Assembly (NCBI RefSeq): GCF_001720465.1
Contig: NZ_CP017113.1
Location: 992,001 to 1,056,000, forward strand
DNA from: Porphyrobacter sp. LM 6
GTDB lineage: Bacteria; Pseudomonadota; Alphaproteobacteria; Sphingomonadales; Sphingomonadaceae
DNA: 64,000 bases
Reading direction: 5' to 3'
The notes under the pieces are model-generated. The model did not search any database and had not been told where the DNA came from. It was given only the letters and a program-made list of their open reading frames with translations. The position numbers were made by a program, and so were the translations under genes. Every line of letters starts with the position of its first letter. Within the stretch, counting starts at the first letter, position 1. Shown here in pieces: positions 1 to 64,000 of this stretch.

Positions 1-638
1 TCCTCCAGGCCGATATCATCGTGCAGGCGGTGATGCTCGGCCTGATCCTCGCCAGCATCTGGGTGTGGATGATCATCGTCAGCTTCTCGATGCGGATCGG
101 CGACCTTTCCAAGAAATCGCGCGCTTACGAGGCCGAGTTCTGGGACCAGCGCGATCAGGAAGGCTTGCTCACCAAGCAGGCGCGCAAGGAAATCCCCTCG
201 GCCCGCGTCGCGGCGGCGGGGCTCGACGAATGGCGCAAGTCGACCGCCAAGCAGCCGGTGGACCGCGATGCCACCCGCCAGCGCATCGGCGCGGCAATGG
301 ACAGCCAGATCGCCGAAGAGGCCGACGAGCTCGCCGGGCGGCTGAACTTCCTCGCGACAGTCGGCTCGGTCGCGCCGTTTGTCGGCCTGTTCGGCACGGT
401 GTGGGGGATCATGAACTCGTTCTTCCAGATCGGCGCGCAGCAGAGCGCCTCGCTCGCCGTGGTCGCCCCCGGCATTGCCGAAGCGCTGTTTGCAACCGCC
501 ATCGGCCTGTTCGCCGCAATCCCCGCCGTTATCGCCTATAACCGCTTCGGCGGGGCGGTGGACCGTTACGAAGCGGGGCTCCAGCGCTTTGCCGACAAGC
601 TCCACACCGGCCTCAGCCGCGAGTTGGACCGCGCGTAA
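1..638 (+). CDS. tolQ: TolQ, inner-membrane proton channel subunit (5' end cut by window)
   Basis: TolQ pairs with TolR as the proton-motive-force-driven motor of the Tol-Pal system, which constricts the outer membrane during division. The reading frame is already open at base 3 (Leu-Gln-Ala-Asp), so the true start is upstream of the window and only a short N-terminal segment is missing. The visible protein has a first membrane segment (ILASIWVWMIIVSF), a cytoplasmic loop of about 100 residues and two later membrane segments with the MotA/TolQ/ExbB motif around FVGLFGTVWGIMNSF and GIAEALFATAIGLFAAIPA. Its stop overlaps the tolR start and tolA, tolB and pal follow, which separates it from ExbB. 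Confidence 0.95.
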   Translation, partial: LQADIIVQAVMLGLILASIWVWMIIVSFSMRIGDLSKKSRAYEAEFWDQRDQEGLLTKQARKEIPSARVAAAGLDEWRKSTAKQPVDRDATRQRIGAAMDSQIAEEADELAGRLNFLATVGSVAPFVGLFGTVWGIMNSFFQIGAQQSASLAVVAPGIAEALFATAIGLFAAIPAVIAYNRFGGAVDRYEAGLQRFADKLHTGLSRELDRA

Positions 639-1075
639 TGGGGATGGGTGTCTCCTCCCGCCGCAAGGGCAAGCGTGGCCGCCGCGCGGCGATGGCGGAG
701 ATCAACGTCACCCCGCTGGTCGACGTGATGCTGGTGCTGCTGATTATCTTCATGGTGACGGTGACGCTGCCTGCCGTCGGCGTGCCGATCGAACTGCCCG
801 AAAGCCGCGCCGCGCCGGTCGAAGAGCAGCCCGATCAGGTCACCATCTCGATCGACCGTGCGGGTGTCATCTATATCGAGGAAACCCCGGTGCGCGAAGG
901 CGGGCTGGCCGATGCGCTGGCCATGCTCAATCGCGGGGGCGAGCCGCCGCTGATCGTGCTGCGCGGCGACCGCAGCCTCGATTATGGCCGGGTGATGCGG
1001 GTGATGGGCGAGCTGGGCCGCGCGGGCTTCACCTCGATCTCGCTGGTCACCGATGGTTCAGTTTCGGCCCCATAG
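638..1075 (+). CDS. tolR: TolR, Tol-Pal inner-membrane protein (ExbD/TolR family)
   Basis: TolR is the second stator/rotor component of the Tol energy module. The 145-residue protein has a basic cytoplasmic N-terminus, the family signature AEINVTPLVDVMLVLLIIF with the membrane aspartate needed for proton coupling (about residues 20-40), and a periplasmic ExbD/TolR domain. The ATG overlaps the tolQ stop by one base, so translation is probably coupled. The C-terminus ends close to the next gene of the operon. Length and signature are typical of the family. Confidence 0.95.
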   Translation: MGMGVSSRRKGKRGRRAAMAEINVTPLVDVMLVLLIIFMVTVTLPAVGVPIELPESRAAPVEEQPDQVTISIDRAGVIYIEETPVREGGLADALAMLNRGGEPPLIVLRGDRSLDYGRVMRVMGELGRAGFTSISLVTDGSVSAP

Positions 1076-1085
1076 TCCAGACGGC

Positions 1086-1859
1086 ATGGTGGAAGCGCGC
1101 GCCTTTTCCAGAGAGGAGAAAGTCGGCCTCGGGGTCGCTATCGTGCTGCATGGCGCGCTGGTGGCGGTGCTGCTGATGCAGGCGGTGCGCTCGGATGTCT
1201 CGGTCTTTCCCGAGCGGATGACGGTGAGCCTTGCCACCGAAGTCGGGCTGGAGGCCGCCGCGCCCGATCCTGTCGCCCAAAGCCGCGCCGCGATTGCGCC
1301 GACTCTGGCCGAACAGCCCGCGCCCGCGCCCGAGCAGGTCAAAACCCCGCCGCAGCGCACTGCCGCAAACCAGCCCGCCCCGAACCGCGACCGCTCGCGC
1401 CCCGACCGCGCCCAGCCCAGCCCGACTCCGAACAAGGCGAGTGAAAAGGGCGGCGGCAGCCGGATCGGGGATGATTTCCTCGCCGGGAGTGGTTCGTCGA
1501 CTGCGACGCAGGAAACACGCGCGCCGGCGGCGAAGTTCGGCAATGCGGAGCGGGCCGCGCTGTTTGCCGCGATCACCCGCCAGATCCGCCCGCACTGGCA
1601 GGGGCAGGCTCCATCCGGGGTCGACGCCGAGAAACTAGAAGCGATCGTCAACTGGGAACTCAATCTCGATGGCTCGATTAAGGGGCGTCCACGCTGCAAG
1701 GTCGTTCAAGCGAGCATTACCACCAGCAATCAGCCGCAAGCCGGGATATACTGCGAACGTGCGATCCGTGCGGTCCAACTCGCCGCTCCGTTCAAACTGC
1801 CCGAGCAATTTTACGACCGGTGGAAGTCGCTCGAATGGGAATTCAACCGAAGGCTCTGA
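1086..1859 (+). CDS. tolA: TolA-like cell-envelope protein (TonB/TolA C-terminal type)
   Basis: TolA links the TolQR motor to TolB and Pal through the periplasm. The protein has one N-terminal membrane anchor (GLGVAIVLHGALVAVLLMQ), a long Pro/Ala/Lys-rich linker (about residues 60-160) and a small C-terminal domain with a Cys pair (RCKVVQ and GIYCERA), as in alphaproteobacterial TolA. I chose the ATG at 1086 because it directly precedes the conserved VEARAFSREEK start. An in-frame ATG at 1053 overlapping tolR is also possible. Assignment to TolA rests mainly on its position between tolR and tolB, since sequence conservation is low. Confidence 0.85.
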   Translation: MVEARAFSREEKVGLGVAIVLHGALVAVLLMQAVRSDVSVFPERMTVSLATEVGLEAAAPDPVAQSRAAIAPTLAEQPAPAPEQVKTPPQRTAANQPAPNRDRSRPDRAQPSPTPNKASEKGGGSRIGDDFLAGSGSSTATQETRAPAAKFGNAERAALFAAITRQIRPHWQGQAPSGVDAEKLEAIVNWELNLDGSIKGRPRCKVVQASITTSNQPQAGIYCERAIRAVQLAAPFKLPEQFYDRWKSLEWEFNRRL

Positions 1860-1860
1860 C

Positions 1861-3258
1861 ATGACAATCAAGTCCCTCCTCCTTCTCACCGCCGCGCTGT
1901 TTGCCGCGCCGCTTGCCGCGCAGGATCTCGGTGCGCCGATCGGCGACGATCAGCCAGTGGAAAGCGTCGCAGTCGAGGGCGAAGATAGCGGCCCGCTGCG
2001 CGGCACAGTCACCGACGAAAGCGCATGGTCGGATATCGGCATCGCCATTCCCGCCTTCGCCACCGACCGCGATCGTCCGACGCCGGCCAATGCCGCGGGC
2101 ACGGCGGCGCTGGGGCGTGAAGTGGCGCGGGTGATCACCGCCAACCTGCGCAACAACGGCCTGTTCAAGCCGGTCGGGCCGGACAGCCTGCCGCAGCCCG
2201 GTTTCGGCCAGATCACCGCCCCTGCCTTCGGCACGTGGAGCGGGCAGGGGGCCGAGATGCTGGTGCACGGCTATGTCCGCGCGCGTGATGACGGGCGGCT
2301 GGTGGTTAGCTGCTACCTTTACGACGTCGCGCTCCAGAACGAGCTGGTGCGCGAAGGCTGGGTGGTGGGCCCGGCCGACTGGCGGCGCGCGGCGCACAAG
2401 TGCTCCGACCTCATCTTCTCGCGTCTGACCGGCGAAAGCCCGTTCTTCGACAGCCGCATCGCCTATATCGCCGAAACCGGGCCGAAGGATCGTCGCGTGA
2501 AGCGCCTAGCGGTGATGGATAGCGACGGCGCGAACCACCGCTTCCTGACGCTCGGCAGCGCCACCGCGCTGACCCCGCGCTATTCGCCCGACTATTCGAA
2601 GATCCTCTACCTCTCTTACGTCGACGGCAATCCGCGCATCTATGTCTATGACATCGGCAGCGGCAAGCAGACGCTGGTGACCGAGAACAAGAACCCGACG
2701 CTCGCCCCGCGCTGGTCGCCTGATGGCAAGTATATCCTCTATTCGATGGCGGTGGGCGGCAATACCGAGATCTACCGCGTGCCCGCCACGGGCGGCGCGA
2801 GCATCAAGCTAACCGACAATCCGGGGATCGACGTGGGTGGGTCATACTCGCCCGATGGCAGCAAGATCGTGTTCGAAAGCGACCGTTCGGGCAGCCAGCA
2901 GTGCTACATCATGGATGCCGACGGGAAGAACCAGAAGCGCATCAGCTTCTTCGGCGGGCGTTGCGCCACGCCCGAATGGAGCCCGCGCGGCGACCAGATC
3001 GCCTTCACCCGCATCGCCGGCGATTTCAACGTCGCGGTGATGAACACCGGCGGCGGCAATATGCGCGTGCTGACCAATGGCTGGCAGGACGAGGCCCCGA
3101 CCTGGGCGCCCAACGGCCGCATCATCCAGTTCTTCCGCACCGAAAAGAACTCCGGGCGTTCGGGCATCTGGCAGGTCGATCTGACCGGTCAGAACGAACG
3201 CCGCCTGCCCACACCGGTCGATGCCTCCGATCCGGCATGGGGTCCGATCCGCCCCTGA
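1861..3258 (+). CDS. tolB: TolB, periplasmic beta-propeller of Tol-Pal
   Basis: TolB is a periplasmic protein that shuttles between Pal/peptidoglycan and TolA. The 465-residue product starts with a clear signal peptide (KSLLLLTAALFAAPLAAQ). A TolB N-terminal domain follows, then a six-bladed WD40-like propeller with repeated blades such as TPRYSPDYSKILYLSY, APRWSPDGKYILYSM and GGSYSPDGSKIVFES. The ATG lies one base after the upstream stop, which fits a polycistronic tol operon. Length is normal for the family and the frame is intact. Confidence 0.97.
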   Translation: MTIKSLLLLTAALFAAPLAAQDLGAPIGDDQPVESVAVEGEDSGPLRGTVTDESAWSDIGIAIPAFATDRDRPTPANAAGTAALGREVARVITANLRNNGLFKPVGPDSLPQPGFGQITAPAFGTWSGQGAEMLVHGYVRARDDGRLVVSCYLYDVALQNELVREGWVVGPADWRRAAHKCSDLIFSRLTGESPFFDSRIAYIAETGPKDRRVKRLAVMDSDGANHRFLTLGSATALTPRYSPDYSKILYLSYVDGNPRIYVYDIGSGKQTLVTENKNPTLAPRWSPDGKYILYSMAVGGNTEIYRVPATGGASIKLTDNPGIDVGGSYSPDGSKIVFESDRSGSQQCYIMDADGKNQKRISFFGGRCATPEWSPRGDQIAFTRIAGDFNVAVMNTGGGNMRVLTNGWQDEAPTWAPNGRIIQFFRTEKNSGRSGIWQVDLTGQNERRLPTPVDASDPAWGPIRP

Positions 3259-3299
3259 CACTTACGCCCGCCACTATGACAAGCCGAAAGGAAAACCCC

Positions 3300-3820
3300 A
3301 TGAACACCAAGCTTGCCACGATCCTGCTGCTGGCTTCGGCCTCGACCCTCGCGGCCTGCGCCAAGAAGGCCCCGAGCAGCTGCCCCCGCCGCCGGAAACC
3401 GCGCCGACCGAGACCTACACCCCGACCCCGACGCCGACCCAGAGCGGCCCGGCTGTGGGCACCCAGGCGCACTTCGCCGCCGCTGTCGGTTCCTCGACCA
3501 CGGTCTATTTCGACACCGATCGCTACAATATCGATTCGGTCGATGCCGCTGCGCTCCAGTCGCAGGCGCAGTATTTCGCGCGCTTTCCGCAGGTGACCTT
3601 CACCATCGAAGGCCATGCTGACGAACGCGGCACGCGCGAATACAACCTCGCACTGGGTGAACGCCGCGCGACGGCCGCCAAGAACTACCTCGTCAGCCTT
3701 GGCATCGAGGCAAGCCGCATTGCGGTGGTGAGCTACGGCAAGGAGCGCCCGGTGGCGCTCGCGTCGGATGAAGCCGCGTGGGCGCAGAACCGCCGCGCCG
3801 CGTCGGTCATCATCAACTGA
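3300..3820 (+). CDS. pal: Pal, peptidoglycan-associated lipoprotein, with an apparent one-base frameshift
   Basis: Pal is an outer-membrane lipoprotein that binds peptidoglycan through an OmpA-like domain. The signal peptide and lipobox (TLAAC, then AKKAP) read in the frame of the ATG at 3300. The Pro/Thr linker and the complete OmpA domain (VYFDTDRYNI, IEGHADERGTREYNLALGERRA, VVSYGKERP) read one frame off, to the stop at 3820. Adding one C to the C4 run near 3380 restores AKKAPEQLPPPPE, a normal Pal linker. The native protein would be about 173 residues. Pal is normally retained and the OmpA part is undamaged, so a sequencing or assembly indel is the likelier cause. Confidence 0.85.
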
Positions 3821-3985
3821 TCAGTCGGAGAGCAGGCCGGGTGCAAGCTCGGCCTGCACCGCATAGGGCGAGGCCTCGACGGACGGGGCATCGTAGCCCG
3901 CCAGATCGCGTGCGCTGGAGACCACGCACAGTCCCGCCAGTGCAAGCACCGAGAACATGCTGGAAAGGGTCAACTGCTGGCTCAT
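3821..3985 (-). CDS. small exported or membrane protein, unknown
   Basis: This 54-residue reading frame starts MSQQLTLSSMFSVLALAGLC and ends in SD. It has a hydrophobic N-terminal segment that could be a signal peptide or anchor, followed by a short polar acidic tail. Its stop abuts the pal stop tail-to-tail. No strong ribosome-binding site is visible and I do not recognise a family. It is proposed because it fills the pal-to-J-protein gap with a protein-like composition. Confidence 0.45.
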   Translation of the reverse strand: MSQQLTLSSMFSVLALAGLCVVSSARDLAGYDAPSVEASPYAVQAELAPGLLSD

Positions 3986-4165
3986 CACGCGGGTCTTTCA
4001 TGGGTCGGCATGGCATGGGCCGAACCGGGTTGTCGCAATGCAACATTTCACATTGCAACTGGTTCCCGCATTCTCACCGCTTCCCATGTCGCACCACTAC
4101 GCCTAGATTGACCGCCTGATGCCATCGACCAACGACATGCTGCCCGATTCCGCGGGACCTGGGCT

Positions 4166-4699
4166 GTGAGCCGCGCCAAGCGCTCGCTTGACTGGGGCTT
4201 TCCGCGCTGGCGGGCCTATGGTTCCTCGCAGGAGGCAACCCAGGTCCGCATCTGCGATCGGCATGGCTGCGACGAACCGGGCAATTGCCCCGCGCCCAAG
4301 GCACCCAACAGCCGCGACCGGTGGTATTTCTGCCAGAAGCACGCCGCTGAATACAATTCGCGGTGGGATTACTTCGAAGGTCTCGAACAGGCCGAGAAGG
4401 AAGAACGCGCCCGCGCCGAACGTGCCGAGAATGCCGGTTATGCGGAAGCGGCGCACTACGGCTGGGCTGGATCGGGTGATGGCTCGCGCTCGGCCGACGA
4501 GATGCGCGCGCTCGACGTGCTGGGGCTGGAAGCCGATGCCGATTTCAACACAGTCAAGAAGGCCTACCGCGCCCGCGCCAAGGAAGTGCACCCGGACGTA
4601 AAGCCGGGCGATGCCGAGGCCGCCAAGCAGTTCCAGCTGATCCAGACCGCCTACGAAGTCCTGCGCTCCGCCGAAGAGCGGCGCGAATGGCGGGGCTGA
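4166..4699 (+). CDS. J-domain (DnaJ-like) co-chaperone
   Basis: J-domain proteins stimulate the ATPase of DnaK. The 177-residue protein has a Cys/His-containing N-terminal half (ICDRHGCDEPGNCPAP and WYFCQKHAAEY), a charged linker, and a C-terminal J domain (ALDVLGLEADADFNTVKKAY to EVLRSAEERREW) containing the catalytic HPD tripeptide in KEVHPDVKPGDAE. It is the C-terminal-J type common in alphaproteobacteria and lacks the Gly/Phe and zinc-finger regions of true DnaJ. GTG at 4166 is the most upstream start consistent with the conserved SRAKRSLDWGFPRWRAYG beginning. Confidence 0.88.
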   Translation: MSRAKRSLDWGFPRWRAYGSSQEATQVRICDRHGCDEPGNCPAPKAPNSRDRWYFCQKHAAEYNSRWDYFEGLEQAEKEERARAERAENAGYAEAAHYGWAGSGDGSRSADEMRALDVLGLEADADFNTVKKAYRARAKEVHPDVKPGDAEAAKQFQLIQTAYEVLRSAEERREWRG

Positions 4700-4709
4700 T
4701 CGCTCTCGG

Positions 4710-6401
4710 CTAGTATCCGCTCAGCACCGACTTGACCATATCGAACCGGCCCGCGGCAAGATCATCGGGCGTGATCAGATATTGCAGCACGCCTTCGCCG
4801 AAGTGATGCTCCGGTCCTGAACAATTGGTCAGTTCGAGCAGTAGCAGGTGATCGTCGACCAGTTCCTCGACATAGCCCTGCACATAGCTCGGCGGGCCGA
4901 ACATATGCGCGGGGGTGGGGGCATGGACGTTGCGGACCCGCTTCAGCTCGCCTGCGTCCTGACGCGCGCGCCATTCCTCGTATCCGCCCGGCTTGGAATG
5001 ATCGGGGCCTTCGTCAGCCATGTATTCGCTGGCGAGAGCATGGACCTGCATCGCCTTGTCGATCCATTCCTCCGGAACCCGATCCAGCGCCTTGCTGTCG
5101 ACCCCGAGACTGAGATTGACCGCGCGCACGACCAGCCCGTCGAACCCGAACCGCAGCAGAGCCTTGCGTTCCTCGACCCAGCGCCACACGTCATCGGCGA
5201 TCTGCTGGTCGATGGGTGTGCCGACCGGCCGCTGGCAACCGAGCGCGAACAGCTCTTTCGCTTCGTCATGCCACATGGCGAAGCGTGCGCTGCGTTCCTC
5301 CTCCGAGAGGTCGGGCAAGAGGAGTTTGGTGATTTGCGGTCTGGGGTTGCGGGTCTCGTCCAGAATTGCAGCGGCCAGCACCCGGATCGCGCCGAAATCG
5401 TGGGGGAAGGCGGGGAAGGGGCGGGCGAATTCGGGCCTCGGCGCGTCGATGTCGCGGATCGGGCCGCCGTCATCGCCGCCCGCCTTCTGCACTGCGAGCA
5501 GCGGCTCGGCCGCCCACTTGTCACCCCAGAACAGCCGCTCGCCTTCCTCCTCGTCCAGCTCGACGGTGGGATAGTCAAAGGCGACCGGCGCGAACGGCAG
5601 GCGCGGCAGGATGCGCGGCACGTGATCGGCGGCGTTGTCGACCAGATTGGAGCAGCCGCTCATCTGGTAGGCGCCGTTGGTGCCGAACAGCGGACGGGCA
5701 TCGGCGGGCACCGCGATCGGCTCCCAGCAATCGGTCGGCCCGGCATGGTGCAGGAAGCAATGGCCCTGCCCGCCTTCGTCGCTTTCGCCCCAATCGAGAT
5801 CGAGAAAGCAGTAGAGCACGCCGTTGGCCGGAAGCAGTCCGGTCACAGCCTGCGCGGCAAGCTGCGCGCAGTCCCACTGCATCACGAAGCTGAGCGGCTT
5901 GCCCTCGGTCCCGCGCGAGCGAGGCCATGCGAAACCGGCGGGGCCAATCGGCTCACCGCCATAGAAGGACAGGCCGTCCGCACCCGGCCCCTTGGGCTTC
6001 AGCGGGCGGAACACGATCGGGCGCCAGCGTGCGGCCTCGATTGCGGGCGGGAGCAGACCTTCATGCGGAGGCGGGGGTGCGTTGTCCTCAATGATCTTCT
6101 GGAGAAACGTGGCGGCATCCATGCCGGCCAACGGGTTGGCCGCCGGCTGGGGCGCAGCACTCTCCGGCGCGCTTGCCTCGCTCAGCAAGCCGCCCGCTGT
6201 CCGGCGGCGCCCGAACCCGCTAGTGCGATCCGGCTCGGGCAACGGGAGTTCCTCGTCAGTGCGTGTGTCCGATGCGCGGTCGCGCTTTTTCGACGATGCG
6301 TTCGCCAGCCCCCAGATGCCTCGGACCACGGCGAAGACCAAGGCCACCGACATGATGACCGAAGCAAAAATGAACTTGTCCGCAAAACTGTCCGGCAACA
6401 T
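4710..6401 (-). CDS. DUF1963 (YwqG-like) protein with N-terminal membrane anchor
   Basis: This 563-residue protein begins with one hydrophobic segment (KFIFASVIMSVALVFAVVRG), then a charged linker of about 110 residues. A long soluble region with DUF1963 features follows: SFYGGEPIGPAGFAWPRS, SFVMQWDCAQLA and VLYCFLDLDWGES. The biochemical role of DUF1963 proteins is not established; YwqG of Bacillus is the type member. It converges with the J-domain gene, with only about 10 bases between the stops. I infer a membrane-tethered protein of unknown function. Confidence 0.8.
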   Translation of the reverse strand: MLPDSFADKFIFASVIMSVALVFAVVRGIWGLANASSKKRDRASDTRTDEELPLPEPDRTSGFGRRRTAGGLLSEASAPESAAPQPAANPLAGMDAATFLQKIIEDNAPPPPHEGLLPPAIEAARWRPIVFRPLKPKGPGADGLSFYGGEPIGPAGFAWPRSRGTEGKPLSFVMQWDCAQLAAQAVTGLLPANGVLYCFLDLDWGESDEGGQGHCFLHHAGPTDCWEPIAVPADARPLFGTNGAYQMSGCSNLVDNAADHVPRILPRLPFAPVAFDYPTVELDEEEGERLFWGDKWAAEPLLAVQKAGGDDGGPIRDIDAPRPEFARPFPAFPHDFGAIRVLAAAILDETRNPRPQITKLLLPDLSEEERSARFAMWHDEAKELFALGCQRPVGTPIDQQIADDVWRWVEERKALLRFGFDGLVVRAVNLSLGVDSKALDRVPEEWIDKAMQVHALASEYMADEGPDHSKPGGYEEWRARQDAGELKRVRNVHAPTPAHMFGPPSYVQGYVEELVDDHLLLLELTNCSGPEHHFGEGVLQYLITPDDLAAGRFDMVKSVLSGY

Positions 6402-6492
6402 GGCGCAACCCCGCTCCTGACGACCATCTGGCCTGATGGCGCAATAGCATGAGCGTGGCGCAGGATACTCAATTTCAGGTTAAGACCCGCGT

Positions 6493-7326
6493 TCAGCGCG
6501 GCCCCGCAAACCCCTTGTCCGTGGAATTGATCTGCGGATCGGGGTTGTCGTTCCACCACGGCACGTCGGTCCACGGACGCACGTCGATCTCGTGGCTCCA
6601 GCAATTGCGCGGCTGGTGGGCGAGGTGCCAGTAGGTTTCGGCAAGGGCTGCCGGGTCGATGATACCTTCGTGGCCCTTGTTCGCCTTGAAGGCATCGTAT
6701 TTTTCGCCCAGCAGCTTGCCCAGCGTGTCGGGCGCATCGACCGGGCCATCGACGATCACGTGGGCGACGTGGATCCCTTGGGGCGCGAATTCGGCGTTGA
6801 GCGTCTGGCACAGCATCCGCCGCCCGCCCATCGCCGCCGCGTGGCTGTGCTGCCCCGCATTGCCGCGCACCGCCGCTGTCGCCGAGGTGACGAGCAGCGT
6901 GCCGTGCGGGCCACCGTCCCGCGCCCGTTCGACCATCGCCGGGAACAGCGCGTGGGCAAGGCGGAACACCCCGTAGGTGCCGAGACGCCAGCCGAGTTCG
7001 AATATCCGGTGCGGGGTCTGGTCAAGCGCGCGGTTCCCGATCTGCGCGCCGAGATTGTAAAGCGCGGCGTGGATTGGGCCGATGTCGCGCTCGGTGCGTT
7101 CCACCAGTTCTTCGATCGCGCCGTCTTCGGCCGCATTGAGCAAGGTGCCGCTGGCCGATCCGCCTGCTGCCTCGATCTGGCCGACCATGCGCGCAAGGCC
7201 AGCCTCGTCAGAACGGCGCGCCATGACCGCGTGATAGCCCCCTGCGGCAAAGCGCATCGCGGCATTCCCGCCGATTCCGGCGCCGGCACCGATCACGAGA
7301 AACACAGGCTTGCGGCTGTCGGTCAT
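6493..7326 (-). CDS. short-chain dehydrogenase/reductase (SDR) family protein, atypical active site
   Basis: The 277-residue protein has the SDR nucleotide-binding motif GAGAGIGGNAAMRFA near its N-terminus and the structural motif YNLGAQIGNRALDQ. It keeps the catalytic serine region LLVTSATAAVRG. Where classical SDRs carry YxxxK, this one reads HSHAAAMGGRRML, so the usual Tyr and Lys appear to be missing. This resembles a divergent SDR subgroup in which catalysis is altered. The ATG at 7326 (MTDSRKPVFLVIG) is preferred over an upstream in-frame ATG that would add unrelated residues. Substrate is unknown. Confidence 0.8.
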   Translation of the reverse strand: MTDSRKPVFLVIGAGAGIGGNAAMRFAAGGYHAVMARRSDEAGLARMVGQIEAAGGSASGTLLNAAEDGAIEELVERTERDIGPIHAALYNLGAQIGNRALDQTPHRIFELGWRLGTYGVFRLAHALFPAMVERARDGGPHGTLLVTSATAAVRGNAGQHSHAAAMGGRRMLCQTLNAEFAPQGIHVAHVIVDGPVDAPDTLGKLLGEKYDAFKANKGHEGIIDPAALAETYWHLAHQPRNCWSHEIDVRPWTDVPWWNDNPDPQINSTDKGFAGPR

Positions 7327-7358
7327 TCCATTTTCCTCTCGGTTGGCGCGGTGCCCGT

Positions 7359-8807
7359 TTAGGTCAGCGCCGCAATCCCCCATACCACGCCGACGATCAG
7401 TAAGATGCCGGCCACGTCCAGCAGTGCGCCCGCAGCAACGACCTTCTCGATCCGGATACGTCCCGTTGCCCAGGCGATGGCGTTTGGCCCGGTTCCGGCG
7501 GGTAGCATAAAGCCCCAGCTTGCCGCGAGGGCCGCTGGCAGGGCGAGCAAGACCGGATCAGCGCCAAGCGCGACCACCAGCGACGCTACCACCGGGACGA
7601 TCCCGGTCGCGGTGGCGACATTGCTCGCAAACTCGGTCACCACGATCACTAGCGCCACCACCGCCACGGCGACCAGCACCAGCGGCCAGCTTTCAAGCGG
7701 CAGCAGCGCCTGCCCGACCCATCCGGCAAGGCCCGAGGCCTGCATCCCCGCCGCCAGCGCCAGCCCGCCGCCGAACATGAAGATAACGCTCCACGGCGCG
7801 CGGTCGGCCTCCTGCCACACCAGCAGCGGGCGTCCCGTGCCATCGGGCAGCAGGAACAGCGACAGCGCGGCAATCACCGCGATTGTACCGTCGGTCCACG
7901 ATCCGGCGGGCAGCATGGGCGCGACGACCGGCTGGCTGACCCAGGCGATGAAGGTCAGGAAGAAAAGCGGCACAAGGCGCTTTTCCGGTGTGGTCCAACC
8001 GGTCTGGCTAGCGATGGCGGCGCGCGCGGCGGCCAGATCGAACGGATGCGCCTCCACTTGCTGCACTCGCGCCACGATCCACGCGGCCAGCGGCACGCTG
8101 AGCAGCACCAACGGCACGCCGTAGAGCGACCATTGCAGGAAGGTGATCCGCACGCCCGCGATCTCGTCAAGCAGGCCGACTGCGATCGCGTTGGTGGGGG
8201 AGCCGACGATGGTGCCCAGCCCGCCGATGCTGGCGGCAAAGGCGATGCCCATCGGCAAAGCGCCGAAAATGCCGTCCTGTCGCACCGCGCCTTGTTCCGT
8301 CCCGTCGCTATCCCCGCCTTCGAGCACTGCGAGCGCCATCGGCATCATGATCAGCGCGGTCGAGGTGTTCGAGATGAACATCGAGAGCAGACCGGCCGAA
8401 ATCATGAAGGCAAGCAACAGCCGGGTCGGCCCGCCATCCGCCCCGACCAGCCGCAGAATTGCAAGGCTCAAGCGGCGGTGTAGTCCGGTGCGCTCGATCG
8501 CCAGCGCGATGAACGCGCCGCCCAGCAGCAGGAACAGGATCGGCGAGTAATAGGTCGCCGCCGTTGCCTCGGCACTGGATACGCCTGAGAGCGGCAGAAC
8601 GATGAAGGGAAGCAGCGCGGTTACGGCCAGCGGAACCGCCTCGGTCATCCACCAGGCGGCCATCCACATGACAAGACCAGCGACCAGCCATGCCCCCGAG
8701 GGCATTCCGGCCGGAGCATCGATCATAGCCGTGAGCGCGAAAGCCAACGGCCCAAGCACAAAGCCGATACGGCTTGCCGTCAATCCTTGTTCTGTGACCC
8801 CAGCCAT
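7359..8807 (-). CDS. SLC13/DASS-family anion transporter
   Basis: This 482-residue polytopic membrane protein matches the divalent anion:sodium symporter family, which takes up dicarboxylates or sulfate. It has about eleven hydrophobic segments, the early LVMWMAAWWMTEAVPLAVTA signature and the SNTSTALIMMPMALAVLE motif in the first half. The repeated IGGLGTIVGSPTNAIAVG and ATATGIVPVVASLV regions contain the Ser-Asn-Thr-like substrate motifs. It lies 32 bases upstream of the SDR gene on the same strand, possibly co-transcribed. The precise substrate cannot be read from the sequence. Confidence 0.85.
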   Translation of the reverse strand: MAGVTEQGLTASRIGFVLGPLAFALTAMIDAPAGMPSGAWLVAGLVMWMAAWWMTEAVPLAVTALLPFIVLPLSGVSSAEATAATYYSPILFLLLGGAFIALAIERTGLHRRLSLAILRLVGADGGPTRLLLAFMISAGLLSMFISNTSTALIMMPMALAVLEGGDSDGTEQGAVRQDGIFGALPMGIAFAASIGGLGTIVGSPTNAIAVGLLDEIAGVRITFLQWSLYGVPLVLLSVPLAAWIVARVQQVEAHPFDLAAARAAIASQTGWTTPEKRLVPLFFLTFIAWVSQPVVAPMLPAGSWTDGTIAVIAALSLFLLPDGTGRPLLVWQEADRAPWSVIFMFGGGLALAAGMQASGLAGWVGQALLPLESWPLVLVAVAVVALVIVVTEFASNVATATGIVPVVASLVVALGADPVLLALPAALAASWGFMLPAGTGPNAIAWATGRIRIEKVVAAGALLDVAGILLIVGVVWGIAALT

Positions 8808-8875
8808 AGGCGGGGCGTATCAGCCCAATGGCGATACCTGCAAGCCCGCTGAATCGATCCGCGCTGGGCCGATGC

Positions 8876-10012
8876 TTATTCGACTTCGTCGGTTTCCTTG
8901 TCCGCAGGATCGCCGGGCAGGGCGATGTTGCTGAAGGTCACTGTGCCGGTGCGGCCCTCGCGAATGATTTCCTGGAACTTGGTTTCGCGCTCGCGCAGGA
9001 GGGCCGCCATGCTCTGGGGGATGCGGAAGCTTACCGCCTGCCCGTTCGAGGTGATGTTCGAATAGGTCGGCTCACGCACGCCGCCTTCGAGGTCGGCGAT
9101 GTCGTGTTCGGAAATGCTCGGATCAACGCCGGTCGTCTTGGCCAGCAGGCCGGTGGTGGCCTCATCGGCAAAGCGGGTGAGGTGCGCGCGCACGTCGGTT
9201 TCGAACGCGGGGAAGAAGAACGGGGCGGCTTCGCGGTAGTGCTCGGACACCTGCAGCGTGCCGCCAAGTTCCTGCGTGCCGCGCAGCGAGTTGACGAAAT
9301 CGGCCGCGCCGCGGGCGAGCAGGCGGCCGACGTTATCGGCGTTGAAGGCCTCGCGCTGGAGCGAAGGCCCGCCGATCTCGCCGCGCCAGAAGCCATACAT
9401 CACCACCGGATCCTTCCAATAGCGGTAGACGATCTTCTCGCGGATATCGTGCGGGGACAGCTTGATACCTTCCACCGTGATGAAGCGCGCATCGTCGAGC
9501 GGGACGCCGTCGATCATGATCTCGCGCGGCTGGCGTACGGGCCAGGCGTTGGCAATCTGCTCAACCATCGCGACGTTGTGCAGGTTGATCCAGAAGGCGA
9601 GCTGTTCGTTGCGGCTAAGCGACTGAATATCCACCTTGTCAGCGGTCGCCTCGAGATCCTTGCGGTATTCGGTGAAGCTCGCGATCACGTCGGCATCGAG
9701 GAAGCTGAACATCACCCGCGTGCCTTCGAGCCGGTAGCGCGAGACATGGCCGTACTGGCGGCGGGTGCCGAAGCTGGGATCGGGGCGCGGGGCGCCTTCG
9801 CGCAAGCTAGGCCCCATCGAGATGACGATGCTCTTCATCGCTTCGTCCCAGATCGAATAGTCGATCCCGTCCTTGTTGGGCGTGCCGGATGGGGCGAAGG
9901 TCGCCAGATCCGGGGTCGCCGCAGAGGTCTGGGCGGCGGCAGGGACGGTGCCGAGCAGCATCGCGCCGGCAAGCAGGGCCGGGCGGGCGAGAACGCGGGG
10001 CAGGGTCATCAT
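8876..10012 (-). CDS. DUF547 periplasmic protein
   Basis: The product is about 378 residues. It starts with a signal peptide (LARPALLAGAMLLGTVPAAAQ) and carries a DUF547 domain, recognisable from QLAFWINLHNVAMVEQI, the ITVEGIKLSPHDIREKIV block and the WKDPVVMYGFWRGEIGGPSL region. DUF547 proteins are widespread in proteobacteria and of unknown function, with a papain-like fold suggested for some members. The ATG at 10012 is chosen because it directly precedes the signal peptide; the longer in-frame start would precede it with unrelated sequence. Confidence 0.82.
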   Translation of the reverse strand: MMTLPRVLARPALLAGAMLLGTVPAAAQTSAATPDLATFAPSGTPNKDGIDYSIWDEAMKSIVISMGPSLREGAPRPDPSFGTRRQYGHVSRYRLEGTRVMFSFLDADVIASFTEYRKDLEATADKVDIQSLSRNEQLAFWINLHNVAMVEQIANAWPVRQPREIMIDGVPLDDARFITVEGIKLSPHDIREKIVYRYWKDPVVMYGFWRGEIGGPSLQREAFNADNVGRLLARGAADFVNSLRGTQELGGTLQVSEHYREAAPFFFPAFETDVRAHLTRFADEATTGLLAKTTGVDPSISEHDIADLEGGVREPTYSNITSNGQAVSFRIPQSMAALLRERETKFQEIIREGRTGTVTFSNIALPGDPADKETDEVE

Positions 10013-10229
10013 GGGCACAATGTTTCCCGTGGAACATCCCCCAAACGGGGGGCTGGAGGGGGTCAAGAACAGTCTAGGGGCAGGCAAGACGAGCCTGAGC
10101 CCCACCTGCCATTGTCTGTTTTCAATAGCATGAACCGCCCAAACGGAGTTGTCGGCAATCGGTTTCCGTCAGCACTTGGTCGAGCCTCGACGTTGCTCGT
10201 CGTTCGGCAAGCACCTCAGACCGCAACGC

Positions 10230-10257
10230 AAAAGGGGCGGACCAACCGATCCGCCCC
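10230..10257 (-). terminator. rho-independent terminator of infC
   Basis: The arms at 10234-10241 (GGGGCGGA) and 10250-10257 (TCCGCCCC) form a perfect 8-bp stem with an 8-base loop. Read on the minus strand the hairpin is followed by TTTT. It sits 30 bases beyond the infC stop. Confidence 0.85.
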
Positions 10258-10286
10258 CTTGCATGTTCGAGCCTTGCGGCGCGCGC

Positions 10287-10829
10287 TTACTTGGGCGCGA
10301 GCACCATCAGCATCTGGCGGCCTTCGAGGCGCGGGAAGGCTTCGACCTTGGCGACCTCGGCCACATCTTCCTGAACCTTCTTCAAGAGGTCCATGCCGAG
10401 ATGCTGGTGCGCCATTTCGCGCCCGCGGAAGCGCAGGGTGATCTTCACCTTGTCGCCATGTTCGATGAACTTGGTCACGTTGCGCATCTTCACGTCATAA
10501 TCATGCGTGTCGATGTTCGGACGCATCTTCACTTCCTTGATGTCCTGCGTCTTCTGCGTCTTGCGCGCGAGGTTCGCCTTTTTCTGCGCCTCGTAGCGAT
10601 ACTTGCCGACATCGAGGAACTTGCACACCGGCGGGTCCGCGTTGGGGGACACTTCGACCAGGTTCAGGCCCTTTTCATTGGCCTGCTCGATCGCTTCGCG
10701 GGTGTACATCACGCCAAGGTTTTCGCCTTCGTCATCAATGACGCGGACCTTGGGGACGTTGATCATGTTATCAAATCGAGGGCCACTTTTGATGGGCGGG
10801 GCCAATGAGCGCCGGGGTGGACGTGATAT
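10287..10829 (-). CDS. infC: translation initiation factor IF-3, probable ATA start
   Basis: IF-3 binds the 30S subunit, prevents 50S joining and checks start codon and initiator tRNA. The protein carries the signature [20 protein letters not shown] and the C-terminal block [20 protein letters not shown], and is about 180 residues. No ATG, GTG or TTG gives a family-like N-terminus, but an ATA codon at 10829-10827 starts the conserved [18 protein letters not shown] stretch and is preceded by AGGAG at eight bases' spacing. infC is the classic gene with non-canonical starts, through which IF-3 limits its own synthesis. An upstream in-frame ATG at 10934 would add about 35 atypical residues. Confidence 0.93.
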
Positions 10830-11034
10830 GGGGTGTTCTCCTGTCGTAGCTATCTGCTGGGCGCTCCTTAGAGCGAAACGGCGGCGAGCGCCAGAGAGAG
10901 TCTTGCGACGGATCGCGTGATCTTTGCTCCCCAAAATGGAGCAATCCTCAGAAGTCGGCCCATCTCGCCGACCTTCAGAAATTATCAGGTTTCTGGCGAA
11001 GCGGAGCCAACATATTGGCCTGACCCAAGCGAGT

Positions 11035-11922
11035 ATGTCTCAAAATGAGACGGATCAACAGGGTTCATTGATGGCTGAATACGGCATGAAGGCTCCACCT
11101 CTCGAGGATCAAAGAGAAGAATCCAAACGCCTGCTCTTCGCACTTTTGGCGGGGTCAATTTCCGATGACATGGTCGCCGAAACGGCAAAGGTCCCTGAGG
11201 CAGCAGTGCGCGCAATCAGGAAGGCGGCTGCCTTGGCGGTGTCGGCCGATCCCGGCCAATTTGCGGACCTTATCTCGGACATCGGCGAGTGGAGGGAATT
11301 GTCTAGACAGTCCCCGCTCTTGTTCGATGGTCCTTCAATCCCGCATAGTTCCGACAGCCATCTTATCGTCGGCCCCTCTCATAGCGTTGCCGATCGCCCA
11401 GCAAGTGACTCCGACGGAATAACGCGCAGCCGGTTGGAAGCAGTCTCTAGGGGGATGTCGCCTTCGGCCATGCGAACGCTCGCAGGCAAGTTGATGAGGC
11501 TGGCTGACTCGATTGATCAAAAGTGGGAGCCCACCTCGGCCCGAGCCATGTATCATCGCAAGACCCAGGCCGGGAAAATCGAACGAAACGCGTTACATCT
11601 TGCTAGGACTGCCATACGCGTGCGCGAGTTAGGCCGCAGGCGTGAGCGATACCTGCCGCCGGAACTGCTGGGGGAGCCAGCATGGCAAATGCTGATCGAA
11701 CTTTTTGTTCAATTCGCGGGTGGAGCGAAGGTTTCGACAAAGAGCCTCTGCATCATCTCGGGCATTCCTGATACCACCGCTCTGCGGCTGATCGACAAGC
11801 TTGACGAGGCTGGACTGATCAAGCGGACCTCGTCGCAGGCAGACAAGCGCGTCACGCTGGTGGAGTTGACCCGCGAAGGGGTTGTCGCGGTTGGCAATGC
11901 CCTGATGGATATCGATTGCTAG
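11035..11922 (+). CDS. winged-helix (MarR-like) regulatory protein, unknown
   Basis: The predicted protein is about 295 residues. The C-terminal 85 residues look like a MarR-type winged helix: [20 protein letters not shown] as helix-turn-helix, then [20 protein letters not shown] as wing. The N-terminal and central parts are polar and unrecognised. I chose ATG 11035 ([10 protein letters not shown]). In-frame ATGs at 10924 and 11071 are also possible, and none has a strong ribosome-binding site. Related sphingomonad proteins couple a MarR-like C-terminus with a variable N-terminus. It diverges from infC and overlaps the pdeM stop tail-to-tail. Confidence 0.7.
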
Positions 11923-12614
11923 GCGGCCGCCTGCCACAGCGGGAAGCGGGCTATGCGGCCCCTGGCGGGCATTAGCGCTTCTATCCGGTGGGCAGGTTGC
12001 AGGGCGCTGAGGATTTCGGGTGCGCCTGCGTCCATCCCGCCGGTGAGCGTGCCGAACGCGGGCAGGATCATGCGTTCCGCTCCGCCCGCGCTCCGCCCGA
12101 GCACCGCGCAAGGCCGGGCAATATGGCGGTTGCGCACATTTACCCGCAGCTTGGGGTGATAATGGCCCGAGAGTTCGGGCGCGGTCTCTCCGGCGCGGGC
12201 TTCGTGGCGCAGGATCATGCCGCCCAGTTCCAGTTCGGGCACAATCGTCCCGCCGAAGCCCTTGGGCAGCTGTTCGTCGTGATTGCCGGTGATCCACACC
12301 CAGTCGAGCGCGCGGGTGAGCGCCTCGAGCATTCCGGTGCAATGCGCGTCCAATCGCAAGGCGCCGGCATCATCGTGGAAATTGTCGCCCAGCGTGATCA
12401 CCCGCCGCGCGCCCGTCTGCCGCACGGCATCGGCGATGCGTTCCAGCGTGTCGCGGCTGTCATAGGGCGGCAGCATCGAACCCCGCGCCGCATACCAGCT
12501 GGCCTTTTCCAGATGCAGGTCGGCCACCAGCAGCGCGCGTTCGGCGGGCCAATAGAGCGCGCGTCCTGCCCCGAGGGCGAGCTCGTGTCCGGCGAACGGA
12601 AAAGGGGCGAACAT
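11919..12614 (-). CDS. pdeM: PdeM, ligase-associated DNA-damage-response metallophosphoesterase
   Basis: Calcineurin-like phosphoesterase of the PdeM family, typically linked to LigD/Lhr-type ligase-associated repair genes. Metal-binding motifs are seen in order: VADLHLEKASW, TLGDNFHDD, TGNHDEQ and SGHYHPK. The protein is about 231 residues, a usual length. The start at 12614 (MFAPFPFAGHELALG) fits family N-termini; an ATG four codons upstream is possible. Its usual partner ligase and helicase genes are not adjacent, so the family name comes from sequence alone. Confidence 0.85.
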   Translation of the reverse strand: MFAPFPFAGHELALGAGRALYWPAERALLVADLHLEKASWYAARGSMLPPYDSRDTLERIADAVRQTGARRVITLGDNFHDDAGALRLDAHCTGMLEALTRALDWVWITGNHDEQLPKGFGGTIVPELELGGMILRHEARAGETAPELSGHYHPKLRVNVRNRHIARPCAVLGRSAGGAERMILPAFGTLTGGMDAGAPEILSALQPAHRIEALMPARGRIARFPLWQAAA

Positions 12615-12752
12615 AGCGGGAACCATAGCGTGTCATTGCCTGCAATCATCCGCCTTGGCAACTGCCCCGGCAGGTCGAGAGCACAGGCAAGGCAGGGGGT
12701 TGTGCGACGCGCTGGCTCGCCTATGGTATGCAGAAATGACGGACGGGGATGT

Positions 12753-13610
12753 ATGACTGACTGGACACCGCACACGGCGAAGGCGCGCACGTGGTTCGAA
12801 CATCTGCGCGATCTGATCTGCGCCGAGTTCGAGGCGATCGAGCGCGAAGCAGGGTCTGACGCCGCCTTCCAGTACACCGCGTGGAACCGCGAGGAGGAAG
12901 GCAATCCCGATCCCGGCGGCGGGGTGCAAGGCCTGATGAAGGGCAAGGTGTTCGAAAAGGTCGGGGTCAACGTCTCGACCGTGCGCGGCAGCTTCGCCAA
13001 GGAATTCGCCGGATCGATCAATGGCGCAAGTGCGGAGAACCCGGGCTTTATCGCGACCGGCATTTCTCTGGTGGCGCACATGAGCAACCCGCACGTGCCC
13101 GCGGTGCATATGAACACCCGCTTCCTCACCACCACCAAGGCGTGGTTCGGCGGCGGGGCGGACCTCAATCCGCCGCTGCCCTATGAGGAAGACACGCAGG
13201 AATTCCACGCCGCCATGCGCGCGGCCTGCGATCCGCACAACGAGACCTATTACGAACGCTATTCCAAGTGGGCGGAGGAGTATTTCTACATCCCCCACCG
13301 TCAGGTCCATCGCGGGGTGGGCGGGCTGTTCTGCGACCATCTCGAATGCACCGATGACGCTTCGTGGGAGCGCAACTTCGCCTTCATCCAGGATATCGGA
13401 AAGCAGTTCCTCGCAGCCTTCCCGGCGATCGTGCGCAAGCGCATGAACACGCCCTTCGATGCAGCGGACGAAGCGCAGATGTTCGAATACCGGGGCCGCT
13501 ATGCCGAGTTCAACCTCGTCTATGACCGCGGCACGATCTTCGGCCTGAAGACCGGCGGCAATATCGACGCTATCCTGATGAGCCTGCCGCCGCGCGCGAC
13601 GTGGTCATAA
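12753..13610 (+). CDS. hemF: oxygen-dependent coproporphyrinogen III oxidase
   Basis: HemF oxidatively decarboxylates two propionates of coproporphyrinogen III to vinyl groups, making protoporphyrinogen IX in haem (and chlorophyll) synthesis, using O2. The 285-residue protein includes the signatures NPHVPAVHMNTRFL, WFGGGADLNPPLPYEEDT, HRGVGGLFCDHLE and FNLVYDRGTIFGLKTGGN. The ATG at 12753 gives MTDWTPHTAKARTWFEHL, a normal N-terminus. It is a stand-alone gene here, divergent from pdeM. The family requires oxygen, implying an aerobic host. Confidence 0.97.
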   Translation: MTDWTPHTAKARTWFEHLRDLICAEFEAIEREAGSDAAFQYTAWNREEEGNPDPGGGVQGLMKGKVFEKVGVNVSTVRGSFAKEFAGSINGASAENPGFIATGISLVAHMSNPHVPAVHMNTRFLTTTKAWFGGGADLNPPLPYEEDTQEFHAAMRAACDPHNETYYERYSKWAEEYFYIPHRQVHRGVGGLFCDHLECTDDASWERNFAFIQDIGKQFLAAFPAIVRKRMNTPFDAADEAQMFEYRGRYAEFNLVYDRGTIFGLKTGGNIDAILMSLPPRATWS

Positions 13611-13626
13611 GGCGCGGCGCGGCTGA

Positions 13627-14520
13627 TCACTTGGTGCCGAGCGGCTCGTAAACCCGCACCCAATCGACATACATCGCGACCTTGCCGGCCTTGATCTGAT
13701 CCACCGTCGCTCGCGGCAGGCCCTTGTACGGCTTGGCGATGCCGCTGGTCTTGTAAGGATAGATCCCGCCCAGCGCGAAATTGAGGATCAGGTGCTTGGG
13801 CGTGTCGAAGCGCCATTTACCGTAGAACTCGACCATCGGCCGGGTCGCGCGGTAGATCAGCCGCCCGTCGAGTTCGAACAGGATGGCATCTTTCGTCCAT
13901 TCGATCGCATAGGTGTGCCACGCGGTCGCGTCGGTGCCATCGAAGAAGTGCTTGTTCACCATCGGGGTTTCGCCCGAATAGCCCGGCCCGTGCAGCGCGA
14001 CGCCGATCCAGTCCGGTTCGCCGACAGATTCCATGATGTCGATCTCGCCCGTGTCGGGCCACTGGCCATTGCCCAGCATCCAGAACGCGGGCCACACGCC
14101 TTCGGCATCGGGCAGCTTGATGCGCGCCTCGACCCGGCCATAGGTGAATTCGGCCTTCCCGAGCGAATTGATCCGGCCCGAGATGAAGTCGGCCTTGCGG
14201 CTTTTCAGCGTGTCGACGCCCGGACGATAGACCGGTCGCAGCACGAGCGCGCCGCCATCAGCGCCTGCGATATCGTCTGCGAACTGCACAGTGTCAGGGC
14301 TGTCGAGATAGGCCTGCTGTTCTTCGTTGACCCAGAAATCCATGCCGACGACGTTCCAATGGTCGCGATCGAGCGCGCCTGCATTGAACTCGTCGGCGAA
14401 CACCAGCTTGCGTGCCTCGGCAGGGGGCGATGGAGGGGCATCGTGCGCCAGCGCCGCAACCGGCATGAGCAGGATGGCGGCCATCAGAGCGAGCTTCGGA
14501 TCGATACAACGCATTTTCAT
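13627..14520 (-). CDS. secreted glycoside hydrolase family 16 (laminarinase-like)
   Basis: The 297-residue protein has a signal peptide (LALMAAILLMPVAALAH) and a GH16 domain of retaining beta-glucan hydrolases. The catalytic EXDXXE motif is intact as GEIDIMES, with the nearby WPAFWMLG and FTYGRVEARIKLP strands conserved, and the C-terminal YVDWVRVYEP is typical of GH16. It probably cleaves beta-1,3-glucans such as laminarin, although kappa-carrageenan or agar types share the fold. A marine or algal-associated lifestyle would fit, but that is inference. Confidence 0.9.
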   Translation of the reverse strand: MKMRCIDPKLALMAAILLMPVAALAHDAPPSPPAEARKLVFADEFNAGALDRDHWNVVGMDFWVNEEQQAYLDSPDTVQFADDIAGADGGALVLRPVYRPGVDTLKSRKADFISGRINSLGKAEFTYGRVEARIKLPDAEGVWPAFWMLGNGQWPDTGEIDIMESVGEPDWIGVALHGPGYSGETPMVNKHFFDGTDATAWHTYAIEWTKDAILFELDGRLIYRATRPMVEFYGKWRFDTPKHLILNFALGGIYPYKTSGIAKPYKGLPRATVDQIKAGKVAMYVDWVRVYEPLGTK

Positions 14521-14642
14521 GTCTCCGCCGGTTGTTCAGCGTCCTAGCAGGAAGCCGCGCAGCAATCACCTTGATGCAGACGAATTCAAACAAGCCCATT
14601 TCGCGCTTGCTGTGCGCCGCCGGGGGCCACATATCCATAGAC

Positions 14643-16733
14643 ATGCTGCGCCAGTACGAACTCGTTGAGAAGGTCCTCGATTACGACCCTGACGCCGATG
14701 AGGCGATGCTCAACCGCGCCTATGTCTATACCGTGCAGAAGCACGGCAGCCAGAAGCGCGCGAGCGGCGACCCCTATTTCTCGCACCCGGTCGAAGTCGC
14801 CGGGTTGATGACCGACCTGAAACTCGACCAGGCGACCATCATCACTGCGCTGCTCCACGACACGGTGGAAGACACGCTCGCCACGATCGAGGATATCGAG
14901 GCGCATTTCGGCACCGAGGTCGCGCGGCTGGTCGACGGGGTGACTAAGCTCTCCAAGATCGAGGCCATGCCCGAGAACGAGCGTGCGGCGGAGAACCTGC
15001 GCAAATTCCTGCTGGCCATGTCGGAAGACATCCGCGTGCTGCTGGTCAAGCTGGCCGACCGCTTGCACAACATGCGCACGCTGCACTTCATCAAGAAGCC
15101 CGAAAAGCGCCTGCGCATCGCCCGCGAGACGATGGATATCTACGCCCCGCTCGCCGAGCGGGTGGGCATGTACGAATATATGCACGAGATGCAGGCGCTC
15201 GCCTTCCGCGAGCTCGAGCCCGAGGCCTACGCAACGATCTCGGCCCGGCTCGAACAGCTGCGCTCGCAGGATGGCGGGCAGGTCGATGCAATCGCGCTCA
15301 ACCTCAAGCAGCGCCTTGCCGAGGCGGGCCTCAAGGTCGAGGTCTACGGGCGCGAGAAGCACCCCTATTCGATCTGGCACAAGATGGCCGAACGCCACGT
15401 CGGCTTCGAGCAGGTGACCGACATCATGGCCTTCCGCGTCATCACCGAGACCGAGGAGGACTGCTACCGCGCACTGGGTATCCTGCACACCACCTGGCAG
15501 TTCCTGCCGGGGCGGTTCAAGGACTATATTTCGACCCCCAAGTCGAACGGCTACCGCTCCTTGCACACCTCGCTGATGTACGAGAAATCGATGCGCGTCG
15601 AAGTGCAGATCCGCACCCGCGAGATGCACCGCACCAACGAATTCGGCCTCGCGGCGCATTGGGCCTACAAGCAGGGCGACCGGCCCGATGGCGCGGTGGG
15701 CTGGCTGCGCGATCTGATCGAAATCGTCGATGCCAGCCACGATGCCGAAGAGCTGCTCGAACACACCCGCATGGCGATCTATCAGGATCGCATCTTCGCC
15801 TTCACCCCCAAGGGCGCACTGTTCCAGCTGCCCAAGGGCGCGACGGCGGTGGACTTCGCCTTCGCGGTGCACACCAATCTGGGGCTTCAGACCGCAGGCG
15901 TGAAGATCAACGGGCGGCACATGCCGCTGCGCACCCCGCTGGCGAATGGCGATGTGGTGGAAATCATCAAGAACCCCCACGCGAGCCCGCAGCTGTCATG
16001 GTTGTCCTTCGTTGTTACCGGCAAGGCGCGTGCTGCCGTGCGCCGCGCGGTACGGATGAAAGAGCGCGACGAAGTCGCCGCGATCGGCTCCAAGCTGTTC
16101 GACGAAATCGCCGCGCGCGTGCCTGCCCGCATCGGCAAGAAGGCGATCCGCGCCGCCGTCGAACGGCTCGGCATGGAGGAGCCTGACGACCTGATGTACG
16201 CCATCGGCGCGGCCAAGATCGCCGACCGCGAGGTGATGGAAGCGCTGGTCCCCGGCTGCACCGCGGGGATCGAGGAAGACGAGCACTGGGAACGCCGCGA
16301 ACGCGCGATCTCGATCCGCGGCCTCACCCCCGGCGTCGCCTTCGAACTCGCGCCCTGTTGCCACCCCGTCCCCGGCGACCGCATCGTCGGCATCCGCCGC
16401 AAGGGCGAAACCGTGCTGGTCCACGCGATCGACTGCATGGAGCTGGCGAACGGGGTTGATAGCGACTGGATCGATCTGGCCTGGGGCAACCGTTCCGTCG
16501 GCGCGGCGGGGCAGCTGTCGGTGACGATCTACGACCGGCTCGGCACGCTCGCGGAAATGGCGGGCATCTTCGCGCAGAACAAGGCCAACATCATCACCCT
16601 GATGCAGGCGCATATCGACCATCCCTTCGTCACCTACGACGTCGAGGTCGAAGTGCAGGATGCAGGTCACCTCAACCGTATCATCTCCGCCCTGCGCGCC
16701 AGCGACGCGGTGGCGCAGGCGGAGCGGCAGTAG
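14643..16733 (+). CDS. rsh: bifunctional (p)ppGpp synthetase/hydrolase (RSH family)
   Basis: This enzyme makes and degrades the alarmone (p)ppGpp in the stringent response. The 696-residue protein shows an HD hydrolase domain (HPVEVAGLMTDL, ALLHDTVEDT, VKLADRLHNMRTL), then the synthetase domain (GREKHPYSIWHKM, DIMAFRVITET, STPKSNGYRSLHT). A TGS domain follows (FTPKGALFQLPKGATAVDFA), then a ZFD/RIS-like region (LAPCCHPVPGDRIVG) and a C-terminal ACT domain (QLSVTIYDRLGTLAEMAGIF). The hydrolase motifs are intact, as in the single Rsh/SpoT enzyme of alphaproteobacteria. The ATG at 14643 gives the usual MLRQYELVEKV start. Confidence 0.95.
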   Translation: MLRQYELVEKVLDYDPDADEAMLNRAYVYTVQKHGSQKRASGDPYFSHPVEVAGLMTDLKLDQATIITALLHDTVEDTLATIEDIEAHFGTEVARLVDGVTKLSKIEAMPENERAAENLRKFLLAMSEDIRVLLVKLADRLHNMRTLHFIKKPEKRLRIARETMDIYAPLAERVGMYEYMHEMQALAFRELEPEAYATISARLEQLRSQDGGQVDAIALNLKQRLAEAGLKVEVYGREKHPYSIWHKMAERHVGFEQVTDIMAFRVITETEEDCYRALGILHTTWQFLPGRFKDYISTPKSNGYRSLHTSLMYEKSMRVEVQIRTREMHRTNEFGLAAHWAYKQGDRPDGAVGWLRDLIEIVDASHDAEELLEHTRMAIYQDRIFAFTPKGALFQLPKGATAVDFAFAVHTNLGLQTAGVKINGRHMPLRTPLANGDVVEIIKNPHASPQLSWLSFVVTGKARAAVRRAVRMKERDEVAAIGSKLFDEIAARVPARIGKKAIRAAVERLGMEEPDDLMYAIGAAKIADREVMEALVPGCTAGIEEDEHWERRERAISIRGLTPGVAFELAPCCHPVPGDRIVGIRRKGETVLVHAIDCMELANGVDSDWIDLAWGNRSVGAAGQLSVTIYDRLGTLAEMAGIFAQNKANIITLMQAHIDHPFVTYDVEVEVQDAGHLNRIISALRASDAVAQAERQ

Positions 16734-16742
16734 GAACCGGCG

Positions 16743-17048
16743 CTATAAAACCTTGAGCGAGACTGCCAGCGGTACTCCCGAAGTCAGTCCCTCGGCGAGC
16801 CGGACCGGCTTTTTGATCGGCAGCGTCCACGTGTCCGCCCCGGCGTTCAGCTGCGTCTTCCACTCGCTGCCGCCGATGCGCGCTTCGACCTTCACAGCCC
16901 CGAATGCGCGCCTAGCCCCGCTGGCTAGCGTAATCGCAGTGATTTCAGCAGCCGCGGCTGGGGGAAGGGTTACGAACCAAGCCGGGTCGAAGCCCACTTC
17001 GATAAATACCGTCTCGATCGACGCCGTGAAGTGGACCTCGCGGCTCAC
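16743..17048 (-). CDS. DUF1905 domain protein
   Basis: The 101-residue protein fits DUF1905, a small beta-barrel-like family: WFVTLPPAAAAEI, FGAVKVEARIGGSEWKTQL and PIKKPVRLAEGLTSGVPLAV. Function is unknown. DUF1905 is often fused or adjacent to YdeI-like domains, not seen here. Its ATG overlaps the cyclophilin stop by ATGA, so the two genes are probably translated from one mRNA. Confidence 0.8.
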   Translation of the reverse strand: MSREVHFTASIETVFIEVGFDPAWFVTLPPAAAAEITAITLASGARRAFGAVKVEARIGGSEWKTQLNAGADTWTLPIKKPVRLAEGLTSGVPLAVSLKVL

Positions 17049-18049
17049 TGCACCCGCCGCACGGGCACGCGGATGTTGCAGATGTCCGCGCCGCCTGCGG
17101 GGGTGATGAAGAACGGATCGCGGCGGTTGGCGATGGCGTCGGCGTAGGCCGCGAAGGTCTCGCTTTCGGTCGAGAGATATTCGAACGCTGGTTGCTCGGA
17201 AGGCGCAAGGTCGCTCGCCACCCGCACCGTCAGGATCGGCGTGCGCTTGGCGGCTTCATCCTTGGCGTAGAAGCCCAACTCGCCCTTCCCGCGCGGCAGG
17301 GAGGAGAGGTGCTCCATCCCCTCGATCACCCGCCCGACCAGCGCGATATTGCGATCGAGATGGCGCGGCGCGTGGCCGATCACGGTATAAAGCTCCGCGC
17401 CAGAGCCCGTGTCCGGCGAATAGTTCCGTCCTACGCCGACCATGCCGTAGCAGTGTGTTGGATGCAGCACAGGCGGCTCATTGGCTGGCTTGTAGATGCC
17501 GATTGGCCAACCATTGGAAAAAGTGGAGTCACCATAGGCATCTTTGACCCGCGGGCCAGCCAATGGCGGGTCTGTCCGAGTAACCATTTGACGGGTTTGC
17601 CGGTTCATACTCGACATCACGCTGTAGCGGGTAAGATAGTCGGATTCGGGCACGACCTTCAGCCTGTCGGGCAGCGGCTTGGGCTTCCCCGTCGCTTCGG
17701 GGTTGTCGTAATTGGGATCGCCCCACTGGGTGACGTAATTGTCCTGCACCCGGTTGACCGAGATGTTGTCATACCACTTGGCGCGCGCGAACAGGCGGAT
17801 GTTGTGGACCCAGCCTTGGCTGAAGGGTGCCGGCATCAGCTGGATCACCACCTGCCGCGGCTTGCCCTCGGCATCGGGCGCAAGGGTCATCACCAAGAGG
17901 TCTTCCGCCGGGATTGCCGTCCAGTCCGCCTTGGGCGCGGCAGCGACGATTTCGGACGGGGCAGGGTAGGTCGGCTTGGCCGCCTCCTGAGCAGCGAGCG
18001 GTATGGCAAGGGCGAGAGCGGCCGAAGCGGCGAGGAATGCGGTTCTCAT
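17045..18049 (-). CDS. exported cyclophilin-type peptidyl-prolyl isomerase
   Basis: The 334-residue protein has a signal peptide (MRTAFLAASAALALAIPLAAQ) and a large, diverged cyclophilin domain: HNIRLFARAKWYDNISVNRV, GMVGVGRNYSPDTGSGAELY and ALVGRVIEGMEHLSSLPRG. It probably catalyses proline isomerisation during folding in the periplasm. Internal insertions relative to classical PpiA make it longer than the roughly 190-residue norm. The ATG at 18049 precedes the signal peptide; an upstream in-frame ATG adds six residues. Confidence 0.87.
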   Translation of the reverse strand: MRTAFLAASAALALAIPLAAQEAAKPTYPAPSEIVAAAPKADWTAIPAEDLLVMTLAPDAEGKPRQVVIQLMPAPFSQGWVHNIRLFARAKWYDNISVNRVQDNYVTQWGDPNYDNPEATGKPKPLPDRLKVVPESDYLTRYSVMSSMNRQTRQMVTRTDPPLAGPRVKDAYGDSTFSNGWPIGIYKPANEPPVLHPTHCYGMVGVGRNYSPDTGSGAELYTVIGHAPRHLDRNIALVGRVIEGMEHLSSLPRGKGELGFYAKDEAAKRTPILTVRVASDLAPSEQPAFEYLSTESETFAAYADAIANRRDPFFITPAGGADICNIRVPVRRVQ

Positions 18050-18080
18050 GGGGGGGTTGTGGCACACTCACCCCCCAAGC

Positions 18081-18118
18081 AAAAACCCCTTTCCGCTCGC
18101 CCAAGGGCCGGAAAGGGG
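18081..18118 (-). terminator. strong leftward intrinsic terminator at the core/island boundary
   Basis: The arms at 18086-18095 (CCCCTTTCCG) and 18109-18118 (CGGAAAGGGG) form a perfect 10-bp stem. On the minus strand it is followed by TTTTT (18085-18081). It lies just upstream of the cyclophilin start and would stop leftward transcription arriving from the island. Confidence 0.7.
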
Positions 18119-18276
18119 CTTTCGAGGCAGCGTTCGAAGGGAATGCCATTCCGCGCAGCGCTGGCCGTGACGACTCAAATACCACGATTTGCCATGGCAG
18201 CCAACGCGCTCGCCCGACCGCCTTGCGGAAGTGCGGCTGTGCCGCTAGTGCGCCTTTCCTGCCCTATCGGGCATGC

Positions 18277-18367
18277 GGAGCAGTGGCCGAGTGGTCGAAG
18301 GCGCACGCCTGGAAAGTGTGTATACGTCAAAAGCGTATCGAGGGTTCGAATCCCTCCTGCTCCGCCA
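18277..18367 (+). tRNA. tRNA-Ser(GGA), probable island attachment site
   Basis: A 91-base class II tRNA with acceptor stem GGAGCAG/CTGCTCC, anticodon loop CTGGAAA (anticodon GGA), a long variable arm, a TTCGAAT T-loop and encoded CCA. The BREX island begins immediately downstream, and serine tRNA 3' ends are common integrase targets. Confidence 0.95.
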
Positions 18368-18672
18368 TTTAACCCATTGGAATCATTCTATTCCTTGGGT
18401 TTGGCGCAAAAAATCTCGTGTATTTCAAGGGTTATAGGTAGCAACCTCCCCACCGTGCATCTGCGGCGCGGGGGCATTTTTGCTCTCTTGGGCCCGATAT
18501 TCTCCAAGGCTCTCGACTGAACCGCATTTAGTGGATGATGATAAGGACAGGAAACTAGATATTTTTCTGGCTTGATCCTTTTGGAGTTGGTGATGAGTGA
18601 CATCAGCGCGGATGTTGCTCATCACCAACCACTGGGTCAGATTTCTTGATACCGAACCTCCCAGAATGAGTT
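18368..18672. other. gene-free left edge of the island
   Basis: No convincing gene is visible. The stretch between the tRNA 3' end and the brxL stop turns AT-rich within a few bases, marking the edge of foreign DNA. It contains the long inverted repeat listed separately at 18586-18629. Confidence 0.6.
18586..18629. repeat. long inverted repeat between tRNA-Ser and brxL
   Basis: Perfect 12-base arms GTTGGTGATGAG (18586-18597) and CTCATCACCAAC (18618-18629) enclose a second small stem (ACATC/GATGT). No T-run follows on either strand, so it is not a standard terminator. It could stabilise the brx mRNA end or be an integrase or attachment feature. Confidence 0.7.
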
Positions 18673-20772
18673 TCAAGCCACGTGAAAGATGTCAACCTTG
18701 GTTTCGAGGCACTTACGCAACGTGAGGTCGTTTGCGCCTACTTCAAACCAGCTGCTGGGCTTTTGATAAAAGTCGAGACCCCGCCCGATTTTGATATGCC
18801 ATCCATTATCGATCCTGATCTCTCGGTCATGTAGGTTGGGGTTCAGGGAAATGTTGAGAACAACGTCGGCCTCGATCAGGCTCTGTTTCAGATCCTCGAG
18901 CTTCTCGGAAATGTCTGCCAGCTGAGTGCTGTCATCATAACTGCTGATCAAGTTGATGGTCTTGATCGATCCAGGTTTCAGGCAAGTCTCACAAAATCTA
19001 ACGAAATTTTGGATCTGATGCTGCATCCGGATGTAGGGGTCTTCGATTGTGACCTCCTTCGCTCCTTGCAGGTATGGCCCCATGATCGTCTCATAGCTAT
19101 GGCCACTATCACCATAGAGAATAGTGAAGTGCTGCTCCTTAAGCCGGTTGATCGATTGGTCCGGCCGTGGGGGCGCACTTTCATCTGACGATGCAGAGAT
19201 AGGCTGTAAGGGAGGAGCGTCGTGAGCCCTAATAGGCTCGTCGCCGCTCGGTGTGGTAATTGCCACATTGCCCTTATCCAGCTGCCGTCGAGCCGGCTGC
19301 TGGGTGGCCAATGCATCTTTCGACTCAGGGCAAAAAACAACGACCTCCGTGCCGTCGGCGGTCACATAGGAGAGGTTGATCCGAGCGAATTCGTCGTCCG
19401 GCTTCCGCTTGTTCATCTGCTCCTTGACACGGCGGCGGCACTCGACGGCATATTCGACATATTCTGCGAAATCTTGCTCACTAGCGGCGCCATCAGGGTG
19501 AAGGATTTTCAGAAACGCTGCGACGGTTTTCTTGATCCCTTTCTCGTCCCGACCCTCAATGTCCTTGCCTAGCCGAATTTGGCGGCTGACTTCCTCATAA
19601 CGGTTGGTGTGCTTAAACTGATAATGAAAAGCCTCAGCGAGATAATCAGTGATGAAGCCATATCTCGAGGTCAGAAACTCACTACTGTTTTTCGGCATCT
19701 CCCAACCCGGGATATATGCCGCAAAGCGATCCATGACTGCCAAATCCAGCTCTGGAGGCAGGGGCTGAAACAGATCATACTCTGTCGAGTGGACCACCTG
19801 AGAGACGGAAAGGTCGATGTTGCCGACAAAGCTCAAGCTCGCATCTGCAATCACCTCTGCTCCCCTCGAGAAGCGACCATTCGCCATGAAGTCTTTCATG
19901 ATTTGAATGGTGTCTGGATCGCGAACCTTGATGCCGCCAACCTCGTCAAATGCGACTGTATCCCAATATCCTACCAGGCCAACTTTCCGACGCGCGTTGT
20001 TGTAAAAAAGCGTGGCCTTGGTCGCCTGTCCGCCAGATATCAAAGTGGCATAAGGCGAGAATTCACTGAAGAAATATGACTTCCCAGTGCCTCGCGGGCC
20101 AAGTTCAATGTAATTATAATTGGGTTCCACAAGTGATGCTAGGCGGGCGACGAAGTGGAACTTCACTCGCTGCGAGAGCTTGGATGGCTCAAGACCCACA
20201 GACCGCATAATCGCATCCAACCATTGATCCCGCGAGAAGGACTTCCGACCTTCAGCGTATTGCTCGAAGTCGAACCTCGAAAGCTGAATTGGACGCAGAT
20301 CTTCTATGTAGAATGCGTAGTTATCCTCATCAACTTCGTTATGGGCTAGAGTCACTTCAGCCCAAATACCGCCCTCCAGAAGGCGGTCGTTGTCTCTGTA
20401 GAACTTCTCGCCAACTGCTATCCGTTGAGAATTGAAGTTCTCGAGAGAAGCCCAATGTCGCTTCTCCTTTTCTACAAACCGGACATGGACCTTATCAATA
20501 AACCGGTGCTTCCCTTTTGTCGCCACTTTGGACTGCGCGGCATTGGCCTCATCAGGTCTGACATAATTATCTTGCAGTGTCGCAAGGACGGCTTCCATGC
20601 CGGCATCAATCTCCGCCTGGTCGTCACTGGCGCAGAAACGGGCGAGGAGGAATTCCAACACGAACGTAGGAACGTTGGTCCCTTTTTTGATCCGATGCAG
20701 AAGATCCTTTCGGACAACCTTACCGTCAAATGCGGCAATCAGCTGCCTGTCGAGTTCATCCAATTGGCTCAT
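18673..20772 (-). CDS. brxL: BrxL, BREX AAA+ (Lon/MCM-like) protein with C-terminal MITD1-like PLD-fold domain
   Basis: BrxL is the last component of BREX type 1 and is needed for phage exclusion. The 699-residue protein has an N-terminal BrxL domain and an AAA+ core with Walker A GPRGTGKS near residue 230 and Walker B-like TVAFDEVGG. A polar low-complexity linker (about 490-550) follows. The C-terminal 146 residues (554-699) read EVTIEDPYIR, LHDREIRIDNGWHIKIGRGL and CLETKVDIFH. These closely follow the C-terminal domain of human MITD1, a phospholipase-D-fold membrane binder, instead of a Lon S16 protease domain. The start overlaps the pglZ stop by ATGA; it is the promoter-distal gene of the operon. 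Confidence 0.92.
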   Translation of the reverse strand: MSQLDELDRQLIAAFDGKVVRKDLLHRIKKGTNVPTFVLEFLLARFCASDDQAEIDAGMEAVLATLQDNYVRPDEANAAQSKVATKGKHRFIDKVHVRFVEKEKRHWASLENFNSQRIAVGEKFYRDNDRLLEGGIWAEVTLAHNEVDEDNYAFYIEDLRPIQLSRFDFEQYAEGRKSFSRDQWLDAIMRSVGLEPSKLSQRVKFHFVARLASLVEPNYNYIELGPRGTGKSYFFSEFSPYATLISGGQATKATLFYNNARRKVGLVGYWDTVAFDEVGGIKVRDPDTIQIMKDFMANGRFSRGAEVIADASLSFVGNIDLSVSQVVHSTEYDLFQPLPPELDLAVMDRFAAYIPGWEMPKNSSEFLTSRYGFITDYLAEAFHYQFKHTNRYEEVSRQIRLGKDIEGRDEKGIKKTVAAFLKILHPDGAASEQDFAEYVEYAVECRRRVKEQMNKRKPDDEFARINLSYVTADGTEVVVFCPESKDALATQQPARRQLDKGNVAITTPSGDEPIRAHDAPPLQPISASSDESAPPRPDQSINRLKEQHFTILYGDSGHSYETIMGPYLQGAKEVTIEDPYIRMQHQIQNFVRFCETCLKPGSIKTINLISSYDDSTQLADISEKLEDLKQSLIEADVVLNISLNPNLHDREIRIDNGWHIKIGRGLDFYQKPSSWFEVGANDLTLRKCLETKVDIFHVA

Positions 20773-23297
20773 ACCGTGTAGTCCGTTTCCAAGGTGATGG
20801 CGCAGAAGCTAGCCAGCGTTGTGGGATTGAGCGCTTTGACGGTGAACTTTCCTTCGAAGTCAGCATCCATCCTCAAAGCGATCTGCTTGCTCTGCCCCGG
20901 CATTAAAGAAAGCGTCCGCGTGGCAGGATTTAGGTCACCGCCTGGCCTCGGCTCCCCGATCACATTGCCTTTAATATCCTGAGCTTCAATCAGCACTTCC
21001 ATCATAGTGTCTTGAGAGAACATATCGTCGGACGTTAATTTAATATCGATCACAGGTACGCGCGTTGTGATCCGCTTTGCTCCGTTCTTATATGAAATCT
21101 CGACTGTCACCTTGCCTGAAGCTATCTGATCATCGTCATCAAGGCGCATCAGCAGGACAGGAACGACAGCTTCGGCGAGCGAGGCTCCCCCATGGAAGTA
21201 GAGATGCCCCGATCGATAGGGCGCCATACTGCGGGGCATAGCAACCTGAGAGAAGTCACCCCTGATCCCAAGTTTTTCAGCAGCAACAACAGCATTATGA
21301 GCGTCTGCGTTTCCATCCCCCAGCATCAAGCGGTCATGGGCGTTTATGACCCAGTTACCTTGTGGCTTCATGGAGACATCGCCTGCTCCTGCCTGGGCAT
21401 TCAGGAAAAACCCATGATCGGTAACTATGACTGCCTCTTTGAAGCCCATTCCTCGAAGCTTGTGGAGGGCGACCCTAATCGTTTTTAACGTTGAAGGGAT
21501 AAGCCCCAGAGTGGTCTCCGGATTGCTCTCGAGCTGACTGTCAATCTCCGTGGACCGTAAAACGAGAAGATCCGTCGTCTCAGAAATTCTGGGCCTGCCG
21601 CGGACAAATTCGTTAAGCGGCATCTCTTGAAAACGGTCGCCAAACCTCTTTCTGAGCACATCCATGCGCTGGGCGACATTGCCTACGCGAACGTCACCCA
21701 GCTTCGGGACCATCGCGTCAGCTTCGAGAGCCAGGGATAAGTCGGCTCGGGCTCCTGGCAAAAGACTGGCCATGCCCACGAGTGTAATCGAGGGCAGTTG
21801 AGCGTAAGCAGCTTGCAACTCAACCGGACCATCCTCAGAAAGCATTTTTTCGAGCGCCACGCCCAGTTCATATCGCAAGGCGTCGATCATAAGATATGCT
21901 ACACGGCGCCCGCTTTCCTTTAGACGGTCAGCTAAGAGGCGGTCGAAGACGTCAGCGTTCGACAAGCGCCCCTGTGGCGGCCATCCAGCGGTTTCAACGT
22001 GCTTGACGAAGACGTTTTGCACTTTTTCGGCGAGTCGGCGATAACGCCCTCGTGCCTGATCAATAACAACTTCCATCAACCCATGTGTGTCAAGGAAGTC
22101 TCCGACGGCCTGTTCAAATTCTCGCTGCAACCGGTCCGCTTCGCGCAAACTCCCCAAATAAAAATCCAAGAGGTCTGACTGTGAACGAGCGTGATCTGGA
22201 AGCTGACGCTCGAAGTCATCGCAAGCTTCAATGAGGCTCAGGCCTGCACGTATAAGCTCCCACTGAGCTAGGCTTTCGCCCTTTCCCAACCATACAGAAT
22301 TCTTGTTTCGGGCCAGCATCCTTCGGGTTGCATCGGTATCGTTGGCAGTGATGCCATTGATCGCGGCATCGAGGAACGTTCGCTCCTCGAATGGAAACGT
22401 GTCGCGCTCACCAAGGTCATCGATCATGCTGCATTGCGCGGGAAGGTCTAGCTCCGTCTCGATGGTTTCTGCGCGCTCGATGTAAGTATTCCGGATGTTA
22501 GCATCGCCTCGGAGCCTGTTGCAGACATCTTCTATAACAGGCCTCGCCTCAGGCGATGCATGAGGAACGCCTTTAAGAGATTCCGGCAGGACGCCGGGAA
22601 GGTCGAAAACGAATTCGCTGAACAGAACGAAACGCCAAAGCTCGTCAGCAAGCGAAGTCCATGTCTTGCCACGCGTTTTGACCGACATGCCTAGTGTCGA
22701 TTGGACAAATTCTCGTGCTTCATCGGACCAACCATCCTGAGCCTTTAATGCTTCGTTCTGCGAGCTGGTTGGCGCTAACAAAGCGGTCAGAATTTCCCTC
22801 GCAGAGTCGACTTTCAGCACGGAGCGCAATTGAGGCCAGCTCGCGCCGCCGCCGATCGCATCGATTACCGAAAAGGCAGGGCCAGCAGCCGTACCCGCGA
22901 ACACACGACGCACTTCGGTAGCGTGATCCGGTTTGGCGCGAAGGCAAAGGCTCAGATAGTCATCACCATCATCATGCGGGAAAACAGCTCCGCCCTCCGC
23001 ATAAATAGCGAAAGGATCTACTTGCTTTTCCTCATCCGTCAGCGGAGGCTTTGTTGGAACATAGACCAAAACCTCATCAAAAGATCTTTGCGGCCGCCCG
23101 ATCTCGCGCAATGCCAGAATGGCGGCCAAGCGACTTTCGATGCTACTGTCGGATGCGTCGACGAAGCGAGTACGATCGTCAGCCATGCCAGCGCAAATTT
23201 GCTGATAACGCCGGGCGGGGTCGTAAACGACCAGGCAACCGGCACTCGACAGACGCGGCTTTAGAACATCGTCCCTGATGAAAGCGGTAATGCTCAT
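20769..23297 (-). CDS. pglZ: PglZ, BREX alkaline-phosphatase-fold protein (type A)
   Basis: PglZ is the signature BREX component, an alkaline-phosphatase-superfamily protein implicated in metal-dependent phosphodiesterase activity. The 842-residue protein has a long helical N-terminal half. The PglZ core contains the metal-binding motifs YLMIDALRYELG, PSITLVGMASLLPG and AVIVTDHGFFLN. The RSGHLYFHGGASLAEAVVPV motif comes near residue 720, and a C-terminal beta-rich region follows. It overlaps pglX upstream and brxL downstream by ATGA at both ends, so expression is translationally coupled. The frame is intact. Confidence 0.95.
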   Translation of the reverse strand: MSITAFIRDDVLKPRLSSAGCLVVYDPARRYQQICAGMADDRTRFVDASDSSIESRLAAILALREIGRPQRSFDEVLVYVPTKPPLTDEEKQVDPFAIYAEGGAVFPHDDGDDYLSLCLRAKPDHATEVRRVFAGTAAGPAFSVIDAIGGGASWPQLRSVLKVDSAREILTALLAPTSSQNEALKAQDGWSDEAREFVQSTLGMSVKTRGKTWTSLADELWRFVLFSEFVFDLPGVLPESLKGVPHASPEARPVIEDVCNRLRGDANIRNTYIERAETIETELDLPAQCSMIDDLGERDTFPFEERTFLDAAINGITANDTDATRRMLARNKNSVWLGKGESLAQWELIRAGLSLIEACDDFERQLPDHARSQSDLLDFYLGSLREADRLQREFEQAVGDFLDTHGLMEVVIDQARGRYRRLAEKVQNVFVKHVETAGWPPQGRLSNADVFDRLLADRLKESGRRVAYLMIDALRYELGVALEKMLSEDGPVELQAAYAQLPSITLVGMASLLPGARADLSLALEADAMVPKLGDVRVGNVAQRMDVLRKRFGDRFQEMPLNEFVRGRPRISETTDLLVLRSTEIDSQLESNPETTLGLIPSTLKTIRVALHKLRGMGFKEAVIVTDHGFFLNAQAGAGDVSMKPQGNWVINAHDRLMLGDGNADAHNAVVAAEKLGIRGDFSQVAMPRSMAPYRSGHLYFHGGASLAEAVVPVLLMRLDDDDQIASGKVTVEISYKNGAKRITTRVPVIDIKLTSDDMFSQDTMMEVLIEAQDIKGNVIGEPRPGGDLNPATRTLSLMPGQSKQIALRMDADFEGKFTVKALNPTTLASFCAITLETDYTV

Positions 23298-26200
23298 TCT
23301 GCGCCCTTTTTAAGCTTACCAGACTTTGGCGATCTTGGTTCAGGCTCAATGTAAAGCACCTCCAGGTCGTGCGCGATGGCTAATGACTTGTCGCTCTTGC
23401 ACTTTTCACGAACCCGGTCTGGCCAATACGCCATTGCCAGGCGCGCCCAATCGTATTCTCCCTTTTCCAGCTTGGCCCAGGTGTCCTTCAGGATCCTCTG
23501 CCACGGCTTGTGGTGGAACAGCTGCCATAGCGGGGCGGCGGTAATTTGGACGCCGTCGTTATGGTTCGGGCGGTAGGCCGGCGCGATCTGCAGCAGAGTG
23601 TCGCGCAGCTCGATCAGTTCCAGCTCAAGCGCCTGAAGCGTCTCAAGCGACTTTTCGTCGTCGCGTGAGCGGGCGGCACCCTTGTTGCGTAGCGCGTCCG
23701 CTTCACGATTAACCTGCTTCAGCTTCGGTTCCACAAAGTCGTTGACGGCACTGTAGAGTGTTTGGCTGGATATGCTCGGGTAATAGAGCCATAGCGTGTA
23801 GCTGCCCGAACTGGTTGATAGCGGCCAATAGATCGGGGCCTTGCGGCGGCTCTTGCTGTACTGCTTCAGGTGCAGGGGGAAGAAGTCGCGCTGCAGCCAG
23901 CGGCGGACTTCCCTGGGAACCTCGGCCTCGACGCCGGTAAGGACTTCTTCGATCAGCCGTGGCAGATCATGTGGGTGCCCTTGGTCGTCCACCAGGATGC
24001 CAATGTGTGCATGGAACGGTGCAGCGCCATCAGGCAGCATGCCGGGGCTTTTGGCGGGGAGCGGATCGAATGGGTCCGGCTCGGGTGGAGCTTCGCGCTC
24101 GCCTGTCGCAAGGCGCCAATCGAAGCGACCGCACGCAACGCCGACGGCCCAGCTAAGCAGGCCATCGGTCTGATCAATCACCTCAGGCGCATCATCGTCT
24201 TCGCTATCGTCTGTAACCTCAGATTTATCATCTGAACCATCATCCGCTGAACCGATTGGTCCTAGCGCGGCAAGCCGATCCTGGACGCTGAACCCGTAGA
24301 GGTCGAAAGCAATCTCGTCGATCTCAATCTGAATTTCGTCAAGTTTGGCTTCGATAAGTGAAGGATCGTAATCTCCAAGGCGCACCCGAATGGCAGACGG
24401 TAAACAAAAGGCGTGCGACGTTTCCTCGATGGTGTCGAGCGCGCGCTTATTGGACCATCCCGTCCGTGCAAGGCGCTCCAGCCGCTGAGCGGCAGAACTG
24501 TCGGGCAAAGCTAGAGGCATCTTCTTCAATATGCCCACTAAGAACTCTGGATAACCAAAGCGCCCCAGTGTTATCTTAAATATATAGTCAAAAGCGGTGC
24601 TATTGAACAACGCCAGGGACACGATTTGGTCACCATCAGGAAAGTATGCGAGGTAACCTCTCTGCGAAAAAAGGCAGTTGCTGGCAAGCGCCTGCGGGGC
24701 GAATTTTTTTGCTCGTGATGGCCAAGTGAGCCCTGGCTTCCTAAAGTATTTATCTGCGGTGTCAGCCAGCATCCATACGTTTGACCTGATCCCCCCCTTT
24801 CATTCAGATTATTTTTGATCTCGGCTCCCTCCGCTCCCCAATTCACAACAAGAAAGACATCCGCGTAGAACGGCGAGAACTTTCCTCCCTTTGCAAAGCC
24901 TGGCCACTTGTCATTGTTTGCCGATACTTCCCACCAAGCTCTGACGAAACGGAAATCATCTGCAGTTGCAAGGCCCTGCCTCACTACTCGACCATCGCGC
25001 TCAAAAGGCTGAAAGTTCTCAAACGTACTGCGAACTTGGTCGCTTACCCAGTAAGCAAACGGGGTTCCTGGAACGGCACGGAATGAGTCGGTATCCACAT
25101 TAAACGCTCGATTGTCGTCAGCGCCAGACTTAAGCGAAAAGCAAACTGAAAGAAGGGCACTCGACTTCTCTTCATCAGCCAGGAGGCGAAAAAATTCAGT
25201 CATCATTGCTTCTCCAGGACATAGGCGGCGGCTTCGACCATGGCGTCATCCATGACGCCTAGACCCAAATCAGCAACAACCACGGGGCGTGCAACACCCA
25301 AGACAATTTCTTCGCGCCACTTCTGGAAACTCGAGAGGAAGAAGCAAGTTCGCGAAGTAATCGCACCGATTTTTGCGCCCTTTCGCATTAGCTCCAGCCC
25401 GCGTTCAACGAAGACGGCAAGGAGGTCATTCTTACTTCGCGGAAACGCCTTTGCTAAGGCGGCCTTAGTGCTTATCGCTAGCTCGCCAAACGGAGGATTC
25501 ATAACGACCACATCAAACACCTCTCGGCAGTGGTCGATCATCCTCAGCCCCTGCAACGCATCCTCGGCGAACAGCCGCCCCTGATAGGTGGATCGCGCCG
25601 CACGTGCATAATCTGTCAATGCTTCACGAAGCCGCTCCTCGGCCTTCTGCCACTGCGCCATGTCTTCGGTGCGGAACAAGTTTCCATGCTCGCCAAAGAC
25701 CTTGCGGATCAGTGCCGGCAGCTCCTTTTCGACCTCAAGCAGCACTCCAAGTTCAGGCAAGCCCTTGAGCATGAACAGCGTCTGTTCGAAAAGCTCCGCA
25801 TCCAGGGGATCAAGTTCCGCCATGAACCGTTTGCGCAAGTCCACTTCGGCCGGTGGCGCGACAGCGGCTACAACTTGGCCCTGGCCCACTTGCGGCCGGT
25901 CCTTCGCCTTCACGCCCGCGTCATGCCAGGCCCGCTGTGCCCGCAGCCACAGCGCCAGTGAGGCGATCTGCGCCGCGCGTGGATCGATATCGACGCCGTA
26001 GATGTTGTGCTCAATGATCAGCCTCGGCACGTCGCGCAGAAAAGCATCGTGGTCGGCGTAAGTGTCAGCGAGCGACTTCAGATCAGGACTGCCGCCGGTT
26101 TCCCGGTCGAGTCCATCTGGACCATGGGCCTGCTCCCAATCCCAAGTCTCGCGATAGATCTCCTGAAACAAGTCGAAGGCATAGAGCCCGAAATGCATCG

Positions 26201-27089
26201 ACCCACAGGCGGGATCGATCAGCTTGATCGTGCGAGGGTCACGCAGCCGCTCAGCCATCTCGGGCTGCTCGTCCGGCTTTACCAGCAGATATTGGCAGCG
26301 GTCTCGCAGTGCGGTTTGCCCACCCGTCCAGTTAAACCAGAGCCTGCCCAGCGTGTTGTCAACCAGGAATTCCACCACATAGCGCGGCGTGAAGAACTGG
26401 TTTCGGACTGCCAGTTCGCGGCTGTTGCGCGGCGCCTGGGAGGCATCGCGCATCGCTTTGCGCTCTTCCTTGGAATTGAAGTACTGATAAATCCAGCCGA
26501 TGGTCTCATCCTCGGCCCACAGCGGATCAATCTCACCGTGGTTGATCTGACCCAGCACCTGCATCAGCGCTGCCTCACGCGGGAATAAGCGGCCCTGTGG
26601 TGAGTATCGGTCAAACAGGCCAGGCAAATCTCGGGAAAGTTCGTCGAAGACGCTCTGCAGATAGACCCGATAGGCGTCGCCTGTTTCGCCAAGGCCAGCC
26701 CCTGCTAGCCTGGCGTAAAGCTGGAAGCCTTTAGCCTGAAAACCATCACCCACGGATTCAATCAGCAGGCCGCGCGCCTCGGCCATCCGAAGTGCGGCCA
26801 GGCGATTGAGCACGGTAAAGGCCTGCTCGCGCACAATGCGGTCCAGGCCGGATCGAGCATCGGTGCCCGGACTGGCGCAATAGTGAGCCAAGGTATAGCG
26901 CATGATGCGCGCAGTTTCGCGTTGCTGATCGTTAATGTGCCGGAGGTTCTCGATCGGGGTGACGTTCCCCGAAGCCGGGTCCATCCCGTAATCGTTCTGC
27001 AGTTGGCGAGTGAACTCCTCTTCCAAAATTCGGCGCGTGTCAGTGACGAAGCGCTGCAGTCTGTTACGTGTGGCCTGATCGAACGCCAT
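23294..27089 (-). pseudogene. pglX: pglX, BREX adenine-specific DNA methyltransferase, split into three frames
   Basis: PglX (BrxX) marks host DNA by adenine methylation and is required for BREX defence. Segment A (27089-25203) holds the helical N-terminus, the SAM motif DPACGSMHFG and the catalytic NPPF in VVMNPPFGELA. It ends AAYVLEKQ-stop. Segment B (from 25206) continues MMTEFFRLLADEEKSSALL in another frame, with its own ATG overlapping the stop and a GGAG six bases upstream. At a G7 tract (24797-24791) the frame breaks again, and segment C (to 23294) carries YFRKPGLTWPSR and the C-terminal recognition half. One added base at each break gives a protein of about 1265 residues. Nothing else is damaged, so this is either recent inactivation, an OFF phase variant or sequencing error. 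Confidence 0.9.
24791..24797 (-). repeat. G7 homopolymer in pglX at the second frame break
   Basis: On the coding strand the tract is G7. Read as G8, the frame continues ERGG-IRSNVWMLADTADKYFRKPG with no stop, joining segments B and C. Read as G7, translation runs about 70 unrelated residues to a stop at 24571. G-tract slippage in pglX is known for Pgl phase variation in Streptomyces. Confidence 0.75.
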
Positions 27090-27091
27090 CG

Positions 27092-30000
27092 TCAGACATC
27101 CCCGCTTAGCGTGAATGACACATCGAGGTCATCATACAGAGCGATTTGCATTTTGAGATCACTTAGGGCTGCAATCAGCGCATCCAATTGGGCAGGAGAT
27201 GTTATCTTGCTCGGCACCGGAACAGAGCGAGACATCGTTCTGGGTTCTCGAACTCCGCCCGTCTCTGTTTCCCCTTTAATATCTTGGAGGCGGCGTTCCT
27301 CATATTGGCGGATGATTGAGCGCTTCAGCTCTTCCACCGTCGTGCTGATCTCGTAATCTCTGGCCAAAAGCTTCCTCAGTCCAGCCAGATCCTCCGCCGC
27401 GGAAAGGCCCAGCGCCTCTAACTGTGCAAGCGTGTTGCTGCGCTCTTCTTGCGTTAGGCCTGCCCATTGGGGCAGCCGCTGAAGGTCTTCCGCCCCATCC
27501 TTTAGGCGCACCTTCTGTTGATCGGAGAGGGAGCTAACGGCTTCTCGCACACGAGCTTTGACATGCGTGAGGAGCGAATTGAGATCAGCGGCATGCTTGA
27601 AAAAGTCATCCTTCTGGAGCCGCTCGTTCAGCATCGTCAGATCATCATTAAGCTCCTTGCGAAGCCCACCAGGTGCACCGGTGCTGGGAAGGTCTTCAAT
27701 ATCGCGGCGGTGGGCTTGAAGCTCGCGTACCGTGATGTCGAGACCGTTATCAAGCGCCCGCTTGACCTCAAGCGCCCACTTCAAATTTTCGTATATTGCG
27801 GACTCTTCTGCCCCAAGGCGCTGAGGCGCATCCGAAGCATCGGTGAAAAGAACGTCGGCTATGTCTTGGTTCATGGTCCGAACGCGTTCGCTGCCGGCGA
27901 GGCCTAACCCACTCAACTTCTCTGACAATGACCCATAGTCGTTCTGAAACCTTGGAAAATACTTCGCCGCAGCTCTGCTGATTTCCTGCTCAAGGGGAAT
28001 GACAATGTCACCGACAAGCTCGGTCAAGCGCTCTGCAGCTCGACCAAGGGTTTCGTTGGAAGGACGCTCTTCTCTGAGTGACACACCGATCGGCTTGAAG
28101 GAGTTATTGGTTTTCAGGGCATCAATTGCTTGCTGCCCTGCTGCGGTAACCTCTCTCCCTGAAACCTTGAGCTTTATCTCGCCGGCCATTAGCATTGCTG
28201 CTAGTATGTAGCGGGTCGTGTCTGGTGACCAACCAAAGGGATCGCTGCTGAAGTGGTCCAGCAACCGCTTTCCATCGACTACACCGCTTTTATCAATGTA
28301 GTCGCGAATGCTGATCATAGCCTTGTGATCAGTCCGGAAGCCTGCGCGCCCACCAGCGGACTGCACGAGCCCGAGTGGATCCAGGCTGCTACTTATAGCC
28401 GTCGGGTTAGCTACCTTGAGAAATTTTTCAGCAGTATCAGTCGCGACTCTCTCGGGCGCTTCGGCATAGCGATCGAAGACTTGCCCTGCCACGTCGGCCA
28501 AAAGCTTCTTTGAAGCTTCGAGGAGATCAACGTTGAAAGTTGAGACCGCCGTGGCCTGCCCCCTAAAGATGAAGGAGCCGCCCTGCAGCGTTTGCTTGAT
28601 CTTGCTTTTCAGCTCGGCGGCGAGCTTGGCGGCTCTATCGAGTTGAGCCGCGCAATAGTCCCTGATTTCCTGATCAGGTTCGTTGCGATGAAGCTCTGCG
28701 ATCCTTTGACTGCGGTAGATTTCATTCGCGAAATCGTCGAGATCGGGGTTGCTGCGGGCGAGGAGCCCAATGACGTTCTTACCCGTGCGGCTCCGGGAAT
28801 CATCAAGCATCCGGTTGCGAGCGGCATCATGGTCTGAGCCGGTGGCCAGCTCGACTATCATTTGAATTGGGTTCTGCTCACCGGCCAAGCTCGTGGCAGC
28901 TCCACCAGATTGGATCTTGAGCCCCGAAGCGACCGCCAATGTGCCGTGCAGGTTTGTCCTTGGCAAAGGGTCGAATGTATCTCGCAGGGCATCGTTGAAT
29001 GCGCGTCGAACATCGACTGAACGTAATGCCAGGCCTCCACGTTCCTGTTCAATGTCACGAAGCTTCTCGCTCAAGAATACGAGATACCCGTCCTTTTCCC
29101 CGAGCGGCACGAGGACATCCTTGAGCATTTCATCAACGGCGTTCCGCACCTTATCAAGTTCCGAAGTTGCGGTGATCGAGGACTGCATCAAGCTCGCAAC
29201 ATTCTCCACCGTGATGGGGAGATTGCTAAGTATCTGGAGCACTGCAATGGTTTTCGCGACATCCTGATGTCGCTGAGTATCTGGGAACCGAACCAGGACT
29301 TTGCCTACCGCCTGGTGGATCGAGGGGAATGCGCGTCTAATATCCTTTTCGAGCTCGTTGTAGAGCGTAACCGTCGTCGCTAGCCAGCCAACAGGCTGGT
29401 CAGCCATAGCGGTAACCCCGTCCTCCCCCTTGAGAACATCCTGAACCACTTTGATGGCCGAACGCAGCCCGATGCCCCCTGTCGATTTAGCAAGCGCCCC
29501 AAGTAGGTGCAGAAGGATATCAAAATGTGCCGGTAGGAATGGATAGAGGTTTATGAAGGTTTCACGGCTGAAGTCGGCACTGTAGTATTTTGCGTCTTGC
29601 AGCTTCGTATTATGCCTAAGTGCCTGCCCATAAGTATCAAAGAGTTTTCCGAGAGTGTCCTCGCCTGAGGGCGATTTGCTAAGCAGCCGTCGATAGCAGA
29701 TTTCCTTGATATCGCTTGACTCAAGATCAATTTGGATCGGGAAACGATCCTTGAGCTTGTAGAGTTTGTCTGAGTTGAGTGTGGCTCGCGGGTCATCTTC
29801 GGTCAGTGTTTGCTGGGCAGTAGAGATGATCCAAACCTTGCCATCTCCGAGGCGTTTCAGGTTCTTCGCCAGGCCGTCCAGGTTGAGGATCAGGTTGTCG
29901 CGCGAGGCCACGTACTGACCAACTTCGTCGACAATAAAAATGATATTTTCTTTTCCGCTCTTTTCGCGGACGATGTCTATCATCTCCTCGACGCGCTGAC

Positions 30001-30718
30001 CCTCAAATTGGAAGAACCCATCCGTGTTCGACGAGAATGACTTGGCATCTGGAAAGTGGTTCGGGTACATCTCATGAGCAATCTTCGGGACCAGTCCGTC
30101 GATTGCCAACGGCATGTTTTGCACACGGCTCCAAGTTGCGCCAGGTAAAGCCTCTGCGATCCGCTGGTGCAACTCATCCGTGCGGCCGTCCTTCTCGATC
30201 ATCCGCTCGAGAGCAGCGACCTTGAGGTTTTGTGAGTACCCAGCCCACTGCAGGACTTTGAAATAGAGAACCGTGGATACCTCTTCCATGGTGGCACCAG
30301 CTAACATGTCGCTGGCTAGGTCGAGCAAAACCACCGCCGCTGGGAATCGCTGCGCGACGGTGCTGAGGAGGGCCTTCGTTTGGGGTTTATGCAGCCGATC
30401 CTGCAGATGCTTGAGAAAGGGTGTTCCGTCGATGGTGCACTGGTCATCGAATGCGAGGCCCAGGTACTTGGTGAACGAGCTTTTGCCCGAGCCATAAAAG
30501 CCGGAGACCCAAACACCGACTTCGTTCTCACCGCCGGCCTCCATTGCGAGTTGCATCCGATCTAGTAGCTTGCGGAATTGCTCCTCGATGCTTTCCGTCA
30601 CAACATATTCGGAAATTTCGGCTTTCAGCCGGTCCTCTTGGGCAGCACCATAAGTGATGACCTTTTCGATCGTCCTGAAAATATCCTTAGATGGATCAAA
30701 CAATTCGCGAATGTTCAC
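27092..30718 (-). CDS. brxC: BrxC, large BREX P-loop ATPase
   Basis: BrxC (PglY-like, DUF499-related) is an essential ATPase of BREX that oligomerises and acts with PglX, PglZ and BrxB. The 1208-residue protein has Walker A VSGFYGSGKSSFTKYLG at about residues 70-85 and Walker B IIFIVDEVGQYV at about 260-275. A long predominantly helical region follows, ending in a short basic C-terminus. The N-terminus MNIRELFDPSKDIFRTIEKV is typical of BREX-1 BrxC. The gap to brxB is 30 bases, the largest in the operon, and two bases separate it from pglX. The frame is intact. Confidence 0.95.
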   Translation of the reverse strand: MNIRELFDPSKDIFRTIEKVITYGAAQEDRLKAEISEYVVTESIEEQFRKLLDRMQLAMEAGGENEVGVWVSGFYGSGKSSFTKYLGLAFDDQCTIDGTPFLKHLQDRLHKPQTKALLSTVAQRFPAAVVLLDLASDMLAGATMEEVSTVLYFKVLQWAGYSQNLKVAALERMIEKDGRTDELHQRIAEALPGATWSRVQNMPLAIDGLVPKIAHEMYPNHFPDAKSFSSNTDGFFQFEGQRVEEMIDIVREKSGKENIIFIVDEVGQYVASRDNLILNLDGLAKNLKRLGDGKVWIISTAQQTLTEDDPRATLNSDKLYKLKDRFPIQIDLESSDIKEICYRRLLSKSPSGEDTLGKLFDTYGQALRHNTKLQDAKYYSADFSRETFINLYPFLPAHFDILLHLLGALAKSTGGIGLRSAIKVVQDVLKGEDGVTAMADQPVGWLATTVTLYNELEKDIRRAFPSIHQAVGKVLVRFPDTQRHQDVAKTIAVLQILSNLPITVENVASLMQSSITATSELDKVRNAVDEMLKDVLVPLGEKDGYLVFLSEKLRDIEQERGGLALRSVDVRRAFNDALRDTFDPLPRTNLHGTLAVASGLKIQSGGAATSLAGEQNPIQMIVELATGSDHDAARNRMLDDSRSRTGKNVIGLLARSNPDLDDFANEIYRSQRIAELHRNEPDQEIRDYCAAQLDRAAKLAAELKSKIKQTLQGGSFIFRGQATAVSTFNVDLLEASKKLLADVAGQVFDRYAEAPERVATDTAEKFLKVANPTAISSSLDPLGLVQSAGGRAGFRTDHKAMISIRDYIDKSGVVDGKRLLDHFSSDPFGWSPDTTRYILAAMLMAGEIKLKVSGREVTAAGQQAIDALKTNNSFKPIGVSLREERPSNETLGRAAERLTELVGDIVIPLEQEISRAAAKYFPRFQNDYGSLSEKLSGLGLAGSERVRTMNQDIADVLFTDASDAPQRLGAEESAIYENLKWALEVKRALDNGLDITVRELQAHRRDIEDLPSTGAPGGLRKELNDDLTMLNERLQKDDFFKHAADLNSLLTHVKARVREAVSSLSDQQKVRLKDGAEDLQRLPQWAGLTQEERSNTLAQLEALGLSAAEDLAGLRKLLARDYEISTTVEELKRSIIRQYEERRLQDIKGETETGGVREPRTMSRSVPVPSKITSPAQLDALIAALSDLKMQIALYDDLDVSFTLSGDV

Positions 30719-30748
30719 CGCTTAGTCCCTTTGCCTGTTCTCAGCTTC

Positions 30749-31324
30749 TCAACCGCCGACATGGACGGAACGATAGTTTCCATCCTCGGGATAAAAGCCG
30801 AGGAATTTTAGCCGGGTTTTGCCTGTCCTTACGCCAGGATACAGAAACACCGTCGGTACGTGAAATTGCCCTTGAAGCTGGCTCTCGATAGCTCCAATCC
30901 GCAGAAATGGATGGAGCGCCTCTAAGTCTGTAACGAGCAGCAGAGCGTTCGACTTGCCTTCGAGAGACAGGAGCTCATCTTCCAGCCGCTTGAGGAGCCC
31001 TCCGCTGGCCGTGATTAGGCCAGCTAAGGATTTATTCGTTCGCTCCCAATCGAGAGGTGAAGCTTTATCCTGCGTCACGCAAAGCTCCCAGAAGGGGTCC
31101 TTTTGCAGCAAGTCCCAGATTTGCTCTGCTACCGAAAAGCAATGAACGTCCCAGCCTTCTTGGTGCAGCTTCGCCACCCAGGCAGGCGTTTGACGCTTTA
31201 CCTCAAGGATATGGTCTGGAGAAAAAATCAGATAGTAGATCGGCTCGAAGCTGGCATGACCGAGCTCGCGGCCATGGCGAATGCGCTCACGCAACTCGTC
31301 AAAGTCAGCCCTGAGTGAGGACAT
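30749..31324 (-). CDS. brxB: BrxB (DUF1788)
   Basis: BrxB is a small BREX component needed for defence and methylation; its exact role is unresolved. The 191-residue protein is a recognisable DUF1788 member: FEPIYYLIFSPDHILEVKRQ, HCFSVAEQIWDLL, LLLVTDLEALHPFLRIGAIES and VPTVFLYPGVRTGKTRLKFLG. It overlaps the end of brxA by 20 bases, so the two are probably translationally coupled. Length matches the family (about 190-200). Confidence 0.93.
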   Translation of the reverse strand: MSSLRADFDELRERIRHGRELGHASFEPIYYLIFSPDHILEVKRQTPAWVAKLHQEGWDVHCFSVAEQIWDLLQKDPFWELCVTQDKASPLDWERTNKSLAGLITASGGLLKRLEDELLSLEGKSNALLLVTDLEALHPFLRIGAIESQLQGQFHVPTVFLYPGVRTGKTRLKFLGFYPEDGNYRSVHVGG

Positions 31325-32099
31325 CGCAAAGCTCCTGCATGTTTGATTGTTTCCAGCTTATGCGGACAACATCGCCTGCAACCTGGACAATGAGGTGCCC
31401 TTTCAGGGACAGCCTTTTAAGCTCATCGAGCACATCATCTTTAGCCAGCCCGAACAACTGCCAGTCAGGATGTGATAAAAGGGCATTATCGCCAACGCCT
31501 GCGAGATGCAGGTCATAGGCCAGGTATGCAGATGCGACCGATGAGATTCTCAATGGGTGGATGCGGCGTGCCGAGCGCGAGCCTCCGGAGAGCAAGCCAT
31601 AGTCGGCACAACAACCTGTGAGATAGGCTGATATGCGTCTGACGGTTGATTCTGACCAACGTATGCTTGTTTTGCCATCATCAATCGCTCGTTCCACAAA
31701 GGCTCTGGCATCGTCGTTGGTGATGTCTGCATATCCTCCTGCATACCGAGGCCAAAACACAGTGCGTATGAAATCTCCCAAAATTGGGTTCGCGCGAGCC
31801 GTATAAATCAGCATGATTTGGGCTAAATCCGCCGCTGGAATGCTACCGGACAGCTGCTTCAAACACTGTGCAGGAGCGCCATTCGAAATAAGGTAACGTG
31901 GGGCAAAGCACTCTGAAACAATATTTCGCAGACGCCGAGCGGTGACATTGGGGAAGCGCCCTGAAGTCAGTGCAAGTTGATGCAACTGAGAGGCGGTCAT
32001 GCCTGCCACCCAGAGATCTAAAAGCTCTTTGGTCTCGTCAACCAGGCCAAGGCCGGCCTGCAGTTGGGTTGTGTAAAGGGGCCCCTCTGTCACGATCAC
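31305..32099 (-). CDS. brxA: BrxA (DUF1819)
   Basis: BrxA is a small DNA-binding BREX component with a NusB-like helical fold in the characterised example. The 264-residue protein fits DUF1819: LLDLWVAGMTASQLHQLALT, an all-helical middle section, and ESTVRRISAYLTGCCADYGLL. The C-terminus reads VVRISWKQSNMQELCDVL. The start is GTG at 32099, overlapping the upstream stop (GTGA). The length is slightly above the common 200-240, mainly at the N-terminus. Confidence 0.88.
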   Translation of the reverse strand: MIVTEGPLYTTQLQAGLGLVDETKELLDLWVAGMTASQLHQLALTSGRFPNVTARRLRNIVSECFAPRYLISNGAPAQCLKQLSGSIPAADLAQIMLIYTARANPILGDFIRTVFWPRYAGGYADITNDDARAFVERAIDDGKTSIRWSESTVRRISAYLTGCCADYGLLSGGSRSARRIHPLRISSVASAYLAYDLHLAGVGDNALLSHPDWQLFGLAKDDVLDELKRLSLKGHLIVQVAGDVVRISWKQSNMQELCDVLTQG

Positions 32100-32599
32100 C
32101 TCACCAGGTAGGGGAAAGATTGAGTGTTTGACTTGAACGATGCGCTGTAAACCGCCGCCAGGTCACCAAGATGATCATTGAGATCCGCAATGTTTCCTGT
32201 CGATACAGGACCAACACCCGCCTTTGGCATTGCTCCCGACATGCTTTCTAAGACGCTCAGCGCATTTTCCGCGTCTCCATAAAGGGTTGCAGGTGATAGC
32301 GCGTCACCATCCTCTTGCATTAAGTCATGAAGATCTTGCTCAATTTCCTCCGGTAGGCGGAAGAGATGGTATGTACCGACGCTTAGGTGCTCATCGTGCA
32401 GACGACGTGCGGCTTCAGTAACTCCGTGATATTGGGCGAGGCCCTGCGATTTTGAAAAAATCGGTTCAAGGAACAGTCGGCCGGATGCTTCATAAAATGA
32501 CGTAGGCCACCATCCAAACTGAGATCGCTCGCCCAGAAAACCTACCAGGATTCTGAGTTTCAAGACTGATGAGAGTGACGATTTTGTTTTGTAACTCAT
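32096..32599 (-). CDS. brxE: BrxE-family BREX protein
   Basis: The 167-residue protein fits the BrxE family, described mainly in BREX type 6 loci: LKLRILVGFLGERSQFGWWP, LAQYHGVTEAARRLHDEHL and TYHLFRLPEEIEQDLHDL are characteristic. Its molecular role is unknown. It sits between the regulator brxR (ATGA overlap) and brxA (GTGA overlap), exactly where type 6 loci place it. The downstream genes are a type 1 set ending in brxL, and no brxD or brxHI is present. I am confident of the family and less sure of the functional label. Confidence 0.82.
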   Translation of the reverse strand: MSYKTKSSLSSVLKLRILVGFLGERSQFGWWPTSFYEASGRLFLEPIFSKSQGLAQYHGVTEAARRLHDEHLSVGTYHLFRLPEEIEQDLHDLMQEDGDALSPATLYGDAENALSVLESMSGAMPKAGVGPVSTGNIADLNDHLGDLAAVYSASFKSNTQSFPYLVR

Positions 32600-33501
32600 A
32601 CCATCAACCCTTGTACTGAATTCGCATTAAGTAGAATAATCTGCTGATCCTGCGGTTTTCGGGCTGAAGGGTCGGTATCGAGCCCCAGCCGCTTTAGCGC
32701 ATAGTAGAGCAGCGCTCTGCGGACCGGGATCGTCACGCTCCCATTTTCCATCCCATAATCCAGCTCAATCACCCTCTTCTGGTTAGCGCTGAGATCTGGA
32801 TGAGGTCCGACCTCAAGCTCCACAACCTCATCCCAAGCCGCGTCTGATATTGCCTGCTGCTTGGCGGCTCGTGTTTGACGCGTCTCAAGGATCCGAGAGA
32901 TTACGAAATCGCGGTACTCACCGCTCTTCTCGCAGAAGGATCGGGCATGCCAGCGAAAGCCATCGAACGCTAATGCATGAGGCGCTATCCATCGCCACTC
33001 TGGATCTGGCGCTGACATTGACTGGTACAGAACTTCGATCGCCTCATGCCGCCTGATGGCGATGACGATCGATCGCAGTACGACAGGGTCAACCCCCCGC
33101 GCCGGTGCGGGCGTGGAGTCGAAGGACGATAGGTTGCCGATCCATGCGTCCTCAGGAGTAATTACCCCTTCTGCAATCGAACGGACCTGAGAAAGGTATT
33201 GGGTGGCATCGAGCTTCAGAAACAGAGGCTTGAACGCAGGAGAACGGACATAGGTTTTACCACTCTTGTCATAGACCATGTTGTCTGGAGCGAGGGCAAT
33301 GTAACGGTTGAGATCGCCTGAGGCTTGGTTGGGCGACACTCCGAATTTGTCGATCAGATCACTGCGGTTGACGTGCCCTTCCCAGAACAAGCGAAATTCG
33401 ATGAATTGGAGCTTCTGCTCCACTCCCCATCGTAAACTTGGCTTGCTGTCGTCCACGGACACCCCCGAATCACTTTTCGGAACCTTCCAAAAAGTGTGCA
33501 T
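32596..33501 (-). CDS. brxR: BrxR-like WYL-domain transcriptional regulator
   Basis: BrxR regulators are winged-helix/WYL proteins that repress BREX and other defence operons. The 301-residue protein has an N-terminal winged helix (QFIEFRLFWEGHVNRSDLID, then FGVSPNQASGDLNRYIAL). A central WYL-like domain contains AIEVLYQSMSAPDPEWRWIAPHALAFDG and RWHARSFCEKSGEYRDFVIS, and a C-terminal extension follows. It is the first gene of the brx operon, so autorepression is likely. The start at 33501 may be slightly too far upstream; a GTG 13 codons in is an alternative. Confidence 0.85.
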   Translation of the reverse strand: MHTFWKVPKSDSGVSVDDSKPSLRWGVEQKLQFIEFRLFWEGHVNRSDLIDKFGVSPNQASGDLNRYIALAPDNMVYDKSGKTYVRSPAFKPLFLKLDATQYLSQVRSIAEGVITPEDAWIGNLSSFDSTPAPARGVDPVVLRSIVIAIRRHEAIEVLYQSMSAPDPEWRWIAPHALAFDGFRWHARSFCEKSGEYRDFVISRILETRQTRAAKQQAISDAAWDEVVELEVGPHPDLSANQKRVIELDYGMENGSVTIPVRRALLYYALKRLGLDTDPSARKPQDQQIILLNANSVQGLMV

Positions 33502-33552
33502 GACATTTCTAGTTGAGATTCACCTGGGCAGGCAAGCGCGGACTGATCCCTT

Positions 33553-33954
33553 TCAGCTGCCCATCGGTTCCGACGAAAAATGCCGCCGCTGAGCTCCCCA
33601 TTCTAAGGGGAATGGGGCGGCTAGAACGGTCAGATCAATCCCGTCCCCTTGGCGCCCCTCAAGGATCGCATCGATGATGTCGGGGGCAAGCAGGGTCATG
33701 CGCATCACGCGCGTGAGATAGCTCATCCCGATCTTTTCCTTCTCTGCGAGTTCAGTGATCGAGGCATATGAGCCCTCCTCAAGCATCCGCTTCCAGCGGA
33801 ATGCTCGTGCCAGAGCCTTGAGCACGGTGTTGTCAGGCCGAGGCCGTTTCAGCTCCGAAGCTGGGGGAAGGATCATTTCCTTGCGTCCGCCGCGCTTGGT
33901 CAGTTTGAATGGTACGAAGACGGAGACAATTTTGGGTTCTTGGGTCGCCTTCAT
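33553..33954 (-). CDS. recombinase-cassette accessory protein, ParB/KorB-like helix-turn-helix
   Basis: The 133-residue protein has a basic N-terminus (VPFKLTKRGGRKEMILPP), then RAFRWKRMLEEGSYASITEL and AEKEKIGMSYLTRVMRMTLL, which resembles the helix-turn-helix used in ParB-like proteins. It ends LAAPFPLEWGAQRRHF. Its ATG overlaps the recombinase stop (ATGA). The same small protein commonly follows this recombinase in alphaproteobacteria, so it may be a DNA-binding accessory or directionality factor; that role is inference. Confidence 0.72.
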   Translation of the reverse strand: MKATQEPKIVSVFVPFKLTKRGGRKEMILPPASELKRPRPDNTVLKALARAFRWKRMLEEGSYASITELAEKEKIGMSYLTRVMRMTLLAPDIIDAILEGRQGDGIDLTVLAAPFPLEWGAQRRHFSSEPMGS

Positions 33955-35261
33955 GCAGCCGCCTCCAGGGCGGGTGCACACAACTCTCGGGCCAGGGCAC
34001 CAATGCCCTCGGTACGAAGCCGGACATCAAGGCCTTCGCTGCCGACTATGACTTTATCGACGATGATTTGAACAATCCGGGCCTGCTCGGCGGGAAATAG
34101 CTCATCCCACATCGGGTCCAGATCTCTCAGAGCCTGTCTCGCTTGGGCCTCGGTCAACGTCGGTGTGCTCCGCGTGGCCATCTTCCAAGCGCCAATGATG
34201 ACTTCAGGCTGACGGAATGCTGCCCGCAGTTGATCGACAACGGCGGCTTCGACCTCCGCAGCCGGAACCCTGCCGACATCACACGCTCCCGCACCGTTCC
34301 GAAGCAAGGTCTGGCTAATATAGTAGCGGTAGAGCTTTCCGTTCTTCAGTGTGTGCGTCGGAGAGAATGCCGCTCCATCTTGCCCCCAGATTAGCCCCTT
34401 CAGCATGGCGGGCGTGTTAGCGCGCGTGCGTCCGCCTCGAACCCGAGGGCTCTCCTTCAGGATAGAATGAACGGCATCCCAGAGCTCGGTGCTGATGATT
34501 GCCTCATGCTCGCCGGGGTACCGGTTCCCTTTGTGGACCACGTCGCCGATGTAGATTCGGTTGTTGAGCACGCGATACAGGAACCCCTTGGTGATGCGTT
34601 TGCCGTGGCGGGTCGTGATCCCTCGCTCCGCGAGCTCCCGCAGCAGATGCGTGCCCGAGCCAATCTCCCGGAACCGCTCGAAGATGTATTGGATCTTGGC
34701 GGCGCCAGACTTGTTGATCACAAGCTTGCGAGCTTTCACGTCATAGCCAAGCGGCGGCACCCCGCCCATGTACATGCCCTTAGCGCGGCTAGCGCGGAAC
34801 TTGTCGCGGATGCGCTCGGCGGTGACCTCGCGCTCAAATTGAGCGAAGGACAGAAGAACGTTGAGCGTGAGGCGGCCCATGCTGGTCGTCGTATTGAACG
34901 ACTGGGTGACCGATACAAACGTCACGTTGTTGCGCTCGAACACCTCGACCAGCTTGGCGAAGTCCATCAGTGAGCGTGACAGGCGGTCGATCTTGTAGAC
35001 CACGACCACGTCGACCAGCCCGTCCTCAATGTCGGAGAGAAGGCGCTGGATCGCTGGGCGGTCGAGAGTGCCGCCAGAGATGCCGCCATCGTCATACTGA
35101 TCGCGCACCTGGACCCAGCCTTCGGATCGCTGGCTGGCAATATAGGCCTCACAGGCCTCACGCTGGGCGTCGAGCGAGTTGAACTCTTGTTCGAGACCCT
35201 CTTCGGACGATTTGCGCGTATAGATCGCGCAGCGAAGCTTGCGGGTGATCTCGCTGCTCAT
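33951..35261 (-). CDS. large serine recombinase
   Basis: A site-specific serine recombinase of about 436 residues. The N-terminal resolvase domain starts CAIYTRKSSEEGLEQEFNSL, with the catalytic Ser in RKSS. It continues DGGISGGTLDRPAIQRLL, VVVYKIDRLSRSL and TLNVLLSFAQFEREVTAERI. A recombinase domain (GYDVKARKLVINKSGAAKI to GFLYRVLNNRIYIGDVVHKG) and a C-terminal DNA-binding region follow. ATG 35261 overlaps the DUF2924 stop (ATGA); a longer frame upstream is not supported. It could mobilise its own cassette or the larger island. No core-site repeats are visible. Confidence 0.92.
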   Translation of the reverse strand: MSSEITRKLRCAIYTRKSSEEGLEQEFNSLDAQREACEAYIASQRSEGWVQVRDQYDDGGISGGTLDRPAIQRLLSDIEDGLVDVVVVYKIDRLSRSLMDFAKLVEVFERNNVTFVSVTQSFNTTTSMGRLTLNVLLSFAQFEREVTAERIRDKFRASRAKGMYMGGVPPLGYDVKARKLVINKSGAAKIQYIFERFREIGSGTHLLRELAERGITTRHGKRITKGFLYRVLNNRIYIGDVVHKGNRYPGEHEAIISTELWDAVHSILKESPRVRGGRTRANTPAMLKGLIWGQDGAAFSPTHTLKNGKLYRYYISQTLLRNGAGACDVGRVPAAEVEAAVVDQLRAAFRQPEVIIGAWKMATRSTPTLTEAQARQALRDLDPMWDELFPAEQARIVQIIVDKVIVGSEGLDVRLRTEGIGALARELCAPALEAAA

Positions 35262-35707
35262 GCTGCCCTCCGCTTGTTCTTGAGGCCGAAGAAGACCCAG
35301 CCGTTCCAGCGTGAGCCGGTTATGGCGCGGGCAATGGCCGAAAGTGACTGGTAAGGACGACCTTGCCACTCAAAGCCATTGAGCGTGACCGTCACAGTGT
35401 GCTCGACGCCCTGCCATTCACGGACCAGACGCGTGCCTGCGATTGGTTTCAGGTCAGCTCGAATACTACGGACGGCGACGTTGCCGCCATCCAGTTGCTC
35501 GCCAAGGTCTTGAAGCCGTTTCACCGTCTCAGGTTTCAGGCCGCCATAAGCGAGCTCTTGGACGCGATAGGCCAGTCGGCTTTCCAGATAGCGCCTGTTA
35601 AATGGCGGCGGTTCGCTAGCGTAGATATCTCGCCATTGTTTCTTGAGATCGCCGATTGTGGCCGCTTTGATGGCGGCCAATCGAGCCAGCACGGGGTCGT
35701 GTTTCAT
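35258..35707 (-). CDS. DUF2924 protein of the recombinase cassette
   Basis: The 149-residue protein is a DUF2924 member: IGDLKKQWRDIYASEPPPFN, RRYLESRLAYRVQELAYGG, and GTRLVREWQGVEHTVTVTLN with WQGRPYQSLSAIARAITGS. The last block reads like a small DNA- or nucleic-acid-binding fold with RNWNGW-like Trp residues. DUF2924 genes typically precede serine recombinases in phage-like elements. It overlaps the recombinase start and the upstream gene by ATGA, forming one operon. Confidence 0.85.
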   Translation of the reverse strand: MKHDPVLARLAAIKAATIGDLKKQWRDIYASEPPPFNRRYLESRLAYRVQELAYGGLKPETVKRLQDLGEQLDGGNVAVRSIRADLKPIAGTRLVREWQGVEHTVTVTLNGFEWQGRPYQSLSAIARAITGSRWNGWVFFGLKNKRRAA

Positions 35708-35982
35708 TGTGCGTTTCTCCAGTGAGTTGGAGCCGCACTACCGCTCTGTTCGGAGGTGAAGTGTAGCGGAAAACCTTCTTTTTCGTCATATAGTTCGGGG
35801 AAATTGCGCCTGTGCAGGCGTGCCAGGCCCAAAGCCAGAATGGCGCACAATTCGTTACGCCGCTGTGCCGGCGTCATACTGTCGGGCGGGATCGGGTTTG
35901 GGCGCCATTGGGCTTCCAGGCGGCAGGGCCGATCATCTCGGTCTGCAGCTTCTGGCATATAAGTGTCAGGGGCTTTGGCCAT
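35704..35982 (-). CDS. small hypothetical protein, first gene of the recombinase cassette
   Basis: The 92-residue protein contains SMTPAQRRNELCAILALGLA and RLHRRNFPELYDE, a helical segment common to the small proteins encoded upstream of DUF2924/recombinase pairs. Its function is unknown. Its stop overlaps the DUF2924 start (ATGA). The 124 bases upstream, to the dgt stop, hold no gene and probably the cassette promoter. Confidence 0.7.
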   Translation of the reverse strand: MAKAPDTYMPEAADRDDRPCRLEAQWRPNPIPPDSMTPAQRRNELCAILALGLARLHRRNFPELYDEKEGFPLHFTSEQSGSAAPTHWRNAQ

Positions 35983-36106
35983 TTGAGTTTAGTCCGTGAT
36001 GGGGTCTGAACTCTCCTACTGAGCCTGCTTCTGGATTGTCCCACTGACTGCTTGAGATAGATTTGAGGAACGAAATTTCCACATCACCAGGGTTACCCGT
36101 GTACGA

Positions 36107-37468
36107 TCAGCGGACGATGGGATCCAGGATTAAGCCACTCTCGCTGCCAGTCAGGCGGCTGTGAAGTTGGTATGCTTCATTTTCCGTAAGTGAGGCCACG
36201 CAATCTGCGGCTAGCCGAGCTTTCTTATCTGCGTGGTTGTCTTCCCAGATGTATCTTAGGCGTGCAGGGAACAGCTTAAAGTTACCCTGCTTCCCCTCGG
36301 CCAGAAAGATTTGGAATAGGTCGCGCACGATCTTTTTCTGACCGTATTGCTGCGCGTGGAGAGCGGGGAGCCCAATGACATAATGTCGCGCGAAGTGCTT
36401 AAGGAGCCTGACCTCGTCTGCAGCATCTGGTTGAATTGAAACTGCTGGCCCATCGACGTCTTTAGTCAATGTGATCGCGCGGACGTAGTTGCCGATCAAT
36501 TGGGACGTGAAATTGCGAAGCTGCCTACGTTGTTCGCGCGAACCGTCATAGGCCTCTTTGGTGACACTAGGGAAGATGGTCACCTTTCGTTTAACGCGAC
36601 CCAGTGCCTCTGAAAGGCGGCGGGGCGCATCTGCAGGATAGCGGGGGTCTTTTTTCCAGGAGTTCAAAGCGCCTTGGACAATGCCATCTAGAGCCTCGTC
36701 GGAGACGATCTCGCTCCACGGGATCATCCCAACGCGGTGGAAATCCTCTAGATCGTGGACCGAGTAGGCGATGTCGTCGGCCCAATCCATGAGTTCGGCT
36801 TCGGCCGTCTTATATTCGCCCTTGCAGTGCTCACGTGCCCATAGGAAATCGCGCTCCTCGGACGCGTAAGCCGACCACTTGGATTTCTTCTCGTCCTTTC
36901 CATGGTCACGAATCCAGGGGTATTTCAGGGTAGCGGCCAACGTTGCGCGAGTGAGATCCAGGCCTGGATTGTCCCGGCTGTAACGAACCGCAAGTTTGGT
37001 CAGAATTCGGAATGTCTGCGCATTGCCCTCGTAGCCATCATCAGCTGCATCTTCCTTGCAACCGCCTACGATTGATGGATCGCGTACAATCCGGTCCAAC
37101 TCGGTCTCTGCCGCGTGTCCGAAAGGCGGGTGCCCCAAGTCATGCGCAAGGCACGCGGCCTCCACGACTTCAGGGTGAAGGCCATGCTGTGCCGCCTCGA
37201 TGGGCTGCTCTCTTATGCGATGTTCGGCCAGGCGTCTGCCAATTTGCGCAACCTTGTAGGTGTGTTGCTGCCTAGTGTGGAAGACGTCCAGCTCACCGGC
37301 ACGGACGATTTGAGTGATGCCTGCCAGACGGTGAAATGCCGATGAGTAAAGTATTCGATCTCGATCGCGCTCAAATGCGCCGCGCTGGTCCTGACCTGAG
37401 GCTGCCTCATCGCTGTAACAACGGCTAACCCGTGCCGCATCCAGCGACGGTATCCCCCCAACAGTCAC
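36107..37468 (-). CDS. dgt: dGTPase-like HD-domain dNTP triphosphohydrolase
   Basis: Dgt-family enzymes split dNTPs into deoxynucleoside and triphosphate. The 453-residue protein has the early RILYSSAFHRLAGITQIV motif and HTRQQHTYKVAQIGRRLAEH, which supplies the first HD histidine. The HD pair is seen in CLAHDLGHPPFGHAAE, and WADDIAYSVHDLEDF supplies the later Asp. All metal ligands appear intact. It lies in the defence island between the recombinase cassette and the prophage regulators. dGTPases can restrict phages by draining dNTPs, so an antiviral role is plausible, but housekeeping paralogues exist. Confidence 0.9.
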   Translation of the reverse strand: MTVGGIPSLDAARVSRCYSDEAASGQDQRGAFERDRDRILYSSAFHRLAGITQIVRAGELDVFHTRQQHTYKVAQIGRRLAEHRIREQPIEAAQHGLHPEVVEAACLAHDLGHPPFGHAAETELDRIVRDPSIVGGCKEDAADDGYEGNAQTFRILTKLAVRYSRDNPGLDLTRATLAATLKYPWIRDHGKDEKKSKWSAYASEERDFLWAREHCKGEYKTAEAELMDWADDIAYSVHDLEDFHRVGMIPWSEIVSDEALDGIVQGALNSWKKDPRYPADAPRRLSEALGRVKRKVTIFPSVTKEAYDGSREQRRQLRNFTSQLIGNYVRAITLTKDVDGPAVSIQPDAADEVRLLKHFARHYVIGLPALHAQQYGQKKIVRDLFQIFLAEGKQGNFKLFPARLRYIWEDNHADKKARLAADCVASLTENEAYQLHSRLTGSESGLILDPIVR

Positions 37469-37486
37469 TAAGTCACCTCTCGTGGA

Positions 37487-37705
37487 TCAGGCGGCGTGCG
37501 CGTACTCGCGCACGAGGGACACTACCATGCCGTCGCTGTTGAGCGAGATTTTCCCACGCTCGATTGCGCGCTGAAGCGCCTCAATGACGCTGGCCATGTC
37601 GTAGTCTCGCTTGAGCGCGTCAATCAGCACTTGCGGATCAACGCCATTTGCCGACTCGTCAATGACGGCTAGAATCTCAGTGTCTTGAGGGTCTCTATCG
37701 GCCAT
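37487..37705 (-). CDS. small acidic hypothetical protein upstream of dgt
   Basis: A 72-residue protein starting MADRDPQDTEILAVIDESAN with IDALKRDYDMASVIEALQRA, resembling a small helical winged-helix-like fold. It lies 18 bases upstream of dgt on the same strand, suggesting co-transcription. No family recognised. Confidence 0.6.
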   Translation of the reverse strand: MADRDPQDTEILAVIDESANGVDPQVLIDALKRDYDMASVIEALQRAIERGKISLNSDGMVVSLVREYAHAA

Positions 37706-38047
37706 GAGCGTTCTCCACCTGATTGGACCTCTCCGAACTCGCGCGAATCCGTCATTTTTAATGAACGCATATACGCAAGGTCAGCGCCAACGATCGCCAG
37801 CTGAGGCTTAATTTCCCAAAAGCGGCTGACTTGTCAAATCGGGCGCCGGTGACCATCTCGTTCGGCGCCCCGTTTTTCGCCCGCGGAGGCACGCCACGGC
37901 GTGGCGCATTGTTTTCCAGCTGCGGCTCCATGAAATATTTTTTGCGCCGTTCAGGTGCCCTCGCAGGAACCACCAGGGGCATTCAGAGTGACGGCCCTGC
38001 GATGCTTGGTGGGCGATAGAGGGTGCAGCCTCATCCCAAAGCATATT
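37706..38047. other. non-coding stretch between the dgt unit and the prophage
   Basis: No credible gene in 342 bases. It holds a GGGCGCC...GGCGCCC inverted repeat (37841-37847 and 37864-37870) followed by TTTTT on the plus strand, and a small palindrome around CCACGGCGTGG. It may carry the promoter of the leftward dgt unit and mark the junction between the two modules. Confidence 0.5.
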
Positions 38048-38515
38048 TCAGGCAATCCCACGACGCGCAATCGATGCCAATACCTTGCGATTGATAGAAT
38101 GCCGCGTTGCGAGCTGCTTGGCGGTGAGGTCTCGTTTGCGGCCCGTGTCCTGCTGAAAGCGATATTCCCACTCATTGATAATGCCCTGCCGGTGAAAGAA
38201 TACTGCTGCATCGGGCCCGATGCTTTTGTTCGGATTGCGCTTGATCCGCTTGATAGATGCGAAGATCAAATCCGAACGGAAGCCGAGAAACTTTTTCACA
38301 CAGACATTGCCTACGTCGACCGTATTCCCCGTTATCGCATTCGTGATGGTGCAAAGGTCGATAATAGGAAAGTGCCCGCAGAGGCAGGTTTCAGGCTCGT
38401 CGGCTTGGCTGATACCGACAAGCTTCCATTCTTTACGCGCGACTTCCCACTCCTGCGCCCTGCTCAGGGGTAAGATTCCAGCCTTGAGCTGCGTTAAGTT
38501 GTATCCGTCACTCAT
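38048..38515 (-). CDS. hypothetical phage protein with Cys-rich centre
   Basis: The protein is about 155 residues from ATG 38515 (MSDGYNLTQLKAGILPLSRA). The central part has CLCGHFPIIDLC and VDVGNVCVKKFLGF, a possible zinc-binding site. The end, LTAKQLATRHSINRKVLASI, resembles a short helix-turn-helix. It reads leftward with the repressor, which starts just upstream, so it may belong to the lysogeny operon. Family not recognised. Confidence 0.65.
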   Translation of the reverse strand: MSDGYNLTQLKAGILPLSRAQEWEVARKEWKLVGISQADEPETCLCGHFPIIDLCTITNAITGNTVDVGNVCVKKFLGFRSDLIFASIKRIKRNPNKSIGPDAAVFFHRQGIINEWEYRFQQDTGRKRDLTAKQLATRHSINRKVLASIARRGIA

Positions 38516-38529
38516 TGCCCCTCCATCGA

Positions 38530-39201
38530 TTAAAACATCTCCCGGCCATACCAACGTATGCGCCCGACAATGTTCACCTCGTCAGCCAGGCAATCGTAGG
38601 GTGGGTAGCGGGTGTTGTCAGAAATGATCTGCACGCGCGGCGGGTCGCTCATCGGCACATGCTCGAGCCGCTTGGCAACCAGCCCAAGGCCATCATGTAG
38701 AACGAAAATGCCAGGCGGTTGGGGTATCTTCTGCGACATGTCGACCAGTACGGTATCACCGTCGACAAGAGTGGGCAGCATGCTGTCCCCTTCCACCTGC
38801 ATGACCCGCAGCATTGATGGCGCGGCCTTAAGGCGATCTTTGATCCAGGCGCGGCGGAAATGGAAATCGCGACCAGGCTTCCCTTCCTCCTCAAGAATCG
38901 ATCCGCCGCCCATGGAGGGACGGGCATTAACGTAAGCAATCCCGATGAAGTCGGACTCCGCCCCTTCATCCAGCGGCGTCTCGCCCTGAACGTCACCCTG
39001 GCCATGGAGCAACCATTCGACATCGACCTTCACGACAGCAGCAATACTCTTGAGCCGCTCCAGATTGGGCGTCTGCGAGCGGCCACGGATGATGTCGTAC
39101 AAGAACGACCGGTTCACACCCGCCAGTGAGGCAACGTCGGCGACGTTCATGCCTAGCTGGCGAATGCGTGCGCGAAGGCGCTCCTGCAGAGTTGTCGACA
39201 T
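38530..39201 (-). CDS. LexA/CI-type phage repressor (HTH plus S24 peptidase)
   Basis: The 223-residue protein has an N-terminal XRE helix-turn-helix (QLGMNVADVASLAGVNRSFL, then DIIRGRSQTPNLERLKSIA) and a C-terminal S24/LexA-like domain. The domain holds the serine motif VEGDSMLPTLVDGDTVLVD and the lysine in LGLVAKRLEHV, the dyad for RecA-stimulated self-cleavage. It should hold the prophage silent and be inactivated by the SOS response. It is divergent from the early gene at 39299, with an operator-like region between. Confidence 0.93.
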   Translation of the reverse strand: MSTTLQERLRARIRQLGMNVADVASLAGVNRSFLYDIIRGRSQTPNLERLKSIAAVVKVDVEWLLHGQGDVQGETPLDEGAESDFIGIAYVNARPSMGGGSILEEEGKPGRDFHFRRAWIKDRLKAAPSMLRVMQVEGDSMLPTLVDGDTVLVDMSQKIPQPPGIFVLHDGLGLVAKRLEHVPMSDPPRVQIISDNTRYPPYDCLADEVNIVGRIRWYGREMF

Positions 39202-39298
39202 ATCTATCCTCAGAAATTTGGGTTGTGTGGATAGAACAGGATTGCTGCCGTCCTGTCAAGCTGATATGAGAACATTACCGGAACAAAGGGAATCGGCA
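39202..39298. promoter_or_regulatory. divergent operator/promoter region of the lysogeny switch
   Basis: The 97 bases between repressor and first early gene hold two inverted repeats: TCTATCC (39203-39209) with GGATAGA (39229-39235), and ACAGGA (39236-39241) with TCCTGT (39251-39256). These are candidate repressor operators. Promoter boxes are not clear. Confidence 0.6.
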
Positions 39299-39991
39299 AT
39301 GGGTCGGATCAAGAAGGATTATCACGAACTCGACGAACTCATTGCCCGCTGGAATCTCTCTGAGTCAGATCTGCGTTATGTGGTCGAGAACGGTAAGCTG
39401 CCCCTGTCCGTCCGCATTTACGCCCAGCCCATGGAGCTTGGCTCTTACGAGGCTGAGGACTGGGGCCAGATGCCGGTACCCTATCATCAGGGCACATTCG
39501 ATGGCGTGGCAGACTTGCTGCGGTTCGATATATATCGCCTGTTTCTGGAGGGCGAAGTTATGGCCAGCGAGTTCTCTTTGCCGAATGGCGACTATGCTAG
39601 CCTGTTGAACCCAGCGGAGGCCCGTTCAATCAAGCGCGCTAATCTCGTGGTGCGCGAGGATGCTCGCCTTGAATTTGAACAGGCAGTTCTGGGAACCCTC
39701 AGCCAGGTAGAACCAGAAAAGCCTGACTTCCGTCGATTTTCCTATGCGGGCCGGATCTGGAATTTCACGGAAATGCAGGCCCGCGGCATGCTGTTCTTGT
39801 TCGAGGCGGCCAAGAGCGGTGATCCCGAACAACACTTCCGCAAGATCCTCGACGCTGCCCATTCTGGCTCAGACAAGATTGCCCATCTCTACTCAAGCCG
39901 GCGCGACTGGACGAAGGTGATCCTGAAGGCAAAAGGAAGGCTTGGCTGGTACTTTATGGAGCCAAGCCTGGTCGTCGCCATGTCGCGCTGA
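39299..39991 (+). CDS. phage early protein, unknown
   Basis: The 230-residue protein from ATG 39299 (MGRIKKDYHELDELIARWNL) has an N-terminal helical motif typical of small phage DNA-binding regulators (LSESDLRYVVENGKLPLSVR). The C-terminal part has WNFTEMQARGMLFLFEAAKS, and the end reads RRDWTKVILKAKGRLGWYFM. It is the first rightward gene opposite the repressor, the usual place for a Cro-like or early regulator. It is followed by a strong terminator. Confidence 0.72.
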   Translation: MGRIKKDYHELDELIARWNLSESDLRYVVENGKLPLSVRIYAQPMELGSYEAEDWGQMPVPYHQGTFDGVADLLRFDIYRLFLEGEVMASEFSLPNGDYASLLNPAEARSIKRANLVVREDARLEFEQAVLGTLSQVEPEKPDFRRFSYAGRIWNFTEMQARGMLFLFEAAKSGDPEQHFRKILDAAHSGSDKIAHLYSSRRDWTKVILKAKGRLGWYFMEPSLVVAMSR

Positions 39992-40023
39992 TCGACCGCC
40001 TGCCATTTATCACCCCGAAAACG

Positions 40024-40046
40024 AGCCCGCCCTGAGCGGGCTTTTT
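40024..40046 (+). terminator. intrinsic terminator after the first early gene
   Basis: Stem AGCCCGC (40024-40030) and GCGGGCT (40036-40042) with loop CCTGA and a following T-run. Confidence 0.9.
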
Positions 40047-40112
40047 CGTGTCTGGGCTTTGCTCGATTCGATCGCGCGGAAACGGTCTCTGGTGGGAGAT
40101 CGGTCGGGATTA

Positions 40113-40228
40113 GGTTGGCGGACGGTTGGTAAAGGTTGGTGCACACCTCACAGCGCCCGCAAACCCACGCACCAGTGAGAGACTTAGGTTGGTGCATCTG
40201 CCAACCACTTCTGTGACGACCACCAACC
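40113..40228. repeat. cluster of six GGTTGG boxes, candidate origin or regulator array
   Basis: GGTTGG occurs at 40113, 40124, 40134 and 40187, and its complement CCAACC at 40201 and 40223. The first three are spaced 10-11 bases, one helical turn. Two copies extend to GGTTGGTGCA. A further GGTTGGTGC lies at 48630, just after the primase gene. It is upstream of the replication module and contains no gene. Confidence 0.7.
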
Positions 40229-40275
40229 ATATCTCGCTTTAGTCCAGTTTCAGGATGACGAAACAGGACGAACCC

Positions 40276-40821
40276 ATGACCCCTCACACGCTCGACACGC
40301 TTCAACGTGAAGCCCAAAGCGCCGCCCGCCGCTTGGCCCGGAGCCTGAACCTATGCCGCGAGGCTGAAGCCGATATCTGCCAGGATCTGCTGGCCGATCT
40401 TCTTTCCCGGCTCCACCGCTTTGATCCGGATCGCGGCACTCTTGGTGCTTTTGCCGGTCGCATTGTCGCCAACCAGGCCAGCTGCATTGCCAAGCAGATC
40501 CTGCGCGAGCGGCGTATGATGCCCTGCTCGCTCGATCATGACGATGGCTGCCCACTTCAGCGCGATCAAATCGCCGAAGACCAGAGCCTGAGCGCGGTCT
40601 TTGCTCTGCCTGCTGATGCTCGCCGGGCAATTGAACATCGGCTGGATCTCGCACGCTGCGGAACCCGCCTCACAGATGCCGAAACCGCCTTGTGCGGTTG
40701 GCTGGCTGAACATCCGGTCACTGAGCTTGTCCGCATGGGCCTAGGCAGCCGCAGCGGCCTTTACCGCCGAATTACCGAACTGCGCGCGCTGTTTGCCGCC
40801 AGCGGTCTGGCGAGTGCCTGA
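40276..40821 (+). CDS. sigma-70-like phage transcription factor
   Basis: The 181-residue protein looks like an extracytoplasmic-type sigma factor: RLARSLNLCREAEADICQDL, LSRLHRFDPDRGTLGAFAGR and IVANQASCIAKQILRERRMM are region 2-like. The C-terminus (ELVRMGLGSRSGLYRRITEL) is region 4-like. The start at 40276 follows AGGA at suitable spacing; a GTG/ATG at 40255 is possible. It may switch on the early or late operon, an inference from position at the head of the replication module. Confidence 0.75.
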   Translation: MTPHTLDTLQREAQSAARRLARSLNLCREAEADICQDLLADLLSRLHRFDPDRGTLGAFAGRIVANQASCIAKQILRERRMMPCSLDHDDGCPLQRDQIAEDQSLSAVFALPADARRAIEHRLDLARCGTRLTDAETALCGWLAEHPVTELVRMGLGSRSGLYRRITELRALFAASGLASA

Positions 40822-40854
40822 GACACTTTCCCCGATCCCCCAGTAGAGGTGAAG

Positions 40855-41226
40855 ATGACCACCATTTCTTTCATCAGGCCGACGTCTTCCGACAAGGCAA
40901 CAAGCAGGATGAGCAAGGTCGCCATGACCGAGTTCGACCTGTGTATGTGGCTTGGCGATGCCATGCCTGGCGACACGCTTGAGTATTACCGCGGCTTTCT
41001 GGCCAAGGACGCGTGGAAAGGCCCCGGGCAACGTCTGAAAGAGCCTGAGCGCTCCGTGCTTGAGAGGCTCGCCGGCCGCGCCCGCTGGGCATCTGAGCGG
41101 GGCTTTGCCCATTTAGTCCAGCGCCGGATCGCACCCGAGCAGTTCAGCTACCTGGTCATTGCCCGGCCGCGCCCCCGCGGCGCGCGGGGCCAGCTCCTCC
41201 TCAACGAACTGGCGAAAGCGGCCTGA
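40855..41226 (+). CDS. hypothetical phage protein
   Basis: A 123-residue protein starting MTTISFIRPTSSDKATSR. Its C-terminal part, AGRARWASERGFAHLVQRRI and APEQFSYLVIARPRPRGARG, recurs in sphingomonad phages, but I know no function. AGAGG lies five bases before the chosen ATG. It is co-directional with the sigma-like gene and the ATPase gene. Confidence 0.65.
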   Translation: MTTISFIRPTSSDKATSRMSKVAMTEFDLCMWLGDAMPGDTLEYYRGFLAKDAWKGPGQRLKEPERSVLERLAGRARWASERGFAHLVQRRIAPEQFSYLVIARPRPRGARGQLLLNELAKAA

Positions 41227-41368
41227 TGAGACCGCCCGCTAGTTCCTGACCCCTCTTGGGCAGTGGGGGCCAACCGCGAGGCGCCCACGGATCTTCGATC
41301 GCCGCGTCAACCACTGCCCCGACCACAAACCGACGCAAGGCCGAACCACTCACTGAAGGACCCATTAA

Positions 41369-41815
41369 ATGACACTTGAGGAACTCCTCCACGAACCGCC
41401 AGCGAGGCTTGATGCGCTGCCGATTGGCCTCCTCGCCAATTTGCAGACGCAGGCCCAATCGCATCTGGCCCAAGCATCCCAGATTGTTGCCATCCTCCAT
41501 GGGGTGTTCTCCCGGCGCTATGCAGCTGGCCTCAACACAACGGGCACACATCGCCGCATTGATGGCGATTATGAAATCCGCATTGAGGTCCCCAAGAACG
41601 TCGCTTGGGATCAAGCCAAGCTTGCCGCAGCCATCGAGACGATCCGTGACTGGGGCGAAAACCCGGCTGACTATGTCGACACCAAGCTGTCGGTTTCGGA
41701 AACCAGCTATAAGGCTTGGCCGCCGGCTATCCGTGATCTGTTCACACCTGCGCGTACGGTAAAGCCTGGCAAGAAGAAGTTCGAAGTCGCGCTTGCTCAG
41801 AAGGAGGCAGCGTGA
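41369..41815 (+). CDS. hypothetical phage replication-module protein
   Basis: A 148-residue protein starting MTLEELLHEPPARLDALPIG. It contains ASQIVAILHGVFSRRYAAGL, then YEIRIEVPKNVAWDQAKLAA and a Lys-rich C-terminus (PGKKKFEVALAQKEAA). The stop overlaps the next ATG. It may be an accessory of the neighbouring RecA-like ATPase, but this is inference only. Confidence 0.65.
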   Translation: MTLEELLHEPPARLDALPIGLLANLQTQAQSHLAQASQIVAILHGVFSRRYAAGLNTTGTHRRIDGDYEIRIEVPKNVAWDQAKLAAAIETIRDWGENPADYVDTKLSVSETSYKAWPPAIRDLFTPARTVKPGKKKFEVALAQKEAA

Positions 41816-42609
41816 TGGCTATCTCCCTTTCTTCGCTCAACCGCCTGTCAGTCCCGAAGCCCCCGCGGATTGTGATCTACGGACCGCATGGCATCGGCAA
41901 GAACAGCTTCGCCGGCAGTGCGCCGCGACCGGTCCTCATCAACATTGAAGATGGGCATCCCACCGGTCAGCCAATTGATGCCTTCCCGAAGGCTGAAGGC
42001 TTCCAGGATGTCATGGATGCGATGGCTGCGCTTTACGCAGAGAAGCACGACTTCGAGACGCTGGTAGTCGACAGTCTGGATTGGCTCGAACCGTTGGTCT
42101 GGGCAGAAACTATCCGCCGCAACAACGCAGCTAATCCGAGCAAGCCTTGGGCCTCGATCGAAGACGCAGGCTACGGCCGCGGATTTGTCGCCACGCTTGA
42201 TGTCTGGCGCGAATATCTCGACGCCATCAATGCGCTGCGGAACGACAAGGGCATGGCGGTCATCCAGACCGCCCACGCTGAAGTGAAGCGCTTCGATAGC
42301 CCTGAAACGGAGCCATTCGACCGCTACCAGATCAAGCTGCACAAGTTGGCCTCCGCGCTCGTCCAGGAACACGCCGACATGGTGTTGTTCGCCAACTTCA
42401 AGACCAGCGTCACCAGAACGGATGTTGGGATGAAGAAGGTCGTGCGCGGTGTCGGGGCCGGAACCCGTGCGCTTTACACCGAAGAGCGGCCAGCCTTCCT
42501 CGCGAAGAACCGGCACAATCTCCCCGCAGAACTCCCGCTGTCCTGGGAGGCGCTGGCCTCCGCCATGGCCGCGTCGAGCGAGGCTGCCCGCACCAGCGAA
42601 GCAGCCTGA
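41815..42609 (+). CDS. phage RecA-like ATP-binding protein (Sak4-like)
   Basis: The 264-residue protein has Walker A IYGPHGIGKNSFAG near residue 25 and a Walker B-like aspartate in FETLVVDSLDWLEPLVW. The last third holds IQTAHAEVKRFDSPETEPFD and AFLAKNRHNLPAELPLSWE. This pattern fits phage single-strand-annealing ATPases of the Sak4 or AAA-family type. It lies directly upstream of a DUF669 ssDNA-binding-like gene, the usual pairing. It should help in phage replication and recombination. Confidence 0.82.
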   Translation: MAISLSSLNRLSVPKPPRIVIYGPHGIGKNSFAGSAPRPVLINIEDGHPTGQPIDAFPKAEGFQDVMDAMAALYAEKHDFETLVVDSLDWLEPLVWAETIRRNNAANPSKPWASIEDAGYGRGFVATLDVWREYLDAINALRNDKGMAVIQTAHAEVKRFDSPETEPFDRYQIKLHKLASALVQEHADMVLFANFKTSVTRTDVGMKKVVRGVGAGTRALYTEERPAFLAKNRHNLPAELPLSWEALASAMAASSEAARTSEAA

Positions 42610-42641
42610 CCACCCCCTGACTGACAGAAAGGATTGCCGCA

Positions 42642-43151
42642 ATGGCACAACTCGGAGGCATGTTCGACGCCACACAAGTCGAACCCCAAGGCGACTACTC
42701 GCCAATCCCGCCCGGGGACTACACCGTCCAGATCGTCTCTTCGCAGATGGCCGAGACCTCGAACCGCAACGGGCACATGCTCAAGCTTGAGCTTGAGATC
42801 CTTGATGGCGAGCATGCGGGGCGCCGGCTTTACGACCGCCTGAACCTCGACAATCCCAACCGCCAGGCAGTCGAGATCGCACAGCGCACTTTGTCTGCGA
42901 TCTGCCACGCCATTGGCCGGCTGTCCGTCCAGGACAGCGAGGAACTGCACATGCAGCCGATGACTGCGGTGGTTACCGTCAAGGCGCCGAGCACGGGGCG
43001 CGATGGGAAGACCTATGCGGCTTCCAACGAGATCAAGACCTATAAGGTTCTGCGCGATGCACCGGCACCGGTGAACACGGGATCTGCTTTCCGGCCAGCA
43101 CAGACCGGTACTGGGCAGATGGCGAGCGCGCCATGGAAGCGCAGCGCCTGA
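42642..43151 (+). CDS. DUF669 protein, ssDNA-binding-like
   Basis: The 169-residue protein matches DUF669: PPGDYTVQIVSSQMAETSNR, GHMLKLELEILDGEHAGRRL and YDRLNLDNPNRQAVEIAQRT. It ends in a Gly/Ala-rich, Arg/Ser-ended tail (MASAPWKRSA). DUF669 proteins are phage proteins adjacent to Sak4-type ATPases and are thought to act as SSB-like partners. Confidence 0.85.
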   Translation: MAQLGGMFDATQVEPQGDYSPIPPGDYTVQIVSSQMAETSNRNGHMLKLELEILDGEHAGRRLYDRLNLDNPNRQAVEIAQRTLSAICHAIGRLSVQDSEELHMQPMTAVVTVKAPSTGRDGKTYAASNEIKTYKVLRDAPAPVNTGSAFRPAQTGTGQMASAPWKRSA

Positions 43152-43233
43152 CCAGCGCTTGAGAGGCAGGGCGGTCGATTGAGCCCGCCGCCCTGCCGCC
43201 TTTCCCCCTGACTGACAATCAAAGGAGCAGGCG

Positions 43234-44337
43234 ATGGCTGCCCTACAGGACTTTGCATGCCCGACGCTAGCGCAAGCCGACAAGGCGCTGGCGGACGGGC
43301 AACCTCTAACCCGCCGTGCCTACCTTGGCATGTCCGCGATCGGCAACGCCTGCGAGCGGGCGCTCTGGTATCAGTTCCGCTGGGTGGCGACCGTGCGGTT
43401 CGACGCCGTCACCCTGAAGCGATTTGCTGACGGTCATGCCAGCGAGACAGTGGCTGTAAGCCGCCTCAAGGCCACGCCCGGTCTCGAGGTCCATGACACC
43501 GACGCCAGCGGCGACCAATTTGGCTTCCGAGACTTTGGCGGGCACTTTGCGGGTCACATGGACGGCGTTTGTCTTGGCCTCGTTCAGGCGCCGAAGGCCT
43601 GGCACGTCCTCGAGATCAAGGCCTCGGAAAAGTGGCAGGACCTCGACAAGGCGCGGCGCAAAGTAGGCGAGAAATCTGCGCTCGCGGAGTGGAACCCCAC
43701 CTATTACGCGCAAGCAGTCCTCTACATGGATTATGCCCGGCTCGACCGGCATTACCTCGTTTGCGTCTCGCCTGGCGCACGGCGCTGGACTGCAGTGCGC
43801 ACCAATGCCGATCCCGTCCATGCCGCAGCGCTGAAGGCCAAGGCGGAGCGGATTATCTTTGCCGATGCAGCCCCGCAGCGAATTGGATGTCCTGATAGTT
43901 TCGCATGCCGCTTCTGCGACTTCACTGACCAGTGCCACGAGGGCGCACGAGCAGAACGCAATTGCCGCACATGCCTGGCCGTAGAGGTCAGCAAGGAAGG
44001 TTCCTGGCGCTGCACGCGGTTCGGTCACGAACTTTCGCGTATTGATCAGGAGGCAGGCTGCCCTGAGCATAGATTTTTGCCAGACCTCGTGGCCGGGGAG
44101 CAGATCGACGTCTGCCATGGACAAATCGTCTACCGCCTGCGTGATGGCTCCCGCTGGGTAGATGGTGGTCCCCGCATCCACAGCATTGGCGATGTGATCA
44201 AGCGGCAAGCTTGCCGGTCTTGTGGCTCGCTCAGTTGGAAAGTGACTGAAGGCACCGGACCGCATGCTGCCGGTTTGCGCTGTATCAGCTGCGATGCCCA
44301 TGGCGGTTGGCTTCAGAAGTCAGAGGTCGTGGCATGA
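43234..44337 (+). CDS. PD-(D/E)XK nuclease (Cas4/RecB-like) with C-terminal zinc ribbon
   Basis: The 367-residue protein has an N-terminal RRAYLGMSAIGNACERALWY motif and the catalytic core: GHFAGHMDGVCLGL followed by HVLEIKASEKWQDL (E-x-K). A Cys cluster (CRFCDFTDQC) is in the position of the Fe-S cluster of Cas4-like nucleases. Two zinc ribbons follow (CRTCLAV, and CRSCGSLSW with CISCDAHGG). It may process phage DNA ends for recombination. Its stop overlaps the helicase start (ATGA). Confidence 0.8.
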   Translation: MAALQDFACPTLAQADKALADGQPLTRRAYLGMSAIGNACERALWYQFRWVATVRFDAVTLKRFADGHASETVAVSRLKATPGLEVHDTDASGDQFGFRDFGGHFAGHMDGVCLGLVQAPKAWHVLEIKASEKWQDLDKARRKVGEKSALAEWNPTYYAQAVLYMDYARLDRHYLVCVSPGARRWTAVRTNADPVHAAALKAKAERIIFADAAPQRIGCPDSFACRFCDFTDQCHEGARAERNCRTCLAVEVSKEGSWRCTRFGHELSRIDQEAGCPEHRFLPDLVAGEQIDVCHGQIVYRLRDGSRWVDGGPRIHSIGDVIKRQACRSCGSLSWKVTEGTGPHAAGLRCISCDAHGGWLQKSEVVA

Positions 44338-45938
44338 GCGCGCCCCTGACCTTGCGCCCCTATCAGGAAGAAGCACTCACCAATCTGTGGAACTGGTTTT
44401 CAGCCGGCAAACGCGATTGCCTTGTAGTGCTCCCGACCGGTGCCGGCAAAAGCCTTGTCATCGCCGAGTGGGCAAAGCTGGTCTTCGACACCGACCCTGG
44501 CGCCTGCATTCTGGTGCTCACCCATGTGCGTGAGCTCGTCGAGCAGAACGCAGCGGAGCTGGCCGGGCTTTGGCCCGAGGCGCCTTGGGGTATCTATTCA
44601 GCAGGGCTTGGGCGGCGGGACATTGGCGCTCAGCTATTGTTCGCCTCCATCCAGTCGATCCACAAGAAAGCCTACAATCTGCCGCGCCGGGTCGACATGG
44701 TGCTCATCGACGAAGCCCATATGATCCCGCGCAATGCCGATACGATGTATGGCAAGTTCCTGGCGGACCTGCGTACCATCAACCCCGCCCTTAAAATCGT
44801 AGGCCTGACCGCCACCCCCTTCCGTCTAGATAGCGGCAGGCTCGATCAGGGCGAAGGCGCGCTGTTCGATGGCATCGCCCATGAAACCAACGTGCGCGAG
44901 CTATTCGACAACGGGTGGCTGTCGCCGCCAGTGAGCTATCGCCAGGCAACGCAGATCGACACCAGCGGGGTTGGCACCCGTGGCGGTGAATTCATCGCAG
45001 CACAGCTCGAAGCTTCAGCGCTGGACGCCCATGTGGTCGCTGCGATTGCGGACCGGATTGTTGAAGCGGGCCGCGACCGACAAGGCTGGCTGGTATTCGG
45101 CTGCACGGTCAAGCATTGCGAGGCGCTGGCCGAGGCGCTCAATGCTCGCGGGTTCTCCGGGACTGGGGTCTTTGGGGACACCAAAAAAACCGAGCGCGAT
45201 CGGATCATTGCTGATTTCAAGGCGCAGCGCTTGCGGTTCCTGGTCAGCCAAGGCGTGCTCACCACCGGGTTCAACGCCCGGCATGTCGATCTTGTTGCCT
45301 TGGCGCGCCCGACCAAGTCGACGGGCCTCTACATCCAGATGGTTGGCCGGGGCACCCGACTGTCGCCTGAGACCGGCAAGACCAACTGCTTGATACTCGA
45401 CTTTGGCGGGAACATCGCGCGGCACGGTCCCTTCGATGACCCGTCCATCCCGGAGAAGAAGAAAAAGGGTGAAGGTGATGCACCCTACAAGGAGTGCTCA
45501 GAGTGCGGCTGTGCTTGTGGAACCATGACCCGGTACTGCCCGGCTTGCGGGTTCGAGTTTCCTCCCCCTGAAAGGCGGGTGACGACGCTTCCGGCTGTGC
45601 GCGCGATCCTCTCAACCGAGCCTGATTGGCTCGAGGTGAAAGGCGTGACCTACCGCAGGCACGAAAAGCCGGGATCGCCGCCATCTTTGCGGGTAGACTA
45701 TCGCACCGGGCTCAACAGCTACCGTGAATGGATCTGCCTGGAGCATACCGGATACGCGCGGGCAAAAGCCGAGAGTTGGTGGCTCCGCCGTGCCTCTGCA
45801 CCAGTCCCGAGCAGCATTGATGCAGCCCTTGAGAGGCTGCAGGAGCTGAACGAGCCCTCCCACATCCGTATCAGGACAAAGGGCAAGTACACCGAGATTT
45901 CCGGTCACCGGTTTGATGCTCGGATGCTCGCGGCATGA
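44334..45938 (+). CDS. superfamily 2 DEAH-type helicase
   Basis: The 534-residue protein has the SF2 motifs VLPTGAGKSLVIAEW (I), MVLIDEAHMIPRN (II), VGLTATPFRLDSG (III) and QMVGRGTRLSPET (VI). A C-terminal double zinc finger (CSECGCACGTMTRYCPACGF) and a wHTH-like tail follow. The start at 44334 overlaps the nuclease stop. It is of the type-III-restriction/RecG-like class used as a phage replication helicase, perhaps loading at the origin. It is coupled by ATGA to the next gene too. Confidence 0.9.
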   Translation: MSAPLTLRPYQEEALTNLWNWFSAGKRDCLVVLPTGAGKSLVIAEWAKLVFDTDPGACILVLTHVRELVEQNAAELAGLWPEAPWGIYSAGLGRRDIGAQLLFASIQSIHKKAYNLPRRVDMVLIDEAHMIPRNADTMYGKFLADLRTINPALKIVGLTATPFRLDSGRLDQGEGALFDGIAHETNVRELFDNGWLSPPVSYRQATQIDTSGVGTRGGEFIAAQLEASALDAHVVAAIADRIVEAGRDRQGWLVFGCTVKHCEALAEALNARGFSGTGVFGDTKKTERDRIIADFKAQRLRFLVSQGVLTTGFNARHVDLVALARPTKSTGLYIQMVGRGTRLSPETGKTNCLILDFGGNIARHGPFDDPSIPEKKKKGEGDAPYKECSECGCACGTMTRYCPACGFEFPPPERRVTTLPAVRAILSTEPDWLEVKGVTYRRHEKPGSPPSLRVDYRTGLNSYREWICLEHTGYARAKAESWWLRRASAPVPSSIDAALERLQELNEPSHIRIRTKGKYTEISGHRFDARMLAA

Positions 45939-46264
45939 GGCTCTGCTTTTGCGGCCGGGCGGCTCGCGGTTTCGCCTGGCACGACTTCTCCCGAACCCCG
46001 TTCGACAGGCCGCCCCCAATCCAGGCCTGCTCCATGAAATGTCTCGACATTGCCACCCGAAGGAAAGGCCAGATGAAAGCCAATATTGATGAACAACGCG
46101 CGATCGCAGCGGCCAGCCCCGCCATCGGAGCCTTCCTTGAAGACCTCGGCAAAAGCGACCTGGCGGTACTCACGTCCGAGGAGTGGCTCGCCTTCCTCAC
46201 CCATGCCTATGTCTCGGTCTGCGCCGAGGTCAGCAAGATCTGGGAAAACGAGGTGCCGTTCTGA
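45935..46264 (+). CDS. DUF6511-like small zinc-finger protein
   Basis: The 109-residue protein starts MRLCFCGRAARGFAWHDFSR and contains a Cys-pair motif (CSMKC) in its first half. A helical second half (AAASPAIGAFLEDLGKSDLA) resembles DUF6511. It is sandwiched by ATGA overlap with the helicase and TGATG overlap with the primase. It is a common phage replication-module gene of unknown role. Confidence 0.72.
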   Translation: MRLCFCGRAARGFAWHDFSRTPFDRPPPIQACSMKCLDIATRRKGQMKANIDEQRAIAAASPAIGAFLEDLGKSDLAVLTSEEWLAFLTHAYVSVCAEVSKIWENEVPF

Positions 46265-48627
46265 TGCGCACGCTCCAATTTGATCCCGAACTTGCCCGGC
46301 CGTTGTTTGCGAACCTGGACCAGATCCATCTCGTGATGATCAACCCCAGTGGACCTGGCGTCCACGGTAAGGATTTTGGGACTGATATCGAGACCGCCCT
46401 GGCTGAAGCTGTCAAAGCCAATGCCAACGGGTTCAACGTCTACTGGACCGTCAACATTGTGGCGCCCGGTCTCAACAAAAAGCCTGGTAAGCGCGATATT
46501 CGTGCTGCTCGTTTCGTGCACGTTGATATCGATCCGCCCAAATCTGGCGGCGCCTTCGACAAAGGGGAAATCACAGCCGCTCTGCAGGGTATCGGCTGCC
46601 CGCCGAGCTTTATCATCGATTCAGGCGGCGGCCTGCAGGCCTTCTGGCGGCTTGAGGGCCCTTGCGCCAACCTCGATAGTATTGAGGCTATCAACTTTCA
46701 GGTACGCGACTGGTTCGAAGCGGATGCCTGCCAGAACATCGACCGGCTGATGCGGGTGCCAGGATCGGTGAACTATCCCGATAGCCGAAAGGCCGCACGC
46801 GGACGCAAGGCGTGCTTGGCGCGCTGGGCCTCCACAGATGATGGGCTGACCTACGCCCCAGAGGACCTGGCGGCGAGCTTCCCTCAGGCAAAGACTGCCG
46901 GGGCTGCCATTAGCGTGAACACTCTAACGCTGCCGGCCGAGGTGGTGCTGCTGGAACCAAATGATTTGGGGCTTGGTAGCCTTGATCCACTGCGGATCGC
47001 CATTGAAACACCGCCCGGACTGGACCGCTCAGGTGATGGGCTCGCTGCTGCCCGCCTTATGGCGAACGAGGGCCTCACTGACATCCAGATCATGGGCGTC
47101 CTACTCAACCCCACCAACGCTATCTCGGGGCATTTTCTGGATCAACGTGACCCACGTCGAGCAGTGGCTCGTGCTATCCAGCTGGTTCGCCGAGACAGCC
47201 CGCCTGAAGGAGCCACGCTCCATGCGCCGATCATGGCGGATGTGGAGTTTGATCTGTTCGTTGCCAACGAAAAGGCCAAGGTCCGGAGGGTCATGGTTCC
47301 GGCGACTTTGCAGATCGAAGATGGTGACGTCGCTATTGAGCCTGCACCCAGGTTCGGCACCCCTGGATGGCTTCGCGATCTAGGCGACGGAGCTCTGGCT
47401 CAGTTCGTGGAGCACACTTGTGCCTCCGCTCCGTCTCCACAACCATGGCTTACGCTCGGCGCTGGTCTTGCGATGTTCGGCGCTGCCGCTGGCCGGCGAT
47501 ATGCGGGGCCAACGAACCTGCGAACAAACATATATGCCATAGGTGTGGCTGATTCTGGGGGCGGTAAGGATCATCCGCTGAGAGCATCGACACGACTGAT
47601 GATTGCCGCGGGCCTGGCTGACCACATTGGCTCATCTAAGATCGCGTCGGGCGCAGGTCTCCTCACTGCTATCACAGCAAACCCGTCGATCTATTTCCCC
47701 TTGGACGAAGTCGGGTTCCTGATTTCATCGGCGGCGGATCGCAAGCGCGCTCCCCGGCACCTGACCGAAATTATCGATAACCTCACCGAGTTCTATTCTC
47801 TGGCTGACAGCACATTCCTCGGCATCGCCTATGCCAACACGAAGGAAAAGCCCCGCGAGGTTATCGAGCAGCCGTGCCTTTGCCTTTTTGGCGTCACAAC
47901 GCCTGGAGTATTCTGGGGCTCGCTCTCAAGCGACAACGTCATCGACGGCAGCCTTGCGCGCATGCTGATCTTCGAGAGCGAAAACCACTATCCCGATCCC
48001 CAGCATCATTTAGTTCCCAACGATCCACCTGCTGATCTGGTCGCCATTGTGGAAGCCGTGGCCAAAGGTGCTGATGGATCCACACCCTTCCCGCTCGGGA
48101 ATGCCGCAGCCGCTATCCCCAAGCCGTGGACGGTGTCTTATGCGACGCCCCAGGCAGAGCTGCGTGCACGGGCAATGCGCGAGGAGCAAATCGATATGCT
48201 CCGCCGGCACCAAGGGACCCATCTGACGGGCATCATCGCCCGACTGGCTGAGAATGCGGCCAAGCTCGCTTTGATCAAGGCTATCACTGATAATCCCGGA
48301 AATCCGGCAATTACGACCGCCGACCTTGACTGGGGCATGGGTATTGCGCGCCGAAGCGTTCAGACGCTGATGCAGGCAGTGAAAGAACGTGTTGCCGACA
48401 ATGAGTACGAGGCCTGCGTCAAAAAGGTCCACAAGGTCATCGCGGATGCCGGGAGTGCCGGTATCGACGGGAACGAACTGTCGCGGCAAACGCAAACGGT
48501 TGATCGGCGGCGTCGAACTGAGGTCGTCGCCCACCTTGAGGAAGCTGGGATGATCCGGATCATGGAGATACCGCGCGCCAAAGGTGCCCGCGGGCGGGCG
48601 AAGCGCATCTATTTTGACATTGCCTGA
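46264..48627 (+). CDS. phage primase/helicase-like protein (RepB primase + DUF3987-type ATPase)
   Basis: The 787-residue protein starts MRTLQFDPELARPLFANLDQ. The N-terminal 200 residues resemble a RepB/archaeo-eukaryotic primase: FVHVDIDPPKSGG with two metal aspartates, and IDSGGGLQAFWRLEG. The C-terminal half resembles DUF3987: NIYAIGVADSGGGKDHPLRA (Walker A-like) and YFPLDEVGFLISSA. It likely primes replication and unwinds or loads at the phage origin. A winged-helix-like tail (IIADAG, SRQTQTVDRRRRT region) ends the protein. Confidence 0.82.
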   Translation: MRTLQFDPELARPLFANLDQIHLVMINPSGPGVHGKDFGTDIETALAEAVKANANGFNVYWTVNIVAPGLNKKPGKRDIRAARFVHVDIDPPKSGGAFDKGEITAALQGIGCPPSFIIDSGGGLQAFWRLEGPCANLDSIEAINFQVRDWFEADACQNIDRLMRVPGSVNYPDSRKAARGRKACLARWASTDDGLTYAPEDLAASFPQAKTAGAAISVNTLTLPAEVVLLEPNDLGLGSLDPLRIAIETPPGLDRSGDGLAAARLMANEGLTDIQIMGVLLNPTNAISGHFLDQRDPRRAVARAIQLVRRDSPPEGATLHAPIMADVEFDLFVANEKAKVRRVMVPATLQIEDGDVAIEPAPRFGTPGWLRDLGDGALAQFVEHTCASAPSPQPWLTLGAGLAMFGAAAGRRYAGPTNLRTNIYAIGVADSGGGKDHPLRASTRLMIAAGLADHIGSSKIASGAGLLTAITANPSIYFPLDEVGFLISSAADRKRAPRHLTEIIDNLTEFYSLADSTFLGIAYANTKEKPREVIEQPCLCLFGVTTPGVFWGSLSSDNVIDGSLARMLIFESENHYPDPQHHLVPNDPPADLVAIVEAVAKGADGSTPFPLGNAAAAIPKPWTVSYATPQAELRARAMREEQIDMLRRHQGTHLTGIIARLAENAAKLALIKAITDNPGNPAITTADLDWGMGIARRSVQTLMQAVKERVADNEYEACVKKVHKVIADAGSAGIDGNELSRQTQTVDRRRRTEVVAHLEEAGMIRIMEIPRAKGARGRAKRIYFDIA

Positions 48628-48706
48628 GAGGTTGGTGCGTGGGCAGGAAGGCTTTGTGACAACACACACCCGCCCATGGCCCAATCATTGTGGGGCTTTC
48701 AGACTA

Positions 48707-48721
48707 TACCACTTAGTGGTA
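48707..48721. promoter_or_regulatory. perfect 15-bp palindromic operator upstream of the HTH gene
   Basis: TACCACTTAGTGGTA is a perfect palindrome around a central T, 70-odd bases before the HTH start. It looks like the operator bound by antitoxin-type repressors. Confidence 0.75.
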
Positions 48722-48779
48722 CAGTCCTTTCAAGCGGCAAGATCTCGAAGTCATTGATTTGGCGACGAAAGCTAAGTCG

Positions 48780-49082
48780 ATGAGCGATCTGCTTGCGGCG
48801 CTCCATGAGACGGCTGCAGGCTTTGAAAAGCTCGGCTTCATCGACCAACGTCAAATGCGCAAGTTTGACACTCTGTGCCTTGAGCCAGTGCCTGACTTTG
48901 ATGCGGAAAAGATCAAGTCGCTCCGAGCTCGACAGTCCATCAGCCAGACGGTCCTCGCCTCGCTTCTGAACATTAGTCCATCGACGGTGCGCCAGTGGGA
49001 GGCGGGAGCAAAGCATCCCAGCGGCTCCTCGCTGAAGCTGCTGCATCTGATCGAGCGCAAGGGACTGGAAGCAGTCCTCTGA
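48780..49082 (+). CDS. NadS/HigA-like antitoxin-type HTH regulator, no toxin adjacent
   Basis: The roughly 100-residue protein carries a C-terminal XRE helix-turn-helix (IKSLRARQSISQTVLASLLN and ISPSTVRQWEAGAKHPSGSS), typical of RelE/HigB-partner antitoxins of the NadS type. The N-terminus has an atypical lead (MSDLLAALHETAAGF). An in-frame TTG at 48759 is an alternative start. No toxin-like frame precedes it, only about 130 bases with the palindrome at 48707, so the toxin has been lost or the protein is a plain regulator. Confidence 0.75.
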   Translation: MSDLLAALHETAAGFEKLGFIDQRQMRKFDTLCLEPVPDFDAEKIKSLRARQSISQTVLASLLNISPSTVRQWEAGAKHPSGSSLKLLHLIERKGLEAVL

Positions 49083-49159
49083 CCACTGCAAAGCTCGGTC
49101 TCCAACAGCTAATTCTCAGCGACAAAAAAGCCTCAATGAAATTTCTCAATGGCCCGGAG

Positions 49160-49181
49160 CCCCAGGAAACTGGGGTTTTTT
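49160..49181 (+). terminator. intrinsic terminator after the HTH gene
   Basis: Stem CCCCAG (49160-49165) and CTGGGG (49170-49175) with a GAAA tetraloop and TTTTTT. It lies in a 359-base region without genes. Confidence 0.92.
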
Positions 49182-49264
49182 GCATTTCCTCAAAAACTCC
49201 ATTTCTCTCGCGCGCGCGATAAAGGGGGAGGAGGAGATGGATGGCTTAGGTATTTAATATATAT

Positions 49265-49288
49265 ATTGAGATATTGAGATATTGAGAT
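49265..49288. repeat. three tandem 8-bp direct repeats in an AT-rich island
   Basis: ATTGAGAT occurs three times in perfect tandem at 49265-49288, within a strongly AT-rich stretch of the otherwise GC-rich phage (TTTAATATATATATT just before). It could be a DNA-unwinding element of a replication origin, or a regulator array. Confidence 0.7.
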
Positions 49289-49441
49289 ATCAGACCAACT
49301 CTATGACATTCAGCCATTTTCCGGCCCTGAGCAAAATTTGAGTTTCAGATTTATCACTGAGCCTTTTCTTTTGCTTCTCCGCCCCTAGACCGCGAGCTAT
49401 ATCGGCTCTCGACGCGGCGATCCTTCGTTTGGAGGATTGCT

Positions 49442-49984
49442 TTGAACCAGATAGCCTCAGGCGCATCCGAATGTTCGGATATAGGCCGTCCCACCACATC
49501 TGCTGCCGGCTTGGGCCCCGGTGCTGTCCTCGCCCTTGACCTTGGCACGACCTCAGGCTGGGCCCTCAAGACGGGTGATGACTTCATCACCAGCGGCACG
49601 GTATCGCTGAAACACTCCCGCTATGATGGCGGCGGCATTCGCTTCCTGCGTTTCAAGCGATATCTAGATCAGCTGGATGAAGACGCAGGTCCGATCGAGG
49701 CGATCTACTTTGAGGAGGTCCGTCGCCATGCCGGCACTGACGCCGCCCACGTCTACGGCGGGCTGCTCGGCATTTTGACCGCATGGTGCGAAGAACGCCT
49801 AGTCGCTTATCAAGGCGTGCCTGTCGGGACCATCAAGCGCTTTGCAACCGGCAAGGGCAATGCCGACAAGGCTGCTGTTATCGATGCCGTGCGGCAACGC
49901 GGGTTTGCCCCAGCCGATGACAACGAGGCCGACGCGATCGCCATACTCCTCTGGGCCGTTGAGACCCGTGGAGGTGTCCGATGA
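49442..49984 (+). CDS. RuvC-fold Holliday junction resolvase-like phage nuclease
   Basis: The 180-residue protein has the RuvC-type strand AVLALDLGTTSGWAL with the first catalytic Asp, IEAIYFEEVRRHAGTDA with the Glu, and a C-terminal ADDNEADAIAILLW carrying the last acidic pair. It probably resolves branched phage DNA. TTG at 49442 is preceded by GGAGG at a suitable distance. It overlaps the next gene by ATGA. Confidence 0.85.
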   Translation: MNQIASGASECSDIGRPTTSAAGLGPGAVLALDLGTTSGWALKTGDDFITSGTVSLKHSRYDGGGIRFLRFKRYLDQLDEDAGPIEAIYFEEVRRHAGTDAAHVYGGLLGILTAWCEERLVAYQGVPVGTIKRFATGKGNADKAAVIDAVRQRGFAPADDNEADAIAILLWAVETRGGVR

Positions 49985-50235
49985 CCAGTTGGTCCATTCT
50001 CGGCCACACCGCCAAGGTGCTCGAAGAGCGGCGGGACGATTACGGAGATCCCGCCGAGCAGTTCGGTGAAATCGCCAAGCGCTGGTCGATCACGTTGGGC
50101 ACACCCATCACGCCTGCGCAAGTCGCACTATGCATGATCGATCTGAAGCTTGCCCGGCTGGCTTACGATCCAGGCCATGTCGACAGCGTCGTGGATGTGA
50201 TCGGTTATGCCGCTCTACTCAGGGAGGTGCGCTGA
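49981..50235 (+). CDS. DUF6378 (MazG-like) small protein
   Basis: The 84-residue protein fits DUF6378: GHTAKVLEERRDDYGDPAEQ, FGEIAKRWSITLGTPITPAQ and MIDLKLARLAYDPGHVDSVV. This is a small MazG-like helical domain common in phages. It might hydrolyse or bind NTPs, but the catalytic residues are incomplete. It is coupled by overlaps to genes on both sides. Confidence 0.8.
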   Translation: MTSWSILGHTAKVLEERRDDYGDPAEQFGEIAKRWSITLGTPITPAQVALCMIDLKLARLAYDPGHVDSVVDVIGYAALLREVR

Positions 50236-50423
50236 TGGGCATGACCTCCCGGATCTATGACAGCGCTCGGCAGCGAGACGGTGAACAGCTCCGCCGCGAT
50301 GGGTGGCGCAATGGTATCCTTGCTGTCTCGGTCAGCGACCAACGGCTCACAGCCCTTGAGCGAGAGGCAATCCGCGCAATCGGCGAACGACTGTACGGAG
50401 GTGCGAATGGCGCGCGGCCGTAA
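50235..50423 (+). CDS. small hypothetical phage protein
   Basis: A 62-residue frame starting MGMTSRIYDSARQRDGEQLR. Its ATG overlaps the upstream stop (TGATG). The end overlaps the next start. Polar and charged; no family recognised. Confidence 0.55.
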   Translation: MGMTSRIYDSARQRDGEQLRRDGWRNGILAVSVSDQRLTALEREAIRAIGERLYGGANGARP

Positions 50424-50994
50424 ACGTAAGCCAGGCAAACGCTTACCCTGCGGTAAGCGGCCAAGGGAAGAAACCCAGCGCGAAGCGATGTCGACCGTGC
50501 TTGAGGCCAGGCAGCGCCATTACGGCGTAACGGCGCGCCAGGCAAAGGACGAACGGCTCGGCACCGCCATGGGTCGACTGGCATTTGCCGGACACTTGAG
50601 CGCCGACCAATATGCAGCCGGACAGCTTTACGGGGAGATAATGGCTCGCCACCGGGCTGTCATGGGTTTGCCCATGGACCAGCCGCGCTCCGTCACCGCG
50701 TTGCTGATCAACGAGGGGATCTTCGGTGGCAGTGCTCCAGAGCCAGATCCTGAGTTGGTCGAGCGCGTTCGCAAGCAGGCGGCCAGTGCAATTCTGATGC
50801 TTCGAACTGCTGACAGTGATGCCCCGGGAATGGTTGGCCGCAAGCCGAGCCTCCTTGTCCATGCATTGGTTTGCCAAGATGCCGACGCCGCATTCTGGTC
50901 GCCAGCGGACCTCAGAAACCTCGGGCATGGGCTTGATGCACTGTGCCGGCTCTTCCGCATTAGTAGCGGTTGCGGCTTAGTCTCGTCCGCCTAG
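50407..50994 (+). CDS. hypothetical phage protein
   Basis: A 195-residue protein beginning MARGRKRKPGKRLPCGKRPR, a strongly basic N-terminus. It then has RQRHYGVTARQAKDERLGTA and MGRLAFAGHLSADQYAAGQL, which recur in phage proteins of the sphingomonad group near the terminase. A DNA-binding role would fit, but is not shown. The 205 bases after it hold no gene, only a weak GC hairpin near 51095. Confidence 0.65.
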   Translation: MARGRKRKPGKRLPCGKRPREETQREAMSTVLEARQRHYGVTARQAKDERLGTAMGRLAFAGHLSADQYAAGQLYGEIMARHRAVMGLPMDQPRSVTALLINEGIFGGSAPEPDPELVERVRKQAASAILMLRTADSDAPGMVGRKPSLLVHALVCQDADAAFWSPADLRNLGHGLDALCRLFRISSGCGLVSSA

Positions 50995-51199
50995 CATTTG
51001 AAATAACAAACTGTGATTCATCGATAAAATGTAATTTTGTTGTTGACGAAGCATTGTTGGGAGCGTATCTGTTCCGAAATTCAAAGCTCAGAACTGCGCC
51101 CGGAGCCCACAGGCTTTCGGGCGTTGTTCGTTTCAGGCTGACTCATTCATTGCTGAGGGTCAGGCTCATAAGCATAGGATTTTAAGAAAACATCCGTAC

Positions 51200-52039
51200 T
51201 CAGTTAGGCTTGACCATATCTAGATCCACCTCGATAACTCGCGTCTTGGGTCTGCCAAATGTCGAAGTTTTATACGAAAAGTTGAATTCAAAAAGCCCAG
51301 TTGGCATTTGCCCCTCTCGAACGACGTAATTTTCCAGGGCGTACTTCAAAGCGGCAACTAGGCCAGGGCCTGCTGCACGACCATTTTGCTCCTCATTAGA
51401 AGCCCAAGCTTTTATAATAATCTCAATTTCACTTTTGTGCGGGCTTATGGCGCCCTCCCTGGTGCGCCGTTCCGTCTCCCTCTCAAGCTGAAGCTTGGCA
51501 CTATCCGCAGCAGCCTTGGCATCCAAACTGGATCTCAACATGTCCCAATCCACGCTGTTGAGTTCAACCATATTACGTATTTCACGAAAAACATCTGCGT
51601 CGTCACAGCCTAGCTCAAAGCGAGCATACGCGACCGTATCTATGGCGCCTGCCAAATCATCTTGCGTCTGTTCGATCATATTTTCGATTTCGACATCGTC
51701 TAACTCCAGCACTAGACCGACGAATTGACATCCCGCTTCGCCTGACCAGGCAGCGGCAAGAAGCTGAGCTTCTGGGATTTTCGCGCCACGAACGTCGATA
51801 TCATCGGGGGATTTTTCCTCATGATACGGCGGGGATTTCTCAACAATGAAGGAAACGCGGCCTCGCCAGCCATCCGAAAGCTTCACCTCTCCTAGCTTTT
51901 CTCGACCATCGAGTGATGTTCCACCTGCGAACACGTCGTAAACTTCGTCATTCAGTTTGAATTCGACATAGGAAGTGCCGCCCATCCCAGGACCGGCACC
52001 CCAAATTTCTGCAGTCACCCTTACGTTCTTTGGTGGCAT
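51200..52039 (-). CDS. hypothetical protein, moron-like
   Basis: A 279-residue protein on the opposite strand to the late genes. It starts MPPKNVRVTAEIWGAGPGMG. A charged helical stretch (KAAADSAKLQLERETERRTR) could be a coiled coil, and EIEIIIKAWASNEEQNGRAA follows. The sequence is clearly more AT-rich than its neighbours, with codon use to match, suggesting late acquisition by the prophage. Such genes often alter the lysogen (superinfection exclusion or defence). No known domain identified. Confidence 0.7.
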   Translation of the reverse strand: MPPKNVRVTAEIWGAGPGMGGTSYVEFKLNDEVYDVFAGGTSLDGREKLGEVKLSDGWRGRVSFIVEKSPPYHEEKSPDDIDVRGAKIPEAQLLAAAWSGEAGCQFVGLVLELDDVEIENMIEQTQDDLAGAIDTVAYARFELGCDDADVFREIRNMVELNSVDWDMLRSSLDAKAAADSAKLQLERETERRTREGAISPHKSEIEIIIKAWASNEEQNGRAAGPGLVAALKYALENYVVREGQMPTGLFEFNFSYKTSTFGRPKTRVIEVDLDMVKPN

Positions 52040-52377
52040 ACGAATCCCACTTCGATCCCGGATTAGACTTTGGATTGATTATATCTAACCATCTCGCGGA
52101 ATGCGATCAAAAGCATAGACTTCGTGGAAGACGCGGGGTCGCCCAGCGCATTCGGCGCCTCAAGGCAGAACCTCTATGCCGCGACTGCGCCGCCGCCGGG
52201 ATTGTCCGCGAGGCGACGGTACCTGACCATATTGTGCCGCTGGCCCATGGTGGATCGGATGAGGACAGCAACATTCGCTGCCTCTGCGCCGAGTGCCATG
52301 CCAGGCGGACTGCCGAACAATTCGGCAAACGCAGGACGGTCGCCGTGGGCCCCGATGGATGGCCGTTATCCGGCTAA
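52030..52377 (+). CDS. HNH endonuclease
   Basis: The C-terminal part is a typical phage HNH: LKAEPLCRDCAAAGIVREAT and VPDHIVPLAHGGSDEDSNIR, with the CAECHARRTAE zinc site. HNH nucleases near terminase genes take part in DNA packaging. The start at 52030 overlaps the start of the divergent gene, so translation may begin downstream; no other good start is evident. Confidence 0.82.
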   Translation: MVAYESHFDPGLDFGLIISNHLAECDQKHRLRGRRGVAQRIRRLKAEPLCRDCAAAGIVREATVPDHIVPLAHGGSDEDSNIRCLCAECHARRTAEQFGKRRTVAVGPDGWPLSG

Positions 52378-52562
52378 GTGATAGTTCTAAAGTACTCCAG
52401 GATCTCATCGGTGAGATCCGCAAGGCGCGTTGCAGTTTCATTTTGGAGCCTGCCGGTTGCGACGCCCCAAAGCATAGCCTGATCGTTCTGCGGGATCTCG
52501 CCGTAACGATCAATGTACCAGGCCAGCCGAAGGGCCAGTTCCTTCTGAATGTCTGCCATCAT
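52374..52562 (-). CDS. small hypothetical protein
   Basis: The ATG at 52562 follows GAGAGGTGG at good spacing and gives a 62-residue helical protein (MMADIQKELALRLAWYIDRY to LADLTDEILEYFRTIT). A longer frame upstream lacks support. It converges with the HNH gene. No family recognised. Confidence 0.6.
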   Translation of the reverse strand: MMADIQKELALRLAWYIDRYGEIPQNDQAMLWGVATGRLQNETATRLADLTDEILEYFRTIT

Positions 52563-52788
52563 CCACCTCTCGGCCCATTTAGACACATTCGGCTGATTGC
52601 AAATAGAGGGGGGCGGGATCCCAAAGTCTGGCCCCTCGGCGGGGGACACCGCGCTTGGCCCAAACTTTTCGCAACCGCGAGTCAGCGACCGGGGGTCAGA
52701 AACCCGAAAGTCTCAGAATTCCGTCTATTTGAGTTGCTATCGTCTCCGAACAGAGCGGTAGTCGCTTCACAAAGACGGAGCGATGCAG

Positions 52789-53151
52789 ATGACCAAGCCG
52801 ACCCTTCCGACTGCGAACGAAGCCTGGGGTTTCTTCGGAACTGCAGCTGGCTTTACGGACGCTCAGGAAGCTTGGGGGATAGTATTCCCGGCAGTTGCCA
52901 AGGCCACCGGTGGAAGCGCCGAGGGCGTTCGGGATTTTCTCGATAGCCGCCACGGCCGGCACTTCGCAGACGACGTGCACAATGGGATTCACGCCGGGCT
53001 TACTATTGGTGCAGCGATCGACGCAGCCATCACCCGCTGGATGGGATGGAAGATCGACCGCGCAACATCGCGCGAAACCAGTATCCCTAAGGGGCTACCC
53101 TACCTGACTGGCTTTGTCGGCCTTTACGAAATCATGGCAGAAGCGGAATGA
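52789..53151 (+). CDS. hypothetical phage protein
   Basis: A 120-residue protein starting MTKPTLPTANEAWGFFGTAA. It contains EGVRDFLDSRHGRHFADDVH and ITRWMGWKIDRATSRETSIP. This protein and its 74-residue follower form a conserved pair in related plasmids or phages. GGAG lies eight bases before the chosen ATG. Function unknown. Confidence 0.65.
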   Translation: MTKPTLPTANEAWGFFGTAAGFTDAQEAWGIVFPAVAKATGGSAEGVRDFLDSRHGRHFADDVHNGIHAGLTIGAAIDAAITRWMGWKIDRATSRETSIPKGLPYLTGFVGLYEIMAEAE

Positions 53152-53372
53152 GCGCGGGCATCACCAGCACCATTCGCCTTGCGATCCGCACTCTGCCCGA
53201 GAATTTCGACCGTAGCCGGATCGTCACGGTGCTCGAGACGATCGAGGAGGAACTCTACGAGGGCGGCGTCTATGCAAGTGCCTCCGCCGATAGCATGGCC
53301 ATCGAGATCATAGTGCGGACCGATCAGTTGCTCGACACGGCCAAGGTGCTGAACGAACTCGATCTGATTTGA
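53148..53372 (+). CDS. small hypothetical protein, partner of the preceding gene
   Basis: A 74-residue protein whose ATG overlaps the preceding stop (ATGA): MSAGITSTIRLAIRTLPENF, with acidic EEELYEGGVYA. Its translation is probably coupled to the preceding gene. Its stop lies one base from the 3' end of the antisense tRNA-Ile. Confidence 0.62.
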   Translation: MSAGITSTIRLAIRTLPENFDRSRIVTVLETIEEELYEGGVYASASADSMAIEIIVRTDQLLDTAKVLNELDLI

Positions 53373-53373
53373 T

Positions 53374-53450
53374 TGGTGGGCCCGGCAGGACTCGAACCCG
53401 CGACCTAGCCGTTATGAGCGGCCAGCTCTAACCAACTGAGCTACAGGCCC
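53374..53450 (-). tRNA. tRNA-Ile(CAT), lysidine-type
   Basis: A 77-base tRNA on the minus strand, with acceptor GGGCCTG pairing CGGGCCC (one G-T), anticodon loop CTCATAA and encoded CCA. The CTCATAA loop fits tRNA-Ile2 (CAU modified to LAU by TilS) reading AUA, rather than methionine. It is antisense among phage genes. Confidence 0.92.
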
Positions 53451-53542
53451 CACCACCAACGCCCATAGCGATTTTTCAACATTGCAAACAAGTGCCGCAA
53501 GCCTTCCGGGCTCCTGCGGCCGAACCCGTTTCTAGGACATCT

Positions 53543-54832
53543 ATGGATCAGAACTGGCCGGCCCAGAGCAGCGAGCTCTGGCCGATAGAGAAGATTACGC
53601 CCTACGCGCGCAACTCCCGCACGCACTCGGATGAGCAGGTCGCCCAGATCGCGGCATCAATCCGCGAATGGGGCTGGACCAATCCGATCCTCGTCGATGA
53701 AAATGGCGGCCTGATCGCTGGTCATGGCCGTCTGCTTGCTGCGCGAAAGCTGGGCTTGACCCAGATCCCGACCATGGTCGCCAAGGGCTGGAGTGAAGCC
53801 CAGAAGAAGGCCTACGTCATCGCGGATAACAAGCTGGCGCTGAACGCTGGTTGGGACCTCGAACTGCTGGCCGTCGAACTCGGCGATCTGCAGGGCTTCG
53901 ACTTCGACCTGATGCTGACCGGGTTCTCGGACGACGAGCTGTCAAAGCTGTTGGCCGAGAAGACCGAGGGCAACACCGACCCGGACGAGATCCCCGAGGC
54001 TCCGATCGATCCCGTCGCCAAACCCGGCGATGTCTGGTTGCTGGGAAAGCACCGGCTGGTCTGCGGCGACAGCACCGATGCCGATACGGTCGCCAAGGCA
54101 CTGAACGGCGTCTCTCCCCATCTGATGGTGACCGATCCGCCCTATGGCGTCGAATATGACCCGGGTTGGCGTGAGAAGGCCGGCGTTGCCGCTTCTGGCA
54201 CCGCCAAAGGCAAGGTGTTGAACGACGATAAGGCCGACTGGCGCGAAGCCTGGGCATTGTTCCCGGGCGATGTCGCCTATGTCTGGCACGCTGGGCTTTA
54301 TGCGGGCGTGGTCGGCGACAGCCTAGCTGCCTGCGATCTTATGCTTCGCTCCCAGATCATCTGGGACAAGGGCCAGCTCGTCCTCTCGCGCGGCGATTAT
54401 CACTGGGAGCATGAGCCGTGCTGGTATGCTGTGAAAAAGGGCGCAAAAGGTCACTGGGCCGGCGACCGCAAGCAGACGACCGTCTGGCATATCGCCAAGC
54501 CCAAGAAGAACGAGACGGGTCACGGAACGCAAAAGCCGGTCGAGTGCATGAAGCGCCCGATCGAGAACAACTCCAGCCCAGGCCAAGCGGTCTATGAGCC
54601 TTTCTCTGGTTCGGGCACCACTATCATCGCCGGCGAGATGACCGGCCGCGCAGTGCATGCCATCGAGCTTAACCCCGCTTACATCGATGTCGCCGTGAAG
54701 CGCTGGCAGGATTTTACCGGCAAGACTGCTACCCTCGAAGGCGATGGCCGGACCTTCAATGAAATAGCTGGGATCGTCAGCAGCGATGATCCCGCCAGTA
54801 CCGATCCCATCTCAGAGCCCAGCCACCCCTGA
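53543..54832 (+). CDS. ParB-domain DNA methyltransferase (orphan, phage-encoded)
   Basis: The 429-residue protein has an N-terminal ParB-like domain (ITPYARNSRTHSDEQVAQIA, IREWGWTNPILVDENGGLIA, GHGRLLAARKLGL). It is fused to a beta-class N6-adenine/N4-cytosine methyltransferase with DPPY in MVTDPPYGVEY and the SAM motif FSGSGTTIIAGEM near the end. No partner endonuclease is adjacent, so it should modify phage DNA as anti-restriction or for packaging control. ATG 53543 gives MDQNWPAQSSELWPIEKITP. Confidence 0.92.
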   Translation: MDQNWPAQSSELWPIEKITPYARNSRTHSDEQVAQIAASIREWGWTNPILVDENGGLIAGHGRLLAARKLGLTQIPTMVAKGWSEAQKKAYVIADNKLALNAGWDLELLAVELGDLQGFDFDLMLTGFSDDELSKLLAEKTEGNTDPDEIPEAPIDPVAKPGDVWLLGKHRLVCGDSTDADTVAKALNGVSPHLMVTDPPYGVEYDPGWREKAGVAASGTAKGKVLNDDKADWREAWALFPGDVAYVWHAGLYAGVVGDSLAACDLMLRSQIIWDKGQLVLSRGDYHWEHEPCWYAVKKGAKGHWAGDRKQTTVWHIAKPKKNETGHGTQKPVECMKRPIENNSSPGQAVYEPFSGSGTTIIAGEMTGRAVHAIELNPAYIDVAVKRWQDFTGKTATLEGDGRTFNEIAGIVSSDDPASTDPISEPSHP

Positions 54833-55193
54833 CCATCGCGCAAGAGATATCGCCAGATTTCGGCGACACGCACCAAGCCGCAGTTCGTGCCCCACCGGCC
54901 CCGCCTTCAGAGCGGCACTCCATTGCCGGACCGCTTACCAGAATATGCCCTTCACGCGACACGCCAACCGGGCGGCCGATCAGCCTGACCAGCGCATCTC
55001 GAGCTTCTTCCGCTGAGGCACGCGGGCATGGCTGATTGGATCTGCAGCTACCGTCGCTTTCACGCGCAGCGATGCCGGACAGGCGGATACGCGGACCTTC
55101 GGCGCACCAGACCGGCCCATCACCGTCCCAGACCCGGGTCGGCGTGCAAGTAAACGTCGTTCCTTGCGGTGCAATCGCTGCGGCAACGGCCAT
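54777..55193 (-). CDS. staphylococcal-nuclease-like (SNase) thermonuclease family protein
   Basis: A 138-residue protein with an SNase-like core: TRVWDGDGPVWCAEGPRIRL and SGIAARESDG hold the acidic metal site. Two Cys pairs and GWALRWDRYWRDHRC end the protein. It is antisense to the late genes and overlaps the methyltransferase 3' end by 56 bases. An N-terminal export signal is weak. Confidence 0.72.
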   Translation of the reverse strand: MAVAAAIAPQGTTFTCTPTRVWDGDGPVWCAEGPRIRLSGIAARESDGSCRSNQPCPRASAEEARDALVRLIGRPVGVSREGHILVSGPAMECRSEGGAGGARTAAWCVSPKSGDISCAMVRGGWALRWDRYWRDHRC

Positions 55194-55279
55194 GATCAGA
55201 AATTCAAATATCGTCGTGTCCTCGGATTTGGGAGGCTTGGAACCGGTCAGGCGCGAGACATAGAGGAAGGCGCTCGGCC

Positions 55280-55762
55280 ATGAAACCCGGAACGAAACCC
55301 AAGCCTACCCATCTGAAGCTGGTCACGGGTAATCCCGGCAAGCGGACACTGAACCGCAAGGAAGCCAAGACCAAGGCAGCGATCCCGGCGGCGCCCGCCC
55401 ACCTTTCCGCCGACGCGGTCGAGGAATGGAGCCGGGTAGCAACCGAGCTCTTCAACCTCGGGATCCTCTCCCAAATCGATCGGGCTGCGCTCGCTGCTTA
55501 CACACAAGCCTACGGACGCTGGGTTCAGGCTGAGCGCGCAATCGCCAAGATGGCCGAGAAGGACAAGCTGACCGGCGGCCTCATGATCAAGACATCGAAC
55601 GGCAACGCGATCCAGAACCCACTGGTGGGCACCGCCAACAAGGCGGCGGCGGACATGATGCGTTACGCCGCAGAATTCGGGATGACGCCCAGTGCCAGGA
55701 GCAGGATCTCGGCCGAGCCGCCGCAAGAAACTGGCGATCCCGCCGACCGGTTCTTCGCCTGA
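55280..55762 (+). CDS. terminase small subunit (P27 family)
   Basis: The P27-type small terminase subunit recognises phage DNA for packaging. The 160-residue protein starts MKPGTKPKPTHLKLVTGNPG and has the helical core HLSADAVEEWSRVATELFNL, with RYAAEFGMTPSARSRI at the end. It overlaps the large subunit by about 70 bases and precedes the HK97-type head genes. Confidence 0.93.
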   Translation: MKPGTKPKPTHLKLVTGNPGKRTLNRKEAKTKAAIPAAPAHLSADAVEEWSRVATELFNLGILSQIDRAALAAYTQAYGRWVQAERAIAKMAEKDKLTGGLMIKTSNGNAIQNPLVGTANKAAADMMRYAAEFGMTPSARSRISAEPPQETGDPADRFFA

Positions 55763-57515
55763 CCGCACGCTGGCCTATGCCAAGGCGGTGGTGTCGGGTG
55801 AGATTGTTGCCGGGCCGCACGTTCGTAATGCCTGCCAGCGGCACATCGACGATCTGAAGCGTAAGGATGGCATCTGGTTCGACCATGAGGCCGCAAACCA
55901 CGCCTTCGCCTTTTTCGAGGAGGTGCTGAAGTTGTCAGAAGGCCAGTTTGAGGGGCAACCCTTCGAACTCCAGCCAAGCCAGGCCTTCATCGTCGGCTCG
56001 CTGTTCGGCTGGAAGCGAAAAGACGGCCGGCGCCGGTTCCGCCGGGCTTACATCGAACAAGGCAAAGGTAACGGGAAGTCCCCGGTTGCTGGCGGCATTG
56101 GCATTTACGGTATGACCGCCTGCAAGGAGGCCGGCGCCCAGATCTACGCGGCGGCGGCCAAGAAGGAGCAGGCCAACATTCTGTTCCGCGATGCGGTGCG
56201 GATGGTCCGGCAATCACCAGCCTTGGATCGGAGGCTCAACTTCTCGGGCGGTCCGGGGCGCGAATTCAACATCGCGCATCTGGCAAGCGGAAGCTTCTTT
56301 CGACCGGTGTCGCGCGATACCGGCAAGACTGGCTCGGGCCCGCGGCCATACTTTGTGCTGGCGGACGAGATCCACGAGCTTCCGGATCGCTCGATCATCG
56401 AAATGCTGGAGCGCGGCTTCAAGTTCCGCCGCGATCCGCTGCTGTTCATGATCACGAACTCCGGTTCGGACCGCAACTCAGTCGCGTGGGAGGAACACGA
56501 ACACGCGGTCCGGGTTGCGGCTGGTAATCCCGATGCAGTGACCGACCCGACCTTTCTGGGTCAGGTTATCGACGACACGACGTTCAGCTACGTTTGCGCG
56601 CTCGATGAGGGCGACGATCCGCTGAGCGACCCCAGCTGCTGGATCAAGGCAAACCCGCTGCTGGGTGTGACGATTACGGAGCAATATCTCTCGGAGGTCG
56701 TGGCCCAGGCCAAGGCTATCCCCGGACAGCTCAACGGAATTCTGCGTCTTCACTTCTGCGTCTGGACCGATGCCGAAACTGCCTGGATGGCTCGGGCAAC
56801 GCTCGAGCCATTGCTTGCAGAGTTCGAGCCCAAGGCCGGTCAGTCTGTCTGGCTCGGGCTCGACCTCAGTCAGAACCGCGACCTGACCGCATTGGCGGCA
56901 GTCCAGCGCAATGGCGAGAAGGACGGCAAGCCCTGCTTTGATGCCTGGGTCGAAGTCTGGACGCCAGGCGATACGTTGGCGGCACGCGTGCTGCGGGACA
57001 AACAGCCATACGACCTCTGGGTCGCAGACGGATTTCTGAATGCGCCGACCGGCGAGAACATCAGCTTTCGTCATGTGGCGCAGGCACTCGCCGAACTTGC
57101 TTCGGACTACCGGGTCGAGGCGGTCGCCTATGACCGTTACGCCTTTCGCCGGTTCGAGGAAGAAGTGGCCGAGCTCGGGCTCGACCTGACCTTTGTCGAG
57201 CATCCGCAGGGCGGCACCAAGCGGGCCAAGCCAGCGGGTGAGATGACCGAAGGCCTCTGGATGCCGGGCTCGCTGCGGCACCTTGAAGAACTGATATTAG
57301 AGGGCCGCATCCGCCTGAAGCGCAATCCGGTCCTCATTTCTGCAATGATGTCGGCGGTCACCGAGACCGACCGCTGGGACAACAAGTGGCTCTCCAAGCA
57401 GCGGGCCATCAACAAGATCGACGCAGCCGTCGCGCTGTGCATGGCAGTGGGGGCGGCAATGGCAGGCGACACCAGCGGCTCCATTGACGACTGGCTGAAG
57501 AGCCTGAAGGCATGA
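55692..57515 (+). CDS. terminase large subunit (HK97/phiC31-like)
   Basis: The packaging motor and nuclease. The 607-residue protein has the ATPase motif RRAYIEQGKGNGKSPVAGG near residue 120, YFVLADEIHELPDRS as Walker B, and FMITNSGSDRNSVAWEEHE as the coupling region. A C-terminal RNase H-like nuclease domain begins VWLGLDLSQNRDLTAL and continues VAYDRYAFRRFEEE. It starts at GTG 55692 within the small subunit gene. Confidence 0.94.
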   Translation: MPGAGSRPSRRKKLAIPPTGSSPDRTLAYAKAVVSGEIVAGPHVRNACQRHIDDLKRKDGIWFDHEAANHAFAFFEEVLKLSEGQFEGQPFELQPSQAFIVGSLFGWKRKDGRRRFRRAYIEQGKGNGKSPVAGGIGIYGMTACKEAGAQIYAAAAKKEQANILFRDAVRMVRQSPALDRRLNFSGGPGREFNIAHLASGSFFRPVSRDTGKTGSGPRPYFVLADEIHELPDRSIIEMLERGFKFRRDPLLFMITNSGSDRNSVAWEEHEHAVRVAAGNPDAVTDPTFLGQVIDDTTFSYVCALDEGDDPLSDPSCWIKANPLLGVTITEQYLSEVVAQAKAIPGQLNGILRLHFCVWTDAETAWMARATLEPLLAEFEPKAGQSVWLGLDLSQNRDLTALAAVQRNGEKDGKPCFDAWVEVWTPGDTLAARVLRDKQPYDLWVADGFLNAPTGENISFRHVAQALAELASDYRVEAVAYDRYAFRRFEEEVAELGLDLTFVEHPQGGTKRAKPAGEMTEGLWMPGSLRHLEELILEGRIRLKRNPVLISAMMSAVTETDRWDNKWLSKQRAINKIDAAVALCMAVGAAMAGDTSGSIDDWLKSLKA

Positions 57516-58762
57516 ACATTTTCCAGAAGGCGTTCGGCTACATCGCGCGCTCTATCGGCCTCACCGATCCACGGCTGGTGCAGGCGGTGGGTGGGCGCAC
57601 GACTACAACTGGCGAGGTGGTTTCGACCACCTCGGTCCTAGGGCTCGCCTCGGCCTGGGCTTGCGTGAATTTGCTGGCCGGCACGATCGCCTCGCTGCCG
57701 CTCATGGTCTACCGGACCCGAGGCGGCGCGCGGACGATAGCAACTGACCATCCGCTCTACCGGATCCTGCATGACAGCCCCAATGCCGACCAGACCGCGG
57801 TCGATTTCTGGGAGTTCATCTGCGCCTGCATTGAGCTCAATGGCAATGCCTATGCCGAGATCATCCGGGGCAGCAATGGCCGGGTGGTGGCGCTCAGCGT
57901 ACCAATCGCGCCGGAATTGATGACCGTGCGCCGTCTGCGCGACGGCAGCCTCGAATACGAGTGGTCGGACAACGGCGTTCGGCAGATCGCCTCTCAGGAC
58001 AACATGCTCCACATCCGGGGCTTCGGTGGCAATCCTCTGGGCGGGCTTTCGACCCTCTCGTTCGGCCGCCAGACCTTCGGGCTCGCCCAGGCGATCGAAC
58101 GAGCCTCGGGCGACACGTTTCGCAATGGGGTGCGCCCCTCTGGGCTCCTGAAGACTGCCGACACGCTGACCCTCGATCAACGCAAAATGGCCGAGGAGCT
58201 GCTGCAGGAGAAGTTTGCCGGCGCGATCAATGCCGGGCGGCCGATGCTGCTCGATCGCGGGATGGACTGGGTTCAGCTCTCGATCAGTCCGGAAGATGCA
58301 CAGATGCTGCAGAGCCGGGCCTTCTCGGTCGAGGAGGTCTGCCGCTTTTTCGGCGTGCCGCCTTTCATGGTCGGACACACTGAGAAGACCACGAGCTGGG
58401 GTACCGGCCTCGAGCAGCAGACGCTGGGGTTTCAGAAGTTCACGCTGCGACGACGTCTGAAACGCATCGAGCAGGCGCTGGCGAAGCAGCTGCTTTCTCC
58501 GGCTGATCGTCAGGCTGGCCTCGTCATTGAGTTCAACCTCGAGGGTCTGCTGCGCGGCGACAGCGGCGCGCGGGCCTCCTTCTACCAGCAGATGCTCTCG
58601 AACGGCGTGATGACCATCAACGAGGTCCGCGCCCTTGAAAACCTGCCGCCTGTCGTGGGCGGCGATGTCCCCCGCATGCAGATGCAGAATGTACCCATTA
58701 CGCAGGCCGGCACGAGCGTTGTGCCTGCGCTGCCGCCTGCAGATCCCGGAGTTGCCCAATGA
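57512..58762 (+). CDS. portal protein (HK97 family)
   Basis: The dodecameric portal through which DNA enters the head. The 416-residue protein has the HK97-portal N-terminus SVLGLASAWACVNLLAGTIA and SLPLMVYRTRGGAR. HPLYRILHDSPNADQTAVDF and FRNGVRPSGLLKTADTLTLD follow, with RFFGVPPFMVGHTEKTTSWG in the middle. It overlaps both the terminase and the protease genes by ATGA. Confidence 0.95.
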   Translation: MNIFQKAFGYIARSIGLTDPRLVQAVGGRTTTTGEVVSTTSVLGLASAWACVNLLAGTIASLPLMVYRTRGGARTIATDHPLYRILHDSPNADQTAVDFWEFICACIELNGNAYAEIIRGSNGRVVALSVPIAPELMTVRRLRDGSLEYEWSDNGVRQIASQDNMLHIRGFGGNPLGGLSTLSFGRQTFGLAQAIERASGDTFRNGVRPSGLLKTADTLTLDQRKMAEELLQEKFAGAINAGRPMLLDRGMDWVQLSISPEDAQMLQSRAFSVEEVCRFFGVPPFMVGHTEKTTSWGTGLEQQTLGFQKFTLRRRLKRIEQALAKQLLSPADRQAGLVIEFNLEGLLRGDSGARASFYQQMLSNGVMTINEVRALENLPPVVGGDVPRMQMQNVPITQAGTSVVPALPPADPGVAQ

Positions 58763-59385
58763 ACCATCTCGATTTTGTTCTCGATACCAAGGCCGTCACC
58801 GAAGACGGGAAGATCGAGGGGCTCGCGGCTGGTTACGGCAATGTCGATGCAGGCGGCGATGTCATCGTGCCCGGAGCACTCGCCCGGTCCCTAAAAGGCC
58901 GCAAGTCTGTGCCGATGCTGATGTATCACGATCAGACCCGCCCGGCAGGCGTGTGGACGGACTTTGCCGAAAGCCGCGATGGCCTTGTGGTTAAAGGCCA
59001 GATCTCGCTCACCTCGCGTTCTGGCCAAGAGGCTCATGCGCTGGTGCGTGACGGTGCGATCGGAGGCCTTTCGATTGGCTATCGCACGATCCGCGAGCAG
59101 TTGGTGGGAAAGACCCGACAGCTTCTCGAACTTGCCCTTTACGAGGTGAGCCTTGTTACCATCCCGATGAACGAGCGCGCGGTGATCACCAGCGTGAAAT
59201 CGATCGTCGAGGATGGCCGGCTCCCGACGCTTCCCGAATTTGAGAATTTCCTGCGCGAGGCAGGGTTCTCGAAAAGCCAAGCCACCGCAATTGCGGGCAA
59301 AGGCCTGGCGCCGCTGTTCCGGAGTGAGTCTGGCAGCACCCCTTCCGACTTCCTGTCGGCTTTGCAGGCGCAGCTTCGCGCCTGA
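58759..59385 (+). CDS. prohead protease (HK97/S78)
   Basis: The 208-residue protein cleaves scaffold and capsid precursor during head maturation. Catalytic motifs: His in PMLMYHDQTRPAGVW, Ser in AIGGLSIGYRTI, Glu in ALYEVSLVTIPMN. Scaffolding is probably supplied by the N-terminal extension of the next gene. Confidence 0.94.
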   Translation: MNHLDFVLDTKAVTEDGKIEGLAAGYGNVDAGGDVIVPGALARSLKGRKSVPMLMYHDQTRPAGVWTDFAESRDGLVVKGQISLTSRSGQEAHALVRDGAIGGLSIGYRTIREQLVGKTRQLLELALYEVSLVTIPMNERAVITSVKSIVEDGRLPTLPEFENFLREAGFSKSQATAIAGKGLAPLFRSESGSTPSDFLSALQAQLRA

Positions 59386-59411
59386 ACCCACTCCCACACA
59401 GGACAAATTAT

Positions 59412-60743
59412 ATGAGCGATCAGAAGACCGCCGAGCAGCTTGCCGGCGAAGTGAAAGGCGTGCTCGACGCGCGCCTCGGTGAAGTCAAATCGACCCTTGA
59501 TGCCAAGCAGGCTGAACTGCGCGGTATTCTCGATGCCCGCCACGACGAGATCAAATCCGATCTCGAGGGCAAGCACGACAAGGTGAAGGCACTGGCTGAA
59601 GAAGCGCTGGGCAAAGCGCAGCGCGGCGAAGACCTCTCCAACGCCACCAAGGAACTGGCAGACGAAGCGCTGACAGCGCTCAACGAAGCCAAGGCACGGC
59701 TCGATGAGGTCGAGCAGAAGCTCGCCCGCCGCGTGGCTGATGACGCTTCGCCGGAGTTCAAGACGATCGGCGAGCAGGTCGTGGCTGATGAGGCCATCAA
59801 GGCCTTCCTTGGTAACAATACGGTTCGGGGGCGCGCCAGCGTTGAGGTAAAGGCCATCATTTCTGCGCTCACCACCGATGCCAATGGTTCGGCCGGTGAT
59901 CTCATCGTTTCTGACCGCGCCCCTGGCATCATCATGCCCGGCCAGCGCCGTCTGACGGTGCGCGACCTGCTGACCCCGGGGCGGACTGCCAGCAATTCGG
60001 TGCAGTATGTCAAGGAAACGGGCTACGCCAATGCGGCCGCGACCGTCTCGGAAACCACGGGCCCGACCAAGCCGCAGTCCGACATCAAGTTCGATGTTCT
60101 GACTAGCAACGTCACCACCATCGCCCACTGGGTTCTGGCGACCCGCCAGATCCTCGACGATGTGCCGATGCTTCAGTCCTATATCGACGGGCGTCTGCGC
60201 TACGGCCTCGCACTGGTCGAAGAAAACCAGCTGCTCAATGGTAGCGGCACGGGCACGGATCTCGCCGGCATTTACACGCAGGCTACCGCGTTCACGCCGC
60301 CGATCACCATTCCGGCGACGGTGACCCGGATCGATGTGCTGCGCCTTGCCATGCTACAGACCGCCCTGTCCGAACTCATGTCGACCGGCGTGGTGCTTCA
60401 CCCGGCGGACTGGGCGGCGATCGAGCTGCTGAAGGATGGCCAAGGCCAGTTCATCGTCGGCAACCCGCAGGGGACGATCACGCCCACGCTCTGGGGCCAG
60501 CCGGTGGTGTCCACTCAGTCAATGGCGACCGGCAAGTTCCTGACCGGTGCCTTCCAGCTTGGCGCCCAGATTTTCGACCGCATGGACGCGGTGGTCGAGA
60601 TCTCGACCGAGGATGACCAGAACTTCCGCAAGAACCTAGTCACGGTGCTCGCCGAAGAACGTCTCGCTCTTGCAGTCTATCGTCCTGAGGCCTTCGTGAA
60701 GGGTGACTTTGCGGCTGCGGCCACGGCGGCGACCAAGGTCTGA
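59412..60743 (+). CDS. major capsid protein (HK97 fold) with scaffold-like delta domain
   Basis: The 443-residue protein has a charged helical N-terminal delta domain of about 120 residues rich in coiled-coil repeats (KSTLDAKQAELRGILDARH). A HK97 capsid fold follows: DRAPGIIMPGQRRLTVRDLL, TSNVTTIAHWVLATRQILDD and SYIDGRLRYGLALVEENQLL with TGAFQLGAQIFDR. The delta domain is probably removed by the prohead protease, which is encoded just upstream. Confidence 0.95.
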   Translation: MSDQKTAEQLAGEVKGVLDARLGEVKSTLDAKQAELRGILDARHDEIKSDLEGKHDKVKALAEEALGKAQRGEDLSNATKELADEALTALNEAKARLDEVEQKLARRVADDASPEFKTIGEQVVADEAIKAFLGNNTVRGRASVEVKAIISALTTDANGSAGDLIVSDRAPGIIMPGQRRLTVRDLLTPGRTASNSVQYVKETGYANAAATVSETTGPTKPQSDIKFDVLTSNVTTIAHWVLATRQILDDVPMLQSYIDGRLRYGLALVEENQLLNGSGTGTDLAGIYTQATAFTPPITIPATVTRIDVLRLAMLQTALSELMSTGVVLHPADWAAIELLKDGQGQFIVGNPQGTITPTLWGQPVVSTQSMATGKFLTGAFQLGAQIFDRMDAVVEISTEDDQNFRKNLVTVLAEERLALAVYRPEAFVKGDFAAAATAATKV

Positions 60744-60750
60744 TGAACTG

Positions 60751-60780
60751 GGATGGGCTGGCCTGAAGGTCAGCCCATCC
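60751..60780. repeat. hairpin after the capsid gene
   Basis: Perfect 10-base arms GGATGGGCTG and CAGCCCATCC around a 10-base loop, between the capsid and the next gene. There is no T-run, so it is more likely an mRNA-stabilising or attenuating stem than a terminator. Confidence 0.75.
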
Positions 60781-60801
60781 AACTTACCAAGGAGATAGCC
60801 C

Positions 60802-61065
60802 ATGCATTTGCAGGCACTCGATACCATTCACGTGAGCTCGGTGAGCTCTGACAACATCACCACCGGCGAGATCTTCGAGATCGATGATCTTGCGGGCAAA
60901 AGCCTGATCGAGCGCGGACTTGCCATCGAAGTCGATGGCGCGCCGACCACCAAGGCTAAGCCGGCATCAGCGCCTGAGCCTGAGGCTCCGGAAACCGCTG
61001 AACCTGCCGAGCAGCCGCCGATTGCCAACAAGGCCGGCGCCAATACGCGCAACAAGGCCGGCTAA
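60802..61065 (+). CDS. small phage head-region protein
   Basis: An 87-residue protein (VSSVSSDNITTGEIFEIDDL, with an Ala/Pro/Glu-rich tail ending NKAGANTRNKAG) after the capsid gene, a place usually taken by head accessory proteins. It precedes the connector gene with a TAATG overlap. No family recognised with certainty. Confidence 0.72.
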   Translation: MHLQALDTIHVSSVSSDNITTGEIFEIDDLAGKSLIERGLAIEVDGAPTTKAKPASAPEPEAPETAEPAEQPPIANKAGANTRNKAG

Positions 61066-61607
61066 TGTCCGAGATCGTCACGCTCGAGCCGCCTCAGGAC
61101 CGGGCCGTGACGCTCGAGGAAGCGCGCCAGCAGCTGCGCCTTGATGGCCGCGACGAGGATCTGCTGCTGGGAGCAAAACTTGATGCCGCCCAGGCCGAGC
61201 TGGAACTGCTGACCGGGCTAAAGCTTTGCGAGCAGACGCTCGAACTCCAGCTTGAAAGCTGGTCGCCGGAGATCACCGTGCCGGTTCGTCCGGTGACGGT
61301 AGCCGAGATCCGCTACACGGCCGTGAATGGAGCAGCAGTCACTTTGCCGGAAACCGACTATGTTGCTCGTAAGCGCAATGGGTTCACCCGCATCCGTCCG
61401 GCCTCTGGCAGGTCATGGCCGGAACTGGGCGCGGACGGTCTGATCCGGATCACGCTCTCGGCCGGATTTAGCGAGTATGACGCGGATCTGGCGATCGCCC
61501 GCGCTGCAATCCTCGTCAAAACCGCCTCGATGTTCGAAAACCGCGAAGGCGCGCCCTGTCTCGCCTTCGATACACTGGTGGGTCAGCTCCAATGCCGCTG
61601 GATCTAG
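61065..61607 (+). CDS. head-tail connector protein (HK97 gp6-like)
   Basis: The 180-residue protein starts MSEIVTLEPPQDRAVTLEEA and has the gp6-like helices RQQLRLDGRDEDLLLGAKLD and AAQAELELLTGLKLCEQTLE. PVTVAEIRYTAVNGAAVTLP and an ITLSAGFSEYDADLAIARAA tail follow. It docks beneath the portal to begin the connector. It overlaps the next gene by 16 bases. Confidence 0.88.
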   Translation: MSEIVTLEPPQDRAVTLEEARQQLRLDGRDEDLLLGAKLDAAQAELELLTGLKLCEQTLELQLESWSPEITVPVRPVTVAEIRYTAVNGAAVTLPETDYVARKRNGFTRIRPASGRSWPELGADGLIRITLSAGFSEYDADLAIARAAILVKTASMFENREGAPCLAFDTLVGQLQCRWI

Positions 61608-61945
61608 CCTCGAAGCTCGACAGGCGGATCCAAATCGAGCGCAAGGTGGTGGATCGCGACCCGCAATACGGCACTGAAGCCGTCACCTGGACCGAATTTG
61701 CCTGCGTTTGGGCTGAAGTGAAGGACATTCTGCCCTCACGGGCCCAGCGTCTCGCCGACAGCATCCAGATCAGCCGCCGTCCTGCCCGCATTCGCATCCG
61801 TTATCTCGCAGGGCTCGCCGCAGATATGCGGATCATCATTGATAATCGCACCCATCAGATCATTTCCGGACCGGCCACCATTGGCCGGCGCGAGGCCATG
61901 GAGATCATGACTGAAGAACTCTCCAGCGAAGGAGCCGCGCCATGA
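61592..61945 (+). CDS. head-tail adaptor/head closure protein (SPP1 gp16-like)
   Basis: The 117-residue protein starts MPLDLASKLDRRIQIERKVV and contains TEFACVWAEVKDILPSRAQR, with the typical RPARIRIRYLAGLAADMRII and TIGRREAMEIMTEEL end. It matches the phage head closure family. It is coupled on both sides by overlaps. Confidence 0.87.
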   Translation: MPLDLASKLDRRIQIERKVVDRDPQYGTEAVTWTEFACVWAEVKDILPSRAQRLADSIQISRRPARIRIRYLAGLAADMRIIIDNRTHQIISGPATIGRREAMEIMTEELSSEGAAP

Positions 61946-62505
61946 CCATCAGGCTCAGGGGCGGCCCGGAACTGCTGCGTCTGCTCGATGAACTGCCCAA
62001 AAACCTCGAACGCAACGTGATCCGTGGCGGTCTGCGTGCCGGGGCCAAGGTCATTCAACAGCAGGCCAAGGCCAATGTCCCCGTAAAGAACGGACAATTG
62101 AAGCGCGCGATCGGGATCGGCACCCGGACCGAGGGCGCCAAGCTCTCATCCTACGTCAAACTGCGCGGGTCCGGCTCCTATCTCGGGCTGTTCATTGAAT
62201 ATGGGGTCGCACCTCACTTGATCTCGGTTTCCGAGGCGGACAGGCCGGTGCGTGAGACCCGGCACGGGCCCCGAAAAGTCAGCATCGGCACGATCAACAA
62301 GATGGTGAAGCGCGGAAGCCTCAAGATTGGCGAGAACTTCGTCGGCCCCACCGTCATGCACCCGGGTCACGCTGCAAAACCCTTCCTGCGCCCCGCGCTT
62401 GACCAGAAAGCGGAGGAAGCGGTGAATGCCATGGGTGCTTACATCGCCCACCGGGTCCAGATCGGGAACCTCAAGGCGCCAACCCTCGAGGTCGACGACG
62501 AATGA
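61942..62505 (+). CDS. HK97-gp10-family tail component
   Basis: The 187-residue protein fits the HK97 gp10 family: RNVIRGGLRAGAKVIQQQAK with NVPVKNGQLKRAIGI. A YLGLFIEYGVAPHLI region and a KPFLRPALDQKAEEAVNAMG end follow. It acts in head-tail joining or tail completion. It overlaps its neighbours by ATGA. Confidence 0.9.
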   Translation: MTIRLRGGPELLRLLDELPKNLERNVIRGGLRAGAKVIQQQAKANVPVKNGQLKRAIGIGTRTEGAKLSSYVKLRGSGSYLGLFIEYGVAPHLISVSEADRPVRETRHGPRKVSIGTINKMVKRGSLKIGENFVGPTVMHPGHAAKPFLRPALDQKAEEAVNAMGAYIAHRVQIGNLKAPTLEVDDE

Positions 62506-62906
62506 ACGGGGTGATCGCGGTTCGCTCGCTCCTGGTGGCCGACACCGGGCTGACCTCGCTCGTACCTGTCGCGCGGATTGCCGCCGGGATGCTGCCACAA
62601 GGCACGGACTTGCCGGCCATATCGTTGATGTCGGTCAGCGGCGTGGATCGCAACATTCCTGCGCCAGGCCCGAAACGCCGCGTCACCGAACGCGTGCAGG
62701 TGGCCGTTCTGGCCCGGACCTACCCTGAAGTGAAAGCCATTATCGCAGCTGTCCGCAATGCCGCTGCCGACCAGATGCCCGCCATCGACGGGCTGACCGA
62801 CGTCACCGTCCACACCGATTCCGCCGGTCCTGATTTCCTCGACGAGGAGACCGGCATCCACATGCAGACGCAGGACTTCCGCGTCTCATTCAACGAGGCG
62901 CGTTGA
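62502..62906 (+). CDS. DUF3168 tail completion protein
   Basis: The 134-residue protein has the DUF3168-like pattern: an LVADTGLTSLVPVARIAAGM start, TDLPAISLMSVSGVDRNIPA, then RVQVAVLARTYPEVKAIIAA with a FLDEETGIHMQTQDFRVSF end. It corresponds to the terminator/completion protein of siphovirus tails (gp17-like). Confidence 0.87.
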   Translation: MNGVIAVRSLLVADTGLTSLVPVARIAAGMLPQGTDLPAISLMSVSGVDRNIPAPGPKRRVTERVQVAVLARTYPEVKAIIAAVRNAAADQMPAIDGLTDVTVHTDSAGPDFLDEETGIHMQTQDFRVSFNEAR

Positions 62907-62933
62907 GCCTCACCTTCATAAGGACCCATTGCC

Positions 62934-63395
62934 ATGACAGTTCGGACTTCCGCCGGCACCACCTTGAAGGTGTCGGCCTCTACCCCTGCGACTTTTGACG
63001 CCACCGGCTACAATGCGCTCACCATGACCGTGGTCGGCGAAGTCTCCGACCTCGGTGAGTTCGGCCGCGAGTTCAATCTCGTCACCTTCAACCCAGTCGG
63101 TAGCCGCGGCGTCGTCAAGAAGAAGGGCAGCTTTAACCAGGGCACGATGCAGATCCAACTCGGCCTCGACACTGATGATGCCGGCCAAATCCTGCTCAAA
63201 TCTGCCTCGCTCTCGGACGCTGATCACAGCTTCCTCGTCACCACTCAGAACGGCGACAAGTACTATTTCCAGGCGCAAGTCATGAGCTTCAAGGTCAATG
63301 TCGGTTCGGTCGATCAGATCACCACTGCCACCGTGACCCTCGAACTCACCACCAACTCCGCCGGTGTCGGTATCGTTGAAGTACTCGCGCCATAA
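62934..63395 (+). CDS. phage tail tube protein
   Basis: The 153-residue protein starts MTVRTSAGTTLKVSASTPAT and has MTVVGEVSDLGEFGREFNLV and FNPVGSRGVVKKKGSFNQGT. DADHSFLVTTQNGDKYYFQA and a C-terminal TATVTLELTTNS strand complete a tail-tube fold. It is the major tail protein of a long-tailed siphovirus. Just downstream lie two antisense tRNA-Leu genes. Confidence 0.88.
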   Translation: MTVRTSAGTTLKVSASTPATFDATGYNALTMTVVGEVSDLGEFGREFNLVTFNPVGSRGVVKKKGSFNQGTMQIQLGLDTDDAGQILLKSASLSDADHSFLVTTQNGDKYYFQAQVMSFKVNVGSVDQITTATVTLELTTNSAGVGIVEVLAP

Positions 63396-63403
63396 TGATG
63401 CTG

Positions 63404-63489
63404 TGGTGCGGATGGCGGGACTCGAACCCGCACGAGGATACCCTCACAAGATTTTAAGTCTCGGGCGTCTACCATTCCGCCACATCCGC
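63404..63489 (-). tRNA. tRNA-Leu(TAA)
   Basis: An 86-base class II tRNA on the minus strand. Acceptor GCGGATG/CATCCGC is perfect, the anticodon region reads GACTTAAAATC (TAA), and CCA is encoded. It lies nine bases beyond the tail tube stop, antisense to the late genes. Confidence 0.93.
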
Positions 63490-63504
63490 GCAGCCATATC
63501 GGCA

Positions 63505-63589
63505 TGGTGCGGGCGAAGGGACTCGAACCCCCACGCTGTTAGGCGCCAGAACCTAAATCTGGTGCGTCTACCAATTCCGCCACGCCCGC
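63505..63589 (-). tRNA. tRNA-Leu(TAG)
   Basis: An 85-base class II tRNA on the minus strand. Acceptor GCGGGCG/CGCCCGC is perfect, the anticodon region reads GATTTAGGTTC (TAG), and CCA is encoded. It is separated by 15 bases from the tRNA-Leu(TAA) gene, so both are probably cut from one transcript. Confidence 0.93.
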
Positions 63590-63640
63590 ACTCGGGCCGG
63601 CATTTCCCAGATCATTGCGACATTGCCAAGGAGAACATTG

Positions 63641-64000
63641 ATGTTCGACATCACGACGCTCGCCGCCACCGATACCTCGACCCTCGAATTGGTGGGTGGC
63701 GACGACGCCCCGCTGTTCGACGAAAAGGGCAAGCGCCTCTCGATCACGGTCTACGGTCCAGGCTCCAAGGTCTACCAGCGCGCCCAGGCTCGCCAGCAGA
63801 ACCAGCTGATGGACAAGATCAAGAAGCGCGGAAAGATGGACCAGACGGCCGAGGAGAAGCTTGCCGAGCAGGCTGATTTTCTGGCTGCCTGCACGGTCAG
63901 CTTCAACGGCTTCACCTATCCGCCCGCCGACGGGCTCGAAGGCCAGGAACTGTTTCGCAAGGCCTATGCCGATCCATCGATCGGGTTCATCGCCACGCAG
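63641..64000 (+). CDS. tail assembly chaperone-like protein (3' end beyond window)
   Basis: The frame is open from ATG 63641 to the window end (120 codons): MFDITTLAATDTSTLELVGG, YGPGSKVYQRAQARQQNQLM, and AACTVSFNGFTYPPADGLEG. The order after the tail tube, its size and the KVYQRA/DFLAACT signature fit the first tail assembly chaperone of siphoviruses, which is often extended by a programmed frameshift. AAGGAGAAC lies just upstream of the ATG. Confidence 0.8.
   Translation, partial: MFDITTLAATDTSTLELVGGDDAPLFDEKGKRLSITVYGPGSKVYQRAQARQQNQLMDKIKKRGKMDQTAEEKLAEQADFLAACTVSFNGFTYPPADGLEGQELFRKAYADPSIGFIATQ

Follow-up and report, generated by a model that had tools for sequence, protein, structure and literature searches.

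A BrxL protein from a Porphyrobacter BREX locus carries a MITD1-like domain, probably of the phospholipase D superfamily, in place of the Lon-like tail

The characterised BrxL protein used for comparison in this work is presumably that of Acinetobacter. BrxL has been described as a DNA-binding AAA+ ring that forms double rings on DNA, the rings being paired by a Lon-like C-terminal domain (PMC10164562), and the Lon-like tail lacks the catalytic dyad (PMC12839542). A second form of the protein, in which the tail is read as an HRD-endoDNase, is already in print. In 1030 of 2913 Type-1 BREX taxa with BrxL, an HKD-endoDNase whose motif reads HRD takes the place of the LonP domain and was proposed to act as an additional nuclease effector; an earlier report, Li et al. 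2025 (the Menshen paper), is cited there (PMC12839542). The terms MITD1, MIT_C and ESCRT are absent from the main text of that article. The mechanism by which BREX blocks phage DNA is still under study, a question on which a BrxL tail of nuclease type could shed light.

In this work, we describe a BrxL protein encoded in a window of 64,000 nucleotides from Porphyrobacter sp. LM 6, the window being the whole stretch of DNA that was analysed. Family models identify a complete Type-1-like BREX set, consisting of brxA, brxB, brxC, pglX (as three ORFs), pglZ and brxL (Table 1); the NCBIfam type-1 PglX and PglZ models match the window proteins below their cut-offs.

Table 1. Positions, in the window, of the BREX genes, the domains and motifs of BrxL, and a neighbouring recombinase gene.
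Feature	Position	Strand	Evidence or remark
brxL	18673..20772	-	699-aa ORF; Pfam BrxL_N, BrxL_ATPase and MIT_C
BrxL_N domain, residues 14-143	20344..20733	-	Pfam PF20442, E 2.1e-44
BrxL AAA+ ATPase domain, residues 154-466	19375..20313	-	Pfam PF13337, E 2.8e-120
Linker, residues 467-556	19105..19374	-	Gap between Pfam domains; without Pfam match
MIT_C (MITD1-like) domain, residues 557-697	18682..19104	-	Pfam PF16565, E 5e-50; MITD1 4a5z
DPYIR motif, residues 578-582	19027..19041	-	Y580 and R582 in 69/69 distinct BrxL tails
H-x-R-x4-D motif HDREIRID, residues 648-655	18808..18831	-	Aligned with H-x-K-x4-D of PLDc_2
RGLD motif, residues 664-667	18772..18783	-	In 69/69 distinct BrxL tails
pglZ, 842 aa	20769..23297	-	PADLOC PDLC02561, 1-842
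pglX second half, distal ORF, 492 aa	23294..24772	-	PADLOC PDLC02532, 145-626
pglX second half, proximal ORF, 211 aa	24571..25206	-	PADLOC PDLC02532, 1-139; relatives
pglX first half (methyltransferase core), 628 aa	25203..27089	-	PADLOC PDLC02527, 1-658, E 1.1e-279
brxC, 1208 aa	27092..30718	-	NCBIfam NF033441, E 1.6e-253
brxB, 191 aa	30749..31324	-	PADLOC PDLC02465, E 1.4e-108
brxA, 264 aa	31305..32099	-	PADLOC PDLC02445, E 1.2e-121
BrxE-family gene, 167 aa	32096..32599	-	NCBIfam NF033447, E 2.4e-47
WYL-domain protein, 301 aa	32596..33501	-	Pfam PF13280, E 3.7e-10
Large serine recombinase	33951-35369	-	Beside the BREX locus

Both the BrxL_N and the AAA+ ATPase domains were found by Pfam, which makes the protein a BrxL, and both are common to the Lon-tailed BrxL of PMC10164562. 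In contrast to that protein, whose C-terminal domain is Lon/RadA-like and pairs rings, the window BrxL ends in a MIT_C domain. The initial annotation had read three motifs in order in the last 146 residues (with the stop codon, 18673-19113, minus strand), namely EVTIEDPYIR, LHDREIRIDNGWHIKIGRGL and CLETKVDIFH, and had recognised in them a MITD1-like domain in the position of the Lon protease domain. The motifs are there, and the Pfam search that it had proposed matched MIT_C over its full length (profile positions 1-142 of 142), scoring 169.6 bits where the cut-off is 25. This is the single MIT_C match in the whole genome (one contig of 2,979,257 bases). Lon_C has no Pfam match in the window BrxL, whereas it scores over its cut-off in all three scanned BrxL proteins without MIT_C (L088, L094 and L096). 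The MIT domain is also without a Pfam match, and the N-terminus is BrxL_N, unlike that of MITD1 and ESCRT-associated proteins. The 90-residue linker is, by eye, partly rich in Pro, Ser and Ala, and the tail is acidic, with a net charge of -7 (-9 to -1 across the 47 tails of its group, defined below). The assignment of the tail to MIT_C is certain as a matter of sequence family. It is probably a domain of the PLD superfamily that occupies the position of the Lon-like tail found in other BrxL proteins.

As in the BrxL-HRD form of PMC12839542, a Lon-type domain is replaced here by what appears to be an HKD-type domain with K changed to R, PglZ is kept, and the system is Type-1-like. From the H-R-D motif and its position, we infer that the HRD tail of that article is the MIT_C tail, and the window BrxL, judged by the features described there, is a variant of an already described kind. 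The PADLOC BrxL model PDLC02508 spans residues 5-697, tail included (E 3e-287); the BrxL-MIT_C architecture was therefore already inside the 2023 PADLOC library.

Human MITD1 is a cytokinesis protein whose PLD-like fold binds membranes, an activity that it requires for abscission (PMC6015221). Identity between MITD1 and the window tail is 48.6% over 142 columns. When PDB chains were searched with phmmer up to E 10, 14 distinct sequences came back, headed by two of MITD1 (4a5z, E 5.8e-40; 2ymb, E 1.2e-39); the other 12 were designed or repeat proteins and chance matches, and the best non-MITD1 row, at 1.2e-5, was without any single stretch passing. A profile search of solved structures with the tail returned MITD1 and chance matches only, no solved PLD nuclease being matched by sequence. 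The C-terminal domain of MITD1 (4a5z, 2ymb) belongs to the same Pfam family and keeps H-x-R and RGLD as the window tail does, whereas N replaces the D of H-x-R-x4-D. It is joined to a MIT domain, while its counterpart in BrxL is joined to an AAA+ ring.

The relationship of the tail to the PLD superfamily was examined through a profile alignment between 81 MIT_C rows, MITD1 excluded, and 24 PLDc_2 rows. The latter had been selected for the H-x-K-x4-D pattern, which 25 of 30 loci contain, and one faulty row was then removed. In this alignment, LHDREIRIDNGW falls on DHSKLMVVDKRW and DPYI on TPYF of PLDc_2, with a score of 29.0, an E-value of 1.8e-5 for this one comparison and an hhalign probability of 54%. 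The best of 100 column shuffles scored 9.9 and the reversed profile 3.7; MIT_C against Lon tails gave 2.0, and Lon tails against PLDc_2 gave 3.9. A smaller, more diverse alignment (A3) kept the same register at a score of 23.4 and a probability of 22%. The hhalign probabilities are modest, and the contrast between the MIT_C-PLDc_2 score and the controls is clear, as far as profile comparison goes. In a Pfam scan of the tail alone, no PLD family other than MIT_C appeared up to E 0.05. The window tail appears to keep H and D of the PLD-superfamily H-x-K-x4-D, with K replaced by R, in HDREIRID. The initial annotation had also suspected an HKD-like motif and was right that there is one, but its choice, WHIKIGRGLD, is in the wrong register: IGRGLD aligns with GSSNWD of PLDc_2, after the motif.

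Conservation was assessed in 69 distinct BrxL tails among 79 rows, with 16 duplicate loci and two non-BrxL rows excluded. Divided by a script at 44% identity to the window tail, they fall into the group of the window, with 47 distinct tails (measured rows at least 48.6% identical to the window tail), and another BrxL group of 22 (measured rows 25.5-39.3% identical). Nine residues are invariant throughout: Y580, R582, Q586, H648, R664, G665, L666, D667 and R686. R650 is kept in 67 tails and is C in the other two, both from Tenacibaculum and one of them a gene fragment, and D655 is kept in 62, with N in six and S in one. N at this position in human MITD1 as well as in six BrxL tails means that D655 alone cannot separate active from inactive forms. 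Likewise, conservation alone is no proof of catalysis, since MITD1, a reported membrane tether, also keeps H, R and RGLD.

Based on sequence comparison, the tail is most likely a DNA phosphodiesterase, nicking or cutting DNA and coupled to the AAA+ ring of BrxL, a reading to which we assign a probability of roughly 0.58. It is favoured by the domain identity, the H-x-R-x4-D register, the near-invariance of H648, R650 and RGLD, the alternation with the Lon-like tail, and the weak relatives among DNA-targeting defence proteins described below. Against it stand the modest hhalign probabilities, the selection of the PLDc_2 rows by their motif, the Pfam and structure searches that matched no PLD family besides MIT_C and no solved PLD nuclease, the exceptions at D655 and R650, the conservation of H, R and RGLD in MITD1, and the net acidity of the tail. 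PLD nucleases with one motif per chain pair up. Two BrxL tails could pair in a similar way, joining two H-x-R motifs, and the paired motifs would attack DNA held or moved by the BrxL ring; the linker would let tails pair between subunits or between rings. H648 and R650 offer targets for a clear mutational test of such a nuclease-type tail.

In a rival explanation, the tail would be a catalytically silent PLD-fold scaffold, pairing BrxL subunits or rings and perhaps binding DNA without cutting it. A non-catalytic BrxL tail has precedent, because the Lon-like tail is without the catalytic dyad (PMC12839542) and pairs rings tail-to-tail (PMC10164562). D655 is lost in seven of the 69 tails, and the sections of PMC6015221 drawn on here mention no catalysis for MITD1, which keeps H and R. 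However, the retention of H648 and RGLD in every tail, and of R650 in nearly every one, across two highly divergent groups probably exceeds what pairing needs, and the NsnC-like and DruE-like weak relatives would have no Lon tail to replace. We consider the scaffold doubtful.

The weak relatives just mentioned are of two kinds. L120 and L121, from genomes of the group around L033 (see below), encode proteins of 309 and 320 aa that hold DPY and HDRYLI motifs and match MIT_C at 31.0 and 24.7 bits (33 and 26.7 in a second scan; cut-off 25) and the PADLOC NsnC model at 2.2e-9 and 8.3e-8. In NsnC, of the Menshen system as modelled by PADLOC, DPY and HDR follow each other as they do in the window tail. 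In contrast to the tail fused to BrxL, the NsnC-like proteins are separate and adjoin AAA_15-type ATPases; PADLOC places NsnB in the top three matches of these ATPases, though not first. Identity between the NsnC-like domains and the window tail is 20%. The second kind is the DruE-like helicase L122 (812-6952; 2047 aa; DruE match in PADLOC, 1.2e-181), whose C-terminus carries LHDRW and a weak MIT_C match that, at 17 bits (E 0.0059), stays under the cut-off of 25. The weak relatives of MIT_C seem to lie among DNA-targeting defence proteins, by links that are below or near the family cut-offs, and they favour a DNA role over membrane sensing. As a separate observation, type I restriction genes are also present at L120 and a RAMP gene at L121.

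The initial annotation had proposed that the tail brings BREX to the membrane, or senses lipid or phage entry. Such a lipid- or membrane-binding module draws on the 48.6% identity to MITD1, whose PLD-like fold binds membranes (PMC6015221), and on one plasmid-borne fusion from Thiodictyon (L055, 2619-5462), in which a dynamin-like protein (Dynamin_N, 2.8e-20) has a C-terminal MIT_C domain (2.7e-21) with HDRYVVCD, possibly a bacterial membrane use of the domain. Against it, the domain is found mostly on BrxL, which is a DNA-binding AAA+ ring (PMC10164562), and Pfam found no membrane-protein family over cut-off among the ten proteins scanned from the BREX locus. Among 398 genomes of the phylum, its own included, MIT_C matches occur in 11, seven of them over the cut-off, and all seven also belong to the 17 genomes with BrxL_ATPase over cut-off (18 match). 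In 292 genomes around that of a Lyngbya locus (L033; genome G398, included), 17 match and 13 exceed the cut-off, of which 11 are BrxL with full-length domains and two are weak (L074 and L075). The 246 genomes around that of an Actinomycetota locus (L037; genome G400, included) gave six matches, five over the cut-off and all five in BrxL. A search of genome contigs for close relatives of the tail yielded 42 loci, all 42 in frames with BrxL sequence, although in L008, L032 and L034 the frame holds only part of the BrxL region. Together, the register of the PLD motif, these 42 loci and the weak relatives in DNA-acting defence proteins leave membrane recruitment and lipid sensing unsupported, and we judge that role improbable; on these comparisons, a DNA-directed role appears the better reading.

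Plasmids give a similar picture. MIT_C was found in 24 of 72,556 plasmid records, 17 of them annotated brxL, which also speaks against a membrane role, and two proven to be otherwise, the dynamin-like protein and an IF2_N protein (L056). Five more are without the brxL label (H3, H5, H13, H18 and H19), of which H3 is the terminal part of a brxL split over several ORFs and H5 (L058) a fragment without annotation that follows pieces of a disrupted BrxL. A conjugative plasmid of Thioflavicoccus (L114, 7780-12456) carries PglZ and a MIT_C-tailed BrxL; no gene annotated BrxC lies within the 24 kb examined. Viral contigs held eight loci with relatives of the tail, seven with the BrxL region and the eighth (L113) a fragment. 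As to a phage origin, the tail matched none of 50,697 phage records and nothing in PHROGs. Matches below the MIT_C cut-off were seen in L077 and L087; L050-L053, L078 and L079, also below it, were not accepted as MIT_C, and their surroundings read, by eye, like those of ABC-transporter ATPases.

The two tails alternate within BrxL. The 17 genomes of the phylum divide into seven with the MIT_C tail and ten without it, three of the latter scanned for Lon_C and seven judged by similarity and a Lon-like motif (L089 by eye). The tail had initially been presented as a variant of BrxL; it is common, and the variant is a published one (PMC12839542). A tree of the BrxL ATPase with 39 rows (29 MIT_C, 10 Lon) needs two tail changes, although one change suffices in 4% of 200 bootstrap trees and the test does not reject a tree with all MIT_C forms in one group (p-AU 0.209). 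The 39 rows were taken from 84 by thinning near-copies and leaving out the long rows L084, L086 and L115; at an earlier step, L008, L032, L034, L054 and L058 were removed for covering too little of the ATPase, along with 16 duplicate loci.

The kinship with MITD1 is, at the level of sequence, the part for which no publication was found. No paper linking MITD1 with BREX, or MITD1 with prokaryotes and nuclease, was found in the literature searched, outside which most subscription journals lie. The window tail is closer to human MITD1 than to the tails of the other BrxL group, and therefore the eukaryotic domain may derive from phage defence. In a MIT_C tree, human MITD1 joins the group of the window and a Hymenobacter BrxL with support of 95/94, apart from the other BrxL group. 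The MITD1 branch, the one eukaryotic sequence included, is long, and the test does not reject joining it to the tails of the other BrxL group (p 0.174). A grouping of MITD1 with the dynamin and IF2_N rows, all three being non-BrxL, is rejected (p 0.0004). We tentatively suggest that the membrane-binding domain of eukaryotic MITD1 might go back to a nuclease-type BrxL tail of bacterial phage defence, within the group of the window. If so, a defence domain was turned into a cell-division part, MITD1 being an ESCRT partner in cytokinesis. The match suggests that a eukaryotic cytokinesis protein has its membrane-binding domain in common with a bacterial immune protein, and the kinship is at the same time a caution against inferring "membrane" from every MIT_C domain.

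Two further features of the locus were observed. The large serine recombinase beside it suggests a mobile island. A tRNA-Ser was considered as the attachment site and set aside, since the window contains no second copy of the 3' end of this tRNA and insertion at it is thus not shown. The other feature concerns pglX, whose second half is split between two ORFs that overlap and are read in different frames (24571-25206 and 23294-24772). Seven consecutive G on the minus strand (24791-24797) lie near the frame change and are possibly a slippage site or a phase switch; the window has two G/C runs of at least seven, this one among them. At about that place (60 bases each), one of 28 relatives' ORFs has a G run of at least six. 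Among L002-L043, which belong to this BrxL group, pglX is either one ORF (11 loci, with open frames of 1260-1336 aa) or two, the first halves being mostly 630-690 aa and the second halves mostly 640-740 aa long. The second halves diverge even in the close relative L002.
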